From an uncultured Alphaproteobacteria bacterium (GTDB lineage Bacteria; Pseudomonadota; Alphaproteobacteria; Caulobacterales; Hyphomonadaceae), in the NCBI GenBank assembly GCA_903831255.1, contig CAIKWZ010000026.1, positions 1-64,000 of the forward strand: a DNA stretch of 64,000 bases, written 5' to 3'. The position numbers and the translations under genes were made by a program. Positions 1-64,000 of the stretch are shown here, in pieces. The notes under the pieces are model-generated. The model worked only from the letters and a program-made list of their open reading frames with translations, ran no database searches and was not told where the DNA came from. Position 1 is the first letter of the stretch, and every line of letters starts with the position of its first letter.

Positions 1-1
1 C

Positions 2-427
2 ATGAACCACTCTGGTCGGGCGATTGGCGAGGCGATGTCCTTCTACAAGATCGCGCCCTCGGAGGTCGTCGTCTTTTACGACGAGCTCGACCTGGCGCCG
101 GGACGACTAAGAATGAAAACCGGCGGCGGCGCGGCCGGTCATAACGGCGTTCGCTCCATTATCGCGGAAGCCCATCCGGACGTGAGACGCGCCCGCATTG
201 GAATTGGACACCCCGGGGACAAGTCGCTTGTCCACTCCTACGTCCTGTCCGACTTCGCCAAAGCGGATGCGGCATGGATCGATCCGCTCGCCGACGCATG
301 CGCTGAGGCGATCACATTCCTCGCCTCTGGCGAGGACGAACGCTATCAGACGGAAGTCATGCGCCTCGCCCCTGCGCCGAAGGGCGACCCGCGCAATTCT
401 CTTGCGGCGCCCGAGGATAAACGCTGA
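2..427 (+). CDS. pth: peptidyl-tRNA hydrolase, 5' end outside window
   Basis: Releases the peptide from peptidyl-tRNAs that drop off the ribosome, recycling tRNA in the cytosol. The 141 visible residues are the C-terminal three quarters of a family that is usually about 190-200 residues long. The first Met is internal: it is the Met of the family's TYMN-x-SG stretch. Visible marks are DELDLAPG (containing the active-site Asp), a glycine-rich GGG stretch, GHNG and RIGIGHPG. The N-terminal catalytic His lies before the window. The stop overlaps the ychF start (TGATG), so the two are translationally coupled; pth-ychF is a common pairing. Confidence 0.96.
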
Positions 428-1524
428 TGGGCTTCAAGGCGGGGATCGTAGGACTTCCAAACGTCGGCAAGTCGACGCTGTTCAACGCGCTGACGCGGAC
501 GGCGGCGGCGCAGGCCGCCAATTATCCTTTCTGCACCATTGAGCCGAACGTCGGCGATGTGGCCATGCCCGAACCGAGACTGAAAGTGCTCGCAGACATT
601 GCGGGATCGCGGGAAATCATACCCACCCGAATGAACTTCGTGGACATCGCCGGCCTGGTGAAGGGCGCATCGAAAGGCGAAGGGCTCGGAAACCAGTTTC
701 TCGCCAATATCAGAGAAGTCGACGCAATCGCCTACGTCCTGCGTTGTTTCGAGAACGAAGACATCACCCACGTTTCGGGTCGTATCGACCCCATGGCGGA
801 TTTCGAAGTTGTCGAGACCGAACTTATGCTGGCCGACATGGAGAGCCTCGAGAAGCGACGCGCAGCAGCGGAAAAAAAGGCGAAGGGTGGCGACAAGGAC
901 GCCAAGCAGACACTGAGCCTGATCGACCTCGCCCTCGAACAGCTGAACGCCGGCCTCCCGGCCCGACGCGCCGTAATCGCGCCCGAGGACCAGAAGGCCT
1001 GGCGCATGATGCAGCTTCTGACCGCCAAACCCATCTTCTACATCTGCAATGTCGAAGAGGCGTCTGCCGGATCCGGAAACGCGTTTTCAGATGCGGTGAT
1101 CGCTCATGCAAAAGCGGAAGGTTCGCAGGCGGTCGTGATATCGGCCCAGATAGAGAGCGAAATGGCGGTGCTGGAAGACGCCGAGCAGGCGGAGTTTCTC
1201 TCATCGCTGGGTCTTGTAGAACCAGGCCTGAACCGCGTCATACGGGCAGGCTATGATCTGCTGGGCCTGATCACCTATTTCACAGTCGGCCCCAAAGAGG
1301 CCCGGGCGTGGACCGTTCGCAGGGGCGTCACCGCACCTCAGGCGGCTGGCGTGATCCATGGCGACTTCGAGAAGGGCTTCATCAGGGCCGAGACGATCGC
1401 CTACGAAGACTATGTCCGTTGTCGGGGCGAAGCCGGCGCCAAAGAGGCCGGCAAAGCCAGACAGGAAGGCCGGGATTACCTCGTGCAGGATGGCGACGTG
1501 ATGCACTTCCGCTTCAACGTCTGA
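427..1524 (+). CDS. ychF: redox/stress-associated ATPase of the Obg-like family (YchF)
   Basis: YchF (OLA1 homologue) is a P-loop nucleotidase that binds ribosomes and prefers ATP. The 365-residue length is normal. Seen: the P loop GLPNVGKST at residues 9-17, the G3 motif DIAGLVKGA near residue 75, and NVEE near residue 200, replacing the NKxD of true GTPases, which is the known reason for ATP preference. A coiled-coil arm follows around residues 125-160 ([15 protein letters not shown]). The C-terminal TGS domain contains the family [17 protein letters not shown] type ending. The start is coupled to the pth stop. Confidence 0.97.
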
Positions 1525-1728
1525 CGCGCAGAGAGACGAAACACGCTGCTGGCCCCCTTCCGGTGCGTGGGCAGGACCGGGCGGACAGTGAGCGCGGGTT
1601 CAACGCCGTGGCTTGCATCACCACTGATTCCTCCATCAGGTTTGGAAAATCTCTACCCACCGGCGGGGAATGCGCGTATCGCCCGCTTGTAGAGCCGCGT
1701 CATCGCCGGCGTTCAGAAAGCAAGCTGC
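1525..1728. other. 204-bp intergenic stretch, nothing recognised
   Basis: Lies between ychF and the MFS exporter. I see no hairpin with a U tract, no tRNA cloverleaf and no credible small ORF. A GGGTTCAAC stretch near 1598 resembles a tRNA T loop, but its flanks do not pair. Confidence 0.5.
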
Positions 1729-2961
1729 GTGTCACAGCCCACGACCGAAGGGACCCCAGGCCGTCTCCCGCTTCCGGAATTCGTCGCCCTTGCGGCGATG
1801 CTGATGGCGCTGAACGCTCTGGCGATCGACATCATGCTCCCGGCGCTCCCGCTGATCAGCGAGGACTACGCGCTCGCATCGCCGAACGACCAGCAGCTGG
1901 TCGTGATCTGTTACCTCCTCGGCTTCGGCGCCTCGCAGCTTGTGTATGGCCCGCTGACCGACCGCTACGGACGCAGGCCCGTCCTTTTCCTTTCGCTCAT
2001 CTGTTACGCCATCGCGGGTGTCGCCTGCGTTCTGGCGCCGTCCTTCGAGTGGCTCCTGGCTGCGCGGGCCTTTCAGGGAGCGAGCGCAGGAGGAAGTCGG
2101 GTGATCGCCGTGTCTGCGGCCCGAGATCAGTATTCTGGTCGCACCATGGCGAGGGTGATGTCGCTCGTCATGATGGTGTTCATGTCGGCCCCCATTCTGG
2201 CGCCCTGGTTCGGTCAGATGCTCATGCAGGTCATGGACTGGCGGGGCATATTCTGGTCGCTTGCAGCCTTCGGAGTCGTGATGTTTGTCTGGGTCCTGCT
2301 CAGGCTTCCTGAAACTCTCCCGGCGGACCGGCGCTCGCCCCTGAATCCAGCAAGCGTCTTTGGAAATTATCGAAAGGTCGCCTCAACTCGCGAGACCCTC
2401 GGCTACACCTTCGCCTCTGGCCTGATGTTCAGCGCGATGATGAGCTACATCTCTTCCTCCGAACAAATCTATCACGACGTCTACGACACCGGGGACTGGT
2501 TCCCTCTATGGTTCGCCGGCGCGGCGTTCGCCATGTCCGCTTCGAACCTCATCAACTCCCGGCTCGTCGAGCGTCTTGGAATGAGGCGGCTGGCGCATGC
2601 CGCTCTCATCGGCCTGGTTGCGGTATGCCTGGTCCACTTCCTGATCGCGCTTCAGGGTCCCGTGCCCTTCCCGCTCTTCTATAGCCTGATCCTCCTCGAA
2701 TTCTTCCTGATGGGCTTCCAGGGACCAAACTACAACGCAATCGCCATGGAGCCGCTCGGACGGCTGGCCGGATCGGGCGCCGCGCTGATGGGGTTTGCAT
2801 CGTCTTTTGTCTCGGCAATCATAGGAGGTCTGATTGCGCGAACATTTGACGGCTCGCTGACGCCGATCCTGTTCGGCCACGTGATCGTCACTTCGCTTGC
2901 CCTGGCGGCTGTTGCCCTCACCGAACGCGGCCGACTGATGACCTCCCAGGCCCGCGACTGA
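1729..2961 (+). CDS. MFS multidrug exporter, Bcr/CflA type
   Basis: A 410-residue inner-membrane transporter with about 12 hydrophobic segments. The start of the first helix (EFVALAAMLMALNALAIDIM, then LPALP) and the loop 2-3 motif GPLTDRYGRRPVLF are typical of the Bcr/CflA drug:H+ antiporter subfamily. RAFQGASAGGSRVIAVSAARD matches the conserved helix-5 region (motif C area). The start is GTG at 1729; no strong ribosome-binding site is visible, and an ATG at 1798 would cut into the first helix. It stands alone with no adjacent regulator, so the substrate cannot be inferred. Confidence 0.9.
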   Translation: MSQPTTEGTPGRLPLPEFVALAAMLMALNALAIDIMLPALPLISEDYALASPNDQQLVVICYLLGFGASQLVYGPLTDRYGRRPVLFLSLICYAIAGVACVLAPSFEWLLAARAFQGASAGGSRVIAVSAARDQYSGRTMARVMSLVMMVFMSAPILAPWFGQMLMQVMDWRGIFWSLAAFGVVMFVWVLLRLPETLPADRRSPLNPASVFGNYRKVASTRETLGYTFASGLMFSAMMSYISSSEQIYHDVYDTGDWFPLWFAGAAFAMSASNLINSRLVERLGMRRLAHAALIGLVAVCLVHFLIALQGPVPFPLFYSLILLEFFLMGFQGPNYNAIAMEPLGRLAGSGAALMGFASSFVSAIIGGLIARTFDGSLTPILFGHVIVTSLALAAVALTERGRLMTSQARD

Positions 2962-3050
2962 CCCGATCACGTCAGCCCGGCAATGGCCTCACGGTTGCCA
3001 GAGCCGATCCGGACTGCCAGACAGACGCTAGGACAAAGCGGGAGCAGCAG

Positions 3051-3716
3051 ATGATCACCGTTCATCACCTGAACAATTCCAGGTCCCAACGGATTCTCTG
3101 GCTGCTCGAGGAACTCGGCGTTCCCTACACTGTCAGACGTTACGAGCGTAATCCGGCGACGATGCAGGCGCCTCAGGAGCTCAAAGCCATTCATCCGCTG
3201 GGCAAGTCGCCTGTGGTCACTGACAACAACCGCGTCATCGCCGAAACAGGAGCGATCGTCGAATACCTTCTCGCGCGCTTCGGAAACGGTCGCCTCATTC
3301 CTCCGCAGGGGTCTGACGACAGGCTGCGTTATCTCTACTGGCTTCATTACGCAGAGGGCTCCGCTATGCCGCCCTTGCTCATGAAGCTTGTATTCTTGAG
3401 GCTGCCTGCAGGAGCGCCCATGCCGCTGCGAGGGATAGTCGCACGTATAGCCGCCATGGCTCAGCAACGCTTCACCGATCCCCAGATACGGGCTCACATG
3501 GATTACTGGGATACTGAGCTGGCGAAATCGGAATGGTTTGCAGGAGCAGAGTTCACCGCGGCCGATATCATGATGAGTTTTCCCCTTGAGGCTGCGGCTT
3601 CGCGGGCGGATGCCCGCTCTCGTCCGATGGTCAAGGCGTTCCTCGATCGGATTCACGCGCGCCCGGCCTATCAGGCCGCGCTTCGGACAGGCGGACCTTA
3701 CGACTTCGCTTCCTGA
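3051..3716 (+). CDS. glutathione S-transferase family protein
   Basis: A 221-residue soluble protein with an N-terminal thioredoxin-like domain (residues 1-80: VHHLNNSRSQRILWLLEELG, then HPLGKSPVV and the glutathione gamma-Glu-binding ETGAIVEYL) and an all-helical C-terminal domain ending in FTAADIMMSFPLEA. The N-terminal SRSQR stretch supplies the candidate Ser used in place of Tyr/Cys in bacterial GSTs. The ATG at 3051 follows a purine-rich GGGAGCAG. It is monocistronic and reads toward rlmJ. The substrate is unknown. Confidence 0.92.
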   Translation: MITVHHLNNSRSQRILWLLEELGVPYTVRRYERNPATMQAPQELKAIHPLGKSPVVTDNNRVIAETGAIVEYLLARFGNGRLIPPQGSDDRLRYLYWLHYAEGSAMPPLLMKLVFLRLPAGAPMPLRGIVARIAAMAQQRFTDPQIRAHMDYWDTELAKSEWFAGAEFTAADIMMSFPLEAAASRADARSRPMVKAFLDRIHARPAYQAALRTGGPYDFAS

Positions 3717-3727
3717 CACACGCGAGG

Positions 3728-4645
3728 CTATGCGCCTTCCGGCTCAGGAACGGCGCTCACAACACGCCATCCCGCTTCGGATATCCCGGATCCCGCAGGC
3801 GTCTGGTCCAGCGCCTGCGCGAGCCAGGGGAGCAGAGCGCGCAGTTTCTCCTCGAGTCCGAACGGCGGATTGCAGATGAGAAGCCCTGCCCCGGCGAGGG
3901 GACCCGGTCCCGGCGCCCTGACCCAGAGATCGACAACGAGAAGCTTATCCGCGGCGACCCCCATCTCTTCGATGAGGACGGTGGCCATCCGGCCGTCGAA
4001 ATCCTCAACCGCTTCGAGATCCTTGAGCGGACGCCAGAACAGGTAAATTCCGCCAGGCCAGCGACGGACCGCCTTCTTCGCCGAAACGATCATCCGGTCG
4101 AAATCCGCCTTGCGTCCGCTGGCTATCTCTTCAAACGGGGGATCAACCAGCACAAGTCCGCGACGCTCAGGCGGTGGCAGATAAGCCGCGAGAGCGTCAA
4201 ACCCGTTCCGCTCCTCAATCCGAACACGTCGGTCCCGACCGATCGTCTCTTTCAGACGCACGCACGTTTCGGGGTGCAGTTCGCATAGACGAAGCGCGTC
4301 CTGCTCGCGCATCATCAGTGCGGCGAGCTGCGGCGAACCAGGATAGACCCTAAGCGCCCCATCAGGATTGAGCCGGTGAAGCTGGGTCATGTATGGCGCC
4401 AGAGCCGAGATCACATCGGGAGGCGCCCCGCCTCCGGCCACCCACAGGCGACCGACGGCTTCCCGCCATTCGGGACTTCGCTCGGCCTCCTCCCCGCCCA
4501 GATCATAGCTTCCGACCCCGGCATGGGTATCGATGATCCTGTAAGGCGCAGGCTTTGCGTTCAGCCGCTCAAGACAAAGGCACAGAACGGCGTGCTTGAG
4601 CACATCCGCAAAGTTACCGGCATGGAACGCGTGACGATAATTCAT
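3728..4645 (-). CDS. rlmJ: 23S rRNA (adenine2030-N6)-methyltransferase RlmJ
   Basis: Methylates A2030 of 23S rRNA using S-adenosylmethionine. About 305 residues. The start is ATG at 4645 (MNYRHAFHAGNFADVLKH, the family's characteristic N terminus), preceded by AAGGAC on the minus strand; an in-frame upstream extension to 4699 lacks family similarity. Seen: the SAM-binding region IIDTHAGVGSYDL and the N6-adenine catalytic motif DPPFE (family DPPY/F). It is convergent with the GST and divergent from the zinc-ribbon gene at 4781. Confidence 0.95.
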   Translation of the reverse strand: MNYRHAFHAGNFADVLKHAVLCLCLERLNAKPAPYRIIDTHAGVGSYDLGGEEAERSPEWREAVGRLWVAGGGAPPDVISALAPYMTQLHRLNPDGALRVYPGSPQLAALMMREQDALRLCELHPETCVRLKETIGRDRRVRIEERNGFDALAAYLPPPERRGLVLVDPPFEEIASGRKADFDRMIVSAKKAVRRWPGGIYLFWRPLKDLEAVEDFDGRMATVLIEEMGVAADKLLVVDLWVRAPGPGPLAGAGLLICNPPFGLEEKLRALLPWLAQALDQTPAGSGISEAGWRVVSAVPEPEGA

Positions 4646-4780
4646 GCCGGAAAGTCCTTCCCTCAGCCCTGCGATAGAGCCCAAATCCGAGACGCGCAAT
4701 CAGGCGACCCGGATCAGCGGCTTGAACAGCGCTGCATAGCGCCCCATGTCTATCGGAAGAGTTCCATCGAGGAGTCGCCT

Positions 4781-5095
4781 GTGCCGCTTTTTCTCTGCCC
4801 AAACGACAACGAGACCATGAAGAAGGTGGAACGGGACGGTGTTGAGTTCGACATCTGCCCAACCTGCCGGGGGGTCTGGCTTGATCGCGGCGAGCTTGAA
4901 AAACTGATAAGCGCGGACCGGGGCGCGGAAACCGCCGCCCCCCCGCCTCAGGCGATCAGAGAACGACCAGCCCCTCAGCGAGACTATTCGCCGGAGCGTT
5001 CCTATAAGGACGCTCGTCGCGATGACGACGATGATGACTATCGCTACCGTCACAAAAAGCGGCGCGGTTTTGATCTGTTCGACATCTTCGATTGA
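4781..5095 (+). CDS. small TFIIB-type zinc-ribbon protein
   Basis: 104 residues, starting at GTG 4781 after a clear GAGGAG. Residues 1-45 match the bacterial zf-TFIIB family (VERDGVEFDICPTCRGVWLDRGELEKLI). The first knuckle reads CPND rather than CPxC, so one canonical zinc-ligand Cys is replaced. The tail is charged: an Asp run followed by YRYRHKKRRGF and a short hydrophobic end. The family has no firmly established function. The track-style longer reading from 4376 overlaps rlmJ and is not credible. Confidence 0.85.
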   Translation: MPLFLCPNDNETMKKVERDGVEFDICPTCRGVWLDRGELEKLISADRGAETAAPPPQAIRERPAPQRDYSPERSYKDARRDDDDDDYRYRHKKRRGFDLFDIFD

Positions 5096-5119
5096 CGCGC
5101 CATCCACGCCTGGGGCGGA

Positions 5120-5833
5120 TCAGTCGCCGAAACCAGGGTCCACGTGGTAGGGATTGGGCGGAGGCAGGCGACCGACCAGGTCGTGCGGCCCGCCCAGGCC
5201 GCCCGGCCCGGAGGCCATAGGCGAGACACGATCGACGGGCCGTGTCCCGTTGAGGTTCAGGATCTGCGCGGCGGCGCCACACCCCAGATGAAGGGAACAG
5301 AAGACGCCGTCCGGCTTGATGCCCGGAAAAGCCTCCGCCAGCTCTTCGAGGATCTCAGCAGAAACACCGCCTCCAGGGGCCATGGCCCCCGCCCATCTCA
5401 GGCGACAGTCCTTTTTAAGTCGCTCAAGCGTGTCTTCGCATGGATCGACCGAAAGCAGAGAACGCAGCCCCGCGGGAACCTCTCCGACGATCCCTGTCGG
5501 CCCGGGCGTCACGAACTCAGTGAGACTGTCGGCCTGCCCCCCAGAGTCTGAAAGGGCAGGATCCGCCTTCCCTCGAGCGCCGGCTCCGGAGGCGCCGCCG
5601 GGAGACGAGACGACCGAGGCTGGCCGCGCCAACGCCGGAGACGGTCTTGAAAGAGGCGCCGTGATCAGATCGACGGCCAGGGGACCCGATATCAGGGTAC
5701 GATCACGGGGGGCGATCGATACCGAAAGGCCCCACACGAAGAGTAGGTTCAGGACCGCAGAGGCGAGAAACGCCCATGCAGCCTGTCCTGACACCCCAGG
5801 CCAGGATAACCTGTCTGAAGTCGCCTCGCTCAC
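5120..5833 (-). CDS. hypothetical protein with single N-terminal membrane anchor (TonB-like layout)
   Basis: 237 residues from GTG 5833. One transmembrane helix at about residues 19-40 (AWAFLASAVLNLLFVWGLSV) is followed by a Pro/Ala/Ser/Gly-rich linker (about 55-105) and a periplasmic domain with four Cys (SVDPCEDTLERLKKDCRLRW, FCSLHLGCG), which could form disulfides. The architecture recalls TonB-type or TolA-type bridging proteins, but I see no TonB C-terminal motif. It is the last gene behind clpP on the same strand (24 bp gap). Function unknown. Confidence 0.75.
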   Translation of the reverse strand: MSEATSDRLSWPGVSGQAAWAFLASAVLNLLFVWGLSVSIAPRDRTLISGPLAVDLITAPLSRPSPALARPASVVSSPGGASGAGARGKADPALSDSGGQADSLTEFVTPGPTGIVGEVPAGLRSLLSVDPCEDTLERLKKDCRLRWAGAMAPGGGVSAEILEELAEAFPGIKPDGVFCSLHLGCGAAAQILNLNGTRPVDRVSPMASGPGGLGGPHDLVGRLPPPNPYHVDPGFGD

Positions 5834-5857
5834 AAACCCGGCCCTGGCCGGAAAGGC

Positions 5858-6460
5858 TCAGGCGATATCGCTGGACGACGTGACGATCCGGCCCACCAGC
5901 CCATAATCCAGAGCTTCCTGAGCCTGCATCCAGTAGTCGCGATCGGTATCCTTGCGAATTCTCTCGATCGGTTGCCCGGTTGCAGCGGCAAATATCGCAT
6001 TAAGACGCTCCCGCATGCGAATGATCTCACGAGCCTGAATCTCGACGTCAGACGCCTGTCCCCCGACCCCGCCGCGGGGTTCATGAAGAAGGAAGCGCGT
6101 ATTGGGCAAGGCGAAGCGGTTCTCACGAAGGCCCGCCGAGTAGATCAGCGCGCCGGCCGATGCGACCCACCCCGTCCCGAGAATTCTCACAGGAGCCCGG
6201 ACAAAGCGGATCATGTCATGGATCATGTCCCCGCTCTCAACGTGGCCGCCGGGAGAGGACAGCACGAGCAGGATCGGCTTATCGCTGACAGCGGAATAGG
6301 CCAGCAGCTGAGCGCACACGCTCCGCGCCTGCTTGTCGTTGATCTCGCCCGTCAGAAGGATGGTTCTGGACTCAAAAAGCGCCTTCTCCATCAGAGAAGA
6401 AGGAGATTCCTCCCTCTTCGAGGGGGCGTCATCATCGTCTTCGTCCAATCGCACGCTCAT
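5858..6460 (-). CDS. clpP: ClpP-family serine protease (second ClpP-type)
   Basis: Proteolytic subunit of a Clp-type ATP-dependent protease; cytosolic barrel. From ATG 6460 (GGAG six bases upstream) it has 200 residues; a TTG at 6475 gives 205. The N terminus is acidic (LDEDDDD). The catalytic triad is intact by motif: Ser101 in WVASAGALIYSAG, His126 in RFLLHEPRGG and Asp in KDTDRD near 171. EALDYGLVG ends the fold. No clpX or tig lies next to it, so this is probably an accessory ClpP paralogue rather than the main housekeeping copy; that is inference. It sits in the pet-mtnP-apt operon. Confidence 0.92.
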   Translation of the reverse strand: MSVRLDEDDDDAPSKREESPSSLMEKALFESRTILLTGEINDKQARSVCAQLLAYSAVSDKPILLVLSSPGGHVESGDMIHDMIRFVRAPVRILGTGWVASAGALIYSAGLRENRFALPNTRFLLHEPRGGVGGQASDVEIQAREIIRMRERLNAIFAAATGQPIERIRKDTDRDYWMQAQEALDYGLVGRIVTSSSDIA

Positions 6461-6560
6461 ACCGGCTCCGATCAAGTGTTGCCTTCATAGGTGGCCGTCC
6501 TTGGCTTCCGGGTCAATGCCCTGCAGCCTCCAGATCCCCCTGGGGAGCGGCTCAAATCAG

Positions 6561-7088
6561 TCAGTGCCCCCCAAACCAGGTCAGGTAGGTCACTTCGACC
6601 CCCACCCCGGCGAGCCGGCTGTCGCCATTGAGCTCAGGCAGACCGACGAGAAAGGCGGCCCCGACAATCTTGGCGCCGGCCTTCCGCAGAAGTTTGACAG
6701 CCGCGATCGCAGTTCCGCCGGTGGCGATCAGATCGTCGACGAGAAGGACGCGCTCTCCGGGTATGAGGGCATCCTGATGCATCTCCATCGCATCAGCCCC
6801 ATACTCAAGCTCATAGCTTTCAGTGATCACGGCGTGAGGAAGCTTACCCTTCTTACGCAGAGGCACAAAGCCCGCTGAGAGCTGATGGGCGACCGCTCCC
6901 CCGAGAATAAACCCGCGCGCCTCGATCCCTGCCACCTTGTCAATCTTGGCCCCGGCAAAAGGCTGAACAAGCTCGTCCACCGCCTGACGAAAGGCCCGCG
7001 GATTGCCCATCAATGTCGTGACATCCCGGAACTGGATCCCGGGCTTAGGGTAATCCGGAATGGTCCGTATGGTATCCTTCAGGTCCAC
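6561..7088 (-). CDS. apt: adenine phosphoribosyltransferase
   Basis: Salvages adenine to AMP with PRPP. 175 residues, usual family length. The PRPP-binding motif is [14 protein letters not shown] (near residue 120), with [14 protein letters not shown] upstream and the N-terminal [16 protein letters not shown] typical of Apt. The start is GTG 7088 preceded by AGGAGG. It lies in the same operon as mtnP, a sensible pairing because MtnP releases adenine that Apt recycles. Confidence 0.97.
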
Positions 7089-7129
7089 AGTCCGCCTCCT
7101 GAGGGCGCCCGGAACGGGCCCTCCCCCCT

Positions 7130-7780
7130 TTATGCCGTCTCGTATCGTTCAAGACTACGGCCTTCTTTCAGGGCGAGGTTGATCCACTCCTTCATATGAG
7201 GCTCCTCCATGAGCCGCGCGATATAGGCAGAGGCCTCTTCCGAACAGTCGATGGCGTAGGTGACGAAGCGTGTCGCCGCCGGAGCAAACATCGCATCAGC
7301 GATCGACCAGTCGCCGAAGAGGAAGGGACCACCCGATCGTTGCAGCCAGGAACGCCACAGAGCATCCATCTCCGCGGCGTCCGCAAGCGCCGCGGGCGGC
7401 AAACGCGAAGAATCGCTCCGACGACGAATATTGACGGGCGCGGCGGATCGAAGAGCGGCAAATCCAGAGTGCATGATCGCAGCCGCAGACCGGGCAAGCG
7501 CCCGCTCGAGGCGCGCTTCAGGCCAGAGCCCAGGGTTCAGTTCCGCGGCCCACTCACAGATGGCGAGACTGTCGGCGATCACGACCCCGTCTATGTCCAG
7601 AGCGGGAACACGACCCGTCGGAGAAATGCTCCGGAAGGCAGGCCCTTCCGGACTGACCGCCTCCGGAAGCGGGTGCATCGCCTCATCGAATTCAATACCG
7701 GCATGCCGGAGGGCGAGCCAGGGCCGAAGAGACCAGGAAGAGTAATTACGATCAGCGATATGCAGGATTGGACGGGCCAT
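7130..7780 (-). CDS. glutathione S-transferase family protein
   Basis: 216 residues from ATG 7780 (GGAGA just upstream; 14 bp after the mtnP stop). The N terminus [20 protein letters not shown] is characteristic of a GST subgroup with an NYSSWSLR active-site Ser; SPTGRVPAL and [13 protein letters not shown] complete the thioredoxin-like half. The C-terminal half is helical ([15 protein letters not shown]). The longer reading to 7870 would overlap mtnP. Its place between mtnP and apt suggests cotranscription, not necessarily shared function. Confidence 0.92.
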
Positions 7781-7793
7781 CAGGGTCTCCGCA

Positions 7794-8714
7794 TCATGAG
7801 GAAGCTGGCGAAAAGCCAGGCGGTTTGATCGCATAAAGCGAGGCGAAGCGGCGACCAGCGACAGCTTCAAGCCGGCGGCGCCCTTCGGGTGTCAGACGCG
7901 GCTCGGACGTGAGCACCGCGCCGTCCAGACACGTATCAATCCCCTGGGGATCCGGCGTACGGGGACGGGCGACAAGGTGCGACGCCGCACGCCGCAGCAA
8001 CGATCTCGCAAACTCGGCATTGCTCGAGAGTAGTTGCGAAACGTCGGACACTTCAACGCCACGCTCTTCCTCCCGCCAGGCGTCATAATCGGTCACCATG
8101 GCGATGGCTGCGTAGGGAAGCTCGGCCTCCCGGGCCAGCCTCGCCTCGGGCATATTGGTCATGCCGATGACGTCCGCTCCCCAGCTTCGATACAGCCTGG
8201 ACTCAGCTCGCGTGGAGAACTGGGGCCCCTCCATGGCGAGATAGGTGCCTGACTGGTGGAGGCGAACTCCGACCTCCTTTGCGGCATCGATCACAACCTC
8301 GCCAAGCCGACGCGAAACGGGCTCGGCCATCGAGACGTGCGCCACCACCCCGTCTCCAAAAAAACTCGCCGGCCGCGAACGCGTGCGGTCGATAAACTGA
8401 TCGACGAGGACAAAATCCCCGGGCCTGTAATCCTCTCTGAGCGATCCGCAGGCCGAAACGGACAGGATGTCCGTGCAGCCCGCTCGCTTCAGCACATCGA
8501 TGTTCGCCCGGAAATTGATCTCAGAAGGAGACAGCCTGTGTCCGCGACCATGCCTGGGCAGGAACACCACCCGACACCCTTCCCACTCGGTCAGGAACAA
8601 CTCGTCCGAGGCCTCTCCCCAAGGGGAGCGAGCCTCAACCCATCGACCTGCCGCCGAAGATCCTACCTGATAGAGCCCTGATCCCCCGATCACCCCGAGA
8701 GTCCAGACGCTCAT
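7794..8714 (-). CDS. mtnP: S-methyl-5'-thioadenosine phosphorylase
   Basis: Splits methylthioadenosine into adenine and methylthioribose-1-phosphate in methionine salvage. 306 residues. Seen: GVIGGSGLY at the N terminus (phosphate loop), RHGRGHRLSPSEINFRAN, the nucleoside-site YLAMEGPQFSTRAES, VIGMTNMPEARLAREAELPY (Thr/Asn-Met motif of MTA phosphorylases) and MVTDYDAW. The start ATG 8714 has AGGGGG upstream. It follows petC and feeds adenine to Apt downstream. Confidence 0.97.
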   Translation of the reverse strand: MSVWTLGVIGGSGLYQVGSSAAGRWVEARSPWGEASDELFLTEWEGCRVVFLPRHGRGHRLSPSEINFRANIDVLKRAGCTDILSVSACGSLREDYRPGDFVLVDQFIDRTRSRPASFFGDGVVAHVSMAEPVSRRLGEVVIDAAKEVGVRLHQSGTYLAMEGPQFSTRAESRLYRSWGADVIGMTNMPEARLAREAELPYAAIAMVTDYDAWREEERGVEVSDVSQLLSSNAEFARSLLRRAASHLVARPRTPDPQGIDTCLDGAVLTSEPRLTPEGRRRLEAVAGRRFASLYAIKPPGFSPASS

Positions 8715-8769
8715 AGTTGCCCCCTGAAGGACGCGGGATCCCGAACGCCACAGGACCGAAAATCAGGCC

Positions 8770-9669
8770 CTAGTGTTCGACATTCCGCCAGATACGACGA
8801 TAGGAGAGGTAGACGAGGAAGGCGAGGATTGCGAGGTAGCCCAGAACCGCCGCGCCCATCTTCTTTCTCGTTTCCATCTTCGGATCCGAGGCCCAGGCAA
8901 TATAGGTCGCCACGTCGGCGGCCATCTGCGGAATCGTCGACGCAGTCCCGTCGTCAAAAGTCACCTGGCCGTCACGGATCAGAGGGGCCGCCATCGCGAG
9001 AAACCCGCCAGGAGGCTTGTGACGCGGATCACCTGACCACTGCGCAGCCGTGTCGCCCGCCATATAGGCGTTATAATGCTGTCCCGGGCTCACGCTCAGG
9101 CCCTCCGGCGGCTCGTAGTAGCCGGTGAGAAGCGAATAAATGTAGGACGCCCCGCCGTGACGGGCTTTCGCCATGACCGACAGATCAGGCGGAAGCGCTC
9201 CGCCATTGAGCGCGCGGGCCGCCGGTTCATTCGCATAGGGAGACGGAAAACCATCCGACGTCTTGGCCGCAACCTGAACCGGATCCCCGGTCTCTGGATC
9301 GATCGACGGGAGCTGGATCTCAGCCGCGAGGGTTTTAACGATCGGATTGTCGTTCGGATTGGCATATTGCGGCTCGAAAAACGGTCCGCCGGGCTGAGCG
9401 AGATTCCGGAACGAGAGCAGCTTCATTCCATGGCAGGTGGAGCAGACCTCCCGATAGACCTTGTAACCCCTCTGAAGCTGGTTCTGGTCGAAAGAACCGA
9501 AATACCCCTCAAAGCTCCAGCCATCAGCCGGGGTTTTAAGCGAATGACCGCCCGAAGAATGAGCTTCCTTGGCGCCCGCCGCGGCGCCGTGATCCTGCGC
9601 GACGGCCGGAACCGCCTGAGCAAGAGCGAGAGCGGAGAGACCTGCGATGGCGAAATTGACGAGACGCAT
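8770..9669 (-). CDS. petC: cytochrome c1 of the bc1 complex
   Basis: Heme-c subunit of ubiquinol:cytochrome c reductase, periplasm-facing and membrane-anchored. 299 residues with a cleavable signal peptide (ALAQAVPAVA), the heme attachment motif CSTCHGM, family blocks ANDNPIVKTL-like (ANPNDNPIVKTLAAEI) and GGALPPDLSVMAKARHGG, and a C-terminal anchor helix (AAVLGYLAILAFLVYLSYRR). AAGGAG precedes the ATG at 9669. It is encoded separately from cytochrome b, as third gene of petABC. Confidence 0.97.
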   Translation of the reverse strand: MRLVNFAIAGLSALALAQAVPAVAQDHGAAAGAKEAHSSGGHSLKTPADGWSFEGYFGSFDQNQLQRGYKVYREVCSTCHGMKLLSFRNLAQPGGPFFEPQYANPNDNPIVKTLAAEIQLPSIDPETGDPVQVAAKTSDGFPSPYANEPAARALNGGALPPDLSVMAKARHGGASYIYSLLTGYYEPPEGLSVSPGQHYNAYMAGDTAAQWSGDPRHKPPGGFLAMAAPLIRDGQVTFDDGTASTIPQMAADVATYIAWASDPKMETRKKMGAAVLGYLAILAFLVYLSYRRIWRNVEH

Positions 9670-9680
9670 CTGGGATCTCC

Positions 9681-11126
9681 TTACTCGGCGGCCTGCGGAA
9701 CGGCGCCCGCCTCAGACTTCGTCCGACGGTGAACGCTGTCGGCGATCGAGGCCGGACGAGGCTTCGGCTTTTCGACAATGCCCAGCAACGGGAGCACCAC
9801 CAGGAAATAGAGGAAGTAATAGGCAGAGAGGCCCTGCGACAGCCAAAGCCACTTGAAGCCTGACGCTGAGACCTCGATGGAGGCGGCGGCCGTGGGCGGA
9901 AGAGACGACTGGAAAGCCTTCGCTTCACCGAAATCATCAAAGAGCCGGGCCTGAGCGACCCCATTGGTGTCCGAGTAGGAAACCGACAGCTTATCCTCAC
10001 GGAACTTGAAGATCAGATCGTCCGGATTGTTCGCCCCGCAGAAGCCAAGGCCGACAGCCGACAGCACGAAGAGCACGAACATCTGCTGTGCAATCGGCCT
10101 GTAGCGCATCGACCGCACCTTGGAGGTGTCAAGCCAGGGCAGAACAAACAGGATCAGGATCGCGCCAAACATCGCCAGGACGCCCAGAAGCTTCGCCGGG
10201 ATCGGGCCGACATCAAACGTGATCGCCCGGAGGATGGCGTAGAAGGGCAGCAGATACCATTCCGGCACGATATGGGCCGGGGTCTGAAGCGGATTAGCCT
10301 CGATCGAGTTGTCGGCATGGCCAAGAATGTTCGGGAAGTAGAACACAAAGGCCGCAAACAGCATGAGGAACAGCAGGATCGCGAAACCGTCCTTCACCGT
10401 GTAGTACGGGTGGAACGGAACCGTGTCTTTCTTCACTTCCTTGACCGAGACGCCCGTCGGATTGCCGTTTCCTGCGACATGGAGGGCCCACACGTGGAGA
10501 ACCACCACGCCCGCAATCACGAACGGCAGAAGATAGTGAAGTGAAAAGAACCGGTTGAGCGTGGGGTCGCCGATCGCCGGACCGCCCATGAGATAGGTCT
10601 TGATCGTCTCGCCAACCAGAGGGATCGCGCCCAGGAGGTTGGTGATAACCGCCGAGCCGTGGAACGACATCTGTCCCCAGGGAAGCACATAGCCCATGAA
10701 CGCTGTCGCGACCATCAGCAGGTAGATAACGCATCCCAGGATCCAGAGGACTTCACGCGGAGCCTTGTATGACCCGTAATAGAGACCACGGAACATATGG
10801 ATGTAGACCGCCAGGAAGAACATGGACGCGCCGTTGGCGTGGATGAAGCGGATCAGCCAGCCATAGTCGACATCTCGCATGATCCGCTCGACGCTGGCGA
10901 AGGCCTGATCGGTCGATGCGACATAGTGCATCGCCAGGACAACGCCCGTAAGGATCTGCGTGACAAGACAGATCGCGAGAATACCGCCGAAGGTCCACCA
11001 GTAGTTCAGGTTCTTAGGCGTCGGGAAGTCGACGAAGCTGTCATAGGCGAGGCGCGCGATCGGCAGCCTCGCATCAAGCCAGCGCGTGAAGCCCGATTTG
11101 GGTTCGTAGGTCGATGGTCCGCTCAC
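9681..11126 (-). CDS. petB: cytochrome b of the bc1 complex
   Basis: 481 residues from GTG 11126 (AAGGGGG upstream). Eight-helix di-heme subunit carrying the Qo and Qi sites: [20 protein letters not shown], the [13 protein letters not shown] heme-His region, [20 protein letters not shown] and PEWY (Qo PEWY motif). It is longer than the usual 400-440 residues because about 55 residues (from [10 protein letters not shown] to about SGFKWLW, DNA about 9850-10030) are inserted between the last two core helices. A hydrophilic tail follows ([16 protein letters not shown]). It sits between petA and petC. Confidence 0.96.
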
Positions 11127-11138
11127 GAGCCAGCCCCC

Positions 11139-11720
11139 TTAAAGCGAAATCTTGATGATCGAATCGGACGTGTACTCGTACTTGGGAACCGGCAGGTTCA
11201 GGGGCGCAGGCCCTTTCCGGATCCGACCCGACGTGTCGTAGTGAGACCCATGACACGGGCAGTACCACCCGCCGAAATCGCCCAGTGTTCCCTGGGCCGG
11301 CCCCACAGGAACGCATCCAAGATGCGTGCAGGACCCTGAAGTCACGAGAATAGCGGGATTGCGGGTTCCGTCGGCCTTGGGCTGCAGACGGTCGTCATCC
11401 GTCTGGGGGTCCCGAAGTGTGGAGACATCGACATTACGGGCGTCCTGGATCTCAGCATCCGTTCGGTGACGCACGAAGAAGGGCATTCCCCCGATCAGGA
11501 TCCGGATTTCCCCTCCAAGCGGAACCTTGGACACATCCACTTCCGTGCTTGAGAGGGCGCGCGTGTCCGCCGCCGGGCCAAGCTGCTGCAAAAAGGGCCA
11601 CGCCAGAGCGGCCGCTCCCCCGCCTGCGACGGTTACCGCCGCAATGTGAATGAAATCCCGCCGGGTCTCACCGGCGTGCGCCCCGCCCGCTGACTGGCTG
11701 TCTGAACCGTGTTCCGCCAC
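11139..11720 (-). CDS. petA: Rieske iron-sulfur subunit of the bc1 complex
   Basis: 193 residues from GTG 11720, placed five bases after GGGAGAG. Extension to 12008 is not supported and would run through trmL. The N terminus is a Tat-type, uncleaved signal anchor ([20 protein letters not shown]). The 2Fe-2S ligands are in CTHLGC and CPCHGS, with the Cys pair for the stabilising disulfide present. It is the first gene of petABC; its start is 111 bp from the divergent trmL start, so the operon promoter must lie in that gap. Confidence 0.96.
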
Positions 11721-11831
11721 GCGACTCTCCCATGGTATTCGGAGCTTTGTGCGCCATACATAACGGGCCGAGCCGCAGCTCGCGCGTGGCTTGATGTCGC
11801 AAGAGGCTCCCACCCGGGGAAAGGCTGTAAA

Positions 11832-12284
11832 GTGCGCTTGGGATTCTATCAACCCGACATAGCCCAAAATCTGGGCGCCTCGATGCGGCTGGGGGCCTGC
11901 CTGGGGGCGGAGATCGACATCATCGAACCGTGCGGATTCCCTCTGACCGACCGTGCGCTGAGACGCACGGCGATGGACTATGCCGACCTCTGCCGATGGA
12001 AGCGCCATGACAGCTGGTCAGCCTTCCTCCAGGCCCCCGAAAGGACGGATGGGCGGCTTATCCTGTTCAGCACGCGCGCCGCCCTTCCCCTTCGAGACTT
12101 TGCCTTCGAGGCGGGAGACACGCTCCTGTTCGGGAGGGAATCGGCCGGGGTCCCCGATGAAGTTCACGAGGCGTGCGCCGCGCGGCTTTTCATTCCTCTA
12201 CGTCAGGGCGCGAGATCGCTGAACGTCGCCATGGCCGCTGCGATAGCCCTCTGGGAGGCTCAGCAATCCGTTCAGGGCCGTTAA
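11832..12284 (+). CDS. trmL: tRNA (cytidine/uridine-34 2'-O)-methyltransferase
   Basis: SPOUT-fold enzyme that methylates the wobble ribose of certain leucine tRNAs. 150 residues from GTG 11832 (GGGGAAAGG upstream), matching the usual length; the longer in-frame reading from 11709 would cover the divergent petA start. Seen: [18 protein letters not shown], the knot region [14 protein letters not shown] and [15 protein letters not shown]. It is convergent with the lipoprotein at 12281, with stops overlapping by 4 bp. Confidence 0.94.
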
Positions 12285-12613
12285 CTGAGATTGCAGGCCT
12301 CAACCGCTGCAGCTGCGAACGGGGCCACCGAGAATTGCTGCTCCATGGTGAGCTTGCGCATCGCCTCATCGGCTTCGTCGTCTTTACCTTCGGCCGCCAG
12401 CGCCATGGCGGCGAGAACCTCTTTATCGAGCGTGGCTTCAGCCTGATCGGCCATGCACCGACAAGCCTCTTCAGTGTTGCCGTCTTTAACGCACTGGGAC
12501 ACCAGCACGGTCCGCTCAGGCGGCTCTGGCTTGGCGCAGGCGGACAGGATGACCGGGCAACAGGCCAGAACCGCCGCACCGAAAAAACCCCAACCTTTGG
12601 AATGGCGTTTCAT
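12281..12613 (-). CDS. small hypothetical lipoprotein
   Basis: 110 residues from ATG 12613 with a strong GGAGG upstream. Signal peptide with lipobox LSAC (residues about 23-26), then a helical 80-residue mature part rich in Glu/Asp/Ala with three further Cys (VSQCVKDG, EACRCMADQAE, EACNLS). No family recognised. The ORF can be extended to 12805 but the extension overlaps the divergent hemF and has no ribosome-binding site. Confidence 0.8.
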   Translation of the reverse strand: MKRHSKGWGFFGAAVLACCPVILSACAKPEPPERTVLVSQCVKDGNTEEACRCMADQAEATLDKEVLAAMALAAEGKDDEADEAMRKLTMEQQFSVAPFAAAAVEACNLS

Positions 12614-12741
12614 AACCGACCTCCGACTTTGAAGGACCCTAGATCGGAAAACCGTAACGAGAAAGCGTTGCGTTGATCCTGAACAGGGGAGCGACGACCT
12701 GTCTCTGGACGAAGGTCGGTCCGAAGCCGTACCCAAATGCG

Positions 12742-13644
12742 ATGACAAGCCCCGAACCCCTTGACCAAGTTGTCCTGTCGTCCCGCAAGGATAGCGCGAG
12801 GGCATGGTTTTCGGACCTGCAGGACCGCATTATTGCGGAATTCGAGCAGCTTGAGGACGAAGCCCGACCGCCGCTGTATTCGGGCCAGCCTGGTCGCTTC
12901 GAACGAACCCCATGGAAACGGGGGGCGACGGGCGAGGACCTCGGCGGCGGAGTGATGGCGCTCATGAAGGGCCGGCTCTTCGAGAAAGTGGGCGTGCACG
13001 TCTCGTGCGTCTACGGGACCTTCACCCCGGAATTCGCATCCTCCATCCCCGGCGCGGACCGCTCAGGCGGACGGTTCTGGGCCAGCGGAATATCCCTGAT
13101 CGCCCACATGACATCCCCCCGGGTGCCGGCGGTCCATATGAACACCCGCATGCTGGTCACTGCAGACACTTGGTTTGGCGGCGGCGCCGACCTCACACCG
13201 CTGCTCGAGACGCAGCGCGTCGGCCCCACCGCGGATTCTGAAGAATTTCATGCAGCGATGAAACGAGCCTGCGAGGGGCGACGCGGACCCGACTATCCGG
13301 CGTTCAGAAAACACTGCGACGAGTACTTTCACCTACCCCACAGGAATGAGCCTCGTGGGGTCGGCGGCATCTTCTACGATCGCTACAATTCGGGCGACTG
13401 GGATGAGGATTTCGGCTTCACGCGCGATGTGGGAATGTCTTTTCTGGAGGCCTACCCTCGTATCGTCAGACGGCGAATGGAGGAGGCCTGGACACCCGAA
13501 GAGCGAGACGAACAGCTCATCCGGAGGGGCCGGTATGTGGAATTCAACCTGCTCTATGACCGTGGAACGACCTTCGGCCTGAAGACCGGCGGGAATGTCG
13601 CAAGCATTCTCTCATCCATGCCTCCCCTCGTGAAATGGCCCTGA
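12742..13644 (+). CDS. hemF: oxygen-dependent coproporphyrinogen III oxidase
   Basis: Aerobic decarboxylation of coproporphyrinogen III in heme synthesis. 300 residues from ATG 12742. Family blocks: [61 protein letters not shown], the active-site region [26 protein letters not shown], and the C-terminal [24 protein letters not shown] heme enzyme close to the bc1 genes fits, but it is on its own transcript. A run of nine C lies just after the stop (13665-13673). Confidence 0.97.
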
Positions 13645-13775
13645 GCTCGGACAGCCGCCTCCCTCCCCCCCCCAGGCCTTGCGGCACGTCAATTGCATCA
13701 GCCCAAACCGACGGATAGTCGGCGGCGTCGTCTGGTCGGGACGAACGATCGTGGTCAGGTTGAGGCAGTGGGGTT

Positions 13776-14981
13776 ATGGCTCAGATCGGCGCTCAAGAGT
13801 GGCTGGCTCTCCTGCGTGTCCTGGCAAGTCGGCGCCTCACCCGATTTGGAGACACTCCCGGTGAGCTCGACCGCTTCGAGGCGAAACTCTGCGGGCAGTT
13901 CGATGTCGCGCACGCCCTGACGGTTAACAGCGGAACCAGCGCTCTGATCTGCGCACTGGCGGCGGCCGGCATAGGCCCTGGCGACGAAGTCATCGTCCCG
14001 GCGTACACGTGGATGTCAACCGCCGCAGCGCCCATTCACCTCGGCGCGGTTCCGATCTTTGCAGAAATCAACGACACCCTCACAATCGACCCAGCTGACA
14101 TCGAACGCAGGATAACGCCCTGGACGCGTGCGATCATGCCGGTGCACATGATCAACACACCATGCGACATGGAGGCGATCCTTCGCATCGCCCGTCGCCA
14201 TCGTCTGCTCGTCATTGAAGACGCCTGTCAGGCTGTCGGGGTACGCTATCGCGACAGGCGCTGCGGAGCCATGGGCGACCTCGGCGCCTTCAGCTGCAAC
14301 CAGTTCAAGAACATCACTTCAGGCGAAGGAGGGGCGGTCCTCGCGAAAGACGCCCGACTGTTCGAACGCGCCCGAAACTATCATGACGTCGGCGCCTTTA
14401 TCAGAGGTCATCAGCCTCTGACCGACGAACCCGCCTTTGTGGGACAGAACTACAGGGTCAGCGAATTGGTCGGCGCCATGCTGAGCGTGCAGCTTGACCG
14501 CCTAGAGAAGAGCATGATCCGCCTCGCGCATCGGCGCCGCCTCGCCGCGACATGGCTGCAAGACCTCCCGGGACTGACAATCGCCCCTCACAACGATCCT
14601 GCCCAGGCTGTTTCCTTGTGTGTGCAGACAGACAGCAGGCGCGCAAGGCAGGCTCTGGAGGAAACGCCGGGCATCTATCCTCTGAGCGACAACTCCAAGC
14701 ACATCTACACCAACTGGACGCCGATTCTGAACCAGGTGACCGTTCATCCCGGTCTCAATCCATGGGCCCGCGCGCATCGTGAAATCGTCTATTCGGCTGA
14801 TATGTGTCCCCGAACGCTCTCCATCCTGGAGCGAACCTACCGCATCGACCTGAGCACCCGTTTGCCGACACCGCTGCTTGTCAGACGAATGAAGAAATTA
14901 GCTTCCACACTGAGAGGCCACGAAGCGGGCGGCGCGAAGGAACGCTGGGCGACGGCCGAACCGGCCCGGCCGCTCTCCTGA
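13776..14981 (+). CDS. DegT/DnrJ/EryC1/StrS-family PLP aminotransferase
   Basis: 401 residues from ATG 13776 (GAGG about ten bases upstream). Fold type I PLP enzyme of the sugar-aminotransferase family: FEAKLCGQFDVAHALTVNSGTSAL, GPGDEVIVPAYTWMS, VIEDACQAVG (PLP-Asp), and Lys178 in FSCNQFKNITSGEGG as the Schiff-base lysine. Members make amino sugars for surface polysaccharides or antibiotics. No other sugar genes surround it (hemF on one side, the CCA enzyme on the other), so its substrate is open. The stop lies 3 bp from the convergent gene's stop. Confidence 0.9.
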   Translation: MAQIGAQEWLALLRVLASRRLTRFGDTPGELDRFEAKLCGQFDVAHALTVNSGTSALICALAAAGIGPGDEVIVPAYTWMSTAAAPIHLGAVPIFAEINDTLTIDPADIERRITPWTRAIMPVHMINTPCDMEAILRIARRHRLLVIEDACQAVGVRYRDRRCGAMGDLGAFSCNQFKNITSGEGGAVLAKDARLFERARNYHDVGAFIRGHQPLTDEPAFVGQNYRVSELVGAMLSVQLDRLEKSMIRLAHRRRLAATWLQDLPGLTIAPHNDPAQAVSLCVQTDSRRARQALEETPGIYPLSDNSKHIYTNWTPILNQVTVHPGLNPWARAHREIVYSADMCPRTLSILERTYRIDLSTRLPTPLLVRRMKKLASTLRGHEAGGAKERWATAEPARPLS

Positions 14982-14984
14982 TCA

Positions 14985-16205
14985 TCAGGACGAAACGTCA
15001 GGACACTGGGACAGCAGGGCCTTTCGCGACAGCTCGAACCCGCTCGCAATCCACGCGTCCTCCAGACGCCTCAGGGTTTGGCCAAACACAGGGCCGGGTG
15101 GAAATCCCAGCCCGAGTAGATCCTCGCCCGTCACCGGAAAAACTGGCCGCCGCCATGTCGCCGCCTTTGAAAAGCGACCCTCGATCACAACGCCGCCAGC
15201 TCCCCGGGACATGAGGACGGCGAGCCGGTCGCAAAAGGTCTCAGCGCCCAGTCTGTACAGGGCCGCCGGATCGCCATCCGGGTCGGCCAAGCGGAAATCC
15301 TGATCAGACCCGCACGCGGCCTCCAGACGGGTCCGCTCGCGAACGGAGAGGCGCAGACGAGCGCTGAACGTCCGGCCCCTGTCAGCGGAAGGGGCGATCA
15401 GCACCGCGAGACGACGCAACGGATCCGGAGACTGTCCAAGGAGATGTTCCGCGTGGATCCATGCCGTCAGGGGCTGAACGGAATGAAACTCAGGAAAAAC
15501 CCACCCGGTCGTCCCGCTCGCCTCCATCGCCTCGAGCGCCGCAAGACAGGATGGAGCTGACAGCAGTTTTCGCGTCTCCATCCAGATCCGCTCTGCGGAA
15601 ATTCGTGAAAGCCCTTCCTTGAGGCGTCCGCATGCGCGCAGACCCGCCTCATCCGGGGCGCCGTCCCCATACCATGCGTGAAACCTGAAAAATCTCAGGA
15701 TCCGAAGATAGTCTTCGCGGATTCGATCCTCAGGGGTCCCGACAAAGACAACCCGCCGGTTCCGGACATCCTCAAGCCCGCCTCCTGTCGGATCAAAGAC
15801 GGTCCCGTCAGGATCCGCATAAAGGGCGTTCATCCGGAAGTCGCGGCGATAGGCGTCTTCAATCCAGTCCTCGGTGAAGGCGACCGTCGCCCGTCGTCCG
15901 TCCGTTTCCACGTCGCGCCGCAGAGTTGTCACCTCAAACGGCCGATGGTCTGCGACGAGCGTCAGGGTCCCATGCTCCACCCCCGTCTCGTGCACCGCCA
16001 GACCGGCCGCGCGCGCGGCGTTCGCCACATCCGCCGGCGGCAACTGTGTTGCGAGGTCGATGTCCGAGATCGGAAGTCCCAGAAGAGCGTTGCGGACACA
16101 GCCCCCCACAAACCTGACGCCGCCCGGACGCTGCGCCTCGAGAGCCGTTATCACGCGACGAACGGCAGGGTCGCGAAGCCACTCCTCGGAGGCGATCGAG
16201 GTCAT
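14985..16205 (-). CDS. cca: CCA tRNA nucleotidyltransferase / poly(A) polymerase family
   Basis: Class II nucleotidyltransferase that adds or repairs the 3' CCA of tRNAs. 406 residues, normal for the alphaproteobacterial form. Seen: GGCVRNALLGLPISDIDLAT (nucleotide-binding GG and metal DxD), RRDFRMNALYADPDG (RRD and the conserved FTxNA-like block), DPTGGGLEDVRNRRVVFVG and EDYLRILRFFRFHAWYG. Its ATG overlaps the preceding gene's stop by 4 bp, so it is coupled in the DUF1285-NUDIX-DUF6111-like-CCA operon. Confidence 0.95.
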   Translation of the reverse strand: MTSIASEEWLRDPAVRRVITALEAQRPGGVRFVGGCVRNALLGLPISDIDLATQLPPADVANAARAAGLAVHETGVEHGTLTLVADHRPFEVTTLRRDVETDGRRATVAFTEDWIEDAYRRDFRMNALYADPDGTVFDPTGGGLEDVRNRRVVFVGTPEDRIREDYLRILRFFRFHAWYGDGAPDEAGLRACGRLKEGLSRISAERIWMETRKLLSAPSCLAALEAMEASGTTGWVFPEFHSVQPLTAWIHAEHLLGQSPDPLRRLAVLIAPSADRGRTFSARLRLSVRERTRLEAACGSDQDFRLADPDGDPAALYRLGAETFCDRLAVLMSRGAGGVVIEGRFSKAATWRRPVFPVTGEDLLGLGFPPGPVFGQTLRRLEDAWIASGFELSRKALLSQCPDVSS

Positions 16206-16540
16206 GGGTCAGGCGTCTGGTTCCGCGGCGCGACCGGGGGCGCTGCGGGAGGGGTCGGATCGCGCGCTGGCGGTCTGGCGAGAGCACAATCGACCATGCG
16301 CGCAGGGATGGTCACGCCGTTCTCATAACGTTGCGCCTGATAGCACAGCCCTTTGTTCGAGGGCTGGAGCAGCGGGAACAGGATCAACGCCGCCACGGCC
16401 AGACCGAAGCCGATCGCGACCAGTCGTTTGACCGGCCACCGGTCGGCGATCCGGAGGTTCGGAGATATCGCCCGGAACACAAAAAAGGCCCCAAAAGGCA
16501 ATAAAAACAGGAAGACCTCGAGCAGTATTCGCTGCGCCAT
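16202..16540 (-). CDS. small membrane protein, DUF6111-like
   Basis: 112 residues with two transmembrane helices (LLEVFLFLLPFGAFFVFRAI and LVAIGFGLAVAALILFPLL) and a Pro-rich tail. The middle ENGVTIPARMVDC resembles the block (GxxxPAxxxDG-like) seen in small DUF6111 proteins encoded beside CCA enzymes in this class; the family assignment is by recollection of layout and is tentative. It is coupled to cca by a 4-bp overlap and lies 3 bp after the NUDIX gene. Confidence 0.8.
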   Translation of the reverse strand: MAQRILLEVFLFLLPFGAFFVFRAISPNLRIADRWPVKRLVAIGFGLAVAALILFPLLQPSNKGLCYQAQRYENGVTIPARMVDCALARPPARDPTPPAAPPVAPRNQTPDP

Positions 16541-16543
16541 TCC

Positions 16544-17179
16544 TCAGCCGCTCCCCTCTTCGCCATACAGGCGATCGTAGACCGAGCGGATCATACCCGC
16601 GGTCGCTCCCCAGATATACCGACCATTATGCGGCATCGCGTAAAAGGCTCTCGCAATCCCGTTATAAGTCCGCTCATGCCTCTGGTGATTTGACGGCGTC
16701 ATCAGGAACGACAGCGGGGTCTCGAAGACATCCGCCACCTCGGACGGGTCGATGCGCGCCTCGAACGGCATCAGACGGGCGATAAAGACAGAGACCATGA
16801 ACCCGGACGAAGTGAGATAGGGGTCGACCTGCCCCAGAACCTCGACATCCGAGGAGAGACCGACCTCCTCACGAGCCTCCCGCAAGGCCGCCTGAAGGGG
16901 AGAGGCGTCTTCCGGATCGATACGCCCGCCTGGAAAGGCGACCTGCCCGGCATGACGGCTCATCGTTTCGGGGCGCAGGGTCAGCAAAACTCCATAATCA
17001 TCACCGCGATCGACAAGCCCCATGAGCACAGCCGCGCGCCTGTAGGGCGCATCCAGGTTCGGCTTAGGTTCGGCAGACAGATCGAAATCCGACCGCAGCG
17101 GCCGCTCGAGATGAGAATGAGCAGGCTCCAGGCGGCCGCGAACCCGTCGGTCAAAATCCTCCCGCGTCGAATAGGTCAT
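16544..17179 (-). CDS. NUDIX hydrolase, coenzyme A pyrophosphatase type
   Basis: Predicted to split CoA and derivatives into 4'-phosphopantetheine and 3',5'-ADP. 211 residues. The CoA-specific block VLLTLRPETMSRHAGQVAFP precedes the NUDIX box (GGRIDPEDASPLQAALREAR, then EEVGL), with the REAREEVG catalytic helix intact. The C-terminal region contains the usual WGATAGMIR. The start ATG 17179 follows the DUF1285 gene by 9 bp; it is the second gene of the operon. Confidence 0.94.
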   Translation of the reverse strand: MTYSTREDFDRRVRGRLEPAHSHLERPLRSDFDLSAEPKPNLDAPYRRAAVLMGLVDRGDDYGVLLTLRPETMSRHAGQVAFPGGRIDPEDASPLQAALREAREEVGLSSDVEVLGQVDPYLTSSGFMVSVFIARLMPFEARIDPSEVADVFETPLSFLMTPSNHQRHERTYNGIARAFYAMPHNGRYIWGATAGMIRSVYDRLYGEEGSG

Positions 17180-17188
17180 GCGCCCACC

Positions 17189-17776
17189 CTACTCACAGGG
17201 TCCGAGCGAATAGGTCCGCCCGCAGGAGCGCACCACCAAATCGCGACCTTCAGCACCCGGTTCAGACCATGACACGAGGTCATAATAAGGCGGTCGCGCC
17301 AGACGCGCCTCAAGCCCGCCCCGGATCCGAACATAGGTTGACGGCTCCCCTGTCGCGGGATCGTGAAGAACGCGAAGAGGGTGCTCATCGTTCACAACAA
17401 CGACGTCTCCTACATTGGTCGTCACAAGGATCGCAGGCCCATCTTCGCCCATGGAGCGATCTGCGCGGACCCCCACAAAAGGCGCGTCTTCCACCCGAAT
17501 CACCACCTTTTCATGAGGAGTGACAAGATAGTAGCCGTCCTCATCCCGGCGAAGTATTGAAGAGAAGAGACGCACCAGGGCCTCCCGGCTGAATCGCACC
17601 CCGTCCTGCCACCACGACCCGTCCCGTCGGATTTCGAGGCCGATATCCCCGCAACCGACCGGGTTCCATAAATGCACGGGAGGTGGGGATCGGGGCTTTC
17701 CCAAACCCGCTTCCGCCTGCAAGGTGGCGATCAGGTCCGACAGCGTATCGGCTTTCGGGGCGTCAGGATTCGGCAT
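17189..17776 (-). CDS. DUF1285 family protein
   Basis: 195 residues from ATG 17776 (GGAG seven bases upstream); an ATG at 17809 adds 11 residues without a good ribosome-binding site. Matches the DUF1285 pattern: GDIGLEIRRDGSWWQDGV, REALVRLFSSILRRDEDGYYLVTP, VEDAPFVGV and a late FVTNVGD-like TTNVGDVVVV. The family is conserved in Alphaproteobacteria beside the NUDIX and CCA genes but lacks a defined activity. An ORF in this frame continues to 18739, but that part lies antisense to moxR and is spurious. Confidence 0.9.
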   Translation of the reverse strand: MPNPDAPKADTLSDLIATLQAEAGLGKPRSPPPVHLWNPVGCGDIGLEIRRDGSWWQDGVRFSREALVRLFSSILRRDEDGYYLVTPHEKVVIRVEDAPFVGVRADRSMGEDGPAILVTTNVGDVVVVNDEHPLRVLHDPATGEPSTYVRIRGGLEARLARPPYYDLVSWSEPGAEGRDLVVRSCGRTYSLGPCE

Positions 17777-17824
17777 GGGCGGCTCCGATGGCGGACTGTC
17801 CTCAGACATAGGTAAAGCGACAGA

Positions 17825-18823
17825 ATGAGTGAAGCCGCAAACGCCGCCCCGGGGGACATTGTCGCGGATGCCGACGCCGCCGTCCGCAGCCTTGCCGAGG
17901 TCAGGGCGGAAATCGGAAAGCTGGTGTTCGGGCAGGACCGTGTCGTCGAACTGACGCTTGCGTCCATTCTCGCCGGCGGCCACTGCCTTCTCATCGGCGC
18001 GCCGGGACTTGCGAAGACCCGCCTTGTCGAGACCACAGCCAGAGCCCTTGGGCTCGACTGGGGTCGGGTCCAGTTCACACCGGATCTGATGCCGGGCGAC
18101 ATCCTTGGATCGGAGATCCTCGAGGAAACGCAGAACGGCCGCGCCTTCCGTTTCGTCAGGGGTCCCATCTTCACCCGACTTCTCATGGCGGACGAAATCA
18201 ACCGGGCGTCCCCTCGAACCCAGTCGGCGCTTCTGCAGGCGATGCAGGAACGCCATGTGACGATAGCGGGCGCCCGCCACGACCTGCCGGCGCCGTTTCA
18301 CGTCCTCGCGACGCAGAACCCCATTGAGCAGGAGGGGACCTACCCGCTTCCTGAGGCCCAGCTGGACCGTTTTCTGCTGAAGATCGACGTCGACTATCCG
18401 GATCTGGAAACCGAGCGCCGCATTCTGGTGGAGACTACTGGGCTCGGGGATGCAACCGTGCGGCCCGTTCTCGACGCGGAGAGACTGACAGCCCTGCAGA
18501 CGCTCGTTCGGCGAATGCCCGTTCCTGAGACCGTGCTCGAAGCGATCATTCGTCTCGTGAGATCGGCCCGTCCCGAGCAGAGCGACCACCCGGAGGTGAG
18601 AAAGCGCGTAGAATGGGGTCCAAGCCCAAGAGCCGGTCAGGCCCTGATGCTTGCAGCGCGGGCCCGCGCGCTTCTCCGCGGCCGCCTCGCCCCCTCGCTC
18701 GACGATGTTGAGGCCCTTGCCGAACCCGCCCTCGGCCACAGGATGGCTCTCGCCTATGATCCCACCGGCCAGGGCGGATCCCTGTCCGGCCTGATCGCCG
18801 ATCTCGCCTCCCGGGCCGCCTGA
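17825..18823 (+). CDS. MoxR-family AAA+ ATPase
   Basis: 332 residues. Chaperone-like AAA+ ATPase thought to act with VWA-domain proteins in metallo- or membrane-complex maturation. Walker A is GAPGLAKT (Lys64), Walker B region LLMADEINRASPRTQSALLQ, sensor 1 ATQNPIEQEGTYPLPEAQLD (MoxR signature), and a C-terminal lid domain ending GHRMALAYD. It starts within 50 bp of the divergent DUF1285 gene and is followed at 11 bp by the DUF58 gene. Confidence 0.95.
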   Translation: MSEAANAAPGDIVADADAAVRSLAEVRAEIGKLVFGQDRVVELTLASILAGGHCLLIGAPGLAKTRLVETTARALGLDWGRVQFTPDLMPGDILGSEILEETQNGRAFRFVRGPIFTRLLMADEINRASPRTQSALLQAMQERHVTIAGARHDLPAPFHVLATQNPIEQEGTYPLPEAQLDRFLLKIDVDYPDLETERRILVETTGLGDATVRPVLDAERLTALQTLVRRMPVPETVLEAIIRLVRSARPEQSDHPEVRKRVEWGPSPRAGQALMLAARARALLRGRLAPSLDDVEALAEPALGHRMALAYDPTGQGGSLSGLIADLASRAA

Positions 18824-18834
18824 AGGCTTTTTCT

Positions 18835-19710
18835 TTGACCCAGGCGCCCCTGCATCAGCTCAGAGCCGAAGCCGCCGGCCTCGCCAGCCAGCTCGGATCC
18901 CTGTCGACCCATGCCCGCGCTGCAAGCGCGGCGCAGGTCGGCTCGGCGGGACGACGACGCTCAGGGATGGGCGAGAATTTCTGGCAGTATCGACGTTTCG
19001 TGCCCGAAGACGGCGCGCAGCGCGTCGACTGGCGCCGATCCGCGCGCGAGGAACATCTGTTTGTGCGGGAGACTGAGCTCGAGACAGCTCGCACCTTCCT
19101 GTTCTGGGTCGACCCGTCGCCGGGCTTCGCCTGGTCAGGGGACGAAGCCCACCTCGCCAAGGCGGACAGAGCGCTGGTTCTGTCGATGGCTCTCGCGGGC
19201 AGCCTGTCCCGGGCCGGTGAACGATGCGGAGCGCTCGGCGGAGCGCGCTCGCCCGTTTCCGGAGCGCGAGCTGCTCAGCGGGTAGGCGAGGATCTGCGGG
19301 CGCTGGATCCTAAAGCGCCGTTTCCGCGCCCTCCACGCGAGGCTGCGGCGGCAGTCATCGCCAGCGATTTCTACACCTCACTCGAAGACTGGCGCCGCCA
19401 GCTGACCCCGATAGCGGCGAAGTGTCGGGACGGAACCCTGCTGCAGGTCTGCGATCCGGTGGAGATCAGCTATCCATTCGAGGGGCGCACACGGTTCTTC
19501 CGGCCCGGAGACGACCAGGGCCGCATCGTCGGAAAAGCCGAGTCTCTTCGGGATGCCTACCTTGAACGTTTCGAACGTCGCAGGAGCGATCTCGCCCACC
19601 TGGCCGCGGAACTGGGCTGGCGTTTCATCACCCATGTCACGAACCTCGAGGCGCGCACGGCCCTTGGCGATCTCGCCCGTGGATTCGAAATGCAGGGATC
19701 GCGGACATGA
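18835..19710 (+). CDS. DUF58 domain protein
   Basis: 291 residues, apparently from TTG 18835 with AAGG nine bases upstream. The DUF58 signature is FWQYRRFVPEDGAQRVDWRR followed by SAREEHLFVRETE, after an N-terminal GxGRRRSGMGENF block; the FLFWVDPSPGFAW stretch marks the start of the vWA-like half. It is the usual partner of MoxR. The stop overlaps the DUF4159 gene start by 4 bp (ATGA), so translation is coupled. Confidence 0.92.
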   Translation: MTQAPLHQLRAEAAGLASQLGSLSTHARAASAAQVGSAGRRRSGMGENFWQYRRFVPEDGAQRVDWRRSAREEHLFVRETELETARTFLFWVDPSPGFAWSGDEAHLAKADRALVLSMALAGSLSRAGERCGALGGARSPVSGARAAQRVGEDLRALDPKAPFPRPPREAAAAVIASDFYTSLEDWRRQLTPIAAKCRDGTLLQVCDPVEISYPFEGRTRFFRPGDDQGRIVGKAESLRDAYLERFERRRSDLAHLAAELGWRFITHVTNLEARTALGDLARGFEMQGSRT

Positions 19711-22436
19711 CGCTCGGCCCGATCCTGTTTCTGCAGCCCCTGGCTCTGCTCGGGCTGCTGGCCCTGCCTCTTCTCTGGCTGCTGCTGCGAGCGACGCCCC
19801 CGGAGCCCAAGCGCTCAGCCCTGCCCTCACTCGCCCTCATGGAGGGTCTGAGAGCGACCGAGGAGACTCCAGCCCGCACGCCGTGGTGGCTTCTGCTGCT
19901 TAGACTGTTCGCCCTTCTGCTTGTCATCGTCGGCTTCGCCAGGCCGACGCTTGCGCCTCAGCAGAGCGGCGCTCAGGCGGGCGGCGCCCTTATTGTGGTC
20001 GACGACGGCTGGCCGAGCGCCGAGCGCTGGCGCGACGCTGTCAGAACAGCCACCGCCGCAATCGACGAGGTGGCGACAACAGAAACCTCGATCCATCTCC
20101 TGTTCACCGCTCCGAGAGATCTCCCGCCGGACCCATCCGAGGCCATCGACTTCGAGAGCGCCCGACAGGCTCTTCGAAGCGCTCGGCCGGCTCCATGGAC
20201 GCCAGATCGCTCGGACGCGGCCGAACGGCTGAGGGCCAGCGGCCTGAAGCCTGGGCGCATCATCTGGGTGACGGACGGGTTCGACCATGGCGACGCCGGC
20301 GCCTTCGCGCAGACGCTCTCCGCGCTTGCGCCGACCGAAGTCCGTGTGAACCGCCCGAAGGGCGCCTTCGTCATCGCGGGAGCTCGAAGTTCAGCGGAGG
20401 GAGCTCGCGTCGACGTCAGGCGTTCGCTCACTACCTCCGCCGACACCTTCGACATCATCGCCGAGACGGAAGAGGGCGCATCGCTGGGAACCGCCCGGGG
20501 AACATTCGAAGACGGGTCTACAGCCGGCGAGGCTCTGTTTTCGATCCCTCCCGCAGCGCTCAACCGCGTTGCCCGCTTCCGGATCGCAGCGTCCCCGTCT
20601 GCCGGAGGAGTGTGGCTCTGGGACGACGCAGCACGTCGACCCCATGTCGGAATCGCCGATGCGCGTGATGAGGCGCAGCCGCTTCTGTCCGAGCATTATT
20701 ATGTACGCAAAGCGCTTCAACCCTACTCCGACATTACCGAACGCTCCCTTGCCGATCTCCTGAAGAGTCCGGTGGACGCCATCATTGTCGGCGATCGGGG
20801 GGCGTTCACCGAAGAGGAGGTCGCGCTCGTCACCGCATGGATTGAGAAGGGAGGCGCCTTCATCCGATTTGCAGGCCCCCGCCTGGCGGCCCAGCCAGGC
20901 GCCCTGACGCCGACGCCGCTCAGACCCGCCTCCCGCGCCCTCGGGGGAGCGCTCGCCTGGGAGACGCCGCAGAAGATCTCCCCGTTCCCTGCAGGATCGC
21001 CCTTTACCGGGCTCCTTCCTCCGGCGGACGTGGTCGTTCGCCAGCAGGTCCTGGCTCAACCCTCCTCCGAGCTGCCTGGATTGACATGGGCGACGCTTGT
21101 CGACGGAACGCCTCTGGTGACCGCGCAGCGGGTCGGCCAGGGAGAGCTCATCCTCTTTCATGTCACCGCAGATCCGGACTGGTCCGACCTCCCCTACTCG
21201 GGAGCCTTTGTGGAGATGCTGCGGAGATCGGTCATTTCCGGAGGACAGGAACGTCGCGCGGCCACGGACCTGACCGGCGCGCTGACGCCGGTCCGCTTAC
21301 TCGACGGGTTCGGCCTTCTGACGCCTCCTCCTTCCGGCGCAAAGCCACTGACGGCCGAGGCCCTTGCCTCGGCGCTTCCCGGCCCCCAGAGCCCGCCCGG
21401 TCTCTACTCGGGCCCCGCCGGCGAACGGGCCGTCAACGCAGGTCTCGTGACGCCGGCGGCGTTCACGAACTGGCCTCCCGCCGTCATCGTCACGGAACAG
21501 TCCGTCGTCCTTGAAAGACGGGGTCTGGGAGGATGGATGATCGCCGCCGCTCTCGCCATCTTCGCCGCCGACCTCTTGATCGCTCTCTCCTTCGCAGGAA
21601 AGTTCGCGAGGGGAGCGGCTGCGACCATGCTGTTCGTCATTGCCGCCGGTCTGGATTCACCCGGCGCCGAGGCGCAGGGAGGCAAGACATCCGACGCTCT
21701 GGCGCGCGAGGCGGCCAGCAAGCTGCGTCTGGCCTATGTGCGCACAGGCGACAGTCGGCTCGATCAGATCACAAGCGCTGGGTTGTTCGGACTAAGCTAC
21801 CAGCTTGGCGAAAGAACGTCCGTCGAACCCGACATGCCCCACGGGATCGACCTGACCCGAGACGCTCTCGAATTTTATCCGATGATCTATTACGCAGTTC
21901 CCCGGGACGCGAAGCCGCTCCCGGCGGCCGCCGTCGCCCGGGTGAACGCCTATCTCCGCAACGGCGGCGCCTTCGTCGTGGACACACGCGACGCATCACC
22001 CGGTCGAGATGTCTCAGCGGATCTCGAAAACCTGCTCAAAGGGATCGACGCCCCGCCGCTGCAGCCGGCCCCGGCGACCCATGTGCTGACAAAGAGCTAT
22101 TATCTCATCAAGAGCTTCCCGGGACGTCTGAACGGGCGCCTGTGGATCGAGGCCTCATCTGTGGACCGGAACACCCGACGCGGCGACGGGGTATCGGGCC
22201 TTTTCATCGGCGGATCCGACTGGGCGGGGGCCTGGGCGATCGATCAGAACGGCAAGCCGCTTCTGACCATGGATGGCGGCGAGGGCTCCCGCGAAATGGC
22301 CTACCGTTTCGGTATCAATCTGGTCATGTACATCCTCACAGGGAACTACAAGGAAGATCAGGTGCATGTGCCGGATCTCCTGGAACGACTGGGTCGCCCG
22401 CCCGAGCGTCCCTCGACCCGACCAAGGCCGGAGTGA
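19707..22436 (+). CDS. BatA-like membrane protein with C-terminal DUF4159 domain
   Basis: 909 residues. N terminus: two helices of the BatA type (LFLQPLALLGLLALPLLWLL, then WWLLLLRLFALLLVIVGFAR). A vWA-like region follows in which the metal site is degenerate (VVDDGWPS in place of DxSxS). Two more helices lie near residues 610-650, and the last 210 residues are the DUF4159 domain (KLRLAYVRTGDSRLDQITSA, FYPMIYYAVP, GGAFVVDTRD). Conserved third gene of the MoxR-DUF58 operon; presumed envelope function, not established. The next gene begins on the base after its stop. Confidence 0.92.
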   Translation: MTLGPILFLQPLALLGLLALPLLWLLLRATPPEPKRSALPSLALMEGLRATEETPARTPWWLLLLRLFALLLVIVGFARPTLAPQQSGAQAGGALIVVDDGWPSAERWRDAVRTATAAIDEVATTETSIHLLFTAPRDLPPDPSEAIDFESARQALRSARPAPWTPDRSDAAERLRASGLKPGRIIWVTDGFDHGDAGAFAQTLSALAPTEVRVNRPKGAFVIAGARSSAEGARVDVRRSLTTSADTFDIIAETEEGASLGTARGTFEDGSTAGEALFSIPPAALNRVARFRIAASPSAGGVWLWDDAARRPHVGIADARDEAQPLLSEHYYVRKALQPYSDITERSLADLLKSPVDAIIVGDRGAFTEEEVALVTAWIEKGGAFIRFAGPRLAAQPGALTPTPLRPASRALGGALAWETPQKISPFPAGSPFTGLLPPADVVVRQQVLAQPSSELPGLTWATLVDGTPLVTAQRVGQGELILFHVTADPDWSDLPYSGAFVEMLRRSVISGGQERRAATDLTGALTPVRLLDGFGLLTPPPSGAKPLTAEALASALPGPQSPPGLYSGPAGERAVNAGLVTPAAFTNWPPAVIVTEQSVVLERRGLGGWMIAAALAIFAADLLIALSFAGKFARGAAATMLFVIAAGLDSPGAEAQGGKTSDALAREAASKLRLAYVRTGDSRLDQITSAGLFGLSYQLGERTSVEPDMPHGIDLTRDALEFYPMIYYAVPRDAKPLPAAAVARVNAYLRNGGAFVVDTRDASPGRDVSADLENLLKGIDAPPLQPAPATHVLTKSYYLIKSFPGRLNGRLWIEASSVDRNTRRGDGVSGLFIGGSDWAGAWAIDQNGKPLLTMDGGEGSREMAYRFGINLVMYILTGNYKEDQVHVPDLLERLGRPPERPSTRPRPE

Positions 22437-24485
22437 ATGATGCAGTCCGCAGCACGGCTTGCGTTCGATCCTCTGATTTCATGGCCCTGGATATGGGGCC
22501 TTGTCATTGTTTCGTTCGGTTTATGGACGGTCTATCTGCTGCTGAGAGGGCGGGCGCGCCTCCTGCGGGCGCTCGCCCTGACGGTGCTGACGGTCGCGCT
22601 GACCAATCCTCTCTGGATCGAGGAACAGCGCGAGCCGCTCAAAGATATCGCCGCGCTTGTTCTCGACCGATCGGAGAGCATGAACTTCCGCGGGCGATCA
22701 GAGACGGCGGAGGCGGCTTTTCTGGAGCTCAAGACGCGAATTGAGGCGGACGAGACCCTTGAACTGAGGGTCATCGAGACGGATCCCGCGGCGGAATCAT
22801 CCAATCTCTACTCCGCACTCAGGTCCGCGCTGTCGGATGCGCCGAGGGATCGCATCGCCGGAGCCGTCCTGATTACCGATGGTCAGATTCACGATAGTCC
22901 GGACACACCGGACGAGCTGGCCGAGCTTGGTCCAATCCACGGGCTTGTCGTCGGCGGAGAAGATGAAAAAGACCGCAGGCTGGAAATCGAAACCGCCCCA
23001 AGCTTCGGTCTTCTGGACACGCCCCTTGAACTACGGGTGAGGGTCGAGGATCCGGGAACCCGACCTGTCCCGGTGGAGATATCCGTCAACGGCGAACGAC
23101 GTGAGCCGCAGCTCGCGACACCGGGGGAGCCCACGACCCTCAGCATCGATCTCGACCGGCGGGGAGACAATCTTGTCGTCCTGAAGGTCGCAGGCATCGA
23201 AGGCGAGCTGACCCTCGCCAACAACCTGGCGTCCGCCGTGATATCAGGCGTCCAGGACCGTCTCCGGGTTCTGCTTGTCACGGGCGAGCCCTATGCGGGC
23301 GCCCGTGTCTGGCGCGATCTCCTGAAGTCGGACCCTGCCGTTGATCTCGTTCACTTCACCATTCTGAAGCCGCCACAGAAAACGGACATCACACCAACGG
23401 AAGAAATCGCGCTGATCAACTTTCCCAGAAACCAGCTTTTCCGGGAAAAACTCAGCGAATTCGACCTTGTGATTTTTGATCACGAGCTCCGCTCAAGCGT
23501 TCTCGAGGCTCAGTATCTCGATCGTGTCGCACGCTATGTCGAGAACGGCGGGGCGCTCCTTGTAGTGGCCGGCCCGCCCTATCCGGATGCGGATCTCCTC
23601 TACAATTCGCCACTTGCCGGCGTCCTGCCCGGACGCGCGACAGGCGAAGTGGTCGAAACAAGTTTTGTACCGCAGCTCACCGACCTTGGACGGCGCCATT
23701 CAGTCACCGCGCCCCTCGTTGGCCGTGACAGCTGGGGGCCGTGGATGCGGTATATGAAGCTCGATGCCGGAAAGGCCGAGCCCCTGATGAAAGCGCCGGA
23801 CGGCGCCCCTCTCCTCCTGTTGAGACGGGTCGAAAAGGGCCGGGTCGCCAGCATCATGTCCGACCAGATGTGGCTCTGGGCGCGAGGCTACAAGGGAGGC
23901 GGACCCTACGCAGAACTGATCCGCAGAACGGCCCACTGGCTGATGAAGGAGCCTGAACTCGAAGAAGAGCTTCTCGAACTGAGACCTGGCGTTCAGGACA
24001 TTGAGGCCGAACTTCGAACCATGTCAGACGCCCCGCCGCCGCTCTCCCTGACAGGCCCCGACGGTAACACTAAGGAAGCGCCCTGGACGCTTGCGCGACC
24101 TGGAGTCTACACAGCCAAAATTGCCGCTGAGGACCTTGGCGAGTACGCAGCAAAGGCTGGCGATCTCAAGGCGGTCACACTGAGGGGCCCCGCCCATCCC
24201 CGCGAATATGCGGACCTCAGAGCGACTGCTCGTCATCTCCAGCCTGTAGCCGCAGCCACGCTCGGCGGGGTGGTGACGCTGGGCGCGGACGGCACGCCCG
24301 AACTGCCGGAGCTTCGTCGCATCGGCGATCGCGGCAATGCGGCGGGAACCGGCTGGATTGGATTAAGAAACAGAGGCGCCTTTGCGGTGCGCGCTGTGCA
24401 GTCAACCCCGCTTCTGCCCGGGGCGGTCGGCATGCTCCTTGCGGTGGGTCTGATGATGCTTGCATGGAGACGTGAAGGACGCTGA
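22437..24485 (+). CDS. large membrane protein with vWA-like metal site, DUF4159 operon partner
   Basis: 682 residues; ATG abuts the previous stop. Two N-terminal helices (WIWGLVIVSFGLWTVYLLL, ALALTVLTVALTNPLW) precede a vWA-like domain with an intact DxSxS site (LVLDRSESM, residues about 76-84), in contrast to the degenerate site of its neighbour. A middle alpha/beta domain (LRVLLVTGEPYAGARVWRDL, DLVIFDHE, YVENGGALLVVAGP) resembles a glutamine-amidotransferase-like fold. A C-terminal helix (VGMLLAVGLMMLAWRREGR) ends it. Last gene of the operon; probably a membrane-spanning partner of the MoxR ATPase. Confidence 0.88.
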   Translation: MMQSAARLAFDPLISWPWIWGLVIVSFGLWTVYLLLRGRARLLRALALTVLTVALTNPLWIEEQREPLKDIAALVLDRSESMNFRGRSETAEAAFLELKTRIEADETLELRVIETDPAAESSNLYSALRSALSDAPRDRIAGAVLITDGQIHDSPDTPDELAELGPIHGLVVGGEDEKDRRLEIETAPSFGLLDTPLELRVRVEDPGTRPVPVEISVNGERREPQLATPGEPTTLSIDLDRRGDNLVVLKVAGIEGELTLANNLASAVISGVQDRLRVLLVTGEPYAGARVWRDLLKSDPAVDLVHFTILKPPQKTDITPTEEIALINFPRNQLFREKLSEFDLVIFDHELRSSVLEAQYLDRVARYVENGGALLVVAGPPYPDADLLYNSPLAGVLPGRATGEVVETSFVPQLTDLGRRHSVTAPLVGRDSWGPWMRYMKLDAGKAEPLMKAPDGAPLLLLRRVEKGRVASIMSDQMWLWARGYKGGGPYAELIRRTAHWLMKEPELEEELLELRPGVQDIEAELRTMSDAPPPLSLTGPDGNTKEAPWTLARPGVYTAKIAAEDLGEYAAKAGDLKAVTLRGPAHPREYADLRATARHLQPVAAATLGGVVTLGADGTPELPELRRIGDRGNAAGTGWIGLRNRGAFAVRAVQSTPLLPGAVGMLLAVGLMMLAWRREGR

Positions 24486-24539
24486 ACCTCTCGGGGTTCC
24501 CTTCTGTCGCTGAGAGTAATCCTGAGTACGTCAAACCCT

Positions 24540-25168
24540 GGCAGAGCGCTCAGGGACCGAGCACACGCGAGGGCAGTCCCAGCTCCCCGCAGGCCCTCGC
24601 CTCTCGTGCGCCAGCGGCAGCAGCTTCATCAATGGTGGGCGCCATTCTTCTTGTGATCCGGGGAAGAGGCCATTCGCCCTCTCCCTCCGGGCGCCCCCAC
24701 AGCGCACCCGCTTTATTCTGAGAATTATCAGAGCTGCGGTTTCGGCGAGCGCCTTCTCCTTGCGGACCAGCTCCCGTTCAAGCTCCTGTATACGCTTCCT
24801 GTCGTCCCAGGTCCCGCGGACAATCCGATTTGTGGCGGCAAGCTTGCAGTCAGTAGCTCTTTTGGAAGTTTCCCGCCACCCAGCGATCTGTTCGCGATGA
24901 AGCCCCTTTTGGCGCCGAGACCTGCCAACGCCGTCTCGTTCATCAAGGCTGTATCGATAACAGCCGCAAACTTGTCCCGGGCGGTTCAACACTCAGAGAA
25001 GGCATAAGCATCAGGCAGGAGCATGCCCTTCACCCGGAGTTCGGCCCACCATTTGAACAAGGTTATCTGAGACAACCCTTCCTCCCTGGAAAGCTGTCGG
25101 AGGGATATAGTGTTCGAAGGCAGCATCCGCCTCGGGAGCGCCGCCTCGCGCTCCGGTGAGTAAACCAA
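24540..25168 (-). pseudogene. decayed transposase (IS3-like orfA type), several frameshifts
   Basis: Remains of one transposase can be read across three minus-strand frames. The start frame (25168 to 24986) gives SPEREAALPRRMLPSNTISL and EEGLSQITLFKWWAELRVKG. It shifts to DKFAAVIDTALMNETALAG, then RQKGLHREQIAGWRET, then DDRKRIQELERELVRKEKAL followed by AETAALIILR, and finally, in another frame, TIDEAAAAGAREARACGELG. These are successive blocks of a helix-turn-helix plus coiled-coil transposase common in Proteobacteria, often paired with an IS3-type orfB. At least three or four frameshifts and the missing end show it is dead. Terminal repeats and orfB were not found; the family name is tentative. 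Confidence 0.8.
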
Positions 25169-25423
25169 TTTGTCATCCCGTTCCCCCAGCCTGAGTGGGC
25201 GCTTTTATGCCAACCTCAAGCGACAGCCTCCCTGAAAGAAGAGGGGATGACTCTGGCTGAACCCAACTGATCAAATCCGCCCGCCGCCAGACGTCGCCTG
25301 ATGTCGTCCGCAATGGCTCGGTGTGGCCGCATTTTTAAGAGCATGAGCATGAATTTCAGTATGACCCCAGCGTGCGACGACGCTCGTGAAGACATAAAAA
25401 GAGTGCGCTATCTGCCTCTTCGA
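25169..25423. other. non-coding stretch beside the transposase remnant, origin unclear
   Basis: 255 bases between the decayed transposase and the end of the broken esterase. It looks less GC-rich than its surroundings around 25325-25405 (for example the segment ATTTTTAAGAGCATGAGC). It may be further insertion-sequence debris, but I could not match it or find terminal inverted repeats. Confidence 0.4.
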
Positions 25424-26367
25424 TCACTGCGCAGCCTCCTCCTCGAAAGCGGATCGATAAAAACCCCAATACCGTGTTCCAAGGGAGCGCATGATCTTGA
25501 GCGGCTCATGACCGACGCCCTCCACCACAATCCAGTCGTGAGGGATGCCAAGCTTAAGGAGATCCTCGTGAAAGGCCTTATTGTTTGAAAAGGTCTCGTC
25601 CTTATCCCCGATGATCATTCTGATCCGAGAGCCACCCGCAATCAGAGCTGAGTTGTTTTCAGCCAACCGTCTGGGGCTGACCTGCGTGAAGTAACCGGGG
25701 TCGCTCCCATAGACATCGCGAAGCAGATCGCTGGCCTGAAGGCCGCTCGCCCTGGGTGTTCGATCAAGGGAGGCCTGCAGAGGACCGGCGCCGACGATAG
25801 AGACGTTGCAGAACGTCTCCGGAAACTTGAACCCAAGCCGGGCGGCCCCATACCCCCCATACTGAAACCGTCGAGCATTCGGCCCCTGCAGGACGAGACC
25901 GTCCGATAGGCGCCGTCAATATGAGGCACCAGATCCCTGACAATCACACTCTCAAGAGGAGCCCTCCCATCTTTCCAGTCCACATACATTCCAAATCGGA
26001 GACCATTGACGAAGACCGCCAGAAACGGAGGGGCCTCGCCTGAGCGAATGGCCGCATCGAACTCCCGCGCAAGCGGCTCGATGCCGCTGAGGCCCCCGCC
26101 CGAACCATGCAGCCAGTAGACGACGGGGAAGCGGCGCTGGCCTTCTGAAACGTATCCCGGAGGCGTATAGAGGTGATAGCTGACGGACAGGTCAGCCGCC
26201 TCACTTTGAAATTCATGATAGGACACGCCGGGCGCGGCTATCGCAACCGTCCGCCAGTCCAGATCCCGCGACGCCTGAGCGACAGCTTCGGGCCAGAACG
26301 CTGCGAGAGACAAACTCCAGACAGCAAGCCTCCTCGCGAGATGAAACATCGGCCTGATCGTCCGCAT
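25424..26367 (-). pseudogene. secreted alpha/beta-hydrolase esterase, broken by one-base deletion
   Basis: From ATG 26367: signal peptide (LAVWSLSLAAFWPEAVAQ), then VVYWLHGSGGG, the block VIRDLVPHIDGAYRT and the nucleophile elbow DGFSMGG, as in the esterase D / enterochelin-esterase-like family. Right after GFSMGG the frame is lost: the run at 25853-25858 (six G on the minus strand) is one base short. Reading on in the other frame gives the expected YGAARLGFKFPETF, then the acid (GDKDE) and a His (GVGHEP) down to the stop at 25424. Both halves are otherwise intact, so the lesion is recent, a sequencing error, or slippage. Confidence 0.85.
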
Positions 26368-26731
26368 AAGCTCAGCCCCTGACAATCTGCAATCCCGTCT
26401 GCGCATCCGACCCAGACTGTATCCAAAATGACATCCATCGAGAGGTCCATGTCATTGCGTGGCCGCCTCCCCTGGATCTCCATGCATCCCCACACCTCCC
26501 TGACCTCTCGCGAAGGTCAGCACGAAAGACCATCCCGACGAAGCGCCTCCCCTTCAAAAAGGGGGAGCCTGAAGGATGAGCGAAAGCTAAGTCAGAGAGG
26601 ACAGGTGGACTGGCACGCCGGCAAGAGCCATGATCGTACAAGTGGCCCTCAGTGCGCTCGTTACCGCTGAACTCGGGGGCTTAAGACAAGCCGTGATGGG
26701 AAAACTCTAACCCAGGGATCGGAACTCGCCC
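26368..26731. other. 364-bp intergenic region between divergent genes, one imperfect hairpin
   Basis: Carries the promoters of the divergent esterase and SGNH hydrolase genes, though no promoter is clear. At 26547-26567 there is an 8-bp stem with one G-U pair (CTCCCCTT / AGGGGGAG, 5-base loop). The hairpin and its flank look like a dispersed intergenic repeat rather than a terminator. An 80-codon plus-strand ORF here (26428-26670) has no recognisable features and I do not call it. Confidence 0.5.
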
Positions 26732-27577
26732 ATGTCGCCTTCCCATAAACGTTGTCGTCACTTGCTGGCGACGGCCTTGCTTCTCACGGGACTTTCAGCC
26801 CCGGCCAGCGCGCAGGCGAGGCCTGCCTTTGCATCGACCCAACCGAGCGCCCGGGTTGAATACTGGCAGGAACGAATTCAACAGATCGATAAAGAGCTTC
26901 TGGAACGAAAAGACCTCTCATCGGTCAGACTGGTGTTCCTGGGAGACTCGATCACCGACTTCTGGCTCATGGATGAAAACCTTTGGGTGAAGGGACAATT
27001 TGCAGGACGCAAAGTCTGGGAGCACGCGTTCGCGGGCGCACAACCCGAAAACCTGGCGATCAATCTTGGCGTCTCCGGGGACCGGATCGAGCACGTACTT
27101 CATCGTATCACGCCCCGTTCGGCAGGCGGTCTCGGTCACCTCGATGCAAAAGGTCTGAAGCCCGAGTTCATCATTCTGATGATGGGTATCAACAACACAT
27201 GGGCCGCTGAGGAGCCTGTCGTTGACAGCATTCTGGCCGGGTTAAAAGTCACGCTCGCGACAATTCATGACAGACAGCCCGAGGCTCAGATCGTTCTCCA
27301 GTCACTTTTGCCGACAAATGAGCCCGCAAAAAACCGCGACATAGTTCTTCCGGCGAACGAGGGACTATTGGCCCTGTCACAACAGCCGGCATTCCGCGAG
27401 TACACGCACTATCTCGACCTCTATCCGGATTATGTGAGCGCCGATGGAGCCCAGATTTCCCGGTACTTCAATGACGGCCTGCATCCAAGCCCGGACGGAT
27501 ACGAGATCTGGCGAACCAAACTGGTGAACGCGCTTCAGAGTTTGCGCCAGCAGACTACTTCAAGGCGAGGAGACTAA
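26732..27577 (+). CDS. secreted SGNH/GDSL-family hydrolase
   Basis: 281 residues with a signal peptide (LLATALLLTGLSAPASAQA). SGNH blocks: I VFLGDSITDFW (nucleophile Ser), II NLGVSGDRIEHVL (Gly), III MMGINNTW (Asn), V NDGLHPSPDGYEIW (Asp-x-x-His). The overall arrangement resembles the PAF-acetylhydrolase beta/gamma-like group. Likely a periplasmic esterase or carbohydrate deacetylase; the substrate is not deducible. The ATG at 26732 follows AGGGATCGG. Divergent from the broken esterase. Confidence 0.92.
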   Translation: MSPSHKRCRHLLATALLLTGLSAPASAQARPAFASTQPSARVEYWQERIQQIDKELLERKDLSSVRLVFLGDSITDFWLMDENLWVKGQFAGRKVWEHAFAGAQPENLAINLGVSGDRIEHVLHRITPRSAGGLGHLDAKGLKPEFIILMMGINNTWAAEEPVVDSILAGLKVTLATIHDRQPEAQIVLQSLLPTNEPAKNRDIVLPANEGLLALSQQPAFREYTHYLDLYPDYVSADGAQISRYFNDGLHPSPDGYEIWRTKLVNALQSLRQQTTSRRGD

Positions 27578-27638
27578 CGCACGACACAAGCCTGCCCAGA
27601 TATCGGGTACGGATATGCAGAGGTCGCTCGCAGCAGCT

Positions 27639-30200
27639 CTAGGTGCTGTGAAATCGAGCTATCGCATCGGCAAGGGCGCGACGATGCGGCTCGGCGCTCA
27701 TGATGAGATCAACCATTGTGATCGAAGCATGGGTCTGGCCGGCAGCGAGCCGGAGCTCGACGGCCGCACCCGCACGCTCAAGGCAGGCGGCGAACTCCAT
27801 GCCCTCATCCCTCAGGGGATCGAACTGAGCCGTCAGGATAACCGCTGGGGGAAACGAAGGACGCGCCTTCGCGCCCAGAACGATCCGCGAACCCGCCCGC
27901 TCTGAAACAGAAATGTACTGATCGAGGAACCAGGCCATCAACGAAGCCGTCAGGCCATAACCGTGCGCGTTTTCGAGATAGGATGAGCGGGACATATCGA
28001 CATCTGTCACCGGGGTGAGGAGCACCTGACCGAGGACTCCTTCCGGCGCATCCACACGCGCGAGACCGGCGACGTAGGACGCCAGATTGGCGCCGGCGCT
28101 CCAGCCGGCGACAACGATCCCGCCGGATCGCCCCCCGAGAGACGACTTTGCGTCAAACAGCCAGGTGAGCGCCGCCTCAGCATCGTCATGAGCGGCGGGA
28201 TAGGGATGTTCGGGAGCATGTCGATAATCCGCGGAGACAATGATCGAGCCAGAGTTCAGACACAGATAGCGGCATAGCGGGTCGTCGGAGGCATGATCGC
28301 CCAGAACAAAGCCGCCTCCATGAAAATACAAAGTGACGGGAAAAGGCCCCGATCCAGGCGGACGATAAAGTCGGAACCGGAGATCTCCGGCGGCGCCTGG
28401 GAACACCCCGTCCTCGATGTGAACCTCCGGACCAATCGGGCGCTGAGCATAGGAGGCCCGGATCAGGGCCCTGGCCTGTTCGGCGGAAAGCGACTCCAGA
28501 GGCGGCGGATTCAGCTGGGCCGTCATCCGCAGAACAGCTTCGACATCGGGCTTCAGCTGCCTGACGACGCCGTCGCTGACCTTCTCCCCATCGGGTCCGC
28601 TCCGTCGAAAGCCCAGATACCCCTTCTCCCGCACCTCGTCACAGGTCAGTCGATAGACATCAACCCCTCCGACATAGGGAAGGACGCCTATAGGTTTTCC
28701 CGAGACGTTAGCGCCTGTGTACCAGGAGTTCGCCTCCCGAAAGAGCGACAGCTCCACGCACTCTGCGGAGTGCCGAGCCCAGCCATTCTGAGCGGTCTCA
28801 GTCGGCTCAATAACCTCAAGGCGTTCCCCTCGCAGGTCCCTCAGAGTTGTCGTGATCCACTCGACATGCTGCTCGATGGAAACCGCCATATTGGATAGAA
28901 CAGATGGGCTTCCCGGTCCGGTGATCATGAAGAAGTTGGGAAAGCCGCAGGTCATGAGACCCAGATAGGTCTGGGGACCCTCACGCCAGGCATCCGCGAG
29001 CCTGGCCCCATCTCTGCCCCTGACATCGACCGAAAGGACAGCGCCGGTCATCGCATCAAAGCCGGTCGCATAAACGACGACATCAAACTCAAGATGCTCG
29101 TGAGCGAGCTGCGCTCCCGTCTCAGTGAAGCTGACGATGGGGGTCCTGCGCAGATCAACCAGTCGGACGTTGGGTTGATTGAACGTCTCATAGTACCCCG
29201 TATCCAGGCAGGGTCGCTTCGTGGCGATCGGATAGTCCTGAGAGCTCAGCGCACGAGCTGTTTCAGGGTTGGTCACGATGCTCCGGATCTGTCCCCGAAG
29301 GTAGTCGCACAACGTGTCATTGGCGGCACGGTCCCGAAGGATATCGGCGAAGGCTCCCCCGATCCCGAGGAGGTCGCCGGAATTCCACATCCGGTCGTAT
29401 ACGCGCTCTCTCTCAGACGCATCGACCTGAAGAGCCCCGACCAGGCTGCGTTCGACGGGCACGCCCGCCGGGCTCAGCCGAGCCTCCTGTCGATATGCCG
29501 TCCTGTCTGATGCAATCCTCGCCCTCTTCGCCTCTGAGGGAGGACCGTTGTGGGCGGGAATAGAGTAAGCCGGCGTTCTCTGAAAAACGGTAAGATGCTC
29601 CGCCTCAGCCGCAAGAATTGGGATCGACTGCACGGCGGACGATCCTGTTCCAACCACCGCCACACGTTTGCCGCGAAGCGTCACACCCTCAGCAGGCCAT
29701 GAGCTGGTGAAATATACCTCGCCCGCGAAGCGCTCCACTCCCGGAATATCAGGCGTCTTCGGCGCGGAGAGACAGCCGGTCGCCATAATGAGATGCCGGC
29801 AGACAATTGTCTCTCCCGCAGATGTCTCTACCTTCCAGACACGGGCGCCGTCATCCCAGGCCGCCGTGAGAAGCCGGGTCGAAAACCGGAACGTCCTCCT
29901 GAGATCATAGCGGTCAGCCACAAAGTTCAGATAGCGCAGGATCTCTGGCTGCGTAGCGTAGCGCTCAGACCAGACCCACTCCGTCTCAAGATCGGGATCG
30001 AAGGAATAGGCGTAATCAAAACTCTCGATGTCGCAGCGCGCGCCCGGATACCGGTTCCAATACCAGGTGCCCCCAACACCATCCGCTCCCTCAAGGCCGA
30101 CAACCGAAAAACCTGACGATCGAAGCGCATGAACCGCATAGAGCCCCGCCATGCCGGCGCCGACGACCACGACATCCGTCTTCTGAGCTTGAGACGCCAT
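27639..30200 (-). CDS. Baeyer-Villiger monooxygenase fused to alpha/beta-hydrolase (HSL-like) esterase
   Basis: 853 residues from ATG 30200 with GGAGG eight bases upstream. Residues 1-540: class B flavin monooxygenase with FAD-binding VVVVGAGMAG (10-19), GGTWYWNRYPGARCDIES, NADPH-binding VAVVGTGSSA (180-189) and IATKRPCLDTGYYETFNQPN, which holds the Arg needed for the peroxyflavin in PAMO-type enzymes. The fingerprint FxGxxxHxxxWP reads FAGEVYFTSSWP: the His is Phe164. Residues about 565-853: hormone-sensitive-lipase-like esterase with HGGGF (about 628), GWSAG (about 699), an FDPLRDEG acid and a THAS histidine. A ketone could be oxidised to an ester and cleaved by the same chain (inference). 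Divergent from the sugar dehydrogenase. Confidence 0.92.
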   Translation of the reverse strand: MASQAQKTDVVVVGAGMAGLYAVHALRSSGFSVVGLEGADGVGGTWYWNRYPGARCDIESFDYAYSFDPDLETEWVWSERYATQPEILRYLNFVADRYDLRRTFRFSTRLLTAAWDDGARVWKVETSAGETIVCRHLIMATGCLSAPKTPDIPGVERFAGEVYFTSSWPAEGVTLRGKRVAVVGTGSSAVQSIPILAAEAEHLTVFQRTPAYSIPAHNGPPSEAKRARIASDRTAYRQEARLSPAGVPVERSLVGALQVDASERERVYDRMWNSGDLLGIGGAFADILRDRAANDTLCDYLRGQIRSIVTNPETARALSSQDYPIATKRPCLDTGYYETFNQPNVRLVDLRRTPIVSFTETGAQLAHEHLEFDVVVYATGFDAMTGAVLSVDVRGRDGARLADAWREGPQTYLGLMTCGFPNFFMITGPGSPSVLSNMAVSIEQHVEWITTTLRDLRGERLEVIEPTETAQNGWARHSAECVELSLFREANSWYTGANVSGKPIGVLPYVGGVDVYRLTCDEVREKGYLGFRRSGPDGEKVSDGVVRQLKPDVEAVLRMTAQLNPPPLESLSAEQARALIRASYAQRPIGPEVHIEDGVFPGAAGDLRFRLYRPPGSGPFPVTLYFHGGGFVLGDHASDDPLCRYLCLNSGSIIVSADYRHAPEHPYPAAHDDAEAALTWLFDAKSSLGGRSGGIVVAGWSAGANLASYVAGLARVDAPEGVLGQVLLTPVTDVDMSRSSYLENAHGYGLTASLMAWFLDQYISVSERAGSRIVLGAKARPSFPPAVILTAQFDPLRDEGMEFAACLERAGAAVELRLAAGQTHASITMVDLIMSAEPHRRALADAIARFHST

Positions 30201-30379
30201 CACCACATCCTCCGGATGTCCCGTGAGCCACGCGTCCTGAAGGTCAGGAACGCTTCGCGAGGGGGCCACGACCGATCCGGCTTGGCAAGACGTCTTAGGT
30301 CGCCTTGTTGCACTGCAGCGTGACGAGGACGGGCGAATGGACTTTGATATCGGCAAAACAGACAAGGGGAGAGACATCG

Positions 30380-31939
30380 ATGCCGGGACGCAGAACGCCG
30401 ACGGCCGCAGCCTTGCTTATACTGGGCTGGACAACATTGGCAGCCGGCGCAACCCACGCCCAGAAGTCCGGACAGCAGCTCTACGAGCAGAACTGCGCCG
30501 CCTGTCATGAAGGCGGCGACGAAACCGCGCCCGAGCGAAAATCGTTGGCGACGCTGTCACCGGAGAGGATCGTTCAGGCGCTTTCGCCAGGCGGCCTGAT
30601 GGCCGGACCTGGCGGTCGATTAGGATCCGACGACCGCCTGGCGCTGGCCGCCTTCCTGACGCGCACCCCTCAACCGGGCGCAACGGCAAGCCGGGAGCCG
30701 CCTCGCGATGACCGATCGAACCCCGACCTCTACGTCGAGGGAATACCCTACCCGGCCCGCCGGATAGCCGATCCGCGAGACAGAGCCGAAGCGCGACGGG
30801 CCCCGGCCTGGCCTGCCCCGTCGCTTGAGAAGGGCGTTTTCAAAGCGGAAAGCTGGGAAGAACGGAACCTGCAGATCACGGTGATGGCCACCGGCCTTTC
30901 TTCGCCCCGGGGAATCGAATTCCTTCCCAGCGGCGACATGCTCATCACCGAACGGGCTGGGGCTCTGCGCATTCTTCGCGACGGCGTTCTCGATCCCGAA
31001 CCGGTCAAGGGTACCCCCGCCGTTGCCGTTCTCGGCACGGGAACCGGATTTATGGACATCGCGCTACATCCGGGCTTCAGGGAAAATGGTCTGATCTACC
31101 TCTCCTATCACAAGCCCGCCTTCGGCAAGTTCGGCGTGAATGCAATCTTTCGCGGACGCTGGAACGGGCGGGAGATCGTCGAAGGACACGACATCTTCCT
31201 GTCGGACGACCTCGATGCGCTCTACAGCCGCCTGCATTTCGGACCTGACGGCAAGCTCTACGCCACCATCGGCTGCCCCGGGGTCGGAACCGACGAGTCG
31301 ATCAGCCGGGCACAGGATACCGGCGACTACGCCGGCAAGACCCTGCGCCTCAACGACGACGGCACAACGCCGGCCGATAACCCCTTTGCAGGCGTCAAGG
31401 GATACAACCCCGAGATCTACACCCTCGGCCATCGCGTCAATCTGGGCCTCGCCCTCAATCCGTGGACAAAGGAATTCTGGGTGTCGGAACATGGCCCACA
31501 GGGAGGCGACGAGATCAACATCCTCCAACCCGGCCTTAACTACGGATGGCCGGTTATCAGCGACGGCCGTTACTACTCAGGCAGGAAGGTCTCAGAGGCC
31601 CCTTATCGAGAGGGGATGACACGACCGCATATCTCTTATGTTCCCTCGATCGCTCCGGGAGGCATGGTCTTTTACACCGGCGACCGTTTTCCCGCCTGGA
31701 AGGGAAACCTGTTCGTAGGCTCAATGAGAATGAGCAACGCTCCGCGCACCGGGCATCTTGAGCGCATCGTCTTCAACGACAAGTGGGAAGTCGTTCGCTC
31801 CGAAATGCTCCTGGCGGACTTTCACCAGCGCATCCGCGATGTCGAACAGGGCCCGGACGGCGCGCTCTATGTGATAACCGATGAGGGAACCTCGAGCGTC
31901 GTGATGAAGATCGAACCCGGAGCGGCGGCCGGCGGATAG
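30380..31939 (+). CDS. cytochrome c / PQQ-dependent sugar dehydrogenase (GSDH-like) fusion
   Basis: 519 residues from ATG 30380 (AGGGGAGAG upstream). Signal peptide (ALLILGWTTLAAGATHA), a class I cytochrome c domain at about 30-100 (heme motif CAACH; axial Met probably in GGLMAG), a linker, then a six-bladed beta-propeller of the sorbosone/glucose dehydrogenase family (about 165-515: GLSSPRGIEFLPSGDMLITE, PDGKLYATIG, YTLGHRVNLGLALNP, SEHGPQGGDEINIL, GMVFYTGDRFPAWKGNLFVG). Predicted periplasmic sugar or aldose-side-chain oxidation with electrons passed directly to the attached heme. No membrane anchor beyond the signal peptide is visible. Confidence 0.9.
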   Translation: MPGRRTPTAAALLILGWTTLAAGATHAQKSGQQLYEQNCAACHEGGDETAPERKSLATLSPERIVQALSPGGLMAGPGGRLGSDDRLALAAFLTRTPQPGATASREPPRDDRSNPDLYVEGIPYPARRIADPRDRAEARRAPAWPAPSLEKGVFKAESWEERNLQITVMATGLSSPRGIEFLPSGDMLITERAGALRILRDGVLDPEPVKGTPAVAVLGTGTGFMDIALHPGFRENGLIYLSYHKPAFGKFGVNAIFRGRWNGREIVEGHDIFLSDDLDALYSRLHFGPDGKLYATIGCPGVGTDESISRAQDTGDYAGKTLRLNDDGTTPADNPFAGVKGYNPEIYTLGHRVNLGLALNPWTKEFWVSEHGPQGGDEINILQPGLNYGWPVISDGRYYSGRKVSEAPYREGMTRPHISYVPSIAPGGMVFYTGDRFPAWKGNLFVGSMRMSNAPRTGHLERIVFNDKWEVVRSEMLLADFHQRIRDVEQGPDGALYVITDEGTSSVVMKIEPGAAAGG

Positions 31940-31986
31940 CATCCGGTTTTAGCCCTGTCGCCGGAAGGTCGATCAGAGACGGCCGG

Positions 31987-32508
31987 CTATCCCGAGACGA
32001 GGGCGGTGCGCGGCACGCTCAGCATACCGCTGAGGACGGCGGCGTCCGGCGACAGGTCTCTCACCAGGATCCTTGCAGGATCAACCGGCCCGGGAAGCTG
32101 AAAGCGGCCAGCCTGGGCGCGCCTGAACGCCCAGCGCTCATAATAGGCTACATCGCCCACAAGAATGACCGCCGGGAACCCCAGCTCACGACACACCCCG
32201 ATCGAGCGCTCCATCAGACCAAAGGCGACGCCGCGTCCCCGCTGACGAGCCGCCACCGCCAGAGGACCAAGAAGCGCGGCCCTTCCCCCGGATCCCGTCT
32301 CGACGGGCCACAGACGGACTGCAGCGCAGACGCCTTCGCTGTCACGCGCAAGAAAACTCGCCTCAGGGATGCGCGCATTGCCTTCGCGCAGACGCTCAGC
32401 TGTCTTCACAAAACGTCCCGGTCCGAAGGCGGCGTCATAGAGAGCCTCCACCCCGGCGTGGTCCTCCGGGCCTTCCTGAACGATCGTAAAAGACCGGTCC
32501 TGCACCAA
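31987..32508 (-). CDS. GNAT-family N-acetyltransferase, YhbS-like
   Basis: About 173 residues if started at TTG 32508 (GGAG nine bases upstream); the frame stays open to TTG 32580 (197 residues) but without a ribosome-binding site, and the extra residues are low complexity. GNAT core: FLARDSEGVCAAVRLWPV, LLGPLAVAARQRGRGVAFGL (acetyl-CoA loop RGRGVA) and VILVGDVAYYERWAFRRA, the pattern of YhbS-type acetyltransferases. Convergent with the sugar dehydrogenase. The substrate is unknown. Confidence 0.85.
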   Translation of the reverse strand: MVQDRSFTIVQEGPEDHAGVEALYDAAFGPGRFVKTAERLREGNARIPEASFLARDSEGVCAAVRLWPVETGSGGRAALLGPLAVAARQRGRGVAFGLMERSIGVCRELGFPAVILVGDVAYYERWAFRRAQAGRFQLPGPVDPARILVRDLSPDAAVLSGMLSVPRTALVSG

Positions 32509-32686
32509 GGGCGATATCTCCGACAGGACTGACCGATCTTCTGAAGGCGCGCCAATAGGAGCCTTCAGGTCTGAAGTCAAAAGGTTTTCAGGACCGAAAA
32601 GGAGAGCCTCCGGCCTCCCCCCTTTCGCTTCGAGCGGTCATGTGCTTCGAAGGCGTCGAAAGCGTCACGCGGAGCAGGAGACGTCG

Positions 32687-33604
32687 ATGGGCGTACTGGA
32701 CGGCAAGGTTGTTCTGATCACAGGCGGCGGCAACGGGATCGGGCGCGAAACCGCTCGGCTGCTCGCGCGCGAAGGCGCGCGACTGGTTGTCAACGATCTG
32801 GGGGGATCTCTGACGGGAGGAGACGAAGGCTCAGCGGGTCCGGCCGAGGCGGTGGCCGCCGAGATCCGGGCGTCGGGCGGAGAAGCGGTCTCAAACTCCG
32901 AAAGCGTGACAGACTACAACGCAGTCCTGCGCATGGTCGAACAGGCCCGGGACACATTCGGCGCCCTGGATGCGATCGTGAACCCGGCCGGCATTCTGCG
33001 TGACGGCATGTTTCACCGCATGTCCGAGAGCGACTGGGACGCGGTGATCAGCGTTCACCTCAGAGGCTCGTTCAATGTCGCACGGGCCTCTATCGAGTAC
33101 TTCCGCGAACGCGAAGCAGGAGCCTACGTTCTCTTCACCTCGACATCGGGCCTCATCGGCAACATCGGCCAGGCGAACTACGCCGCAGCGAAGATGGGAA
33201 TTGTCGGACTGTCCCGCATTCTTGCGATGGAAGGACTGCGCAAGAATATCCGATCCAACGTCATCGCCCCGTTCGCCTGGACGCGCATGATTGAATCCAT
33301 TCCCGTGAAAGACGAGGCAAGTGCGATCCGGGTTCAGCGGATGAAGGACGCCATGAGGGCCGATCAGGTGGCCCAGCTGGCCGTCGCGCTGTGCGCCGAC
33401 AAGGCCAAAGATGTCTCCGGGCAGATCTTCGGCGTCCGCGGAAACGAGATCATCCTGTTCGACCAGCCGCGCCCGGTGCGCTCCATGGCCGACCTTTCCG
33501 GATGGAACCCGTCGAGCATTCTCGACGTCTGCCTGCCTGCAATGAAGAACGACTTCTTTGGTCCCGAAGCAACGGCCGAAGTGTTCCCCTACGATCCCAT
33601 CTAG
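32687..33604 (+). CDS. short-chain dehydrogenase/reductase, HSD17B4-like
   Basis: 305 residues from ATG 32687 with AGGAG seven bases upstream. NAD(P)-binding TGGGNGIGRE, acidic loop VNDLGGSLTG, catalytic Ser (FTSTSGLIGNIGQ) and YAAAK. The sequence resembles the dehydrogenase part of multifunctional enzyme 2 (3-hydroxyacyl-CoA dehydrogenase-type SDRs), including the long VNDLGGS insertion and the ILRDGMFHRMSESDWD block. The usually invariant NNAG reads NPAG (near residue 100). The C-terminal 60 residues extend beyond a minimal SDR. A strong hairpin follows the stop. Confidence 0.92.
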   Translation: MGVLDGKVVLITGGGNGIGRETARLLAREGARLVVNDLGGSLTGGDEGSAGPAEAVAAEIRASGGEAVSNSESVTDYNAVLRMVEQARDTFGALDAIVNPAGILRDGMFHRMSESDWDAVISVHLRGSFNVARASIEYFREREAGAYVLFTSTSGLIGNIGQANYAAAKMGIVGLSRILAMEGLRKNIRSNVIAPFAWTRMIESIPVKDEASAIRVQRMKDAMRADQVAQLAVALCADKAKDVSGQIFGVRGNEIILFDQPRPVRSMADLSGWNPSSILDVCLPAMKNDFFGPEATAEVFPYDPI

Positions 33605-33611
33605 GAAACAA

Positions 33612-33639
33612 GGCGATGGGGCCGAAGGGCCTCATCGCC
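33612..33639. terminator. hairpin between convergent genes, probable bidirectional terminator
   Basis: Arms 33612-33623 and 33628-33639 form a 12-bp stem (one G-U pair) with a GAAG tetraloop, placed between the stops of the SDR (33604) and the CorC-like gene (33661). No long U tract follows on either strand, so efficiency is uncertain. Confidence 0.65.
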
Positions 33640-33660
33640 TGTCCTTGCTGAGCGAAGCGG

Positions 33661-34962
33661 TCAGCCGGTGTTATTCTCACTCGCTTCCAGTCGACGGACG
33701 ATCACCTTGTCGACACGGCGGCCATCCATATCGATGACCTCGAAGGCGAGCGGCCAGCGTTCGGCCACGTCACCCTCCTTGGGAACGGTGTTCATCAGAT
33801 GCATCACGAGCCCGGCGACAGTGGAATAGCCCTCACCCTCATCCAGGCCGCGGGCCCCGACCGTCTGCTCAAACTCGTCGATCGGCGTCATACCGTCGAT
33901 AAGCCATGACCCGTCGTCTCTCTGGAAGGGCTGGCTGATCCCTTCATTCTCTCCGAGCGCGCCATCGCCGGCGATGGATTCGAGCAGATCCGCCGCCGTC
34001 ACGAGCCCGAGAATGGCGCCATACTCATCGGACACCATCACCATGCGGACCGGGTTGCCTCGCATGGAATCGAGCAGTTTGAGAACGGGCATGGTTTCCG
34101 GGACGAAGACCGAAGGATGCATCACGGCTTCAAGATCGATCCGGCCGGTCTCGGCGAGAAACGCGAGCAGCTCCTTGGTCTGAACAACCCCCACAATCTC
34201 GTCAGCGTCTCCCCGACCGACCGGGAAGCGCGAGTGGCCGCTTGAACGAATTTCCGCGACGATCTCCTGCCTGCTCGACTCGGTATTGAGCCAGACCATG
34301 TCTGTTCGAGGGGTCATGATCGCCTTCACGGAGCGATCGCCAAGGCGCATAACGCCCTCGATCATCTCCCTTTCCTCATCCTCGATCAGACCGACCTTTG
34401 CGCCCTCGACGATGAGCGACTGAAGTTCCTCTTCGGTCACATCCTCCTGTCTCGTCCGGTGCAGACCGAAGAGACGAACGACCCCTTCCGTGCAGGTCCG
34501 CAGCAGAAACACAAGGGGCGAGGCCAGCGTCTCTACCAGCGCCATCAAGGGAGACATGAGCGACGCGAGCGTCTCGGGTGATGAGAGTGCGATGCGCTTC
34601 GGGATAAGTTCGCCGACCACAAGCGACAGGAATGTCGTCAGCGCGATCACCAGTCCGAATGCGATCGGAGCTGACTGCTCCGCAAGTGGAGGGAAGGTCC
34701 GGGCGATCCACGGCGAAAGATCGTCGGCCAGCGCTGTGGCCCCGTAGGCGCCCGCCAGGACCCCGATCAGAGTAATGCCAATCTGAACAGTGGACAGGAG
34801 CTTCGATGGGTCCTCGAGCAGACGAAGGGCGATCCGCGCGCCTCGCGACCCCCGATCCGCCATGGCCTTCAGTCGCGGCTTGCGGGCCGACACGATCGCC
34901 ATCTCCGAAAGCGCGAACACGCCGTTCAGGAGGATCAGCACGCCGAGAATCAAGAAATCCAT
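33661..34962 (-). CDS. CorC/HlyC-family protein: DUF21 (CNNM) membrane domain, CBS pair, transporter-associated domain
   Basis: 433 residues from ATG 34962 (GGAAGAA upstream; a longer reading to 35052 has no support). Residues 1-190: DUF21/CNNM domain with about four helices (FLILGVLILLNGVFALSEMA, STVQIGITLIGVLAGAYGA, GLVIALTTFLSLVVGELIPK). Residues 200-340: two CBS domains (MTPRTDMVWLN, GVVQTKELLAFL, MVMVSDEYGAILGLVTAADL). The end is the CorC_HlyC domain (GYSTVAGLVMHLMNTVPKEG). Family members are linked to Mg2+/Co2+ efflux or resistance; older names call them hemolysins without good evidence. Confidence 0.93.
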   Translation of the reverse strand: MDFLILGVLILLNGVFALSEMAIVSARKPRLKAMADRGSRGARIALRLLEDPSKLLSTVQIGITLIGVLAGAYGATALADDLSPWIARTFPPLAEQSAPIAFGLVIALTTFLSLVVGELIPKRIALSSPETLASLMSPLMALVETLASPLVFLLRTCTEGVVRLFGLHRTRQEDVTEEELQSLIVEGAKVGLIEDEEREMIEGVMRLGDRSVKAIMTPRTDMVWLNTESSRQEIVAEIRSSGHSRFPVGRGDADEIVGVVQTKELLAFLAETGRIDLEAVMHPSVFVPETMPVLKLLDSMRGNPVRMVMVSDEYGAILGLVTAADLLESIAGDGALGENEGISQPFQRDDGSWLIDGMTPIDEFEQTVGARGLDEGEGYSTVAGLVMHLMNTVPKEGDVAERWPLAFEVIDMDGRRVDKVIVRRLEASENNTG

Positions 34963-35250
34963 TTCTTCCGTACGCCGGGATGGCGGACGCTCCATTGCGC
35001 CGGGTGCGCCCGGCCGAAGTTTGATTGTGCGACAGTTGAGGCCCACGTTCAACGGAAGAAAGACAAAACGGCCTTAACAATCTGATTCAAAGACAATTAT
35101 TCCAACGGAAACCTCAATACATCCCCCCATACGTCGAATCGCCAGCATACCGTTTCTGCGCAAACGCCCTTGGCTTGGGTCCAACCCCGGGGGTAACCTC
35201 ACCCCCTTCAGACCCTCTCATAGCGAGGGTCGTCGAGACAGGATCAAGCG
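34963..35250. promoter_or_regulatory. 288-bp divergent promoter region
   Basis: Separates the CorC-like gene (minus) from the NIPSNAP lipoprotein (plus), so both promoters should lie here. A small hairpin (ACCCTC 35212-35217 / GAGGGT 35225-35230) falls in the probable leader just ahead of the NIPSNAP start. One half TTAAC site with a neighbouring GATTC (35076-35093) is seen but no full CtrA box. No coding potential noticed. Confidence 0.4.
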
Positions 35251-36090
35251 ATGACCACACATACCGCCCCTCAGCGCCGGATCGGCCCGGGCCAAAGGTT
35301 TTTTCAGGCGATCGCGCTGGCCACGGCGACGCTTCTGGCCGCATGCGCAACTCCCGCCAAAGCCCCGGAGACACCCAAGGCGCCCGAGCTCGGACTGTAC
35401 GAGCTCAGGGTCTACACGGCCGCTGAAGGCAAGATGGCGGCGCTGGACGCCCGCTTCAGAGACCACACCACCAAGCTCTTCGCGCGTCACGGCATGACCA
35501 ATATCGGTTACTTCAAACCCGTGACAGCGGCCGGGGGCGCACCGGACAACCGATTATTCTACATTCTCGGATACAAGGACCGGGCCGCTCGCGACGCGTC
35601 ATGGAAAGCGTTTGCAACCGACCCTGAGTGGGTGTCGGTCTACCAGGCCTCTCAGGCCCAGGGTTCGCTGACGACGGCGATCGCCAGCACCTTCTTTACT
35701 CCGGCGGAATACGCAACCACGCTTAATCTCTCCTCGTCAGCCGCACCAAGACTGTTCGAACTCCGCGAGTATCGGGCCGTCCCCGGCAAGCTGGAGAATG
35801 TGCACGCCCGGTTTCGAGACCACACGAGACGCATATTCGAAAAGCACGCAATGACGAACATCGCCTACTTCCGACCCGTGGCAGGCCAGACCAATCTTGA
35901 AAACAAGATGACCTACCTGCTCGCCTTCCCCAGCGCCGAAGCTCGCAGCGCATCGTGGAGGGCCTTCGCGCAGGATCCGGAGTGGCAGTCGGTCGCCAAG
36001 GAGAGCGAAAAGGACGGCCCCATCCTCGATCAGCCCGGCGCCATCGTCTCGGTTCAGATGACGCCGACAGACTACTCGCCGCTGAAGTGA
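35251..36090 (+). CDS. lipoprotein with two tandem NIPSNAP domains
   Basis: 279 residues. The signal peptide ends in the lipobox LAAC (ATLLAACATP). Two homologous copies follow: about 48-145 (GLYELRVYTAAEGKMAALDA, RHGMTNIGYFKPV, GYKDRAARDASWKAFATDPE) and about 168-270 (RLFELREYRAVPGKLENVHA, KHAMTNIAYFRPV, AFPSAEARSASWRAFAQDPE). Within-protein duplication is plain. NIPSNAP domains belong to the dimeric alpha-beta barrel superfamily; the two copies could form a pseudo-dimer. Function unknown; probably outer-membrane or periplasmic. AGGATC precedes the start. Confidence 0.92.
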   Translation: MTTHTAPQRRIGPGQRFFQAIALATATLLAACATPAKAPETPKAPELGLYELRVYTAAEGKMAALDARFRDHTTKLFARHGMTNIGYFKPVTAAGGAPDNRLFYILGYKDRAARDASWKAFATDPEWVSVYQASQAQGSLTTAIASTFFTPAEYATTLNLSSSAAPRLFELREYRAVPGKLENVHARFRDHTRRIFEKHAMTNIAYFRPVAGQTNLENKMTYLLAFPSAEARSASWRAFAQDPEWQSVAKESEKDGPILDQPGAIVSVQMTPTDYSPLK

Positions 36091-36099
36091 TGCTGACAA

Positions 36100-36133
36100 G
36101 CCTCTCCCTGCACGCCAGCGCGCAGGGAGAGGC
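36100..36133. terminator. perfect 12-bp hairpin after the NIPSNAP gene
   Basis: Arms 36100-36111 (GCCTCTCCCTGC) and 36122-36133 (its exact complement), 10-base loop, beginning ten bases after the stop. No U tract follows. It could end the lipoprotein transcript and lies 22 bp before the methyltransferase start. Confidence 0.65.
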
Positions 36134-36154
36134 GAATCAGGGCATAGTTCGGCC

Positions 36155-37303
36155 ATGGTGAACGCGCCTCCCGCCTTTCTGGAATTCTTCGCTGGCGGAG
36201 GTCTCGCTCGCCAGGGTCTCGAGGGTCTGTTCTCCCCGAACTTCGCCAACGACATCGATCCGGCCAAATGCGCCGGCTACCGCTTGAATTTCCCCGGCAC
36301 GCCGCTCCATGAGGGGGACATCTGGAACCTCAGACCCGGAGATCTTCCCCCAGCCGCTCTCGCCTGGGCGTCCTTCCCCTGTCAGGACCTGTCTCTGGCG
36401 GGTGCGCGACGGGGACTGAATGCGCCTCGCTCAGGCGCATTCTGGGGTTTCTGGAATCTTCTCGAAGGACTAGCGGAGCTGGAGCGTGCGCCTGCGACCC
36501 TTGCTCTTGAAAATGTCCCCGGCCTTCTGTCGTCGCACGGCGGGCGGGACTTCAGCTCACTTATCGCCACCCTCGCTGAAGGCGGCTATCGTGTCGGGGC
36601 CGTCATGGCGGACGCCGCGTTGTTCTCGCCACAGTCCCGCCAGCGTCTGTTCATCATCGCACACCGCGGACGGCTGCCGCAGGGCCTGGTGCGAGGCGAC
36701 GCGGACCCGGTGTTCCATCCGCAGGCTCTGAGATCGGCCGTCGAGGCTCTCCCCATGGATCTTCGCCTCGCCTGGACATGGTGGCGCCTGCCTCATCCGC
36801 CTGCGCGGAACACAGACCTCGCATCGCTTCTCGAACGTTCGCCGCCGGATGATGTCTGGCGATCCTACGCAGCCGTCCGGAAGCTGATGGGCCAGATGTC
36901 GCCCCTCCACAGAGCGCGTGTCGACGCCGCGCTCGCGGATGGAAGCTGGAGGGCGGGCGCCGTCTTCCGGCGAACCCGGACAGAAAATGGTCGTCGTATC
37001 CAGCGGGCGGAAGTCCGGTATGACGGCTTGGCGGGGTGCCTGCGTACGCCCGCCGGGGGCTCTTCGAAACAGCTCCTCATCGTGACTGAGGGAGGCGAGG
37101 CGCGACTGCGCCCTCTGCTGGCTGTCGAGGCCGCTCGCCTGATGGGATGCTCGGGCGATTATGCGCTGCCGAAAGGGGAAACCGCCGCGCTTAAAATGCT
37201 TGGAGACGGCGTTTGCGTTCCCGTTGTGCGCTGGATTGGGGAACATCTCCTTCACCCGCTGGCGACAGGCCGGTCCGGTCGTGAGGTCGGGGCGGCGGCC
37301 TGA
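36155..37303 (+). CDS. C5-cytosine DNA methyltransferase
   Basis: 382 residues. Motif I EFFAGGGLARQGL (SAM), motif IV ASFPCQDLSLAG with nucleophile Cys76, motif VI LALENVPGLL, motif VIII QSRQRLFIIAHRG, and a C-terminal motif IX/X region (RLMGCSGDYALP, KMLGDGVCVPVVRWIGEHL). The variable target-recognition part lies at about 200-310. It is followed 17 bp downstream by vsr, the same pairing as Dcm-Vsr. No restriction endonuclease gene is next to it. The recognition site cannot be read from sequence; Vsr pairing hints at a cytosine in a TG-prone context. Confidence 0.95.
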   Translation: MVNAPPAFLEFFAGGGLARQGLEGLFSPNFANDIDPAKCAGYRLNFPGTPLHEGDIWNLRPGDLPPAALAWASFPCQDLSLAGARRGLNAPRSGAFWGFWNLLEGLAELERAPATLALENVPGLLSSHGGRDFSSLIATLAEGGYRVGAVMADAALFSPQSRQRLFIIAHRGRLPQGLVRGDADPVFHPQALRSAVEALPMDLRLAWTWWRLPHPPARNTDLASLLERSPPDDVWRSYAAVRKLMGQMSPLHRARVDAALADGSWRAGAVFRRTRTENGRRIQRAEVRYDGLAGCLRTPAGGSSKQLLIVTEGGEARLRPLLAVEAARLMGCSGDYALPKGETAALKMLGDGVCVPVVRWIGEHLLHPLATGRSGREVGAAA

Positions 37304-37320
37304 CCGCAGCCCCGGCGACC

Positions 37321-37830
37321 ATGACCGACACAGTCTCTCCCGAAAAACGCTCCGAGATCATGAGAGCGGTGAAAGGGACGGACACGACGCCGGAAATCGC
37401 CGTCAGGCGTGCAAGTCACGCGATGGGCCTGCGCTTCCGCCTGCGCCGCAACGATCTGCCAGGCCGCCCGGACCTCGTTTTTCCCTCAAGACGGATCGCG
37501 CTGTTCGTTCACGGCTGTTTCTGGCACGGACACGACTGCCGGAGGGGCGCGCGCACGCCCGCGGTCAACGCTGATTACTGGCGAGCCAAGATCGGCCGCA
37601 ACCGCGAGCGTGATCTCTCCAGCGCTCGCCGTCTTGCCGAGCTCGACTGGAACGCGGTCGTGATCTGGGAATGTGAGACGCGACAACCTGCAAGACTTTC
37701 GGCTATACTTCGCATGCGCGTTGCGGACGTCGGCTGCCAACAGCTTGACGCACAGGGCGGCAGGGAACATCTCGACACAGTCCAAGGATACCGCGAGGCG
37801 CCATGCTCCATCCCTCCACCCAAAGACTGA
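37321..37830 (+). CDS. vsr: very short patch repair endonuclease
   Basis: Nicks 5' to T in T:G mismatches left by deamination of 5-methylcytosine. 169 residues. Family blocks: KRSEIMRAVKGTDTTPEIAV, FRLRRNDLPGRPDLVFPSRR (with the metal Asp), FVHGCFWHGHDC (zinc and catalytic region), YWRAKIGRNRERD and VIWECE. The C-terminal 35 residues after the Vsr core are extra and unrecognised. It follows the methyltransferase and overlaps the next gene by 28 bp, so the three may be one transcript. Confidence 0.95.
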   Translation: MTDTVSPEKRSEIMRAVKGTDTTPEIAVRRASHAMGLRFRLRRNDLPGRPDLVFPSRRIALFVHGCFWHGHDCRRGARTPAVNADYWRAKIGRNRERDLSSARRLAELDWNAVVIWECETRQPARLSAILRMRVADVGCQQLDAQGGREHLDTVQGYREAPCSIPPPKD

Positions 37831-38480
37831 TCCTGCGCCTCAGCGAGATGACGGAGGCGGGCGGAATACCGTGGCGTCACTCAGAGGCAGACGGCGAGGC
37901 TGCCTCCTTCGAGACAGAAGGGTATACGGTCGAGGTCTCACCCGCTCCTCTGCGTCTGCGGATTCTGGCTCGCGGGGGACGCGAAGTCGAAACAGCAAAT
38001 GCGGCGGATCTGGGCGCAACCCCCGGCCCCGACGGCGCATCGTTCGCCGCGCGCGTCGCCGCGATGGCCGCGGCCGCAGGGCGTCTGGCCGGTTCGGGGC
38101 CCCGTCCTCCGTCAGCGCGTCTGGACGCCGTCAGCGCAGAGCCGTCCTCCGTCCCGCCTGCGGCCCTTTCGAGACCTCCGGCCCCGGGCGTATCCTCGCA
38201 ACGTCCGATGTTCGGAGCAATTGAACCGTTTGCGCGGTCCTCTTTCCTCCCGGCCGACCGAGGGGCTGGCAAGCCGGGTGAGCCTGCGGCGAACGAACCC
38301 GGGCGAATAATCATGGCGGGCATCCATGCGGTGTCTCTCCAGCACGGCGCGTCATCGCAGGATCCGGGGTCTCGTCAGCTTATGCTTGCAACGCCTGTCG
38401 GAGACGCCCTTCCCGCACCCGCACCGGAAGCGGCTCCCGCCGACAATCCAGCGGCCAATCCCTTCGCTCCCTGGCGCTGA
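37803..38480 (+). CDS. hypothetical protein, Pro/Ala-rich
   Basis: 225 residues from ATG 37803 (GAGG four bases upstream), overlapping vsr by 28 bp. The first 60 residues look structured (TQRLILRLSEMTEAGGIPWR, YTVEVSPAPLRLRILARGGR); the rest is low-complexity Ala/Pro/Ser/Gly. No signal peptide or helix. I do not recognise the family. Placement behind the methyltransferase-Vsr pair may be incidental. Confidence 0.65.
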   Translation: MLHPSTQRLILRLSEMTEAGGIPWRHSEADGEAASFETEGYTVEVSPAPLRLRILARGGREVETANAADLGATPGPDGASFAARVAAMAAAAGRLAGSGPRPPSARLDAVSAEPSSVPPAALSRPPAPGVSSQRPMFGAIEPFARSSFLPADRGAGKPGEPAANEPGRIIMAGIHAVSLQHGASSQDPGSRQLMLATPVGDALPAPAPEAAPADNPAANPFAPWR

Positions 38481-38505
38481 CGCCTTCAGGGTTTTGGACA
38501 AAAGC

Positions 38506-39381
38506 TCAGAAGCGACATTTCGCCGGAAGCATCATCCCCAGGACCTTCCCCTCGGAGACCACCTGTTCGGCGCCCGCGCACGTGGGAGGGGGAGCGACGC
38601 CATCTCTCAGAAAGCGGATCTGGGTGTTCATCCAGGCGCCTGCAGAACCTGGCTCAACGGGATCAAGAAAGGCGATGTCTCCCGTTTGCGCCTCCGCTGC
38701 GCACTCAAACAGCACCCCGTTTCGGGCGCGCAGGGTGACAGCGGTGCGACCTTCATCACGCGGATAAGCGCCTGTGACCACAGCCGGCTGCGCCAGTCTA
38801 CGCAGACATGCATCGACAACAGGGAGCGCTTCAATGATCGCAGCAGCGTCCGCCGTATCCGCCTCTGACTGTCCCCTGAAGGCGCAGCCGCCAAAATCAA
38901 CCCCGTCGAACGTCACGGTGACGACCGCATCGCCCTCAACGCCCGCATCGGACCGGCAGGGGCCGGCCTTGACCGAGACGATAAGAGGCGGGGTCTCAAA
39001 AAGATCCGCCCCGCGAACCCGGTCCGGCTGAACGATCGGCGCTTCGATCTCAGGAAGGCCGGCGCGACGAAAGACAAACCATTCGTCTGCAAGATCGAGT
39101 CTCCAGTAGGGCTCATCCCCCGCAGCGTAGAAAGGCGGCGGAAACGCCCATGCGGAGGTGTCGACAGACTGCCCTCCTGAAGCTGCGGTGAGGGAACTTT
39201 CTCCGTCCCCTCCCGCGGCATATCCATCTCCCGCCCCCGGCGTCCCCTCGCCTTCAGCGCCCGCCATGTCGACCGACCCGGAATTCGCATCCCCGCCCAT
39301 ATCGCAGCCGGTCGCCATGAGCGCCGCCGCGAGACAGCTCAACCCGGCGGTCCGCCTGAAGTTATCCACAGCCCTGATCAC
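38506..39381 (-). CDS. secreted lipoprotein, COG3650-like
   Basis: 291 residues from GTG 39381. Signal peptide with lipobox-like ATGC (LAAALMATGCDMGG), a Gly/Ala/Ser-rich spacer to about residue 75, then a beta-rich domain with FYAAGDEPYWRLDL and VDFGGCAFRG, which recall the AxGNEPxWxL and GGCG blocks of COG3650 (HslJ-type) proteins. The C-terminal 110 residues contain several Cys (VVDACLRRL, LFECAAEAQ, PTCAGAEQ). Function unknown. It faces the preceding gene with a 25-bp gap. Confidence 0.75.
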   Translation of the reverse strand: MIRAVDNFRRTAGLSCLAAALMATGCDMGGDANSGSVDMAGAEGEGTPGAGDGYAAGGDGESSLTAASGGQSVDTSAWAFPPPFYAAGDEPYWRLDLADEWFVFRRAGLPEIEAPIVQPDRVRGADLFETPPLIVSVKAGPCRSDAGVEGDAVVTVTFDGVDFGGCAFRGQSEADTADAAAIIEALPVVDACLRRLAQPAVVTGAYPRDEGRTAVTLRARNGVLFECAAEAQTGDIAFLDPVEPGSAGAWMNTQIRFLRDGVAPPPTCAGAEQVVSEGKVLGMMLPAKCRF

Positions 39382-39606
39382 GACCTGTTATCCCGCTATT
39401 CGCCGAGCGATCCTGTTTTGGGACTCAGACCGCGGGCGACACAATGGCTCGCCCAGAACCGACAGGCAAGCGCCGCCGGAGAGCACGTCCACGCAGCGAA
39501 TACTCGCCTGCGGCCCGTCCGCCCGAAGGCGACGTCAGTGAACGCGGACCTCCCCGTCCGGCAGCCCCTGGCCAGACAACCAGCGGCGCCGGAAGGCCGC
39601 AGCCTG
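39382..39606. other. 225-bp intergenic stretch without a supportable gene
   Basis: Lies between the lipoprotein start and the fadJ stop. Short open frames exist on the minus strand (for instance about 45 codons ending at 39398) but none has a convincing start or recognisable content. Confidence 0.4.
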
Positions 39607-41829
39607 TCAGGCCGCCGCCTTAGCCGCCTTAGGACCAAAACGGGAATAGAAGGTCTCCCCCTTGGCCGCCATGTCGCGCAGCAGCGCATTCGGACGGAAA
39701 CGCTCGCCATAGAGCTCCGCCATGCGATCGCACTCGGCCACGAAGGTCGGAATGCCGATCTTCAGATCCATGTAGGAGCAAACGCCTCCCGAATAGGGCG
39801 CAAAGCCCCACGCGAGAATAGAGCCGACATCCGCGTCCCGGGCGTCCGTGATCACGCCCTCCTCAAAGCATCGAGCCACTTCGACGCACTGCCTGAAGAG
39901 AAAACGACGAACCAGCTCGGCCTTCATCTCGGGAGGACATTCGGCCACCTTCACAGGCACCTTGCGTCCGATATCGGGATAGAGACGGGATGGCTTACCC
40001 TGCTCATTATAGTCGTAGAACCCTTTCCCGGCCTTTCGCCCCACGCGGCCCTGGGCTTCGGCGATCCAGGCGACCAGATCTCCCACAGGATCCTGCTCAT
40101 ATGACCGCGCGGTCACCTTGGCGGACTCCCGACCGATCTTGAGCATGGTGTCGATACCGACCGAATCGGACACTTCCAGCGGTCCCATCGGCATCCCGGA
40201 CATTCGCCCCACATTCTCAACGATGGCTGGCGCAATACCCTCCGCAACCATGGTCAAACCTTCGGTCGGATAGGTTCCGAACACCCGCGAGGTATAGAAG
40301 CCGCGGAAATCGTTCACCGCGATGGGCGTCTTCCGGATCTTGAGCACATAGTCCATCGTCTTCGCGAGCGTCTCCTCGGAGGTCTTCTCCCCCCGGATGA
40401 TCTCAACAAGCCCCATCCGCTCGACCGGCGAGAAGAAGTGAATGCCGATGAAGTTCTCAGGCCTCACCGAGGCGCCCGCCAAACCCGTGATCGGAAGCGT
40501 CGACGTATTGGAGCCCATCACCGCTCCGGCGCCGATGACCGCCTCAACCTTCGCCGTGACCTCGGCCTTGATGGCGGGGTTCTCAAACACCGCCTCAACC
40601 ACAATGTCCGCGCCCGCAGCGAGCGAATAGTCGGCGGTAGGCCGGATGAGCGCCAGAAGGGCTTCGCCCTTCTCCTTGCTCATCTTGCCCCGCGAGACGT
40701 CCTTTTCAACAATACGGCGCGAATAAGCCTTGCCCTTCTCAGCGGCCTCCTCCGTCGTATCGATCAGAACGGTTTCAATGCCCGCCTTGGCCTGCACATA
40801 GGCGATGCCAGCCCCCATCAGCCCCGCGCCGATCACGACCGCCTTGCGGACGTCGTAGGTCGGATAGCCACCCGGGCGGGACGCGCCCTTTCCGAGCTCC
40901 TGCATGGACAGGAACAGAGACCGGATCATGCCCTTCGCCTCGGGCGTCGACAGGGTCTTCACGAAATACCGGCTCTCAATTCTGAGAGCGGCGTCCATGG
41001 GAACGCACAGTCCTTCATAGACCGCCGACAGAATATGCTTCTGCGCGGGATAATTGCCCCAGGTCTGCTTGGCGAGCATCGCGGATCCGAAGGTGAACAC
41101 CTGCGAACCGGTCTGCGAGTTCGGGGTCCCGCCCGGAAGCTTGAACTTGGGATCATCCCACGGCGCCTTGGCGGACGGATTGGCCAGAACCCAGGCCTTG
41201 GCGCGCGCAGTCAGCTCAGCAGCCGGCGCAAGCTCGTGAATGACGCCGCTTGAACGGGCCTGATCGGGCGTCATGGACTCGCCCTGCAGAAGGAACGGAG
41301 CCGCAGCCTGTGCGCCCATGATGCGCGGCAGACGCTGAGTGCCGCCACCTCCAGGCATCAGGCCGACCTTCGCCTCTGGCAGACCGAGCTGAAGCCTGGG
41401 ATTGTCATTCGCCGCAAGGCGGTAATGGCATGCCAGCACGACCTCAAGACCGCCGCCCAGGGCAAGTCCGTTGACCGCCGCAGCGACAGGCTTACCGCAG
41501 GTCTCGAGCGCACGCAGGATGCCGTTCAGGGCATAGGCGCCGTTGAAGGCTGCGCGAAGGCGAGCCTCCGGATCGCCGCCGGCGCCCTCGCCTGCACTCC
41601 CGCCGCCGCCCAGCTCGCCAAGGTCAGCTCCGGCGCAAAAGCCGCTCGACTTTCCGCTTGTGATGACGAGGCCCTTGATCGCCGGGTTCGAGGCGACCTC
41701 CTTCGCGATCGCTCCGAGGTCCGCGACGGCGCGCGCCGTCAGCGTATTCATTGAGCGACCGGGAACATCGAACGTCGCCGTCGCAACCCCGTCGGCGTCG
41801 ACTTCGAACCGGAATGCTTCCACTTGCAT
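39607..41829 (-). CDS. fadJ: fatty-acid oxidation alpha subunit: enoyl-CoA hydratase / 3-hydroxyacyl-CoA dehydrogenase
   Basis: 740 residues from ATG 41829 with AGGAGG upstream; the longer reading to 41889 overlaps fadA. Residues 1-200: crotonase fold with oxyanion GFCAGADLGELGGGG and the two Glu in GGGLEVVLACHYRLA and GLPEAKVGLMPGGGGTQRL. Residues 320-500: NAD-binding AVVIGAGLMGAGIAYVQAKA, the catalytic His in NFIGIHFFSPVERMGLVEII and VNDFRGFYTSRV. Two C-terminal HCDH repeats follow (GPLEVSDSVGIDTMLKIG; EGVITDARDADVGSILAWGF). Works with the thiolase and acyl-CoA dehydrogenase encoded just upstream. Confidence 0.97.
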   Translation of the reverse strand: MQVEAFRFEVDADGVATATFDVPGRSMNTLTARAVADLGAIAKEVASNPAIKGLVITSGKSSGFCAGADLGELGGGGSAGEGAGGDPEARLRAAFNGAYALNGILRALETCGKPVAAAVNGLALGGGLEVVLACHYRLAANDNPRLQLGLPEAKVGLMPGGGGTQRLPRIMGAQAAAPFLLQGESMTPDQARSSGVIHELAPAAELTARAKAWVLANPSAKAPWDDPKFKLPGGTPNSQTGSQVFTFGSAMLAKQTWGNYPAQKHILSAVYEGLCVPMDAALRIESRYFVKTLSTPEAKGMIRSLFLSMQELGKGASRPGGYPTYDVRKAVVIGAGLMGAGIAYVQAKAGIETVLIDTTEEAAEKGKAYSRRIVEKDVSRGKMSKEKGEALLALIRPTADYSLAAGADIVVEAVFENPAIKAEVTAKVEAVIGAGAVMGSNTSTLPITGLAGASVRPENFIGIHFFSPVERMGLVEIIRGEKTSEETLAKTMDYVLKIRKTPIAVNDFRGFYTSRVFGTYPTEGLTMVAEGIAPAIVENVGRMSGMPMGPLEVSDSVGIDTMLKIGRESAKVTARSYEQDPVGDLVAWIAEAQGRVGRKAGKGFYDYNEQGKPSRLYPDIGRKVPVKVAECPPEMKAELVRRFLFRQCVEVARCFEEGVITDARDADVGSILAWGFAPYSGGVCSYMDLKIGIPTFVAECDRMAELYGERFRPNALLRDMAAKGETFYSRFGPKAAKAAA

Positions 41830-41840
41830 CAGCCTGCCTC

Positions 41841-43046
41841 CTAGACGCGTTCGATGACGGTTGCGGTGCCCATACCGGCGCCGACGCACAGCACGGCGAG
41901 CGCCGTTTCCTTATCGGAGCGCTCGAGCTCGTCGAGCACGGTTCCGAGGATCATCCCCCCGGTCGCGCCCAGAGGATGGCCCATGGCGATCGCGCCGCCG
42001 TTCACATTCATCTTCTCATGCGGGATATCCAACGCCTGCATCATCCGCAGAACCACTGAGGCGAACGCCTCGTTGAGCTCATAAAGATCGATATCTCCGG
42101 CTTCCATTCCCAGCTTGCGCAGGAGCTTCTCCGTCACCAGAGAGGGCCCGGTCAGCATGATCGAGGGTTCCGACCCGATCGAGGCGAAACCCTTGATACG
42201 GGCGCGCGGCTTGAGCCCGAGCGCCTCTCCGGCCTCGCGCGACCCGATGAGAACGCCGGAAGCGCCGTCAACAATGCCGGATGAATTGCCGGCGTGATGA
42301 ACGTGATTGACCCGCTCGACTTCAGGATAGCGCTGCTTGACGACATCATCGAACGCCATTCCGCCCATGCCCTCGAATGACGGCGAGAGGGCCGCCAGGG
42401 TCTGCATCGTCGTATCCCCCCGCACCGTCTCATCCTGAGCCAGCAGCGTCAGGCCGAGCTGGTCGCGGACCGGCACCACCGAGCGCGAAAAACGACCCTC
42501 TTTCCAGGCGCGCGCGGCGCGCCTCTGGCTCTCCACCGCATAAGCGTCCACATCATCCCGGGAGAAACCGTATTTTGTGGCGATCAGGTCCGCACCGATG
42601 CCCTGCGGTGCGAAATAGGATTTCATGGCGATCTCGGGATTGCTGGCCCAGGCCCCGCCATTGGAGCCCATCGGCACGCGTGACATCGCCTCGACGCCGC
42701 CTCCGATGGCCATGTCAGCCTCGCCCGTCATGACCTTCGCCGCAGCGATATTGCACGCTTCAAGTCCAGACGCGCAGAAACGGTCGACCTGAACCCCGGC
42801 GGTCGTCTCAGCGTAATCCGCGTTCAGCACGGCGATGCGGGCGATATCGGAGCCCTGTTCAGCGACCGGCGTCACACACCCCAGGATAACGTCGTCAACT
42901 TTCGACGTGTCGAGCTGATTTCGATCCCTGAGCGCCTTGAGAACCTGCGTGGCCAGCTGCAGGGACGTGACCTCGTGAAGGGCGCCGTTCGACTTGCCTT
43001 TACCGCGGGGTGTGCGCACCGCATCATAAATGTAGGCCTCGGCCAT
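41841..43046 (-). CDS. fadA: acetyl-CoA C-acyltransferase (thiolase)
   Basis: Last step of beta-oxidation. 401 residues from ATG 43046; AGAGG is nine bases upstream, whereas the alternative ATG 43055 would sit on top of that site. Active-site Cys91 in [14 protein letters not shown], His in [18 protein letters not shown] and the second Cys in [14 protein letters not shown] (CxGxG). Gap of 11 bp to fadJ, so the two are surely cotranscribed and form the beta/alpha subunits of the FadAB/FadIJ-type complex. Confidence 0.97.
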
Positions 43047-43164
43047 ATCGTACATCCTCTTGATGGAGCGACCGTCAGGCCGCGTCTTTGGGACCGGCTG
43101 GCGCCAACGCCGGACCGAACGGGGCCAGCCCCCCCGCCCGAAGCGGAAACCGTGTCCGCCGCAC

Positions 43165-44949
43165 CTAGAAACTGTCAGCAGCGAGGGCCATCACAGCTCC
43201 TGCGCCAGACTTTACCTTTGCGAGATGTGACGTTGCGTCAGGCAAGACCCGCGCGAAGAAATAGCGGGCGGTGACAAGCTTGTCGACACAGAAACGGTCC
43301 CCAGCCGCCGCGCCCGGAAGCGCCGCTTCGGCCATTCGGCCCCACATATAGGCGAGCGCCGTCAGACCGAAGAGATGAAGGTAATCGTGACTGGAGGCGC
43401 CGGCGTTGTCAAAATCGCTCATGCCGTTCTGCATCAGCCACATCGTCCCCTCACGCAGCTCAGCGCTGGCCGTCTGGAGACCGGCGACGAAGGGCTCAAG
43501 CCGTTCATCGCCCCCATGAGCGGCGATGAACGCGTCCATGTCGGCGAAAAAGCTGAACACCCCCCGACCGCCGTTGGCGCCGAGCTTTCGTCCCACAAGA
43601 TCAAGGGCCTGAACCCCGTTGGTTCCCTCATAGATCAATGAAATCCGGGTATCGCGGACGAACTGCTCCATCCCCTGATCGCGGGTGAACCCGGCCCCGC
43701 CGTGAACCTGAAGGGCGTCGTTGACCGCCTTGTATCCCCGATCCGTGAGGAACGCCTTGATGACCGGCGTCATCAGCGCCATTCGGTCCTCAGCCTGTTC
43801 GCGGACCTTGGGATCAGGCGAGACATGAAGGAGATCGCCCTGAAGGGCGGTCCAGTAAGCAAACGCGCGGGCGCCCTCGATGAAGGCCCGGCAATCCATC
43901 AGCTGACGCCGGACATCGGGATGGACAATGATGGGATCAGCGGGTTTGTCCGGGGCCTTCGCCCCGGTTATGGAGCGTCCCTGAATGCGCTCGCGGGCGA
44001 AACCGGCCGCGTTCTGGTAGGCGGCCTCCGCCTGGGCAAGCGCCTGAACGCCGACCCCGAGACGGGCCTCGTTCATCATCACGAACATGGTCTTCATACC
44101 CCTGTTCGGCTCACCGACCAGAAACCCGCGCGCCCCGTCATAATTCATGACGCAGGTGGCGTTTCCGTGAATTCCCATCTTCTCCTCGAGACCGCCGCAG
44201 GCGACCTGATTTCGCTCGCCAGGCTCGCCCCGGCTGTCCGGGATAAACTTCGGAACGATGAAGAGAGATATTCCCTTCACACCTTCGGGCGCCCCCTCGA
44301 TGCGTGCGAGAACAAGGTGGACGATGTTCTCCGCCAGATCATGCTCCCCCCCCGAAATCCAGATCTTCTGGCCCGTGATGCTATAAGCGCCGTCCGGGAG
44401 AGGCGCCGCCCGCGTCCGGATCAGACCGAGGTCGGTCCCGCACTGGGGCTCGGTCAGGTTCATGGTCCCTGACCACTTCCCGGTCGCAAGCCTCGGGAGA
44501 TAAAGCCTCTTTTGCTCATCCGAGCCGCCGGCGTGGATGGCCGAGTAGGCCCCATGAGTGAGACCCGGATACATTCCGAACGCCATGTTGGCGGAGGAGC
44601 ACATCTCTGAAAAAGCCAGCGCCAGCAGCCGCGGCAGTCCCTGTCCGCCATAGTCGGGATCAGACGAGAGGGTCATCCAGCCCCCCTCCACCATCGCCGA
44701 ATAGGCCTTATCAAATCCGTCCGGGGTTTTCACCGATCCGTCCGGGCGTCGCACGCACCCCTGACGGTCGCCGACCACGTTCAGCGGCTGGAGAACCTCC
44801 GAAGCGAACTTCGCTCCGCTGTCGAGGATCGCATCCACCGTCTCCGCGGACGCCTCGCTGTACCCCGGCAGGGAGGAATACTCGCTGATCCGCAGAACGT
44901 CGTTGAGCAGGAAACGCATGTCGCGAAGCGGGGCCTTATAAGTGGGCAC
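43165..44949 (-). CDS. acyl-CoA dehydrogenase, long C-terminal form
   Basis: 594 residues from GTG 44949 (GGGAGG upstream). FAD-dependent first step of beta-oxidation. Seen: [74 protein letters not shown] and the catalytic Glu in [20 protein letters not shown]. The extra 120-residue C-terminal domain is typical of the roughly 590-residue subfamily (DmdC/FadE5-like). First gene of the operon before fadA and fadJ; a MerR-family regulator lies directly upstream. Confidence 0.95.
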
Positions 44950-45022
44950 GTCCGGTCGCCTCCCTTCAGAAGTGTCCGGACTGTCCTACCTCCGCTCATG
45001 TCGCCGGAAAAGGGGCGAGAGA

Positions 45023-45478
45023 TCAGCGGGACGCGACCGCTTCCCCGTCCAGTCCCGCCCGAGCCACGCGGTCATAAGCCCGCGCCGACTGTTCGGCCTC
45101 ACTCCCGGGACCCAGATCCTTGAGCTTCTGTTCAGTCCACTCGACGCCTTTTCGAAGCATTTCCAGAGCGTCTTCAATATCTTCGCGTTGCTTTTCGAGA
45201 TTTCGGATCTGTTCGCGAGACTTTCTCAAGGACAACTTCAACTGCGCCTGATGGCCCTCAAGCGTGTAAAGATCCAGGATCTCCCGAATATCGACCAGAG
45301 AGAACCCCACCCGCTTACCCTGCAGGATAAGCTTCAGCCGGGCCCGATCCTTCGACGAATACACTCTGTTAAGCCCGTCCCGCGCCGGATGCAGGAGATC
45401 CTTGTCTTCGTAGAAACGCAGCGCCCTGGGCGTCACCTGGAATTCGCGCGCAAGTTCACTGATCGTGTAAGTCTTCAT
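45023..45478 (-). CDS. MerR-family transcriptional regulator, LiuR-like
   Basis: 151 residues. The N-terminal winged helix-turn-helix (YTISELAREFQVTPRALRFY, then EDKDLL) is followed by a long coiled coil (LKLSLRKSREQIRNLEKQRE). No Cys cluster for metals, so it is not a metal sensor. Short MerR proteins of this kind next to acyl-CoA dehydrogenase and thiolase genes commonly control leucine or fatty-acid degradation (LiuR-like); here it precedes the beta-oxidation operon by 73 bp on the same strand. The short gap holds GTCCGGAC, a small palindrome. Confidence 0.92.
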   Translation of the reverse strand: MKTYTISELAREFQVTPRALRFYEDKDLLHPARDGLNRVYSSKDRARLKLILQGKRVGFSLVDIREILDLYTLEGHQAQLKLSLRKSREQIRNLEKQREDIEDALEMLRKGVEWTEQKLKDLGPGSEAEQSARAYDRVARAGLDGEAVASR

Positions 45479-45612
45479 GCATTCGCTCCCCTGGTCGTTT
45501 TTTGTGCTTGGCGACAGGATCGCCAGCCGCGTTTGTTAACGCTGGGACATGGGTAACGCCTGCCGGGGGGAGGGTCAATCCGCCGCAGCCCCCCGAAGGC
45601 GGGCGAAAATGC

Positions 45613-45627
45613 TTAACCCGCCCTTAA
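45613..45627 (+). promoter_or_regulatory. CtrA-type box TTAA-N7-TTAA ahead of podJ-like gene
   Basis: TTAA at 45613-45616 and 45624-45627 with exactly seven bases between (TTAACCCGCCCTTAACC in context), matching the CtrA consensus. It lies about 71 bp upstream of the PodJ-like start, between that gene and the divergent MerR gene. It is the only full match I found in an intergenic region of this window. Confidence 0.65.
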
Positions 45628-45698
45628 CCGACGCGCTTCCAACTGGCGCTCATGGAACGATTGCGACAGCTTTGCAGCTGATCGATTCGGAGCGGTGA

Positions 45699-48600
45699 AT
45701 GACCCAGGGACCCTGGAGCGTGAAGGGGATAGACCCCAAGGCGCGCTCAGCGGCGCGCGAGCGCGCGCTGCAGAAGGGACTGACTCTCGGTCAATACCTC
45801 AACACCCTTCTCCTCGACGAAACACCGGAGGACGAGGAGGCAGACGCCTCTTCGGCACGCGCCCCGGGGCGCGCTGAAGCTAGCGATCTGACCCGGATGG
45901 CCCGGGAGATCGACGATCTCTCTGGACGGCTGGAAACCGCCCAGGCGCGATCGGCGCGGATGATTGCGGGCGTCGATAAGTCAATCGTCGGGCTGATGGG
46001 CAAGGTCGAGGCGACATCCCTCTCTCAGACAGAAGGTGTGGAAAAGGTCTCCCAAACGCTTGGAGACATCCAGTCAGCCCAGGCGGCGCTTCGCGAGAGA
46101 CTGGACGGGCTTGAGGGGCGCGGGGGAACCGAGCAGACGGTTACGGCCGTCCGGGCGCTCGAATCATCGCTCGCGCGCCTGTCCCAGGCGCTGTCTGATC
46201 GCACCGAAGCGCTTGACCGAAGCCAGTCCGATCTGCGGCAGGCTCTGGAAACGAAGGTTGCAGGACTGGCCGGACAGGTTGCCGACGTCGCCCGCTCGAT
46301 CGACACGCATGTCGGATCGGCGATCCGGACCTCCGCAGCAGGGCTTGTGGATCGGGTGGACCGGGTCGAGGCCCAGCTATCGGCGGCGGAGCGGCGAATG
46401 GACGGCGCCCTGGGTCGCATCAGCGACGCCGCGACGCGCTATGAATCGTTTGAAACCAAGACTGAACGCACGCTCGGCGACAATGCCTGGAGAATGGAGA
46501 GAGCCCTCGAATCGGCGCTGGCGCGTTCAAGAGCCATGTCGAAGGACCTTCTCGAGCGTGTGGATACGATCGAGGAAAAGACGCAGGAGGCGGTCGGAGC
46601 TCTGGGAGAGGCGCTCTCTCGCGTCGGCGAACGCCTCAACCGGGCCGAGCGCCGGAGCGAAGCCGCCGCCGGTCTTCTGGAAAAGTCGGTCACCGCCATC
46701 GATGAGCGCCTTCGTGAGCTCTCTGAAAAAGGGGGATCCACGGACGACGTCGACCGTCTCCAGGGACAGCTGCAGAAGCGTTTTGACGCGCTCGCGGAGG
46801 ACATGTCGCGGCCGATCGTGGCGGCGAGAGCGGACCTTGAGCGACGTATAGAAGACGCCCTCAGGACACAGCAGCCCGACCGCCTCGATCGGCTCGAGAC
46901 CAATCTCCGGCAAATGCAGGATCGTCTGGCGGAGGCCGAGGCCCGTCAGTCCGGCGCCGTCGAGGCCATGAGCGCTCAGGTGGAGCGCATGATGCACGCC
47001 TTCGAGGAACGCCTCAGCGATCCGGAGGTTCTCGCCCTGGGCGACATTCGCAGCGAGATGACGCGACTTGCCGATTCCATCGAGGCGCGACTGGCGGGTG
47101 TCGAGACCGCGGATCGCCTGAAGACCGTGGCGTTCGAGGGAATTCGCGCAGATGTCACCCGCATGGAAGCCGGGTTCGACGAGCGAATAGCCCTTTCGGA
47201 ACGTCGCAATGTGTCGGCCCTCGGCGAGGTCGGAGAACAGGTCGCGCAGGTGGCGGAGCGCATGCAGCGACGCCATGAGGAAAGCATCCAGCGCCTTAGC
47301 AGTCGTATTGAGGAAGCGCGCAGCGGCGCTGAGGATGACGGTCCGGACATCTCTGCGCTGGCGGAGCGCTTCGACGAGAGAATTCGGGAAAGTGAACGTC
47401 GGAGCGCCTCGGCGATCGCTCAGATAGGCGAACAGGTCGCACGTGTGGCGGACCGTCTGCAGACCCAGCATAAGGATTCGATGCGCGCCCTCGAGGGGCT
47501 GCTGACCGAAAGCGGGAAAGCGCACCAGAGCCGCCTCGCCGACGCCCTCTCGGACATGACGCGCCGGCTCGAGGAAATCGGCGAGCAGACCGCAGGCGCC
47601 ATGACGCCGGTTCACAGCACCATGTCCTCGATCGCCCGACGGGTTGCAAGGCTCGAGGATCGCGACGCCGGTGAGAGCGATAAGCCCAGCGGGCGCCCCT
47701 TCCCGCCCGGCTCATTTGAGCCCTCCGGCACAGGGCTTTACGACGAAGACGTTTCAGAGCCCGACCCCTCCGATGACTTCATAGCAGACCTGGTCGCAGG
47801 CATAACCGCTGAAATCGACAGACCGCCGGCGCGTCCGTCCGACGCCCCGAAGCCGGCGCGCTCATTCGCAGACATCCAGGCGGAGCGGGCGGCGACGCAG
47901 AAGAGCTCCGAGGAACCGTCTCGCCCGATAGAGGACCTTCTGCCCTTTCAGGAGCTAGACGATCTCATCGACGTTGATGAGGAATTCCTGGACCCCGACC
48001 GTCAGGGCGGAGTGCGCTTCGCGCCGCTTCCGCTTGTCGATCCGTCGCCGCCAGAGGCTGATATCGCCTCTGAGCGCCTGGCGCGCACGCGATCGTCGTC
48101 AGCCTCAGTGAGCGCCCCGACCAAAGCTCCGCCTCAGCGCCGCACGCCCGTCAGCGTGCCGCTCGCCGCTTCAGCCGCCATCGCTCTGGCGGTCGCGGGT
48201 GGAACCGCCTGGACGCTTCTTCGCGGCAAGCAGGAACCCGCCTCGGGCGACGCCGTCCCAAGATCAGACCCCGCCGCTCCGTCCGCTGAGGCGCCTGCCC
48301 CCGCCTCTTCGGATGATCTTCTGTTTTCGGGAGGGCCGCCCGTCGCTGACGAGGCCGGAGCGACGCCGCCGACCATAGCAGGAGAGCGCGCGACAGCCGC
48401 TGAGCTTTTTGACGAGACAGACTCAGCCGGGGGACAGAAGCGGCTGAGCGCGCCTGCGGGCGCTCCAAAAGGTCCGACCCTTGTTGCAGCCGTTGAAGCA
48501 GGCGATCCCATCGCCCTCTACGACACGGCGCTTGATCTGCTTAAGACCGCGGATAAGGCGCGCGGAGCGCGGATGATGAAGGAATCCGCCTCCAAAGGTC

Positions 48601-49277
48601 TTGTGATGGCGCAGTATCAGATGGCCCGTCTGTTCGAGAAGGGCGAAGGCGTCCCCAGGGATCTTGCCGCCTCGCGCAGCTGGACCGAACAGGCTGCGAT
48701 CGGCGGCAACGTCAAGGCCATGCATGATCTTGCTGTCTTCTTCGCAGAAGGAGAGGCAGGACAGCAGAGTTACTCGTCTGCAGCCGAATGGTTTCGTCAG
48801 GCCGCGGACGTCGGCGTCGTGGACAGTCAGTACAATCTCGCCCTTCTGTTTGAACAGGGCCAGGGCGTGGCGCGCGACCCTGCTGAGGCGGCCTTCTGGT
48901 ATGGCGTCGCCGGTCGCGCCGGCGATGCGGACGGCGCACGCAAGTCGGAAACCATCCTGGGGGGTGTGCCGAGAGATCAGGCCGACAAGATCCGCACCCT
49001 CATCCGCTCCTTCACGCCCAAACAGCCGATCGCCAGAGCCAACGGAGAGTTTGGAGCACGCCCCTGGGACAAGCCCGGCGCCGATCAGATCTCGGAAGCG
49101 CAGCGCCTGCTGATCCGTCTCGGCTATCTCTCCGGGCAGGCGGACGGTCAGATGAACGCTCGGACCGCCGAGGCGATCCGCGCCTTCGAGACATCGAAGG
49201 GCCTGCCGGCAACCGGCTCAGTCAGCGCCAACCTGGTGCGCCAGCTGCTCGCCGCCACGCTGAATGGCGGCGGATAA
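45699..49277 (+). CDS. PodJ-like polar organiser: coiled coils, one TM helix, Sel1 repeats, peptidoglycan-binding domain
   Basis: 1192 residues from ATG 45699 (GGAG upstream). The N terminus GPWSVKGIDPKARSAARERA plus LTLGQYLNTLL is the mark of alphaproteobacterial PodJ-type proteins. Residues about 65-660 are nearly continuous coiled coil with repeated AEQ/ERR heptads, including two near-copies of an ISALAERFDERIRESERRSA-type unit (about 480-600). A disordered acidic stretch (660-810) precedes one TM helix (about 820-840, LAASAAIALAVAGGTAWTLL). The periplasmic part has three or four Sel1 repeats (about 937-1085) and a PG_binding_1 domain (about 1134-1186, LLIRLGYLSGQADGQ). Likely cell-pole scaffold bridging cytoplasm and wall. 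Confidence 0.88.
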   Translation: MTQGPWSVKGIDPKARSAARERALQKGLTLGQYLNTLLLDETPEDEEADASSARAPGRAEASDLTRMAREIDDLSGRLETAQARSARMIAGVDKSIVGLMGKVEATSLSQTEGVEKVSQTLGDIQSAQAALRERLDGLEGRGGTEQTVTAVRALESSLARLSQALSDRTEALDRSQSDLRQALETKVAGLAGQVADVARSIDTHVGSAIRTSAAGLVDRVDRVEAQLSAAERRMDGALGRISDAATRYESFETKTERTLGDNAWRMERALESALARSRAMSKDLLERVDTIEEKTQEAVGALGEALSRVGERLNRAERRSEAAAGLLEKSVTAIDERLRELSEKGGSTDDVDRLQGQLQKRFDALAEDMSRPIVAARADLERRIEDALRTQQPDRLDRLETNLRQMQDRLAEAEARQSGAVEAMSAQVERMMHAFEERLSDPEVLALGDIRSEMTRLADSIEARLAGVETADRLKTVAFEGIRADVTRMEAGFDERIALSERRNVSALGEVGEQVAQVAERMQRRHEESIQRLSSRIEEARSGAEDDGPDISALAERFDERIRESERRSASAIAQIGEQVARVADRLQTQHKDSMRALEGLLTESGKAHQSRLADALSDMTRRLEEIGEQTAGAMTPVHSTMSSIARRVARLEDRDAGESDKPSGRPFPPGSFEPSGTGLYDEDVSEPDPSDDFIADLVAGITAEIDRPPARPSDAPKPARSFADIQAERAATQKSSEEPSRPIEDLLPFQELDDLIDVDEEFLDPDRQGGVRFAPLPLVDPSPPEADIASERLARTRSSSASVSAPTKAPPQRRTPVSVPLAASAAIALAVAGGTAWTLLRGKQEPASGDAVPRSDPAAPSAEAPAPASSDDLLFSGGPPVADEAGATPPTIAGERATAAELFDETDSAGGQKRLSAPAGAPKGPTLVAAVEAGDPIALYDTALDLLKTADKARGARMMKESASKGLVMAQYQMARLFEKGEGVPRDLAASRSWTEQAAIGGNVKAMHDLAVFFAEGEAGQQSYSSAAEWFRQAADVGVVDSQYNLALLFEQGQGVARDPAEAAFWYGVAGRAGDADGARKSETILGGVPRDQADKIRTLIRSFTPKQPIARANGEFGARPWDKPGADQISEAQRLLIRLGYLSGQADGQMNARTAEAIRAFETSKGLPATGSVSANLVRQLLAATLNGGG

Positions 49278-49301
49278 TCCGGAGCCATCCGGGTTATTTT
49301 T
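49276..49301 (+). terminator. intrinsic terminator after podJ-like gene
   Basis: 8-bp stem AATCCGGA / TCCGGGTT (one G-U pair) with loop GCCA at 49276-49295, followed by A and five T. The hairpin starts inside the TAA stop codon. This is the clearest rho-independent terminator seen in the window. Confidence 0.8.
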
Positions 49302-49358
49302 CGCATCTCGCCCTTCAGTCTGCTTCCGGAGCGGGCCTCGGGGGGATAGAAGCCGTCA

Positions 49359-50267
49359 ATGCTGATCCATCTGCCCATAGCCGAGATCACGGTTGATCCG
49401 CTGATCCTGATCGCCATCGGAGGGGCGGTCGGCTTCCTGTCCGGCCTGTTCGGCGTCGGCGGAGGATTCCTGCTGACCCCGCTTCTGATCTTCTACGGAG
49501 TTCCCGCGGCGGTCGCCGTCTCGACCCAGGCCAATCAGGTGCTTGCGACGTCCATCGCAGGAGCTTCATCGCACTGGCGACAGGGCGCCGTCGATGTCCG
49601 GCTCGGCAGCCTCATGCTTTCCGGGGGGCTGGCAGGCTCGGCCGTCGGCGTCGCGATCTTCAGCCTTCTGCGGTCCCTCGGCGTGGTCGAGGATGCTATC
49701 TCGCTACTGTACGTGATCTTTCTGGGTGTGATCGGCGGGCTCATGGCCTGGGAGAGCCTCAATGCGCTGAAGCAGGGCGGAGGCGATCCGGGCCGGCGTA
49801 CGCGACTACGAAGCTGGATGCGCTCCCTCCCCTACAAGCGGCGCTTCCCGCGCTCAGGCCTCTACATCAGCATTATCCCGCCGGCTGCCATCGGTTTCAT
49901 CGTCGGCATTCTCGCATCCGTCCTCGGGATCGGCGGCGGCTTCATTCTCGCCCCCGCCATGGTCTACCTGCTCGGCGTCCCAACGCGTGTGATGATCGGG
50001 ACGTCGCTTTTCCAGATCATTTTTCTGACCGCCTTCGTGACGCTTCTGCAGGCGACTTTCAATGGAACGGTCGACCTGGTTCTGGCCGGCATCCTCATGA
50101 TCGGCGGTGTCATCGGGGCCCGTCTCGGCGCGCTTGCCGCGCGCAAGCTGAAGACGGCTCAACTCCGTCTTCTTCTCGCTCTGATCGTTCTGGCGATGGC
50201 CGGACGACTGGGATACGACGCCTATATTGCGCCGCCTCCTCCCTATGAGCTGGAGGAGGGAGTATGA
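49359..50267 (+). CDS. TSUP (TauE/SafE) family anion permease
   Basis: 302 residues, about eight helices. Two TSUP repeats with the paired glycine motifs GFLSGLFGVGGGFLLTPLLI (first half) and GILASVLGIGGGFILAPAMV (second half). Family members move sulfite, sulfoacetate or other sulfur/organic anions across the inner membrane. The next gene overlaps by 4 bp (ATGA) and encodes the TIGR02186 partner commonly found with this type of permease in Alphaproteobacteria. Confidence 0.93.
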   Translation: MLIHLPIAEITVDPLILIAIGGAVGFLSGLFGVGGGFLLTPLLIFYGVPAAVAVSTQANQVLATSIAGASSHWRQGAVDVRLGSLMLSGGLAGSAVGVAIFSLLRSLGVVEDAISLLYVIFLGVIGGLMAWESLNALKQGGGDPGRRTRLRSWMRSLPYKRRFPRSGLYISIIPPAAIGFIVGILASVLGIGGGFILAPAMVYLLGVPTRVMIGTSLFQIIFLTAFVTLLQATFNGTVDLVLAGILMIGGVIGARLGALAARKLKTAQLRLLLALIVLAMAGRLGYDAYIAPPPPYELEEGV

Positions 50268-51016
50268 CGAACCGCTCCGGCATCATTCGAGCTGCGCTGG
50301 GAGCTCTCTCGCTGCTGATCTGCGCACCGCAAGGCCAGACCCTGCCGACAAAAATGGCCTCGGGCCTGGCCGAGGAGACCATCGAACTTAAGGTCAATTA
50401 CGCAGGGACCCGCGTGGTGATGTTCGCAGCCTCAGAGCTGGCGAACGATCCCGACACCTCCTTTGCATTTGCGCTCATCGGGCCGGCGCGACGCCAGGCG
50501 CTCACCCGGACCGCCCAAGGGACGCGCGAGCGCTTCGTCTTCTCTTCGGCCCCTCAGGTGTTCTCATGGGGACTGGAGTCAGGTGAGAACGGGGTTGTCT
50601 CGGCCGAGATCCTCCAGCAGGCCGGACTGGATCCCGCGACCGCGGCGATCCCTGAGACGGCTCAGGTCGAGGCGATGGCGCTGTCGGCCTGGAGAGACGC
50701 GTTTGTCCGGTTGAAATACGACAGCGAGCTCTATTCCAGCAAAGGGGTGAGCATAGACCGGCTGGATGGGGGACTTGCGCGGGCCCGTATAGACCTGCCC
50801 CCAAACGCGCCCGCTGGCGATTACATCGTTCGCGCAGCCGCCTTCCGCAATGGAGAACTCGTGAGCCGTACGGACCAGCCTCTCACCCTGATGCGGGGCG
50901 GAATGGATGCGACGCTCTATACGCTCGCCACCCGTCACGGTCTGATCTACGGCCTGTTATCGATCTCGATCGCATCCCTGATCGGCGGCGTCGCTGCCTG
51001 GGTCGGACGCCGCTGA
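50264..51016 (+). CDS. TIGR02186-type membrane-anchored periplasmic protein
   Basis: 250 residues. N-terminal signal sequence (ALGALSLLICAPQG), a periplasmic beta-rich domain (IELKVNYAGTRVVMFAASEL, ARIDLPPNAPAGDYIVRAAA, LVSRTDQPLTL) and a C-terminal anchor helix (GLLSISIASLIGGVAAWVGR). This layout and its coupling to a TauE/SafE permease match the TIGR02186 family. Presumably a permease accessory; no biochemical role is established to my knowledge. Confidence 0.88.
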   Translation: MTNRSGIIRAALGALSLLICAPQGQTLPTKMASGLAEETIELKVNYAGTRVVMFAASELANDPDTSFAFALIGPARRQALTRTAQGTRERFVFSSAPQVFSWGLESGENGVVSAEILQQAGLDPATAAIPETAQVEAMALSAWRDAFVRLKYDSELYSSKGVSIDRLDGGLARARIDLPPNAPAGDYIVRAAAFRNGELVSRTDQPLTLMRGGMDATLYTLATRHGLIYGLLSISIASLIGGVAAWVGRR

Positions 51017-51020
51017 CGGA

Positions 51021-51746
51021 TCATCTGCTGTCCGGAAGGAGCTGGGACATGGGCGCCAGATAAGCCCCTGTCCTGCCAAGCGTCGCGGCGACGAGTCCTT
51101 TGGGAAAAACCGCCCGGAACGCGGGATCGAGGACATTCAGTCCGCCCGTCAGCGCGCCATAAGCCGGCAGAACGATCCGACGACCGTCAGATGCAAAACA
51201 ACGTGTCCTGACCTTTCCAGCGCGGCCGGCGACGCGGGCGCAGGGATGGAGATGACCGCAGACCTCTCCATAGGCACGATCAGCCGCCGACGGCTCATGG
51301 CGGAAAGTCAGCCCGTCCTGACCAAGAACTTCCAGAGCGCGTCCGCCAGCCCCCGAAGGGGGCGCTCGGTCATGATTTCCGAGTATCCAGATCCAGTCGC
51401 ATGTCCCGGTGAGCGAGCGGAGTTCGACCGCATCCTCTTCGGTCATCCGCAACAGGGCCTCGCCGTCATGAAAGCTGTCCCCCAGCGCAACCACGCACTC
51501 GGGATGCAGGAATTGAACAAGTCTCGCCAGGCGTCGCAGCGTGGCCCGGGTGTCGTAGGGCGGCAGCATCTCCCCGCGGGCCGCGTAAAAGGAACCCTTT
51601 TCAAAGTGAAGATCCGACACGATGAGCGTACGCAGATCCGGACGCCACAGCGCCCCGCATGCCGTCGGCCAGAGAGACACGCCTGCGACCTCCATGCGCA
51701 GACGAAGGGACACGACAGGTTCTGAAGGCGGAAGCGAAGACAGCAT
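51021..51746 (-). CDS. pdeM: DNA ligase-associated metallophosphoesterase PdeM
   Basis: About 241 residues from ATG 51746; GTG 51770 and ATG 51695 are alternatives and none has a good ribosome-binding site. Calcineurin-like phosphoesterase motifs: LIVSDLHFEKGSF (DxH), VVALGDSFHDGE (GD), WILGNHDR (GNHD) and EVCGHLHPCARV (GHxH). The LEVAGxxLxxxPxxALxWPxxxTLIVxDLH-type start is that of the ligase-associated group (TIGR04123). Usually adjacent to the Lhr-like helicase, which here lies 1.1 kb upstream on the same strand beyond three plus-strand genes. Confidence 0.9.
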   Translation of the reverse strand: MLSSLPPSEPVVSLRLRMEVAGVSLWPTACGALWRPDLRTLIVSDLHFEKGSFYAARGEMLPPYDTRATLRRLARLVQFLHPECVVALGDSFHDGEALLRMTEEDAVELRSLTGTCDWIWILGNHDRAPPSGAGGRALEVLGQDGLTFRHEPSAADRAYGEVCGHLHPCARVAGRAGKVRTRCFASDGRRIVLPAYGALTGGLNVLDPAFRAVFPKGLVAATLGRTGAYLAPMSQLLPDSR

Positions 51747-51865
51747 CCGGGATGGGTGGCCTGAGTTCACAGGAAGGTCAATTGAACCCTTCCAGCTCGC
51801 AGCTGGCCTGAGGTTCCGGCAGGAAGCGATCCGTGATAAGAAGGTTCGTCCCGGGAGTTTGAATC

Positions 51866-52144
51866 ATGAACAGGTTTTTGATGCTCGCTGGTCTCGCCGT
51901 CATGACAGCAGGGTGCTCGGCCACGCCGCAGGTGACACGAGAATCCATGACGCTGGGCGAAGCGGGAATTGAGGGCATGGAGTGCCGGCGGGAGAGCGTA
52001 ATCGGATCCAGTTTCAAACGAACCATTTGCGCGGCCCCTGAGACCTGGGCGCGCTATGACGCGCAGAAACGCCAGGAAGCTGAACGGTACATGGACTCGC
52101 CGCGTCAGCAGTCGAATGTGAACAAGTTCGGGCGGGCTCAGTAG
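51866..52144 (+). CDS. small lipoprotein with CRR-x4-GS-x-C-x-W motif
   Basis: 92 residues from ATG 51866 (GGGAG nine bases upstream). Signal peptide with lipobox TAGC (LAVMTAGCSATP). The mature end reads CRRESVIGSSFKRTICAAPE then TWARYDAQKRQEAERYMDSP, a pattern shared with the protein encoded at 52612 (C-[RK]-x(5)-GS-x(3)-[KR]-x-[IV]-C-A-x(3)-W). The two Cys may form a disulfide. Small secreted proteins with this motif are widespread; their role is unknown. Confidence 0.8.
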   Translation: MNRFLMLAGLAVMTAGCSATPQVTRESMTLGEAGIEGMECRRESVIGSSFKRTICAAPETWARYDAQKRQEAERYMDSPRQQSNVNKFGRAQ

Positions 52145-52210
52145 AGGACGGTCCACGATGCTTCCGACGCCCGCCCCTGACCCGGCATTGCAACCCGTCG
52201 TCTTCGACAG

Positions 52211-52615
52211 ATGACTTCACAGCTGATCATTCCGCTGCTCGCTTGGCTCCACGCGGCGCTCTGCGGCGTCGTCATTCTCTTTCAGATCGCCCTGATCTTA
52301 GGGGCGCCGTGGGGTCGCCTCACTCAGGGGGGCGGTGTGGAGGGCGCCCTGCCGGTTGCTGGGCGCATCGCTGCAGGTCTCTCGGCCATACTCATGGTCG
52401 CGATTGCGGCCGTCCCTCTGTCCGTCGCCGGCGTCGGCCCGCCCCTGCCGCGCTGGACAGCATACCTCGCCATGGCAATCGCCACGCTGGCGGTGATCGC
52501 CAACGTCATGACTCGCTCTCGGGCCGAACGACGGCTATGGGCGCCCGTCACGATTTGCATGTTCGGTCTTCAGGGCGCCATACTGCTTGGCGCAATCCAG
52601 GGAGACGTTCCATGA
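52211..52615 (+). CDS. hypothetical four-helix membrane protein
   Basis: 134 residues, four predicted transmembrane helices (PLLAWLHAALCGVVILFQIA; AAGLSAILMVAIAAVPLSVA; WTAYLAMAIATLAVIANVMT; PVTICMFGLQGAILLGAIQ). No family recognised. Its stop overlaps the next start by 4 bp (ATGA), so it is coupled to the small secreted protein, and the related lipoprotein lies upstream. Confidence 0.75.
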   Translation: MTSQLIIPLLAWLHAALCGVVILFQIALILGAPWGRLTQGGGVEGALPVAGRIAAGLSAILMVAIAAVPLSVAGVGPPLPRWTAYLAMAIATLAVIANVMTRSRAERRLWAPVTICMFGLQGAILLGAIQGDVP

Positions 52616-52881
52616 TCCGAAGATACCTCCTCAGCCTTGTCCTTGGCTGCAGCCTTGTTGTCGGGGCGCAGGCGCAGACCCCGCCCGTGGCGGATGCGGC
52701 GGCAGCGCCAGCCGAAACACGTATATGCAAGCGGGTAACCGCTACAGGCAGCAATCTTCCCAAACGCGTATGCGCCACAGCTGAAGAGTGGGCGGCTCTC
52801 GACCGGAAAGGCCGCGAAGGAGCCGAGGATTTCGATCGCCAGCGCCGTGAGAGCGTCGGGATCAATCCTGGAGGGTCCTGA
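52612..52881 (+). CDS. small secreted protein with CKR-x4-GS-x-C-x-W motif
   Basis: 89 residues from ATG 52612, coupled to the membrane protein's stop. Signal peptide (YLLSLVLGCSLVVGAQA). The mature end, ICKRVTATGSNLPKRVCATA then EEWAALDRKGREGAEDFDRQ, aligns with the lipoprotein at 51866: both have two Cys 15 residues apart, the GS pair, the Trp six residues after the second Cys, and a charged helical tail ending in RRES or RQQS. Function unknown. Confidence 0.8.
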   Translation: MIRRYLLSLVLGCSLVVGAQAQTPPVADAAAAPAETRICKRVTATGSNLPKRVCATAEEWAALDRKGREGAEDFDRQRRESVGINPGGS

Positions 52882-52887
52882 GAACCC

Positions 52888-55362
52888 TCAGGGAAAACCT
52901 GACATCATCGCCTCGGCTTCCATGAGGATGGCTTCAGCGGCCTCTCCGCCCCGAATGGTCTCTCGCCCCACCTCTAGAATGAGCGGAACGGCGAATGGCG
53001 AGACCTGACCCAGTCGGCTGACCCGGATACGACCCGAAAACCGGGCAAGCGCCTCCCCCAGCCGCCGGATATCGAGCAGTCCGCCCGCCGCCTCCTCCCG
53101 GGCCGCCCGTAAAAGGATATGATCGGGCTCGTGCGAACGCAGCACGTCATAGATAAGATCGGTCGACATCATTACCGGACGACCGCGGCGCGCCGCCCCG
53201 GGCCGTCGCCGCTCAATCAGACCCGAGACCACCGCGCAGGAGGAAAACGTCCGCTTCATCATCGCGCTTTCCTGCAGCCATGCATCAAGATCATCCCCGA
53301 GCATGTCCGGATGAAACAGGGCATCGACATCGATTGAGGAAAGGTCCCTGAGACCCCAGACAGCGAGCGCGTAGTCGGTCGCGACAAACCCCATCGGGCG
53401 CAGCCCGCCCCGTTCCAGACGCCGCGTGAGAAGCATTCCAAGCGTCTGATGCGCCAGACGGCCTTCGAACGGATAACAGGCGAGAAAGAAACGGTCGCCG
53501 CGCGGAAAAGTTTCAACCAGCAGATCTCCGGGACCCGGGATCTCGGATCGCGCCTCCTGGATCTCGAGCCACTCCCTCACAGGAGGCGACAGACGCCGCC
53601 ACGCGTTGCGATCATCGACCATGCTCCGCACACGGGCGGCGAGACAGTCCGACAGGGGAAAGCGCCCCCCTGAATAGGCGGGAATGGAGGCCTCGGGATC
53701 ATCAGAACGGGTGACGATCGCATCGTCCCCCTCAAGACGTTCAAAACGTAGAACCTCGCCTGCGAAAACAAAGGTGTCTCCCTGCGTCATCGCCTCGATC
53801 ACGCCTTCCTCTACCTGACCGAGCGCCCTGCCGGGAGTTCCGGGAGCAGCAGGAGCGTCACGGCGGGTCGTCCTCATGCGGGCTTCGAGGCGAACCGTGA
53901 TCATCGGATTGTCGATGATCACGCCGACATTCATCCGGTGACGTCGCCGCACCTCCTCCGATCGCGCGCGCCAGAGGCCGTCAGCAGGCGATCGCACGAT
54001 CCTGCGGAACCTGTCATAGCCTCTCAGCGCATACCCGCCCGCAGACACCAGCCCGATCACCTGACTGAAAGTCTCCCGGTCGAGATCTCTGAAGGGCGAA
54101 GTCCCTTTCACCTCAGCGAAAAGGGCGTCTTCCTCAAAACCATCACCGCAGGCGCATCCCATGATGTGCTGCGCCAGAACGTCGAGACCTCCCCGACGGA
54201 TGGGGGGGGGCTCCATATCCCCTTCGTAAACCGCCTCGACAGCCGCGCGGCACTCCAGTTCCTCGAACCGGTTAGCGGGCGCGAGGAGAGCCTCGGAAGG
54301 CGTATCCAGGCGATGATTGGAGCGACCGATCCTCTGGATGAGACGAGCGGCCCCCTTAGGCGCACCGATCTGTATGGTCAGATCGACATCCCCCCAGTCG
54401 ATCCCGAGATCGAGTGTGGAGGTACACACCACCGCCCTGAGGCGTCCTTCAGCCATGGCCGCCTCAATCCGCTCACGCTGCTCACGATCGAGAGAGCCAT
54501 GGTGGAGACCGATCGCCAGGCCGTCGTCATTGCGACGCCACAGCTCCTGAAACATCGCCTCAGCCTGCGCCCGGGTGTTGACGAAAACGAGCGTCATCCG
54601 CGCATCGCGAATACTGCGATAAACCTCTCTGGCAAGATGACGGGCCGAATGCCCCGCCCATGGCGCCCGCTCTTCGCCTTCGAGGATCCGCACATCAGGC
54701 CTCGCCCCTGCGGGCGCTCTTATGATGTCGACATCGTTCCCCAGCCAGTCGGCGAGAGACGGCGCATCTTTCACGGTGGCCGAGAGACCGATCCGACGCA
54801 GCCCCGGGGCATGACGGCCGAGCGCGCCGATCCCAAGCGCCAGCAGATCGCCCCTCTTCGTGGAGGCGAGAGCATGAACCTCGTCGACAATGACCGTCTT
54901 CAGATCGCGAAAATACACCCCGGCATGTTCCGAGGCGAGCAGCAGCGCCACCTGCTCAGGGGTCGTGAGCATGATATCGGGAGGATTGGCGCGTTGCCTG
55001 CGGCGACGATCCGCAGACGTGTCCCCGCTGCGGGTCTCAATCTGGATATCCAGCCTCATCTCGTCCACAGGGCCCGACAGATTGCGGGCGACATCCGAGG
55101 CCAGCGCCTTGAGCGGTGAGATATAGAGCGTATGCAGAGCCCCGCCCCGAGGTCGCCTCCGCCGGGAGAGGTCGACGAGGCTTGGAAGAAATCCGGCCAG
55201 CGTCTTCCCGCCCCCGGTGGGAGCGATCACCAGAGCCCCGCGTCCAGGCGGTCTGGGCATGAGAAGTTCAACCTGATGGGATCTGAGCCGCCACCCCCGA
55301 CCGGCGAGCCAGCCGGAGAAGGGCTCGGGAATTTCGAACAGATCGGGGGGCGTATCCTCCAT
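52888..55362 (-). CDS. DNA ligase-associated DEXH-box helicase (Lhr-core-like)
   Basis: 824 residues from ATG 55362. SF2 helicase motifs: Q-region RSHQVELL, Walker A IAPTGGGKTLAGFLP (Lys53), Ia LYISPLKALASD, II IVDEVHALASTKRG, III LSATVKD, V VVCTSTLDLGIDWGDVD, VI QRIGRSNHR. A winged-helix and Lhr-core domain follows. It matches the ligase-associated group (TIGR04121), an ATP-dependent 3'-to-5' translocase of the Lhr-core type. A run of nine C in the sense strand (plus-strand G at 54202-54210) encodes EPPPIRR and is a possible slippage spot. Expected to act with PdeM, the exonuclease and the ligase. Confidence 0.94.
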   Translation of the reverse strand: MEDTPPDLFEIPEPFSGWLAGRGWRLRSHQVELLMPRPPGRGALVIAPTGGGKTLAGFLPSLVDLSRRRRPRGGALHTLYISPLKALASDVARNLSGPVDEMRLDIQIETRSGDTSADRRRRQRANPPDIMLTTPEQVALLLASEHAGVYFRDLKTVIVDEVHALASTKRGDLLALGIGALGRHAPGLRRIGLSATVKDAPSLADWLGNDVDIIRAPAGARPDVRILEGEERAPWAGHSARHLAREVYRSIRDARMTLVFVNTRAQAEAMFQELWRRNDDGLAIGLHHGSLDREQRERIEAAMAEGRLRAVVCTSTLDLGIDWGDVDLTIQIGAPKGAARLIQRIGRSNHRLDTPSEALLAPANRFEELECRAAVEAVYEGDMEPPPIRRGGLDVLAQHIMGCACGDGFEEDALFAEVKGTSPFRDLDRETFSQVIGLVSAGGYALRGYDRFRRIVRSPADGLWRARSEEVRRRHRMNVGVIIDNPMITVRLEARMRTTRRDAPAAPGTPGRALGQVEEGVIEAMTQGDTFVFAGEVLRFERLEGDDAIVTRSDDPEASIPAYSGGRFPLSDCLAARVRSMVDDRNAWRRLSPPVREWLEIQEARSEIPGPGDLLVETFPRGDRFFLACYPFEGRLAHQTLGMLLTRRLERGGLRPMGFVATDYALAVWGLRDLSSIDVDALFHPDMLGDDLDAWLQESAMMKRTFSSCAVVSGLIERRRPGAARRGRPVMMSTDLIYDVLRSHEPDHILLRAAREEAAGGLLDIRRLGEALARFSGRIRVSRLGQVSPFAVPLILEVGRETIRGGEAAEAILMEAEAMMSGFP

Positions 55363-55474
55363 GAGCAAACGATTTAGCGCGCTGGAGGGCCTGCGTCCTG
55401 CTTCTTGATGTCCCGCTTAGGCGCCCTATCTTGGTCAGGTGCGTTTCCTTGCCCAGTGGAAAGACCCGGAGCCG

Positions 55475-56194
55475 ATGCCAGCCCCCAGACGTCTCGCACC
55501 CCTAGCCATCCTTGTGATGACAGTCCTGCCATCCCCTGCGACGGCGGATCCCGGCACCTGGCCCGCCTCATTCCGGGGGGCTATCGCCTCTCCGGCGGCG
55601 CCTGCGCTCTATGCCTACGACTTCACAGACAGAACTGTCGGCGACACCGTTACGGTGACAAGGGGTCGGATCGATCCCAGCCGTCCGAAGGGGCAGCGTG
55701 TGACCATCTTCGAAACGACGGGAGACCGCGACAGCCTCAAGCGCCTCGACCAGCGATATGAAAGAGATGCGGACGGAGACATCCGTTGCCTGCGGTCATT
55801 TGGCGGCGCCGACCGCCTCGTCGGAGATCGGCCGGGGGCTGATGGCGAACGAATTTTCTCCTTTCAGCCCCTTCCGAGACGTGCGGCGGGATCAGAGGAA
55901 AAACAGGTCTACAGGCGAATGTCGGCCGAGATTCTGGTCGATGAGAGCTCCGGACTTGTCAGATCCTTTTCCGCCTCGCTGACGCAACCGGTTCGACCCT
56001 TCATCGGGGTCAATCTCGAGGCGATGGATCTGAGCGGAGAATGCCGCCCCGGTCCTGACGGAACTCCGGTCCTGTCTTCGGCCCGAACCCGAATGAAGGG
56101 CGCGGCGTTCGGTCAGTCGCTGTCCTTTGACGTCGTCCAGACCATCAGCAATCTGACCCCTGTGACGCCGGGCCCCGCGACGGCGCGGAATTAA
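55475..56194 (+). CDS. hypothetical secreted protein
   Basis: 239 residues from ATG 55475 (GGAG five bases upstream; a longer reading to 55439 is possible). Signal peptide (LAILVMTVLPSPATA). The mature part is beta-rich (LYAYDFTDRTVGDTVTVTRG, RVTIFETTGDRDSLKRLDQR, GLVRSFSASLTQPV) and resembles periplasmic proteins of unknown function. Two Cys only (DIRCLRSF, SGECRPGP). No family recognised. It lies between the divergent helicase and the carbonic anhydrase. Confidence 0.75.
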   Translation: MPAPRRLAPLAILVMTVLPSPATADPGTWPASFRGAIASPAAPALYAYDFTDRTVGDTVTVTRGRIDPSRPKGQRVTIFETTGDRDSLKRLDQRYERDADGDIRCLRSFGGADRLVGDRPGADGERIFSFQPLPRRAAGSEEKQVYRRMSAEILVDESSGLVRSFSASLTQPVRPFIGVNLEAMDLSGECRPGPDGTPVLSSARTRMKGAAFGQSLSFDVVQTISNLTPVTPGPATARN

Positions 56195-56245
56195 GGCTTT
56201 GCTAAAGCGACTCAGTGAGCCTCTTGCCCATAGGGAAGGCTCGTC

Positions 56246-57067
56246 ATGTCGGTATCCATCCAGTCCTCGCTCATTCTGGCCGCTGCGGCGAGCCTTGCGA
56301 TCGCTGTTGGAATAGCCGCGTCGGGTCCTCCGGCTGCAGCGCAGGCCGGCCCGACAGCCGCGGCTGGGCCGGCTTCCCCCCTTTGCGCTTCGGGCGCGCA
56401 GCAATCGCCGGTCGACCTCGTCGATGCGATCGAGGCGGACACGCCGCCTGTAGGCTTCAACTGGTCCGTGACCCGGGGCGGAACAGTGACCAACACCGGC
56501 TCGACCCTCGAGGTCGATCTCAGCTTATCCGGTTCGCTGGAGACCCAAGGACAGTCCTACACCCTGAAAGGGTTTCATTTTCATACCCCGTCCGAACACA
56601 CGATCGAGGGAAGAAAGTTTCCTCTCGAGATTCACATGGTTCATGAAACCGAAGCCGGAGCGCTCGTCATCGTCGGAGTTCTCGTTCAGGAGGGGCCCCC
56701 GCTTGATCAGCTGGATCCCATCTGGGCGACGACGCCCGTCCGCCCGGGAGCCGCTCAGGTCCTCTTCGAAATCGATCCGATGCGACTGATCCCCGGGGAC
56801 CGCACACACTACCGCTATGAGGGATCGACCACGACCCCGCCGTGCGCGGAGACGGCGACCTGGATCGTTATGGCCTCGCCCATCTCCGCCTCGCGGGCGC
56901 AGATCGAGGCCTATCTGCAGCTGTTTTCTTCCAATGCGAGACCCGTTCAGCCCCTGAACCGGCGCTACATCCTGAAGTCGCGGTCTTTCACACCCCCTTC
57001 CTCTGCCCAACCCCAGGAGCCGCAGCGTCTGGAGCGCCCCCAAAGGATGGTCCATAAGGGGCCATGA
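56246..57067 (+). CDS. alpha-class carbonic anhydrase, periplasmic
   Basis: 273 residues. Signal peptide (ILAAAASLAIAVGIAASGPP...), then QQSPVDLVDAI, the zinc ligands in KGFHFHTPSEH (HxH) and PLEIHMVHE (third His), and the late TTPPCAETATWIVM block with the Thr gate of alpha carbonic anhydrases. Interconverts CO2 and bicarbonate in the periplasm. A C-terminal Gln/Pro/Arg-rich tail of about 30 residues follows the fold. The stop overlaps the exonuclease start by 4 bp (ATGA). Confidence 0.94.
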   Translation: MSVSIQSSLILAAAASLAIAVGIAASGPPAAAQAGPTAAAGPASPLCASGAQQSPVDLVDAIEADTPPVGFNWSVTRGGTVTNTGSTLEVDLSLSGSLETQGQSYTLKGFHFHTPSEHTIEGRKFPLEIHMVHETEAGALVIVGVLVQEGPPLDQLDPIWATTPVRPGAAQVLFEIDPMRLIPGDRTHYRYEGSTTTPPCAETATWIVMASPISASRAQIEAYLQLFSSNARPVQPLNRRYILKSRSFTPPSSAQPQEPQRLERPQRMVHKGP

Positions 57068-58089
57068 TCCGCCCCGAGGACCTGCTTCACCCGACGCCTT
57101 TCGGCCTCTATTGCCCGCCCATGGACGCATACATCGATCCGGTAAGGTCGGTGGAGCGGGCCATCGTCACGCACGGTCATTCCGATCACGCCCGGGCGGG
57201 ACACCTGAGCGTTCTCGCCACGCCCGAGACGCTCGCGGCGATGGCGATCCGCTACGGCGAAGGCTTCACCAGAGTCCGGCAGCCGGCTGCCTATGGCGAG
57301 AGCGTGTCGGTGGGCGAGACGCGCCTGACGCTCCTGCCGGCCGGCCATGTGCTCGGCTCGGCTCAGGTTCTGGTGGAGCACAAGGGTCTGCGAATGATCT
57401 GCACCGGCGATTACAAACGCCGGCCCGACCCAACCTGCGTTCCTTTCGAGCCTGTCGCCTGTCACATCCTCATATCCGAAGCCACCTTCGCTCTGCCCGT
57501 CTTCCGACACCCCGACCCTGAGGTCGAGATCCGCCGCCTTCTGACCAGCCTGGCCGGTTTTCCCGAACGGACCCATCTCGTCGGGGCTTACGCCTTCGGC
57601 AAGGCTCAGCGCGTCATCAGGCTCCTGCGTCTGGCCGGCTATGACGAGCCGATCATCGTGCACGGGGCGCTTGAAGGATTGAACGAGCTGTACGAACGCT
57701 TCGACGTTACGCTCGGTCCTCTGGAACGCGTCCCCGACGCCAGACTGAAACGCAGCGAGGCATCGAGCCGGCCCGGACGGATCGTCATTGCGCCGCCCTC
57801 CGCCATGAGAACGCGCTGGGCGGATCGGTTCGCTGATCCCCTGCTTGCCTTTGCGTCAGGCTGGATGACCATCCGCCAGCGAGCGCGCGCCGCGGGCGTG
57901 GAACTGGCCCTCGCCATCTCTGATCATGCCGACTGGCTGGAACTGACCCAGACCGTCAGCGAAATCAATCCTGAAGAACTCTGGATCACGCACGGGCGTG
58001 ACGACGCGCTGGCGCGCTGGGCGGAGCTTGAAGGACGGCGAGCGCGCCCCCTGCGCCTGATCGGCTACGAGGAAGAACACGGAGAATAA
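57064..58089 (+). CDS. DNA ligase-associated exonuclease (metallo-beta-lactamase fold)
   Basis: 341 residues. Metallo-beta-lactamase nuclease: VTHGHSDHARAGHLSV (HxHxDH), LLPAGHVLGSAQVLVEHKG, MICTGDYKRRPDPTC (metal Asp) and, near the end, ISDHADWLEL. It belongs to the ligase-associated group (TIGR04122), whose characterised members are Mn-dependent DNA nucleases. Normally next to the ligase; here the carboxylesterase gene lies between them. Start coupled to the carbonic anhydrase. Confidence 0.93.
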   Translation: MIRPEDLLHPTPFGLYCPPMDAYIDPVRSVERAIVTHGHSDHARAGHLSVLATPETLAAMAIRYGEGFTRVRQPAAYGESVSVGETRLTLLPAGHVLGSAQVLVEHKGLRMICTGDYKRRPDPTCVPFEPVACHILISEATFALPVFRHPDPEVEIRRLLTSLAGFPERTHLVGAYAFGKAQRVIRLLRLAGYDEPIIVHGALEGLNELYERFDVTLGPLERVPDARLKRSEASSRPGRIVIAPPSAMRTRWADRFADPLLAFASGWMTIRQRARAAGVELALAISDHADWLELTQTVSEINPEELWITHGRDDALARWAELEGRRARPLRLIGYEEEHGE

Positions 58090-58186
58090 GCGCCTCGATC
58101 TCCATCTGGACGAAACCTCCCTCCTCAGCCTAGCCTCTTGTCTTGTCGACCGCCCACAGAGAGCGGCGCCCGGGAGGAGTTAAGTC

Positions 58187-59809
58187 ATGTCAACGACGCA
58201 TCGCACGTCACGACGCGCCCTGCTAAAAGGATCCGTCGCCGCACTGGCGCTTTCAGCCATTGTTCTGCCCGTCGCCGGCTGCGAGGCGCCGGCCCCGCCG
58301 CCGCCGGACCCAAATCCGACCGTCCAGACAACATTCGGCCCCGTACGCGGGAGCCTTGAGGAAGGCGTCGCCGTATTCAAGGGCGTTCGCTACGGCGCGG
58401 ACACAGCCGGGGTCCGGTTCGGGGCGCCGAAACCTCCCGAACCGTGGACGGAGGTGCGCGACGCCCTTGCCTACGCCGCATCGGCGCCTCAGGGCCCCGG
58501 AGGCGACGGCGGAGGTCTCTTCAGGTCCTGGCGGCCTGACCCGCCTTTGCCGACGAGCGAAGACTGCCTTTTTCTGAATGTCTGGACACCCGAACCCTCG
58601 GCCGGAAAAACGCGACCGGTGCTCGTCTGGTTTCACGGAGGCGGGTTCACGACTGGCTCAGGATCTTCCTACGCCTATGACGGCGTGCGCCTCGCGAAGC
58701 GCGGCGACGTCGTGGTGGTCACGGTCAATCACCGCCTCAACATGTTCGGCTACATGAACCTCGCCCGGTATGGCGAACGCTTCGCCAATTCCGGCGCCGC
58801 GGGCGTGCTCGACATGGTCCTCGCCCTTCAGTGGGTGAAAGACAACATCGCCGCTTTCGGCGGGGATCCGAACCAGGTGATGATCTTCGGTGAATCGGGT
58901 GGGGGCTCGAAGGTCTGCACGCTGATGGCGTGCGACGCCGCAAAGGGTCTTTTCCACCGCGCCGTCGTGCAGTCCGGTCCGCGTCTGCGACATGCAGATC
59001 CTGAAACATCGGCGAAAGCAGCCGACGAGGTGGTCGCGAAACTTGGGCTCGCAAGCGACACAATCGACCAGATTCTCACCCTTGATGCGGCCGCAATCCA
59101 GGAGGCCGCAAAAGGCATCCCGGGCGCTGGCTCCGGTCCGGTCCTCGACGGCGCCACGCTCACCCGCCATCCCTTCGACCCGGATGGACCCGATCAGTCC
59201 GCCGACATTCCTCTTCTGATCGGCTGCAACCGGACAGAGGGAACCTCCCTCGAGGGAGGAACCAATCCCGCATTGTTCGAGATCACCTTCGAGACCCTGC
59301 CGGCCGAACTGGCGCGCGCCCTTCCGGGGCGCGACCCGACCCGCATCATTGAACTCTATCGGTCGGGGCATCCCCAGATCGAAGCGCCGGAGCTCTACTT
59401 CATGGCGACCTCGGACAACCAGTTCTTCCGAGGGAGCGTGACGGTGGCCGATCGCAAATCAGCCAAAGGCGGGGCGCCGGTCTTCTTCTATCACCTCGAC
59501 TGGCTGACGCCTGTCATGAACGGCAAGCGGTATGTGCCCCACGCCCTCGATATAGGTATGGTTTTCGACAACGTCGCGAAGTCGGAGAGCATGTCGGGAA
59601 CAGGGCCGGAGGCGCAGATGATCGCCGACATGATGTCGGAAAGCTGGCTCGCCTTTGCGCGAACGGGCGATCCGTCCCACCCGCTTCTTCCGCCCTGGCC
59701 AGCCTACACGCCCGAGGCGCGGAACATGATGGTATTCCGCCTGAAGCCCGGCGTAGAGGTCGACATCCGGGCAAAGGAACGGGAGCTGACGGCGCCGCCC
59801 GAGGGCTGA
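58187..59809 (+). CDS. type-B carboxylesterase/lipase, Tat-exported lipoprotein
   Basis: 540 residues from ATG 58187 (GGAGGAG upstream). Twin-arginine signal SRRALLKGSVAALALSAI with a lipobox-like VAGC. Carboxylesterase blocks: GVRYGADTAGVRFGAPKPPE, SEDCLFLNVWTPE, LVWFHGGGFTTGSG (oxyanion), the nucleophile in IFGESGGGSKV, the acid Glu in NRTEGTSLEGG and a late PHALDIGMVFDN carrying the candidate His. Probably hydrolyses esters at the cell envelope; substrate unknown. It separates the exonuclease and ligase genes. Confidence 0.93.
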   Translation: MSTTHRTSRRALLKGSVAALALSAIVLPVAGCEAPAPPPPDPNPTVQTTFGPVRGSLEEGVAVFKGVRYGADTAGVRFGAPKPPEPWTEVRDALAYAASAPQGPGGDGGGLFRSWRPDPPLPTSEDCLFLNVWTPEPSAGKTRPVLVWFHGGGFTTGSGSSYAYDGVRLAKRGDVVVVTVNHRLNMFGYMNLARYGERFANSGAAGVLDMVLALQWVKDNIAAFGGDPNQVMIFGESGGGSKVCTLMACDAAKGLFHRAVVQSGPRLRHADPETSAKAADEVVAKLGLASDTIDQILTLDAAAIQEAAKGIPGAGSGPVLDGATLTRHPFDPDGPDQSADIPLLIGCNRTEGTSLEGGTNPALFEITFETLPAELARALPGRDPTRIIELYRSGHPQIEAPELYFMATSDNQFFRGSVTVADRKSAKGGAPVFFYHLDWLTPVMNGKRYVPHALDIGMVFDNVAKSESMSGTGPEAQMIADMMSESWLAFARTGDPSHPLLPPWPAYTPEARNMMVFRLKPGVEVDIRAKERELTAPPEG

Positions 59810-59874
59810 CGGACCGATCGGAGCAGGCTCAAGGCTGCTTTGCGAACCTGGTCGCCTGTGACACGATCGGCCTT

Positions 59875-61485
59875 ATGCAGACCTTCGCAGAGCTCCTGGA
59901 TCGACTGATCCTGACACCGTCGCGTCAGGCGCGCGTGAGGATTCTGCGCGCCTATCTCGCCGCCACCCCCGATCCGGATCGGGGGTGGGCGCTGGCTGCG
60001 ATCGCCGGCGGTTTGAAACTGCCGGGCCTTCGTCCGGGCCTCATACGGACTTTGGCCTCGACCCGCCTCGATCCGGTTCTGTTTTCCCTGTCCTACGATT
60101 ATGTCGGCGATCTCGCCGAAACAGTCTCTCTTCTGTGGCCTGCGCGCCCCGGGGCGAACCGCACACCCTCGCTGTCGGAAGTTGTGGCCGGCCTTCAGAG
60201 CGCGGCGCCCGATGAACGCGCCCAGCGTCTGGAAATCTGGCTGGACAGCCTGTCCGTGTCCGGCCGCTACGCGCTTCTCAAGCTTTCTTCGGGCCGGCTG
60301 AGGATCGGCGCCTCGAAGCGCCTCGCGCTTCAGGCTGCGGCAGAGCTGGGAACACATCCAATCGAGGAGATAGAAGAGATCTGGCATGGGCTTTCACCGC
60401 CCTATGAGGATCTCTTCGCCTGGCTCGAAGATCGGGGGCAGAGGCCTGGCGAGGCGACACCGGCGGGCTTCCGACCCGTCATGCTGGCGCATGCAGCCGC
60501 ACCGGAATTCGAACCCGGACGCCGCCTTGCAGACACCATCGATCCTGAAATCTACGCGGCCGAATGGAAATGGGACGGCGTACGCATTCAGCTGGTCAGA
60601 GAAAGAGATGTTCAGAGGCTCTATACCCGGACCGGTGAAGACGTCACCGACGCCTTTCCCGAACTGATGGACGAAATCGGCCTGACAGGCCGCATGGATG
60701 GAGAGCTGCTTATCCGAGGCCCGGATGGAGAGCCCGCCCCCTTCGCCGAGGTGCAGAAGCGGCTCGGCCGCCGCACGATCTCGGTGCGTGAGGCGGCTCG
60801 CCGCCCGGCCTTTATTCGCAGCTACGACCTGCTCGACAGCGACGGACAGGATCTGAGGCTGCTGCCCTTCCGAGAACGCAGAGAGCGTCTCGAGCGTCTG
60901 GTCCCGACCCTGCGCCCGGACCGCATCGATCTGTCCCCGCTCGTGGGCTTCTCAGGCGCCGGCGAGCTCGAGGCGCTCAGGCGTCAGCCGCCGCAGCCCG
61001 CCATCGAAGGACTGATGCTGAAGCGGTGGGACAGTCCCTATATGGCGGGTCGCCCGGCAGGACAGTGGTTCAAGTGGAAGCGCGATCCGTGCCTGATCGA
61101 CGCCGTGATGATGTACGCACAGCGCGGACATGGCCGTCGCTCGGGAGCGTTTTCAGACTTCACCTTCGGGGTGTGGACATCGACCCCCGAGGGCGACCGC
61201 CTGACGCCGGTTGGAAAAACCTACTTCGGTTTTACCGATGAGGAGCTGGTGCGGCTTGACCGCCATGTGCGCGAAACCACCGTCGATCGCTTCGGGCCAG
61301 TTCATTCCCTCGCTACGGGTCCGCACCAGGGACTTGTACTCGAGGTGGCGTTTGACGCCGTGCAAAGATCGACCCGCCATCGTTCGGGTCTGGCCATGAG
61401 ATTTCCGCGCATTCACCGCATACGGTGGGACAAACCGGCAGGTGAGGCCGATCGCCTGGAAACCCTCGCCGCCATGATCCCTTGA
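59875..61485 (+). CDS. ATP-dependent DNA ligase, Lhr-cluster type
   Basis: 536 residues. An N-terminal helical DNA-binding domain (1-200), then nucleotidyltransferase motif I EWKWDGVRIQLV with nucleophile Lys232, motif III LDGELL-like MDGELLIRG, motif IIIa RSYDLLDSDG, motif IV EGLMLKRWDSPY and motif V FKWKRDPCLIDAVMMYAQRG. The OB domain follows. Matches the bacterial group TIGR04120, which accompanies the Lhr-like helicase, exonuclease and PdeM. No extra nuclease or polymerase domain. Confidence 0.95.
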   Translation: MQTFAELLDRLILTPSRQARVRILRAYLAATPDPDRGWALAAIAGGLKLPGLRPGLIRTLASTRLDPVLFSLSYDYVGDLAETVSLLWPARPGANRTPSLSEVVAGLQSAAPDERAQRLEIWLDSLSVSGRYALLKLSSGRLRIGASKRLALQAAAELGTHPIEEIEEIWHGLSPPYEDLFAWLEDRGQRPGEATPAGFRPVMLAHAAAPEFEPGRRLADTIDPEIYAAEWKWDGVRIQLVRERDVQRLYTRTGEDVTDAFPELMDEIGLTGRMDGELLIRGPDGEPAPFAEVQKRLGRRTISVREAARRPAFIRSYDLLDSDGQDLRLLPFRERRERLERLVPTLRPDRIDLSPLVGFSGAGELEALRRQPPQPAIEGLMLKRWDSPYMAGRPAGQWFKWKRDPCLIDAVMMYAQRGHGRRSGAFSDFTFGVWTSTPEGDRLTPVGKTYFGFTDEELVRLDRHVRETTVDRFGPVHSLATGPHQGLVLEVAFDAVQRSTRHRSGLAMRFPRIHRIRWDKPAGEADRLETLAAMIP

Positions 61486-61566
61486 AACGCGGGGAGATCG
61501 GTTTGATGGGATGCAAATGGACCTGTAGTGTTCTCCAAATCCGCCAGCCGCGATCGGACCGCCGTC

Positions 61567-62670
61567 ATGCCTGAACTCAGAATTCTGCTCGAGCTCCGGG
61601 ACTGGGCGCTCGATCTCTCGCAGTGGCCTCAGAAGATCATGTGGGCTGCGATGGCGGTCCTCGGAGGCCTCCTCGCAGGTCTGATCATCTCTCGCGTGAT
61701 CGTCTCGGCCGGCCGCAAGATCGCCCTCGGGTCAACCGACCCGAACCGGCAGAGCGCTGATCATGTGCTGATAGACACCCTTGCCGTCATCATCAGAGCG
61801 CTCGTCGTCCTCGCATCGGTCGCCTTCGCAGCCGATATCATGGGTTTTTATCACATCGAAGACGCCCGGAACCTCGCCCTCGCGACCATCAAGGGCGTAT
61901 CCATCCTGATCGCCATCTGGGCGCTCGGCGCCTGGATCAGTCTCCGCATCCGGCGTTTCGGAGACCGGGTTGCGGGCGGCGCTCATCCCGGCGGTCAGAC
62001 CCTCTTCATCTTTCTGGCTTCCCTGATGCGCTTTGGCGCCCTCGCCATAGGCCTCATCGCAGCCCTGCAGCAGTTCGGCTTTCCGATCGCCTCGCTGGTC
62101 GCCGTCATCGGCGCGGCCGGCCTCGCCATCGCCCTGGCGCTGCAGGACACCCTGAAGGCGGTCGCCTCAGGAGTGATCATCGCCGTTTTCAGGCCCTACA
62201 GGATCGGGGATTTCGTTCGCGTGGCCAACGAAGAGGGCACGGTCGTCGACATCACCCCGTTCACAACCGTTCTGGCGACCGTCGATAATCGGGAAATCGT
62301 GGTGACCAACGACAAGGCGTGGGGAGGCGTCATGACGAATTTCACGTCCCGCGGACGTCGTCGCCTGGAGCTTGTTTTCCCCGTCTCCTACGAAGCCGAC
62401 CTCGATCATGCGATCGCATTGATTCGGGAGACCGCCGAAGCGGACCCGAGAGTGGAGATCGAGCCGCCGGTCTGGGTGAAGGTGGCCGAACTCGCGGACT
62501 GGTCCGTCGACATCAGGCTGCGGGCGTGGTGCCGAACGGAACACTATGTCGATCTGCGGGGAGACCTCATAAAATCGATCAAGCAGGCGTTTGACCGGTC
62601 GGGGATCGTCATCCCCTACCCGCATCAGGTTCAGGTCGAAAAGTTCAGTCCCGTGCCGGAAGAGACTTAA
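61567..62670 (+). CDS. mechanosensitive channel, MscS family
   Basis: 367 residues from ATG 61567; GTG 61528 is an alternative, neither with a strong ribosome-binding site. About five transmembrane helices (WAAMAVLGGLLAGLIISRVI onward), the pore helix GAAGLAIALALQDTLKAVASG, then the MscS beta domain (YRIGDFVRVANEEGTVVDIT, VVTNDKAWGGVMTNFT). The cytoplasmic C-terminal alpha/beta domain is complete (VWVKVAELADWSVDIRLRAW). Releases osmolytes on hypo-osmotic shock. Convergent with the P-II gene, stops overlapping by 4 bp. Confidence 0.92.
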   Translation: MPELRILLELRDWALDLSQWPQKIMWAAMAVLGGLLAGLIISRVIVSAGRKIALGSTDPNRQSADHVLIDTLAVIIRALVVLASVAFAADIMGFYHIEDARNLALATIKGVSILIAIWALGAWISLRIRRFGDRVAGGAHPGGQTLFIFLASLMRFGALAIGLIAALQQFGFPIASLVAVIGAAGLAIALALQDTLKAVASGVIIAVFRPYRIGDFVRVANEEGTVVDITPFTTVLATVDNREIVVTNDKAWGGVMTNFTSRGRRRLELVFPVSYEADLDHAIALIRETAEADPRVEIEPPVWVKVAELADWSVDIRLRAWCRTEHYVDLRGDLIKSIKQAFDRSGIVIPYPHQVQVEKFSPVPEET

Positions 62671-63167
62671 TCGAGAGCCGTCTGGTCTCTCTCGCCCGTC
62701 CGGATGCGAACAACCTCAGTCAAACCGCTGACAAAAATCTTCCCGTCGCCGATTTTGCCCGAACCAGCGGCCTTTTGAATGGCGTCCACCACCGATTCCA
62801 CCATCGAGGACGCAACTGCGACATCCACCCGGATCTTCGGGATCTCGGCCACTTTGTACTCTGCACCCCTATAGAACTCCGTCTGTCCGCGTTGACGCCC
62901 GAACCCCTGAACCTGGGTCGCGGTCACCCCGGACACGCCCAAAGTCATCAGAGCCTCCCGCACGGCCTCATAACGGTGGGGACGAATGATGGCGGTGATC
63001 ATGCGCATGGGATGGTCCTCATCATGCTGGAGACCGAGATGGACAAGACGACGTATGGCTTCGGACCGCGATGGCAGGTCGGACTGACGACGACGCCAGT
63101 CATCAACGATCTTCCCGAAACTGGCGGAGGCCACCAGCTGGATTCTCTGATCCAGTTTATCGTTCAC
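62667..63167 (-). CDS. P-II signalling protein with N-terminal ribbon-helix-helix domain
   Basis: 166 residues from GTG 63167, with GGAG nine bases upstream. Residues 8-46 (RIQLVASASFGKIVDDWRRR then QSDLPSRSEAIRRLVHLGLQ) have the strand-helix-helix pattern of CopG/Arc-type DNA-binding domains. Residues 54-166 are a complete P-II: MRMITAIIRPHRYEAVREAL, the T loop QTEFYRGAEYKVAEIPK with Tyr104 (Tyr51 in P-II numbering) and the B loop GSGKIGDGKIF. A second start, ATG 63008, falls exactly at the normal P-II N terminus with GAGG eight bases before it. No amtB or glnA is in view. Could link nitrogen/2-oxoglutarate sensing to DNA binding (inference). Confidence 0.88.
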   Translation of the reverse strand: MNDKLDQRIQLVASASFGKIVDDWRRRQSDLPSRSEAIRRLVHLGLQHDEDHPMRMITAIIRPHRYEAVREALMTLGVSGVTATQVQGFGRQRGQTEFYRGAEYKVAEIPKIRVDVAVASSMVESVVDAIQKAAGSGKIGDGKIFVSGLTEVVRIRTGERDQTALD

Positions 63168-63383
63168 GTCACGCGCTCCGCGTCAGGCACAACACAAGCC
63201 TTGTTGCACATCTTCGCCAGCTTACACATGACTTTTTGGCTATCGCGAGGTACCGGGCGCATCGCCCGGAGATTCAACGCCGCCGTCAACCCCTTGATAA
63301 CCACCACGCTTTACGGATCGAGAGGGTCCCGGCCGGCTGAAATGCCTGGCTAGCCCCCGGAAGAGGTGGAGCCATCCGGAGCG
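63168..63383. promoter_or_regulatory. 216-bp divergent promoter region with 7-bp hairpin
   Basis: Lies between the P-II fusion and the response regulator. Contains a perfect inverted repeat CCGGGCG / CGCCCGG (63253-63259, 63263-63269, 3-base loop). A sigma-54-like pair on the minus strand (TGGC...GC) has the wrong spacing (GG-N9-GC). Confidence 0.45.
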
Positions 63384-64000
63384 ATGACGGGTCAAGGGAC
63401 AATGGAAACAGCTCAAACCCTGCAACCCGCTCAGCTGAAGAAGCTGCGCGTGCTGATCATCGACCCAAACGTTTTCATGCGAAACGTCATCGCCGACAGC
63501 CTTCGTCGGCTCCACGTCACCCACATCTCGAGCTACGCCAACGCCGCTCAGGCAGGAAGCTCAGGGCGCCTGTTCAAGCCGGACCTGGTGATTGTCGACT
63601 GGGACGCCGGCCGGATTTCCGGACTTGAGTTCACCCGTGAGGTTCGTCGGGAGACGACCGGTCTGCAGCGGGATCTGCCGATCATTCTGCTGGCGGCGGA
63701 AATCGACCACGAACAGCTGATGGCGTCCCGCCAGGCTGGGATCAACGAATTTCTCCTGAAGCCCATCTCGGCGCAGGGGATCCTCACACGGGTCGAAGAA
63801 GTGATCCTTAGACCAAGACGGTTCATCGACAGCCGCAGCTATATCGGACCCTGCCGGCGACGTCGGGAGGAGCCGGGCTATCTTGGCCCATGGCGACGGC
63901 TTCTAGATGATCCTCCCTCAACGGAATTGAGCGCGACCGCGCGACAGAACGCCATCCGGCTTCGCGCCATCATCGACGATCTTCAGGCCTTCGCAAGCGG
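63384..64000 (+). CDS. response regulator receiver protein, 3' end outside window
   Basis: At least 205 residues, open at the window end. Starts at ATG 63384 or, with AAGG better spaced, ATG 63402. The receiver domain occupies about residues 20-145: LRVLIIDPNVFMRNVIADSL, phospho-acceptor Asp in DLVIVDWDAGRISGLEF, and the conserved Lys in FLLKPIS. The first acidic pair is reduced to one Asp (DPN instead of DDN). After it comes SYIGPCRRRREEPGYLGPWR, a linker type seen in other alphaproteobacterial receiver proteins. The output domain is cut off. Divergent from the P-II fusion gene. Confidence 0.88.
   Translation, partial: MTGQGTMETAQTLQPAQLKKLRVLIIDPNVFMRNVIADSLRRLHVTHISSYANAAQAGSSGRLFKPDLVIVDWDAGRISGLEFTREVRRETTGLQRDLPIILLAAEIDHEQLMASRQAGINEFLLKPISAQGILTRVEEVILRPRRFIDSRSYIGPCRRRREEPGYLGPWRRLLDDPPSTELSATARQNAIRLRAIIDDLQAFAS

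Follow-up and report, generated by a model that had tools for sequence, protein, structure and literature searches.

Can a P-II nitrogen sensor and a DNA-binding domain share one polypeptide chain, and, if so, which genes would the protein control? The question is raised by a locus near the end of the window, that is, the whole 64-kb stretch of DNA (64,000 nucleotides) from an uncultured alphaproteobacterium that was analysed here. An earlier note on this DNA had described a 53-residue in-frame extension of a P-II ORF with its own GTG and a GGAG, had read the extension as a ribbon-helix-helix (RHH) domain, and had suggested the divergent response-regulator promoter or the gene's own promoter as targets. 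We find the ORF as described, on the minus strand at 62667-63167, with P-II beginning at residue 54. The features of the locus are as follows.

61528-62670, plus strand: gene for an MscS-type mechanosensitive channel, convergent with the fusion gene
62667-63167, minus strand: RHH–P-II fusion gene, 166 amino acids, GTG start, stop codon at 62667-62669 (from the ORF, Pfam and orthologues)
62670-63008, minus strand: P-II domain, complete, residues 54-166, with T-loop, Q39, Y51 and K58 (E. coli numbering) and Glu at position 55
63006-63020, minus strand: candidate start of internal translation: GAGGA, a 7-nt spacer and ATG (M54)
63009-63029, minus strand: linker QHDEDHP, 7 residues, whose codons include the inner Shine-Dalgarno-like stretch
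63030-63167, minus strand: proposed RHH domain spanning residues 1-46, with its strand at about 8-14 and helices at 15-26 and from 34 onwards (Pfam, profile and AF2)
63126-63146, minus strand: RIQLVAS, presumed DNA-reading strand (R8/Q10/V12 invariant in 32/32 fusions)
63176-63179, minus strand: GGAG ahead of the GTG start
63203-63229, minus strand: candidate operator, 9-bp units ATGTGTAAG CTGGCGAAG ATGTGCAAC, with the only TGTGTAA of the window on either strand
63366-64000, plus strand: CheY-like response regulator gene, divergent from the fusion, running past the window end

The stops of the MscS-type gene and of the fusion gene ORFs overlap by 4 bases.

Distribution and conservation of the fusion

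In its own family (f1), 27 of 105 genomes, from 6 of 10 genera, carry the fusion, as detected with a model that joins the RHH to the first residues of P-II. Among 101 genomes, its own and relatives, we obtained 25 fusions of full or almost full length, counting the one in its own genome; these are 66-99% identical. Broader surveys, in which the best 14-15 candidates were scored per genome, covered the class (385 genomes), the order (398) and the phylum (398). Twelve genomes matched in the class sample, and six of these carry fusions: its own, one from family f14 and four from family f54, whose fusion genomes are 1.3-1.4 Mb and AT-rich. The other six comprise a close standalone RHH in genome G301 (locus L172, kept out of the fusion counts), four RHH-like frames, and one chance match that bridges the end of an ammonium transporter and the beginning of a P-II. 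The order sample yielded 25 fusions, every one in family f1, together with two genomes whose RHH-like frames end without P-II, and the phylum sample added no further fusions. Among plasmid records, 15 match the extension and 99 the whole protein; in two of the three matching records examined, the annotated glnK starts past the extension-aligned part, and the third is unannotated there. Phage records held nothing matching the extension.

The extension is conserved in relatives, a point on which the earlier note had hung its reading. In all 32 fusions from the three families, D6 and the P-II Met lie 48 residues apart, and the strand residues R8/Q10/V12 are invariant. Furthermore, the stretch D6..L46 is under purifying selection, with dN of 0.09-0.27 over 28 pairs of eight loci; in the same pairs, 20-30 of 41 codons differ in their third position. 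SEAIRR or DWRR was found in an upstream open frame at none of 79 P-II loci of other named organisms, including alignments that reach the extension. This absence, together with the conservation, rules out a chance ORF ahead of P-II. Judged by its fixed length across three families and by purifying selection, the upstream extension is real protein.

The extension as a ribbon-helix-helix domain

Profile searches gave a graded answer. On its own, the extension in the window matches Pfam RHH_1 weakly (E 0.027; 14.9 bits, below the gathering score of 20.5), and against PDB it gives chance matches only. The wider family, consisting of the window domain and 24 viral-contig relatives, matches RHH_1 at E<=1 in 21 of 25 members, the best at 1.6e-5. 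The RHH assignment of the earlier note thus holds in an HMM search at the level of the family, while the window domain itself falls under the RHH_1 cut-off. Against PDB, the best match of the wider-family profile is the RHH of E. coli NikR (E 0.0034); a profile from close relatives alone gives beta-propeller matches too. The alignment with NikR places R8/Q10/V12 opposite R3/T5/T7, positions that we take to be DNA contacts in RHH proteins.

The AF2 model of the RHH domain (mean pLDDT 85) has an extended N-terminal end followed by helices at 15-26 and 34-50. Foldseek with this model returned 14 matches, all with E-values of at least 1, including MazE-mt1 (ranks 1 and 2), ParD2 and PrpA. By VIA-align, six of 11 chains are RHH proteins, with Z of 4.5-5.5 over 44-47 residues. 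Five of the six, ParD2 (twice), TraM, MazE-mt1 and ParD1, are known RHH proteins, and PrpA was assigned by its title; the remaining five chains are titled TCP domain or transcription factor–DNA complex. In a full-length AF2 model built with P-II-only alignment rows, the RHH part reached pLDDT 52-64 (blocks of ten), and this model was set aside. A mixed alignment was dropped because P-II rows had fallen on the RHH part.

Conservation, the NikR profile match and the predicted strand-helix-helix fold agree with the extension being an RHH, and together with the conserved candidate operator described below they support both the fold and a DNA-binding role. The antitoxins ParD2, MazE-mt1 and PrpA among the closest folds could point instead to a protein-protein module, antitoxin-like or serving to pair trimers. 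We consider this highly improbable: the presumed DNA-facing strand residues are invariant, operator-like sites are conserved, and by eye no toxin partner stands among those neighbours of the fusion loci that were inspected.

A candidate operator at the fusion promoter

The word TGTGTAA occurs within 200 nt upstream in 28 of 28 fusion loci of families f1 and f14, and only twice more in the 365,674 bases (both strands) of their neighbourhoods; mononucleotide shuffles placed it upstream in at most 3 of 28. In the window it lies at 63222-63228, inside the first 9-bp unit. The earlier note had looked to short inverted repeats near the fusion start; none in the window is informative, and it is TGTGTAA that emerges as the conserved candidate site. 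No sigma-70-like promoter was found in a scan of 63100-63450. In several g1 relatives, inspection by eye shows TGTGTAA flanked by TTGGCT and TAnnnT hexamers spaced 17 bp apart.

Within 300 nt upstream, the exact word is absent from all four f54 fusions. About 100 nt upstream of these fusions (L168-L171) we noted by eye GTAAA-containing ATGTAAAC-like words, possibly a drifted operator; these words follow an apparent tRNA gene, again by eye.

The divergent response regulator is the usual neighbour of the fusion (response-regulator cluster 0, present in 20 of 25 neighbourhoods according to a noisy ORF caller). It is absent at three relocated fusions (L134, L137 and L138), which lie among unrelated genes and keep TGTGTAA upstream. 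Since the site follows the fusion without that gene, the response regulator is not supported as the main target. Of the two targets suggested earlier, the fusion's own promoter is therefore upheld by a site that travels to three unrelated loci, and the divergent gene is not specifically supported. The response regulator contains a YIGPCRRR-like stretch, and in some relatives (among L115-L139) two adjacent copies of it lie upstream of the fusion.

A second site at a GlnK-like P-II gene

The genome that contains the window has six RTGTGTAAS sites (reversed-pattern control, 14). Two of the six lie before the fusion and before a GlnK-like P-II gene elsewhere in the genome (G000:C74), and the others are inside or bordering genes in which no relation is apparent by eye. 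The only other site near a start codon is GTGTGTAAC (G000:C75:164299-164307), at the start of an enoyl-CoA-hydratase-like frame.

GlnK-like promoters also carry a 9-bp array, in the genus of the window often GTGTTGAAG GTGTGTAAG nnnTGCAAT. TGTGTAA lies within 250 nt of the GlnK-like gene, on either strand, in 20 of 23 fusion genomes, compared with one of 22 genomes without a detected fusion. The 23 derive from 27 fusion genomes by leaving out the GlnK-like genes of G002, G039, G103 and G114; L271 and L298 were dropped because no P-II was found by pattern search. Strong as this association is (Fisher 1e-8), it tracks phylogeny and so represents few independent events. As far as sequence conservation can tell, these data support the GlnK-like gene as a target of the fusion.

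At the GlnB loci of family f1, TGTGTAA was found in 0 of 35. In one of four f54 genomes (G412, locus L337), two TTACACA sites, 15 bp apart, lie 107 and 92 nt upstream of glnB-glnA; since this genome is AT-rich, the pair may be due to chance. Two ammonium transporter genes in the genome of the window were considered as targets and set aside, as TGTGTAA is absent from the stretches of their loci that were covered.

Standalone relatives and the presumed reading of the site

A scan of viral contigs identified 44 loci with relatives of the RHH domain, mostly small standalone frames. TGTGTAA lies upstream in 10 of the 44, where 0.0086 are expected at each locus. These 10 (L181, L182, L189, L190, L191, L192, L194, L198, L199 and L215) are candidate phage-type autorepressors. 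The standalone RHH of G301 likewise has TATGTGTAATTTGCTA before its own start.

We collapsed identical viral RHH stretches, leaving 38 distinct sequences (one unalignable sequence was counted among the others). TGTGTAA accompanies four of the six with strand RQV, against three of the 32 others (p 0.006). L181, which is among these four, comes from a viral-contig record and has a 63-residue frame identical to that of L172 in G301, so the two are not independent. A grouping by Q/H then V/T, chosen after seeing the data, puts the site at 7 of 10 against 0 of 28. Binding specificity thus appears, from these sequences, to go with the strand residues.

The site could alternatively belong to a different regulator of P-II genes, with the RHH binding elsewhere. 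Site and fusion both follow clades, as that explanation would have it. In one genome (G012, of the same genus as the window and 77% complete) the GlnK-like site is present although no fusion was detected, and the three genomes with relocated fusions (G032, G034 and G037) have the fusion without a GlnK-like site. Against this, TGTGTAA stays with the fusion at unrelated loci and in family f14, it precedes standalone RHH genes with similar strand residues, and it is absent at all the f1 GlnB loci, albeit present twice at one f54 GlnB. We regard a different regulator as quite unlikely.

The P-II half

The P-II half is complete: it matches PF00543 at 92.4 bits (cut-off 25) over model positions 1-102 of 102 (residues 54-159 by Pfam), and its closest PDB sequence is E. 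coli GlnK. The residues that we take to bind the ligands 2-oxoglutarate and ATP are kept (Q39 in 31 of 32 fusions, K58 in 32 of 32), as is Y51, presumably the site of uridylylation (32 of 32). The GDGK and RIRTGE stretches are kept in 24 aligned fusion copies, an alignment from which L029 (G023) was left out. The fusion resembles GlnK and GlnB in these respects and differs from them in several others. It misses the NCBIfam equivalog cut-offs (PRK10665, 146.5 against 181 bits; PRK10858, 131.2 against 202 bits), it has the N-terminal RHH, and T-loop position 55 is Glu in all 32 fusions, where the other P-II proteins examined have Phe or Leu (xFLPK, DFVPK or RLLPK).

In a tree of 120 P-II domains, the P-II halves of the 32 fusions form one group (support 100/99), separate from the GlnB and GlnK-like proteins of the same family. 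For this tree, GlnB and GlnK-like near-copies were collapsed and the G023 fusion was trimmed to 84 residues. This grouping points to one old origin of the fusion as a third P-II paralogue. In f54, two P-II genes were detected per genome (n=4), the fusion and a GlnB ahead of glnA. Elsewhere in the genome of the window, a weak P-II match (36.5 bits; L004:518-1788, G000:C1) directly follows a 320-residue hydrophobic permease-like frame, which to us looks like SbtA, so that the pair resembles sbtA-sbtB of bicarbonate transport.

The P-II half might merely oligomerise an autorepressing RHH, with no ligand switch. This would suit those standalone RHH relatives that have the site upstream of themselves and lack a sensor, as well as the Glu at position 55. 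It would also suit the G023 fusion (L139), whose frame is broken near the P-II C-terminus, so that this part is either lost or affected by an assembly error. But the retention of Q39, K58, Y51, GDGK and RIRTGE is as expected for a working ligand-binding P-II, and we consider the lack of a ligand switch unlikely.

A proposed mechanism

The comparative data establish both domains of the fusion, their rigid spacing, common ancestry and conserved sites. The reading that we favour, and hold to be probable, is that of a NikR-like one-component repressor with a P-II sensor, controlling its own gene and the GlnK-like P-II gene. For the fuller claim that P-II is here a transcription factor, a 2-oxoglutarate- and energy-sensing RHH repressor that acts on 9-bp repeats at its own and a second P-II gene and exists in two forms, we see the chances as evenly balanced.

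P-II senses MgATP/ADP and 2-oxoglutarate (PMC6243067). The inputs of the fusion would be the same, possibly with uridylylation at Tyr51. Its RHH strands would pair between subunits and read RTGTGTAAG-like units every 9 bp, and the ligand-bound sensor would set the geometry of the RHH dimers on the repeated half-sites, by analogy with NikR. We infer binding of the sites, repression, and release at high 2-oxoglutarate/ATP. Nitrogen shortage usually raises the expression of GlnK-type genes, and for this reason we propose that repression would hold at nitrogen plenty and be released when 2-oxoglutarate/ATP is high, that is, at nitrogen shortage.

The closest known architecture is that of NikR, in which an N-terminal RHH likewise precedes a sensor domain and whose RHH is the best PDB match of the fusion-family profile. 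The NikR sensor domain is small and has a ferredoxin-like fold. The sensor of the fusion differs in being P-II (PF00543), and the NikR C-terminal nickel-binding domain has no match at E<=1. P-II is a trimer and NikR a tetramer. This raises the structural question of how a trimeric P-II fits with a dimeric RHH; the fit may be achieved by paired trimers, or by mixed trimers with short or GlnK-like subunits. Standalone CopG/Arc-type RHH proteins (about 60-90 amino acids; for example L172, L181, L189 and L194) share the domain, a similar strand and an upstream TGTGTAA, but lack a sensor domain.

P-II affects gene expression via a separate partner in GlnK-AmtR and GlnK-TnrA, and to our knowledge known systems let P-II reach genes through partner proteins only. 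In the fusion, by contrast, sensor and DNA-binding domain share one chain. In PII-PipX-NtcA, too, P-II controls transcription via a separate adaptor or regulator (PMC6243067). In the full-text literature searched, which includes few subscription papers, no listed title or abstract beginning describes a P-II that itself contains a DNA-binding domain. RHH-plus-sensor repressors and P-II are each already known; what appears new is the combination, a NikR-like architecture with a different sensor. The DNA site shared by two P-II genes suggests that the sensor switches genes itself, without partner proteins. If so, a protein from one of the most widespread signalling families would connect 2-oxoglutarate/ATP to a promoter by a path that could not be shorter, with a small, testable regulon of a named site and two target promoters.

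A possible second product

An SD-like stretch of at least 4 bases precedes the M54 ATG in 30 of 32 fusions. The corresponding counts are 244 of 1859 for internal control ATGs (all frames over 250 residues, spurious frames included) and 75 of 80 for starts of free P-II genes. In the 27 f1 copies, the fourth codon ahead of M54 reads GAG (15), CAG (8), AAG (3) or AGG (1), followed by GA; AGGA stands at a fixed place in 26 of the 27 and AGGGA in one, although the encoded residue is E, Q, K or R. The naive chance of such a conserved inner SD codon is about 1e-6, with relatedness ignored. These patterns suggest that a plain 113-residue P-II is also made, or that an ancestral P-II ribosome site was kept.

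The extreme version of this idea, that translation begins solely at the inner ATG and yields just the 113-residue P-II, leaving the upstream frame as a relic or leader, could appeal to the conserved SD-like stretch and to the nearest outer start, which is TTG or GTG in 23 of 32 fusions. It is scarcely credible given an upstream frame that is intact, of fixed length in all 32 fusions of three families, and under purifying selection. Alongside the full-length repressor that we favour, a short P-II from the inner ATG could dilute the trimers or mix into them.
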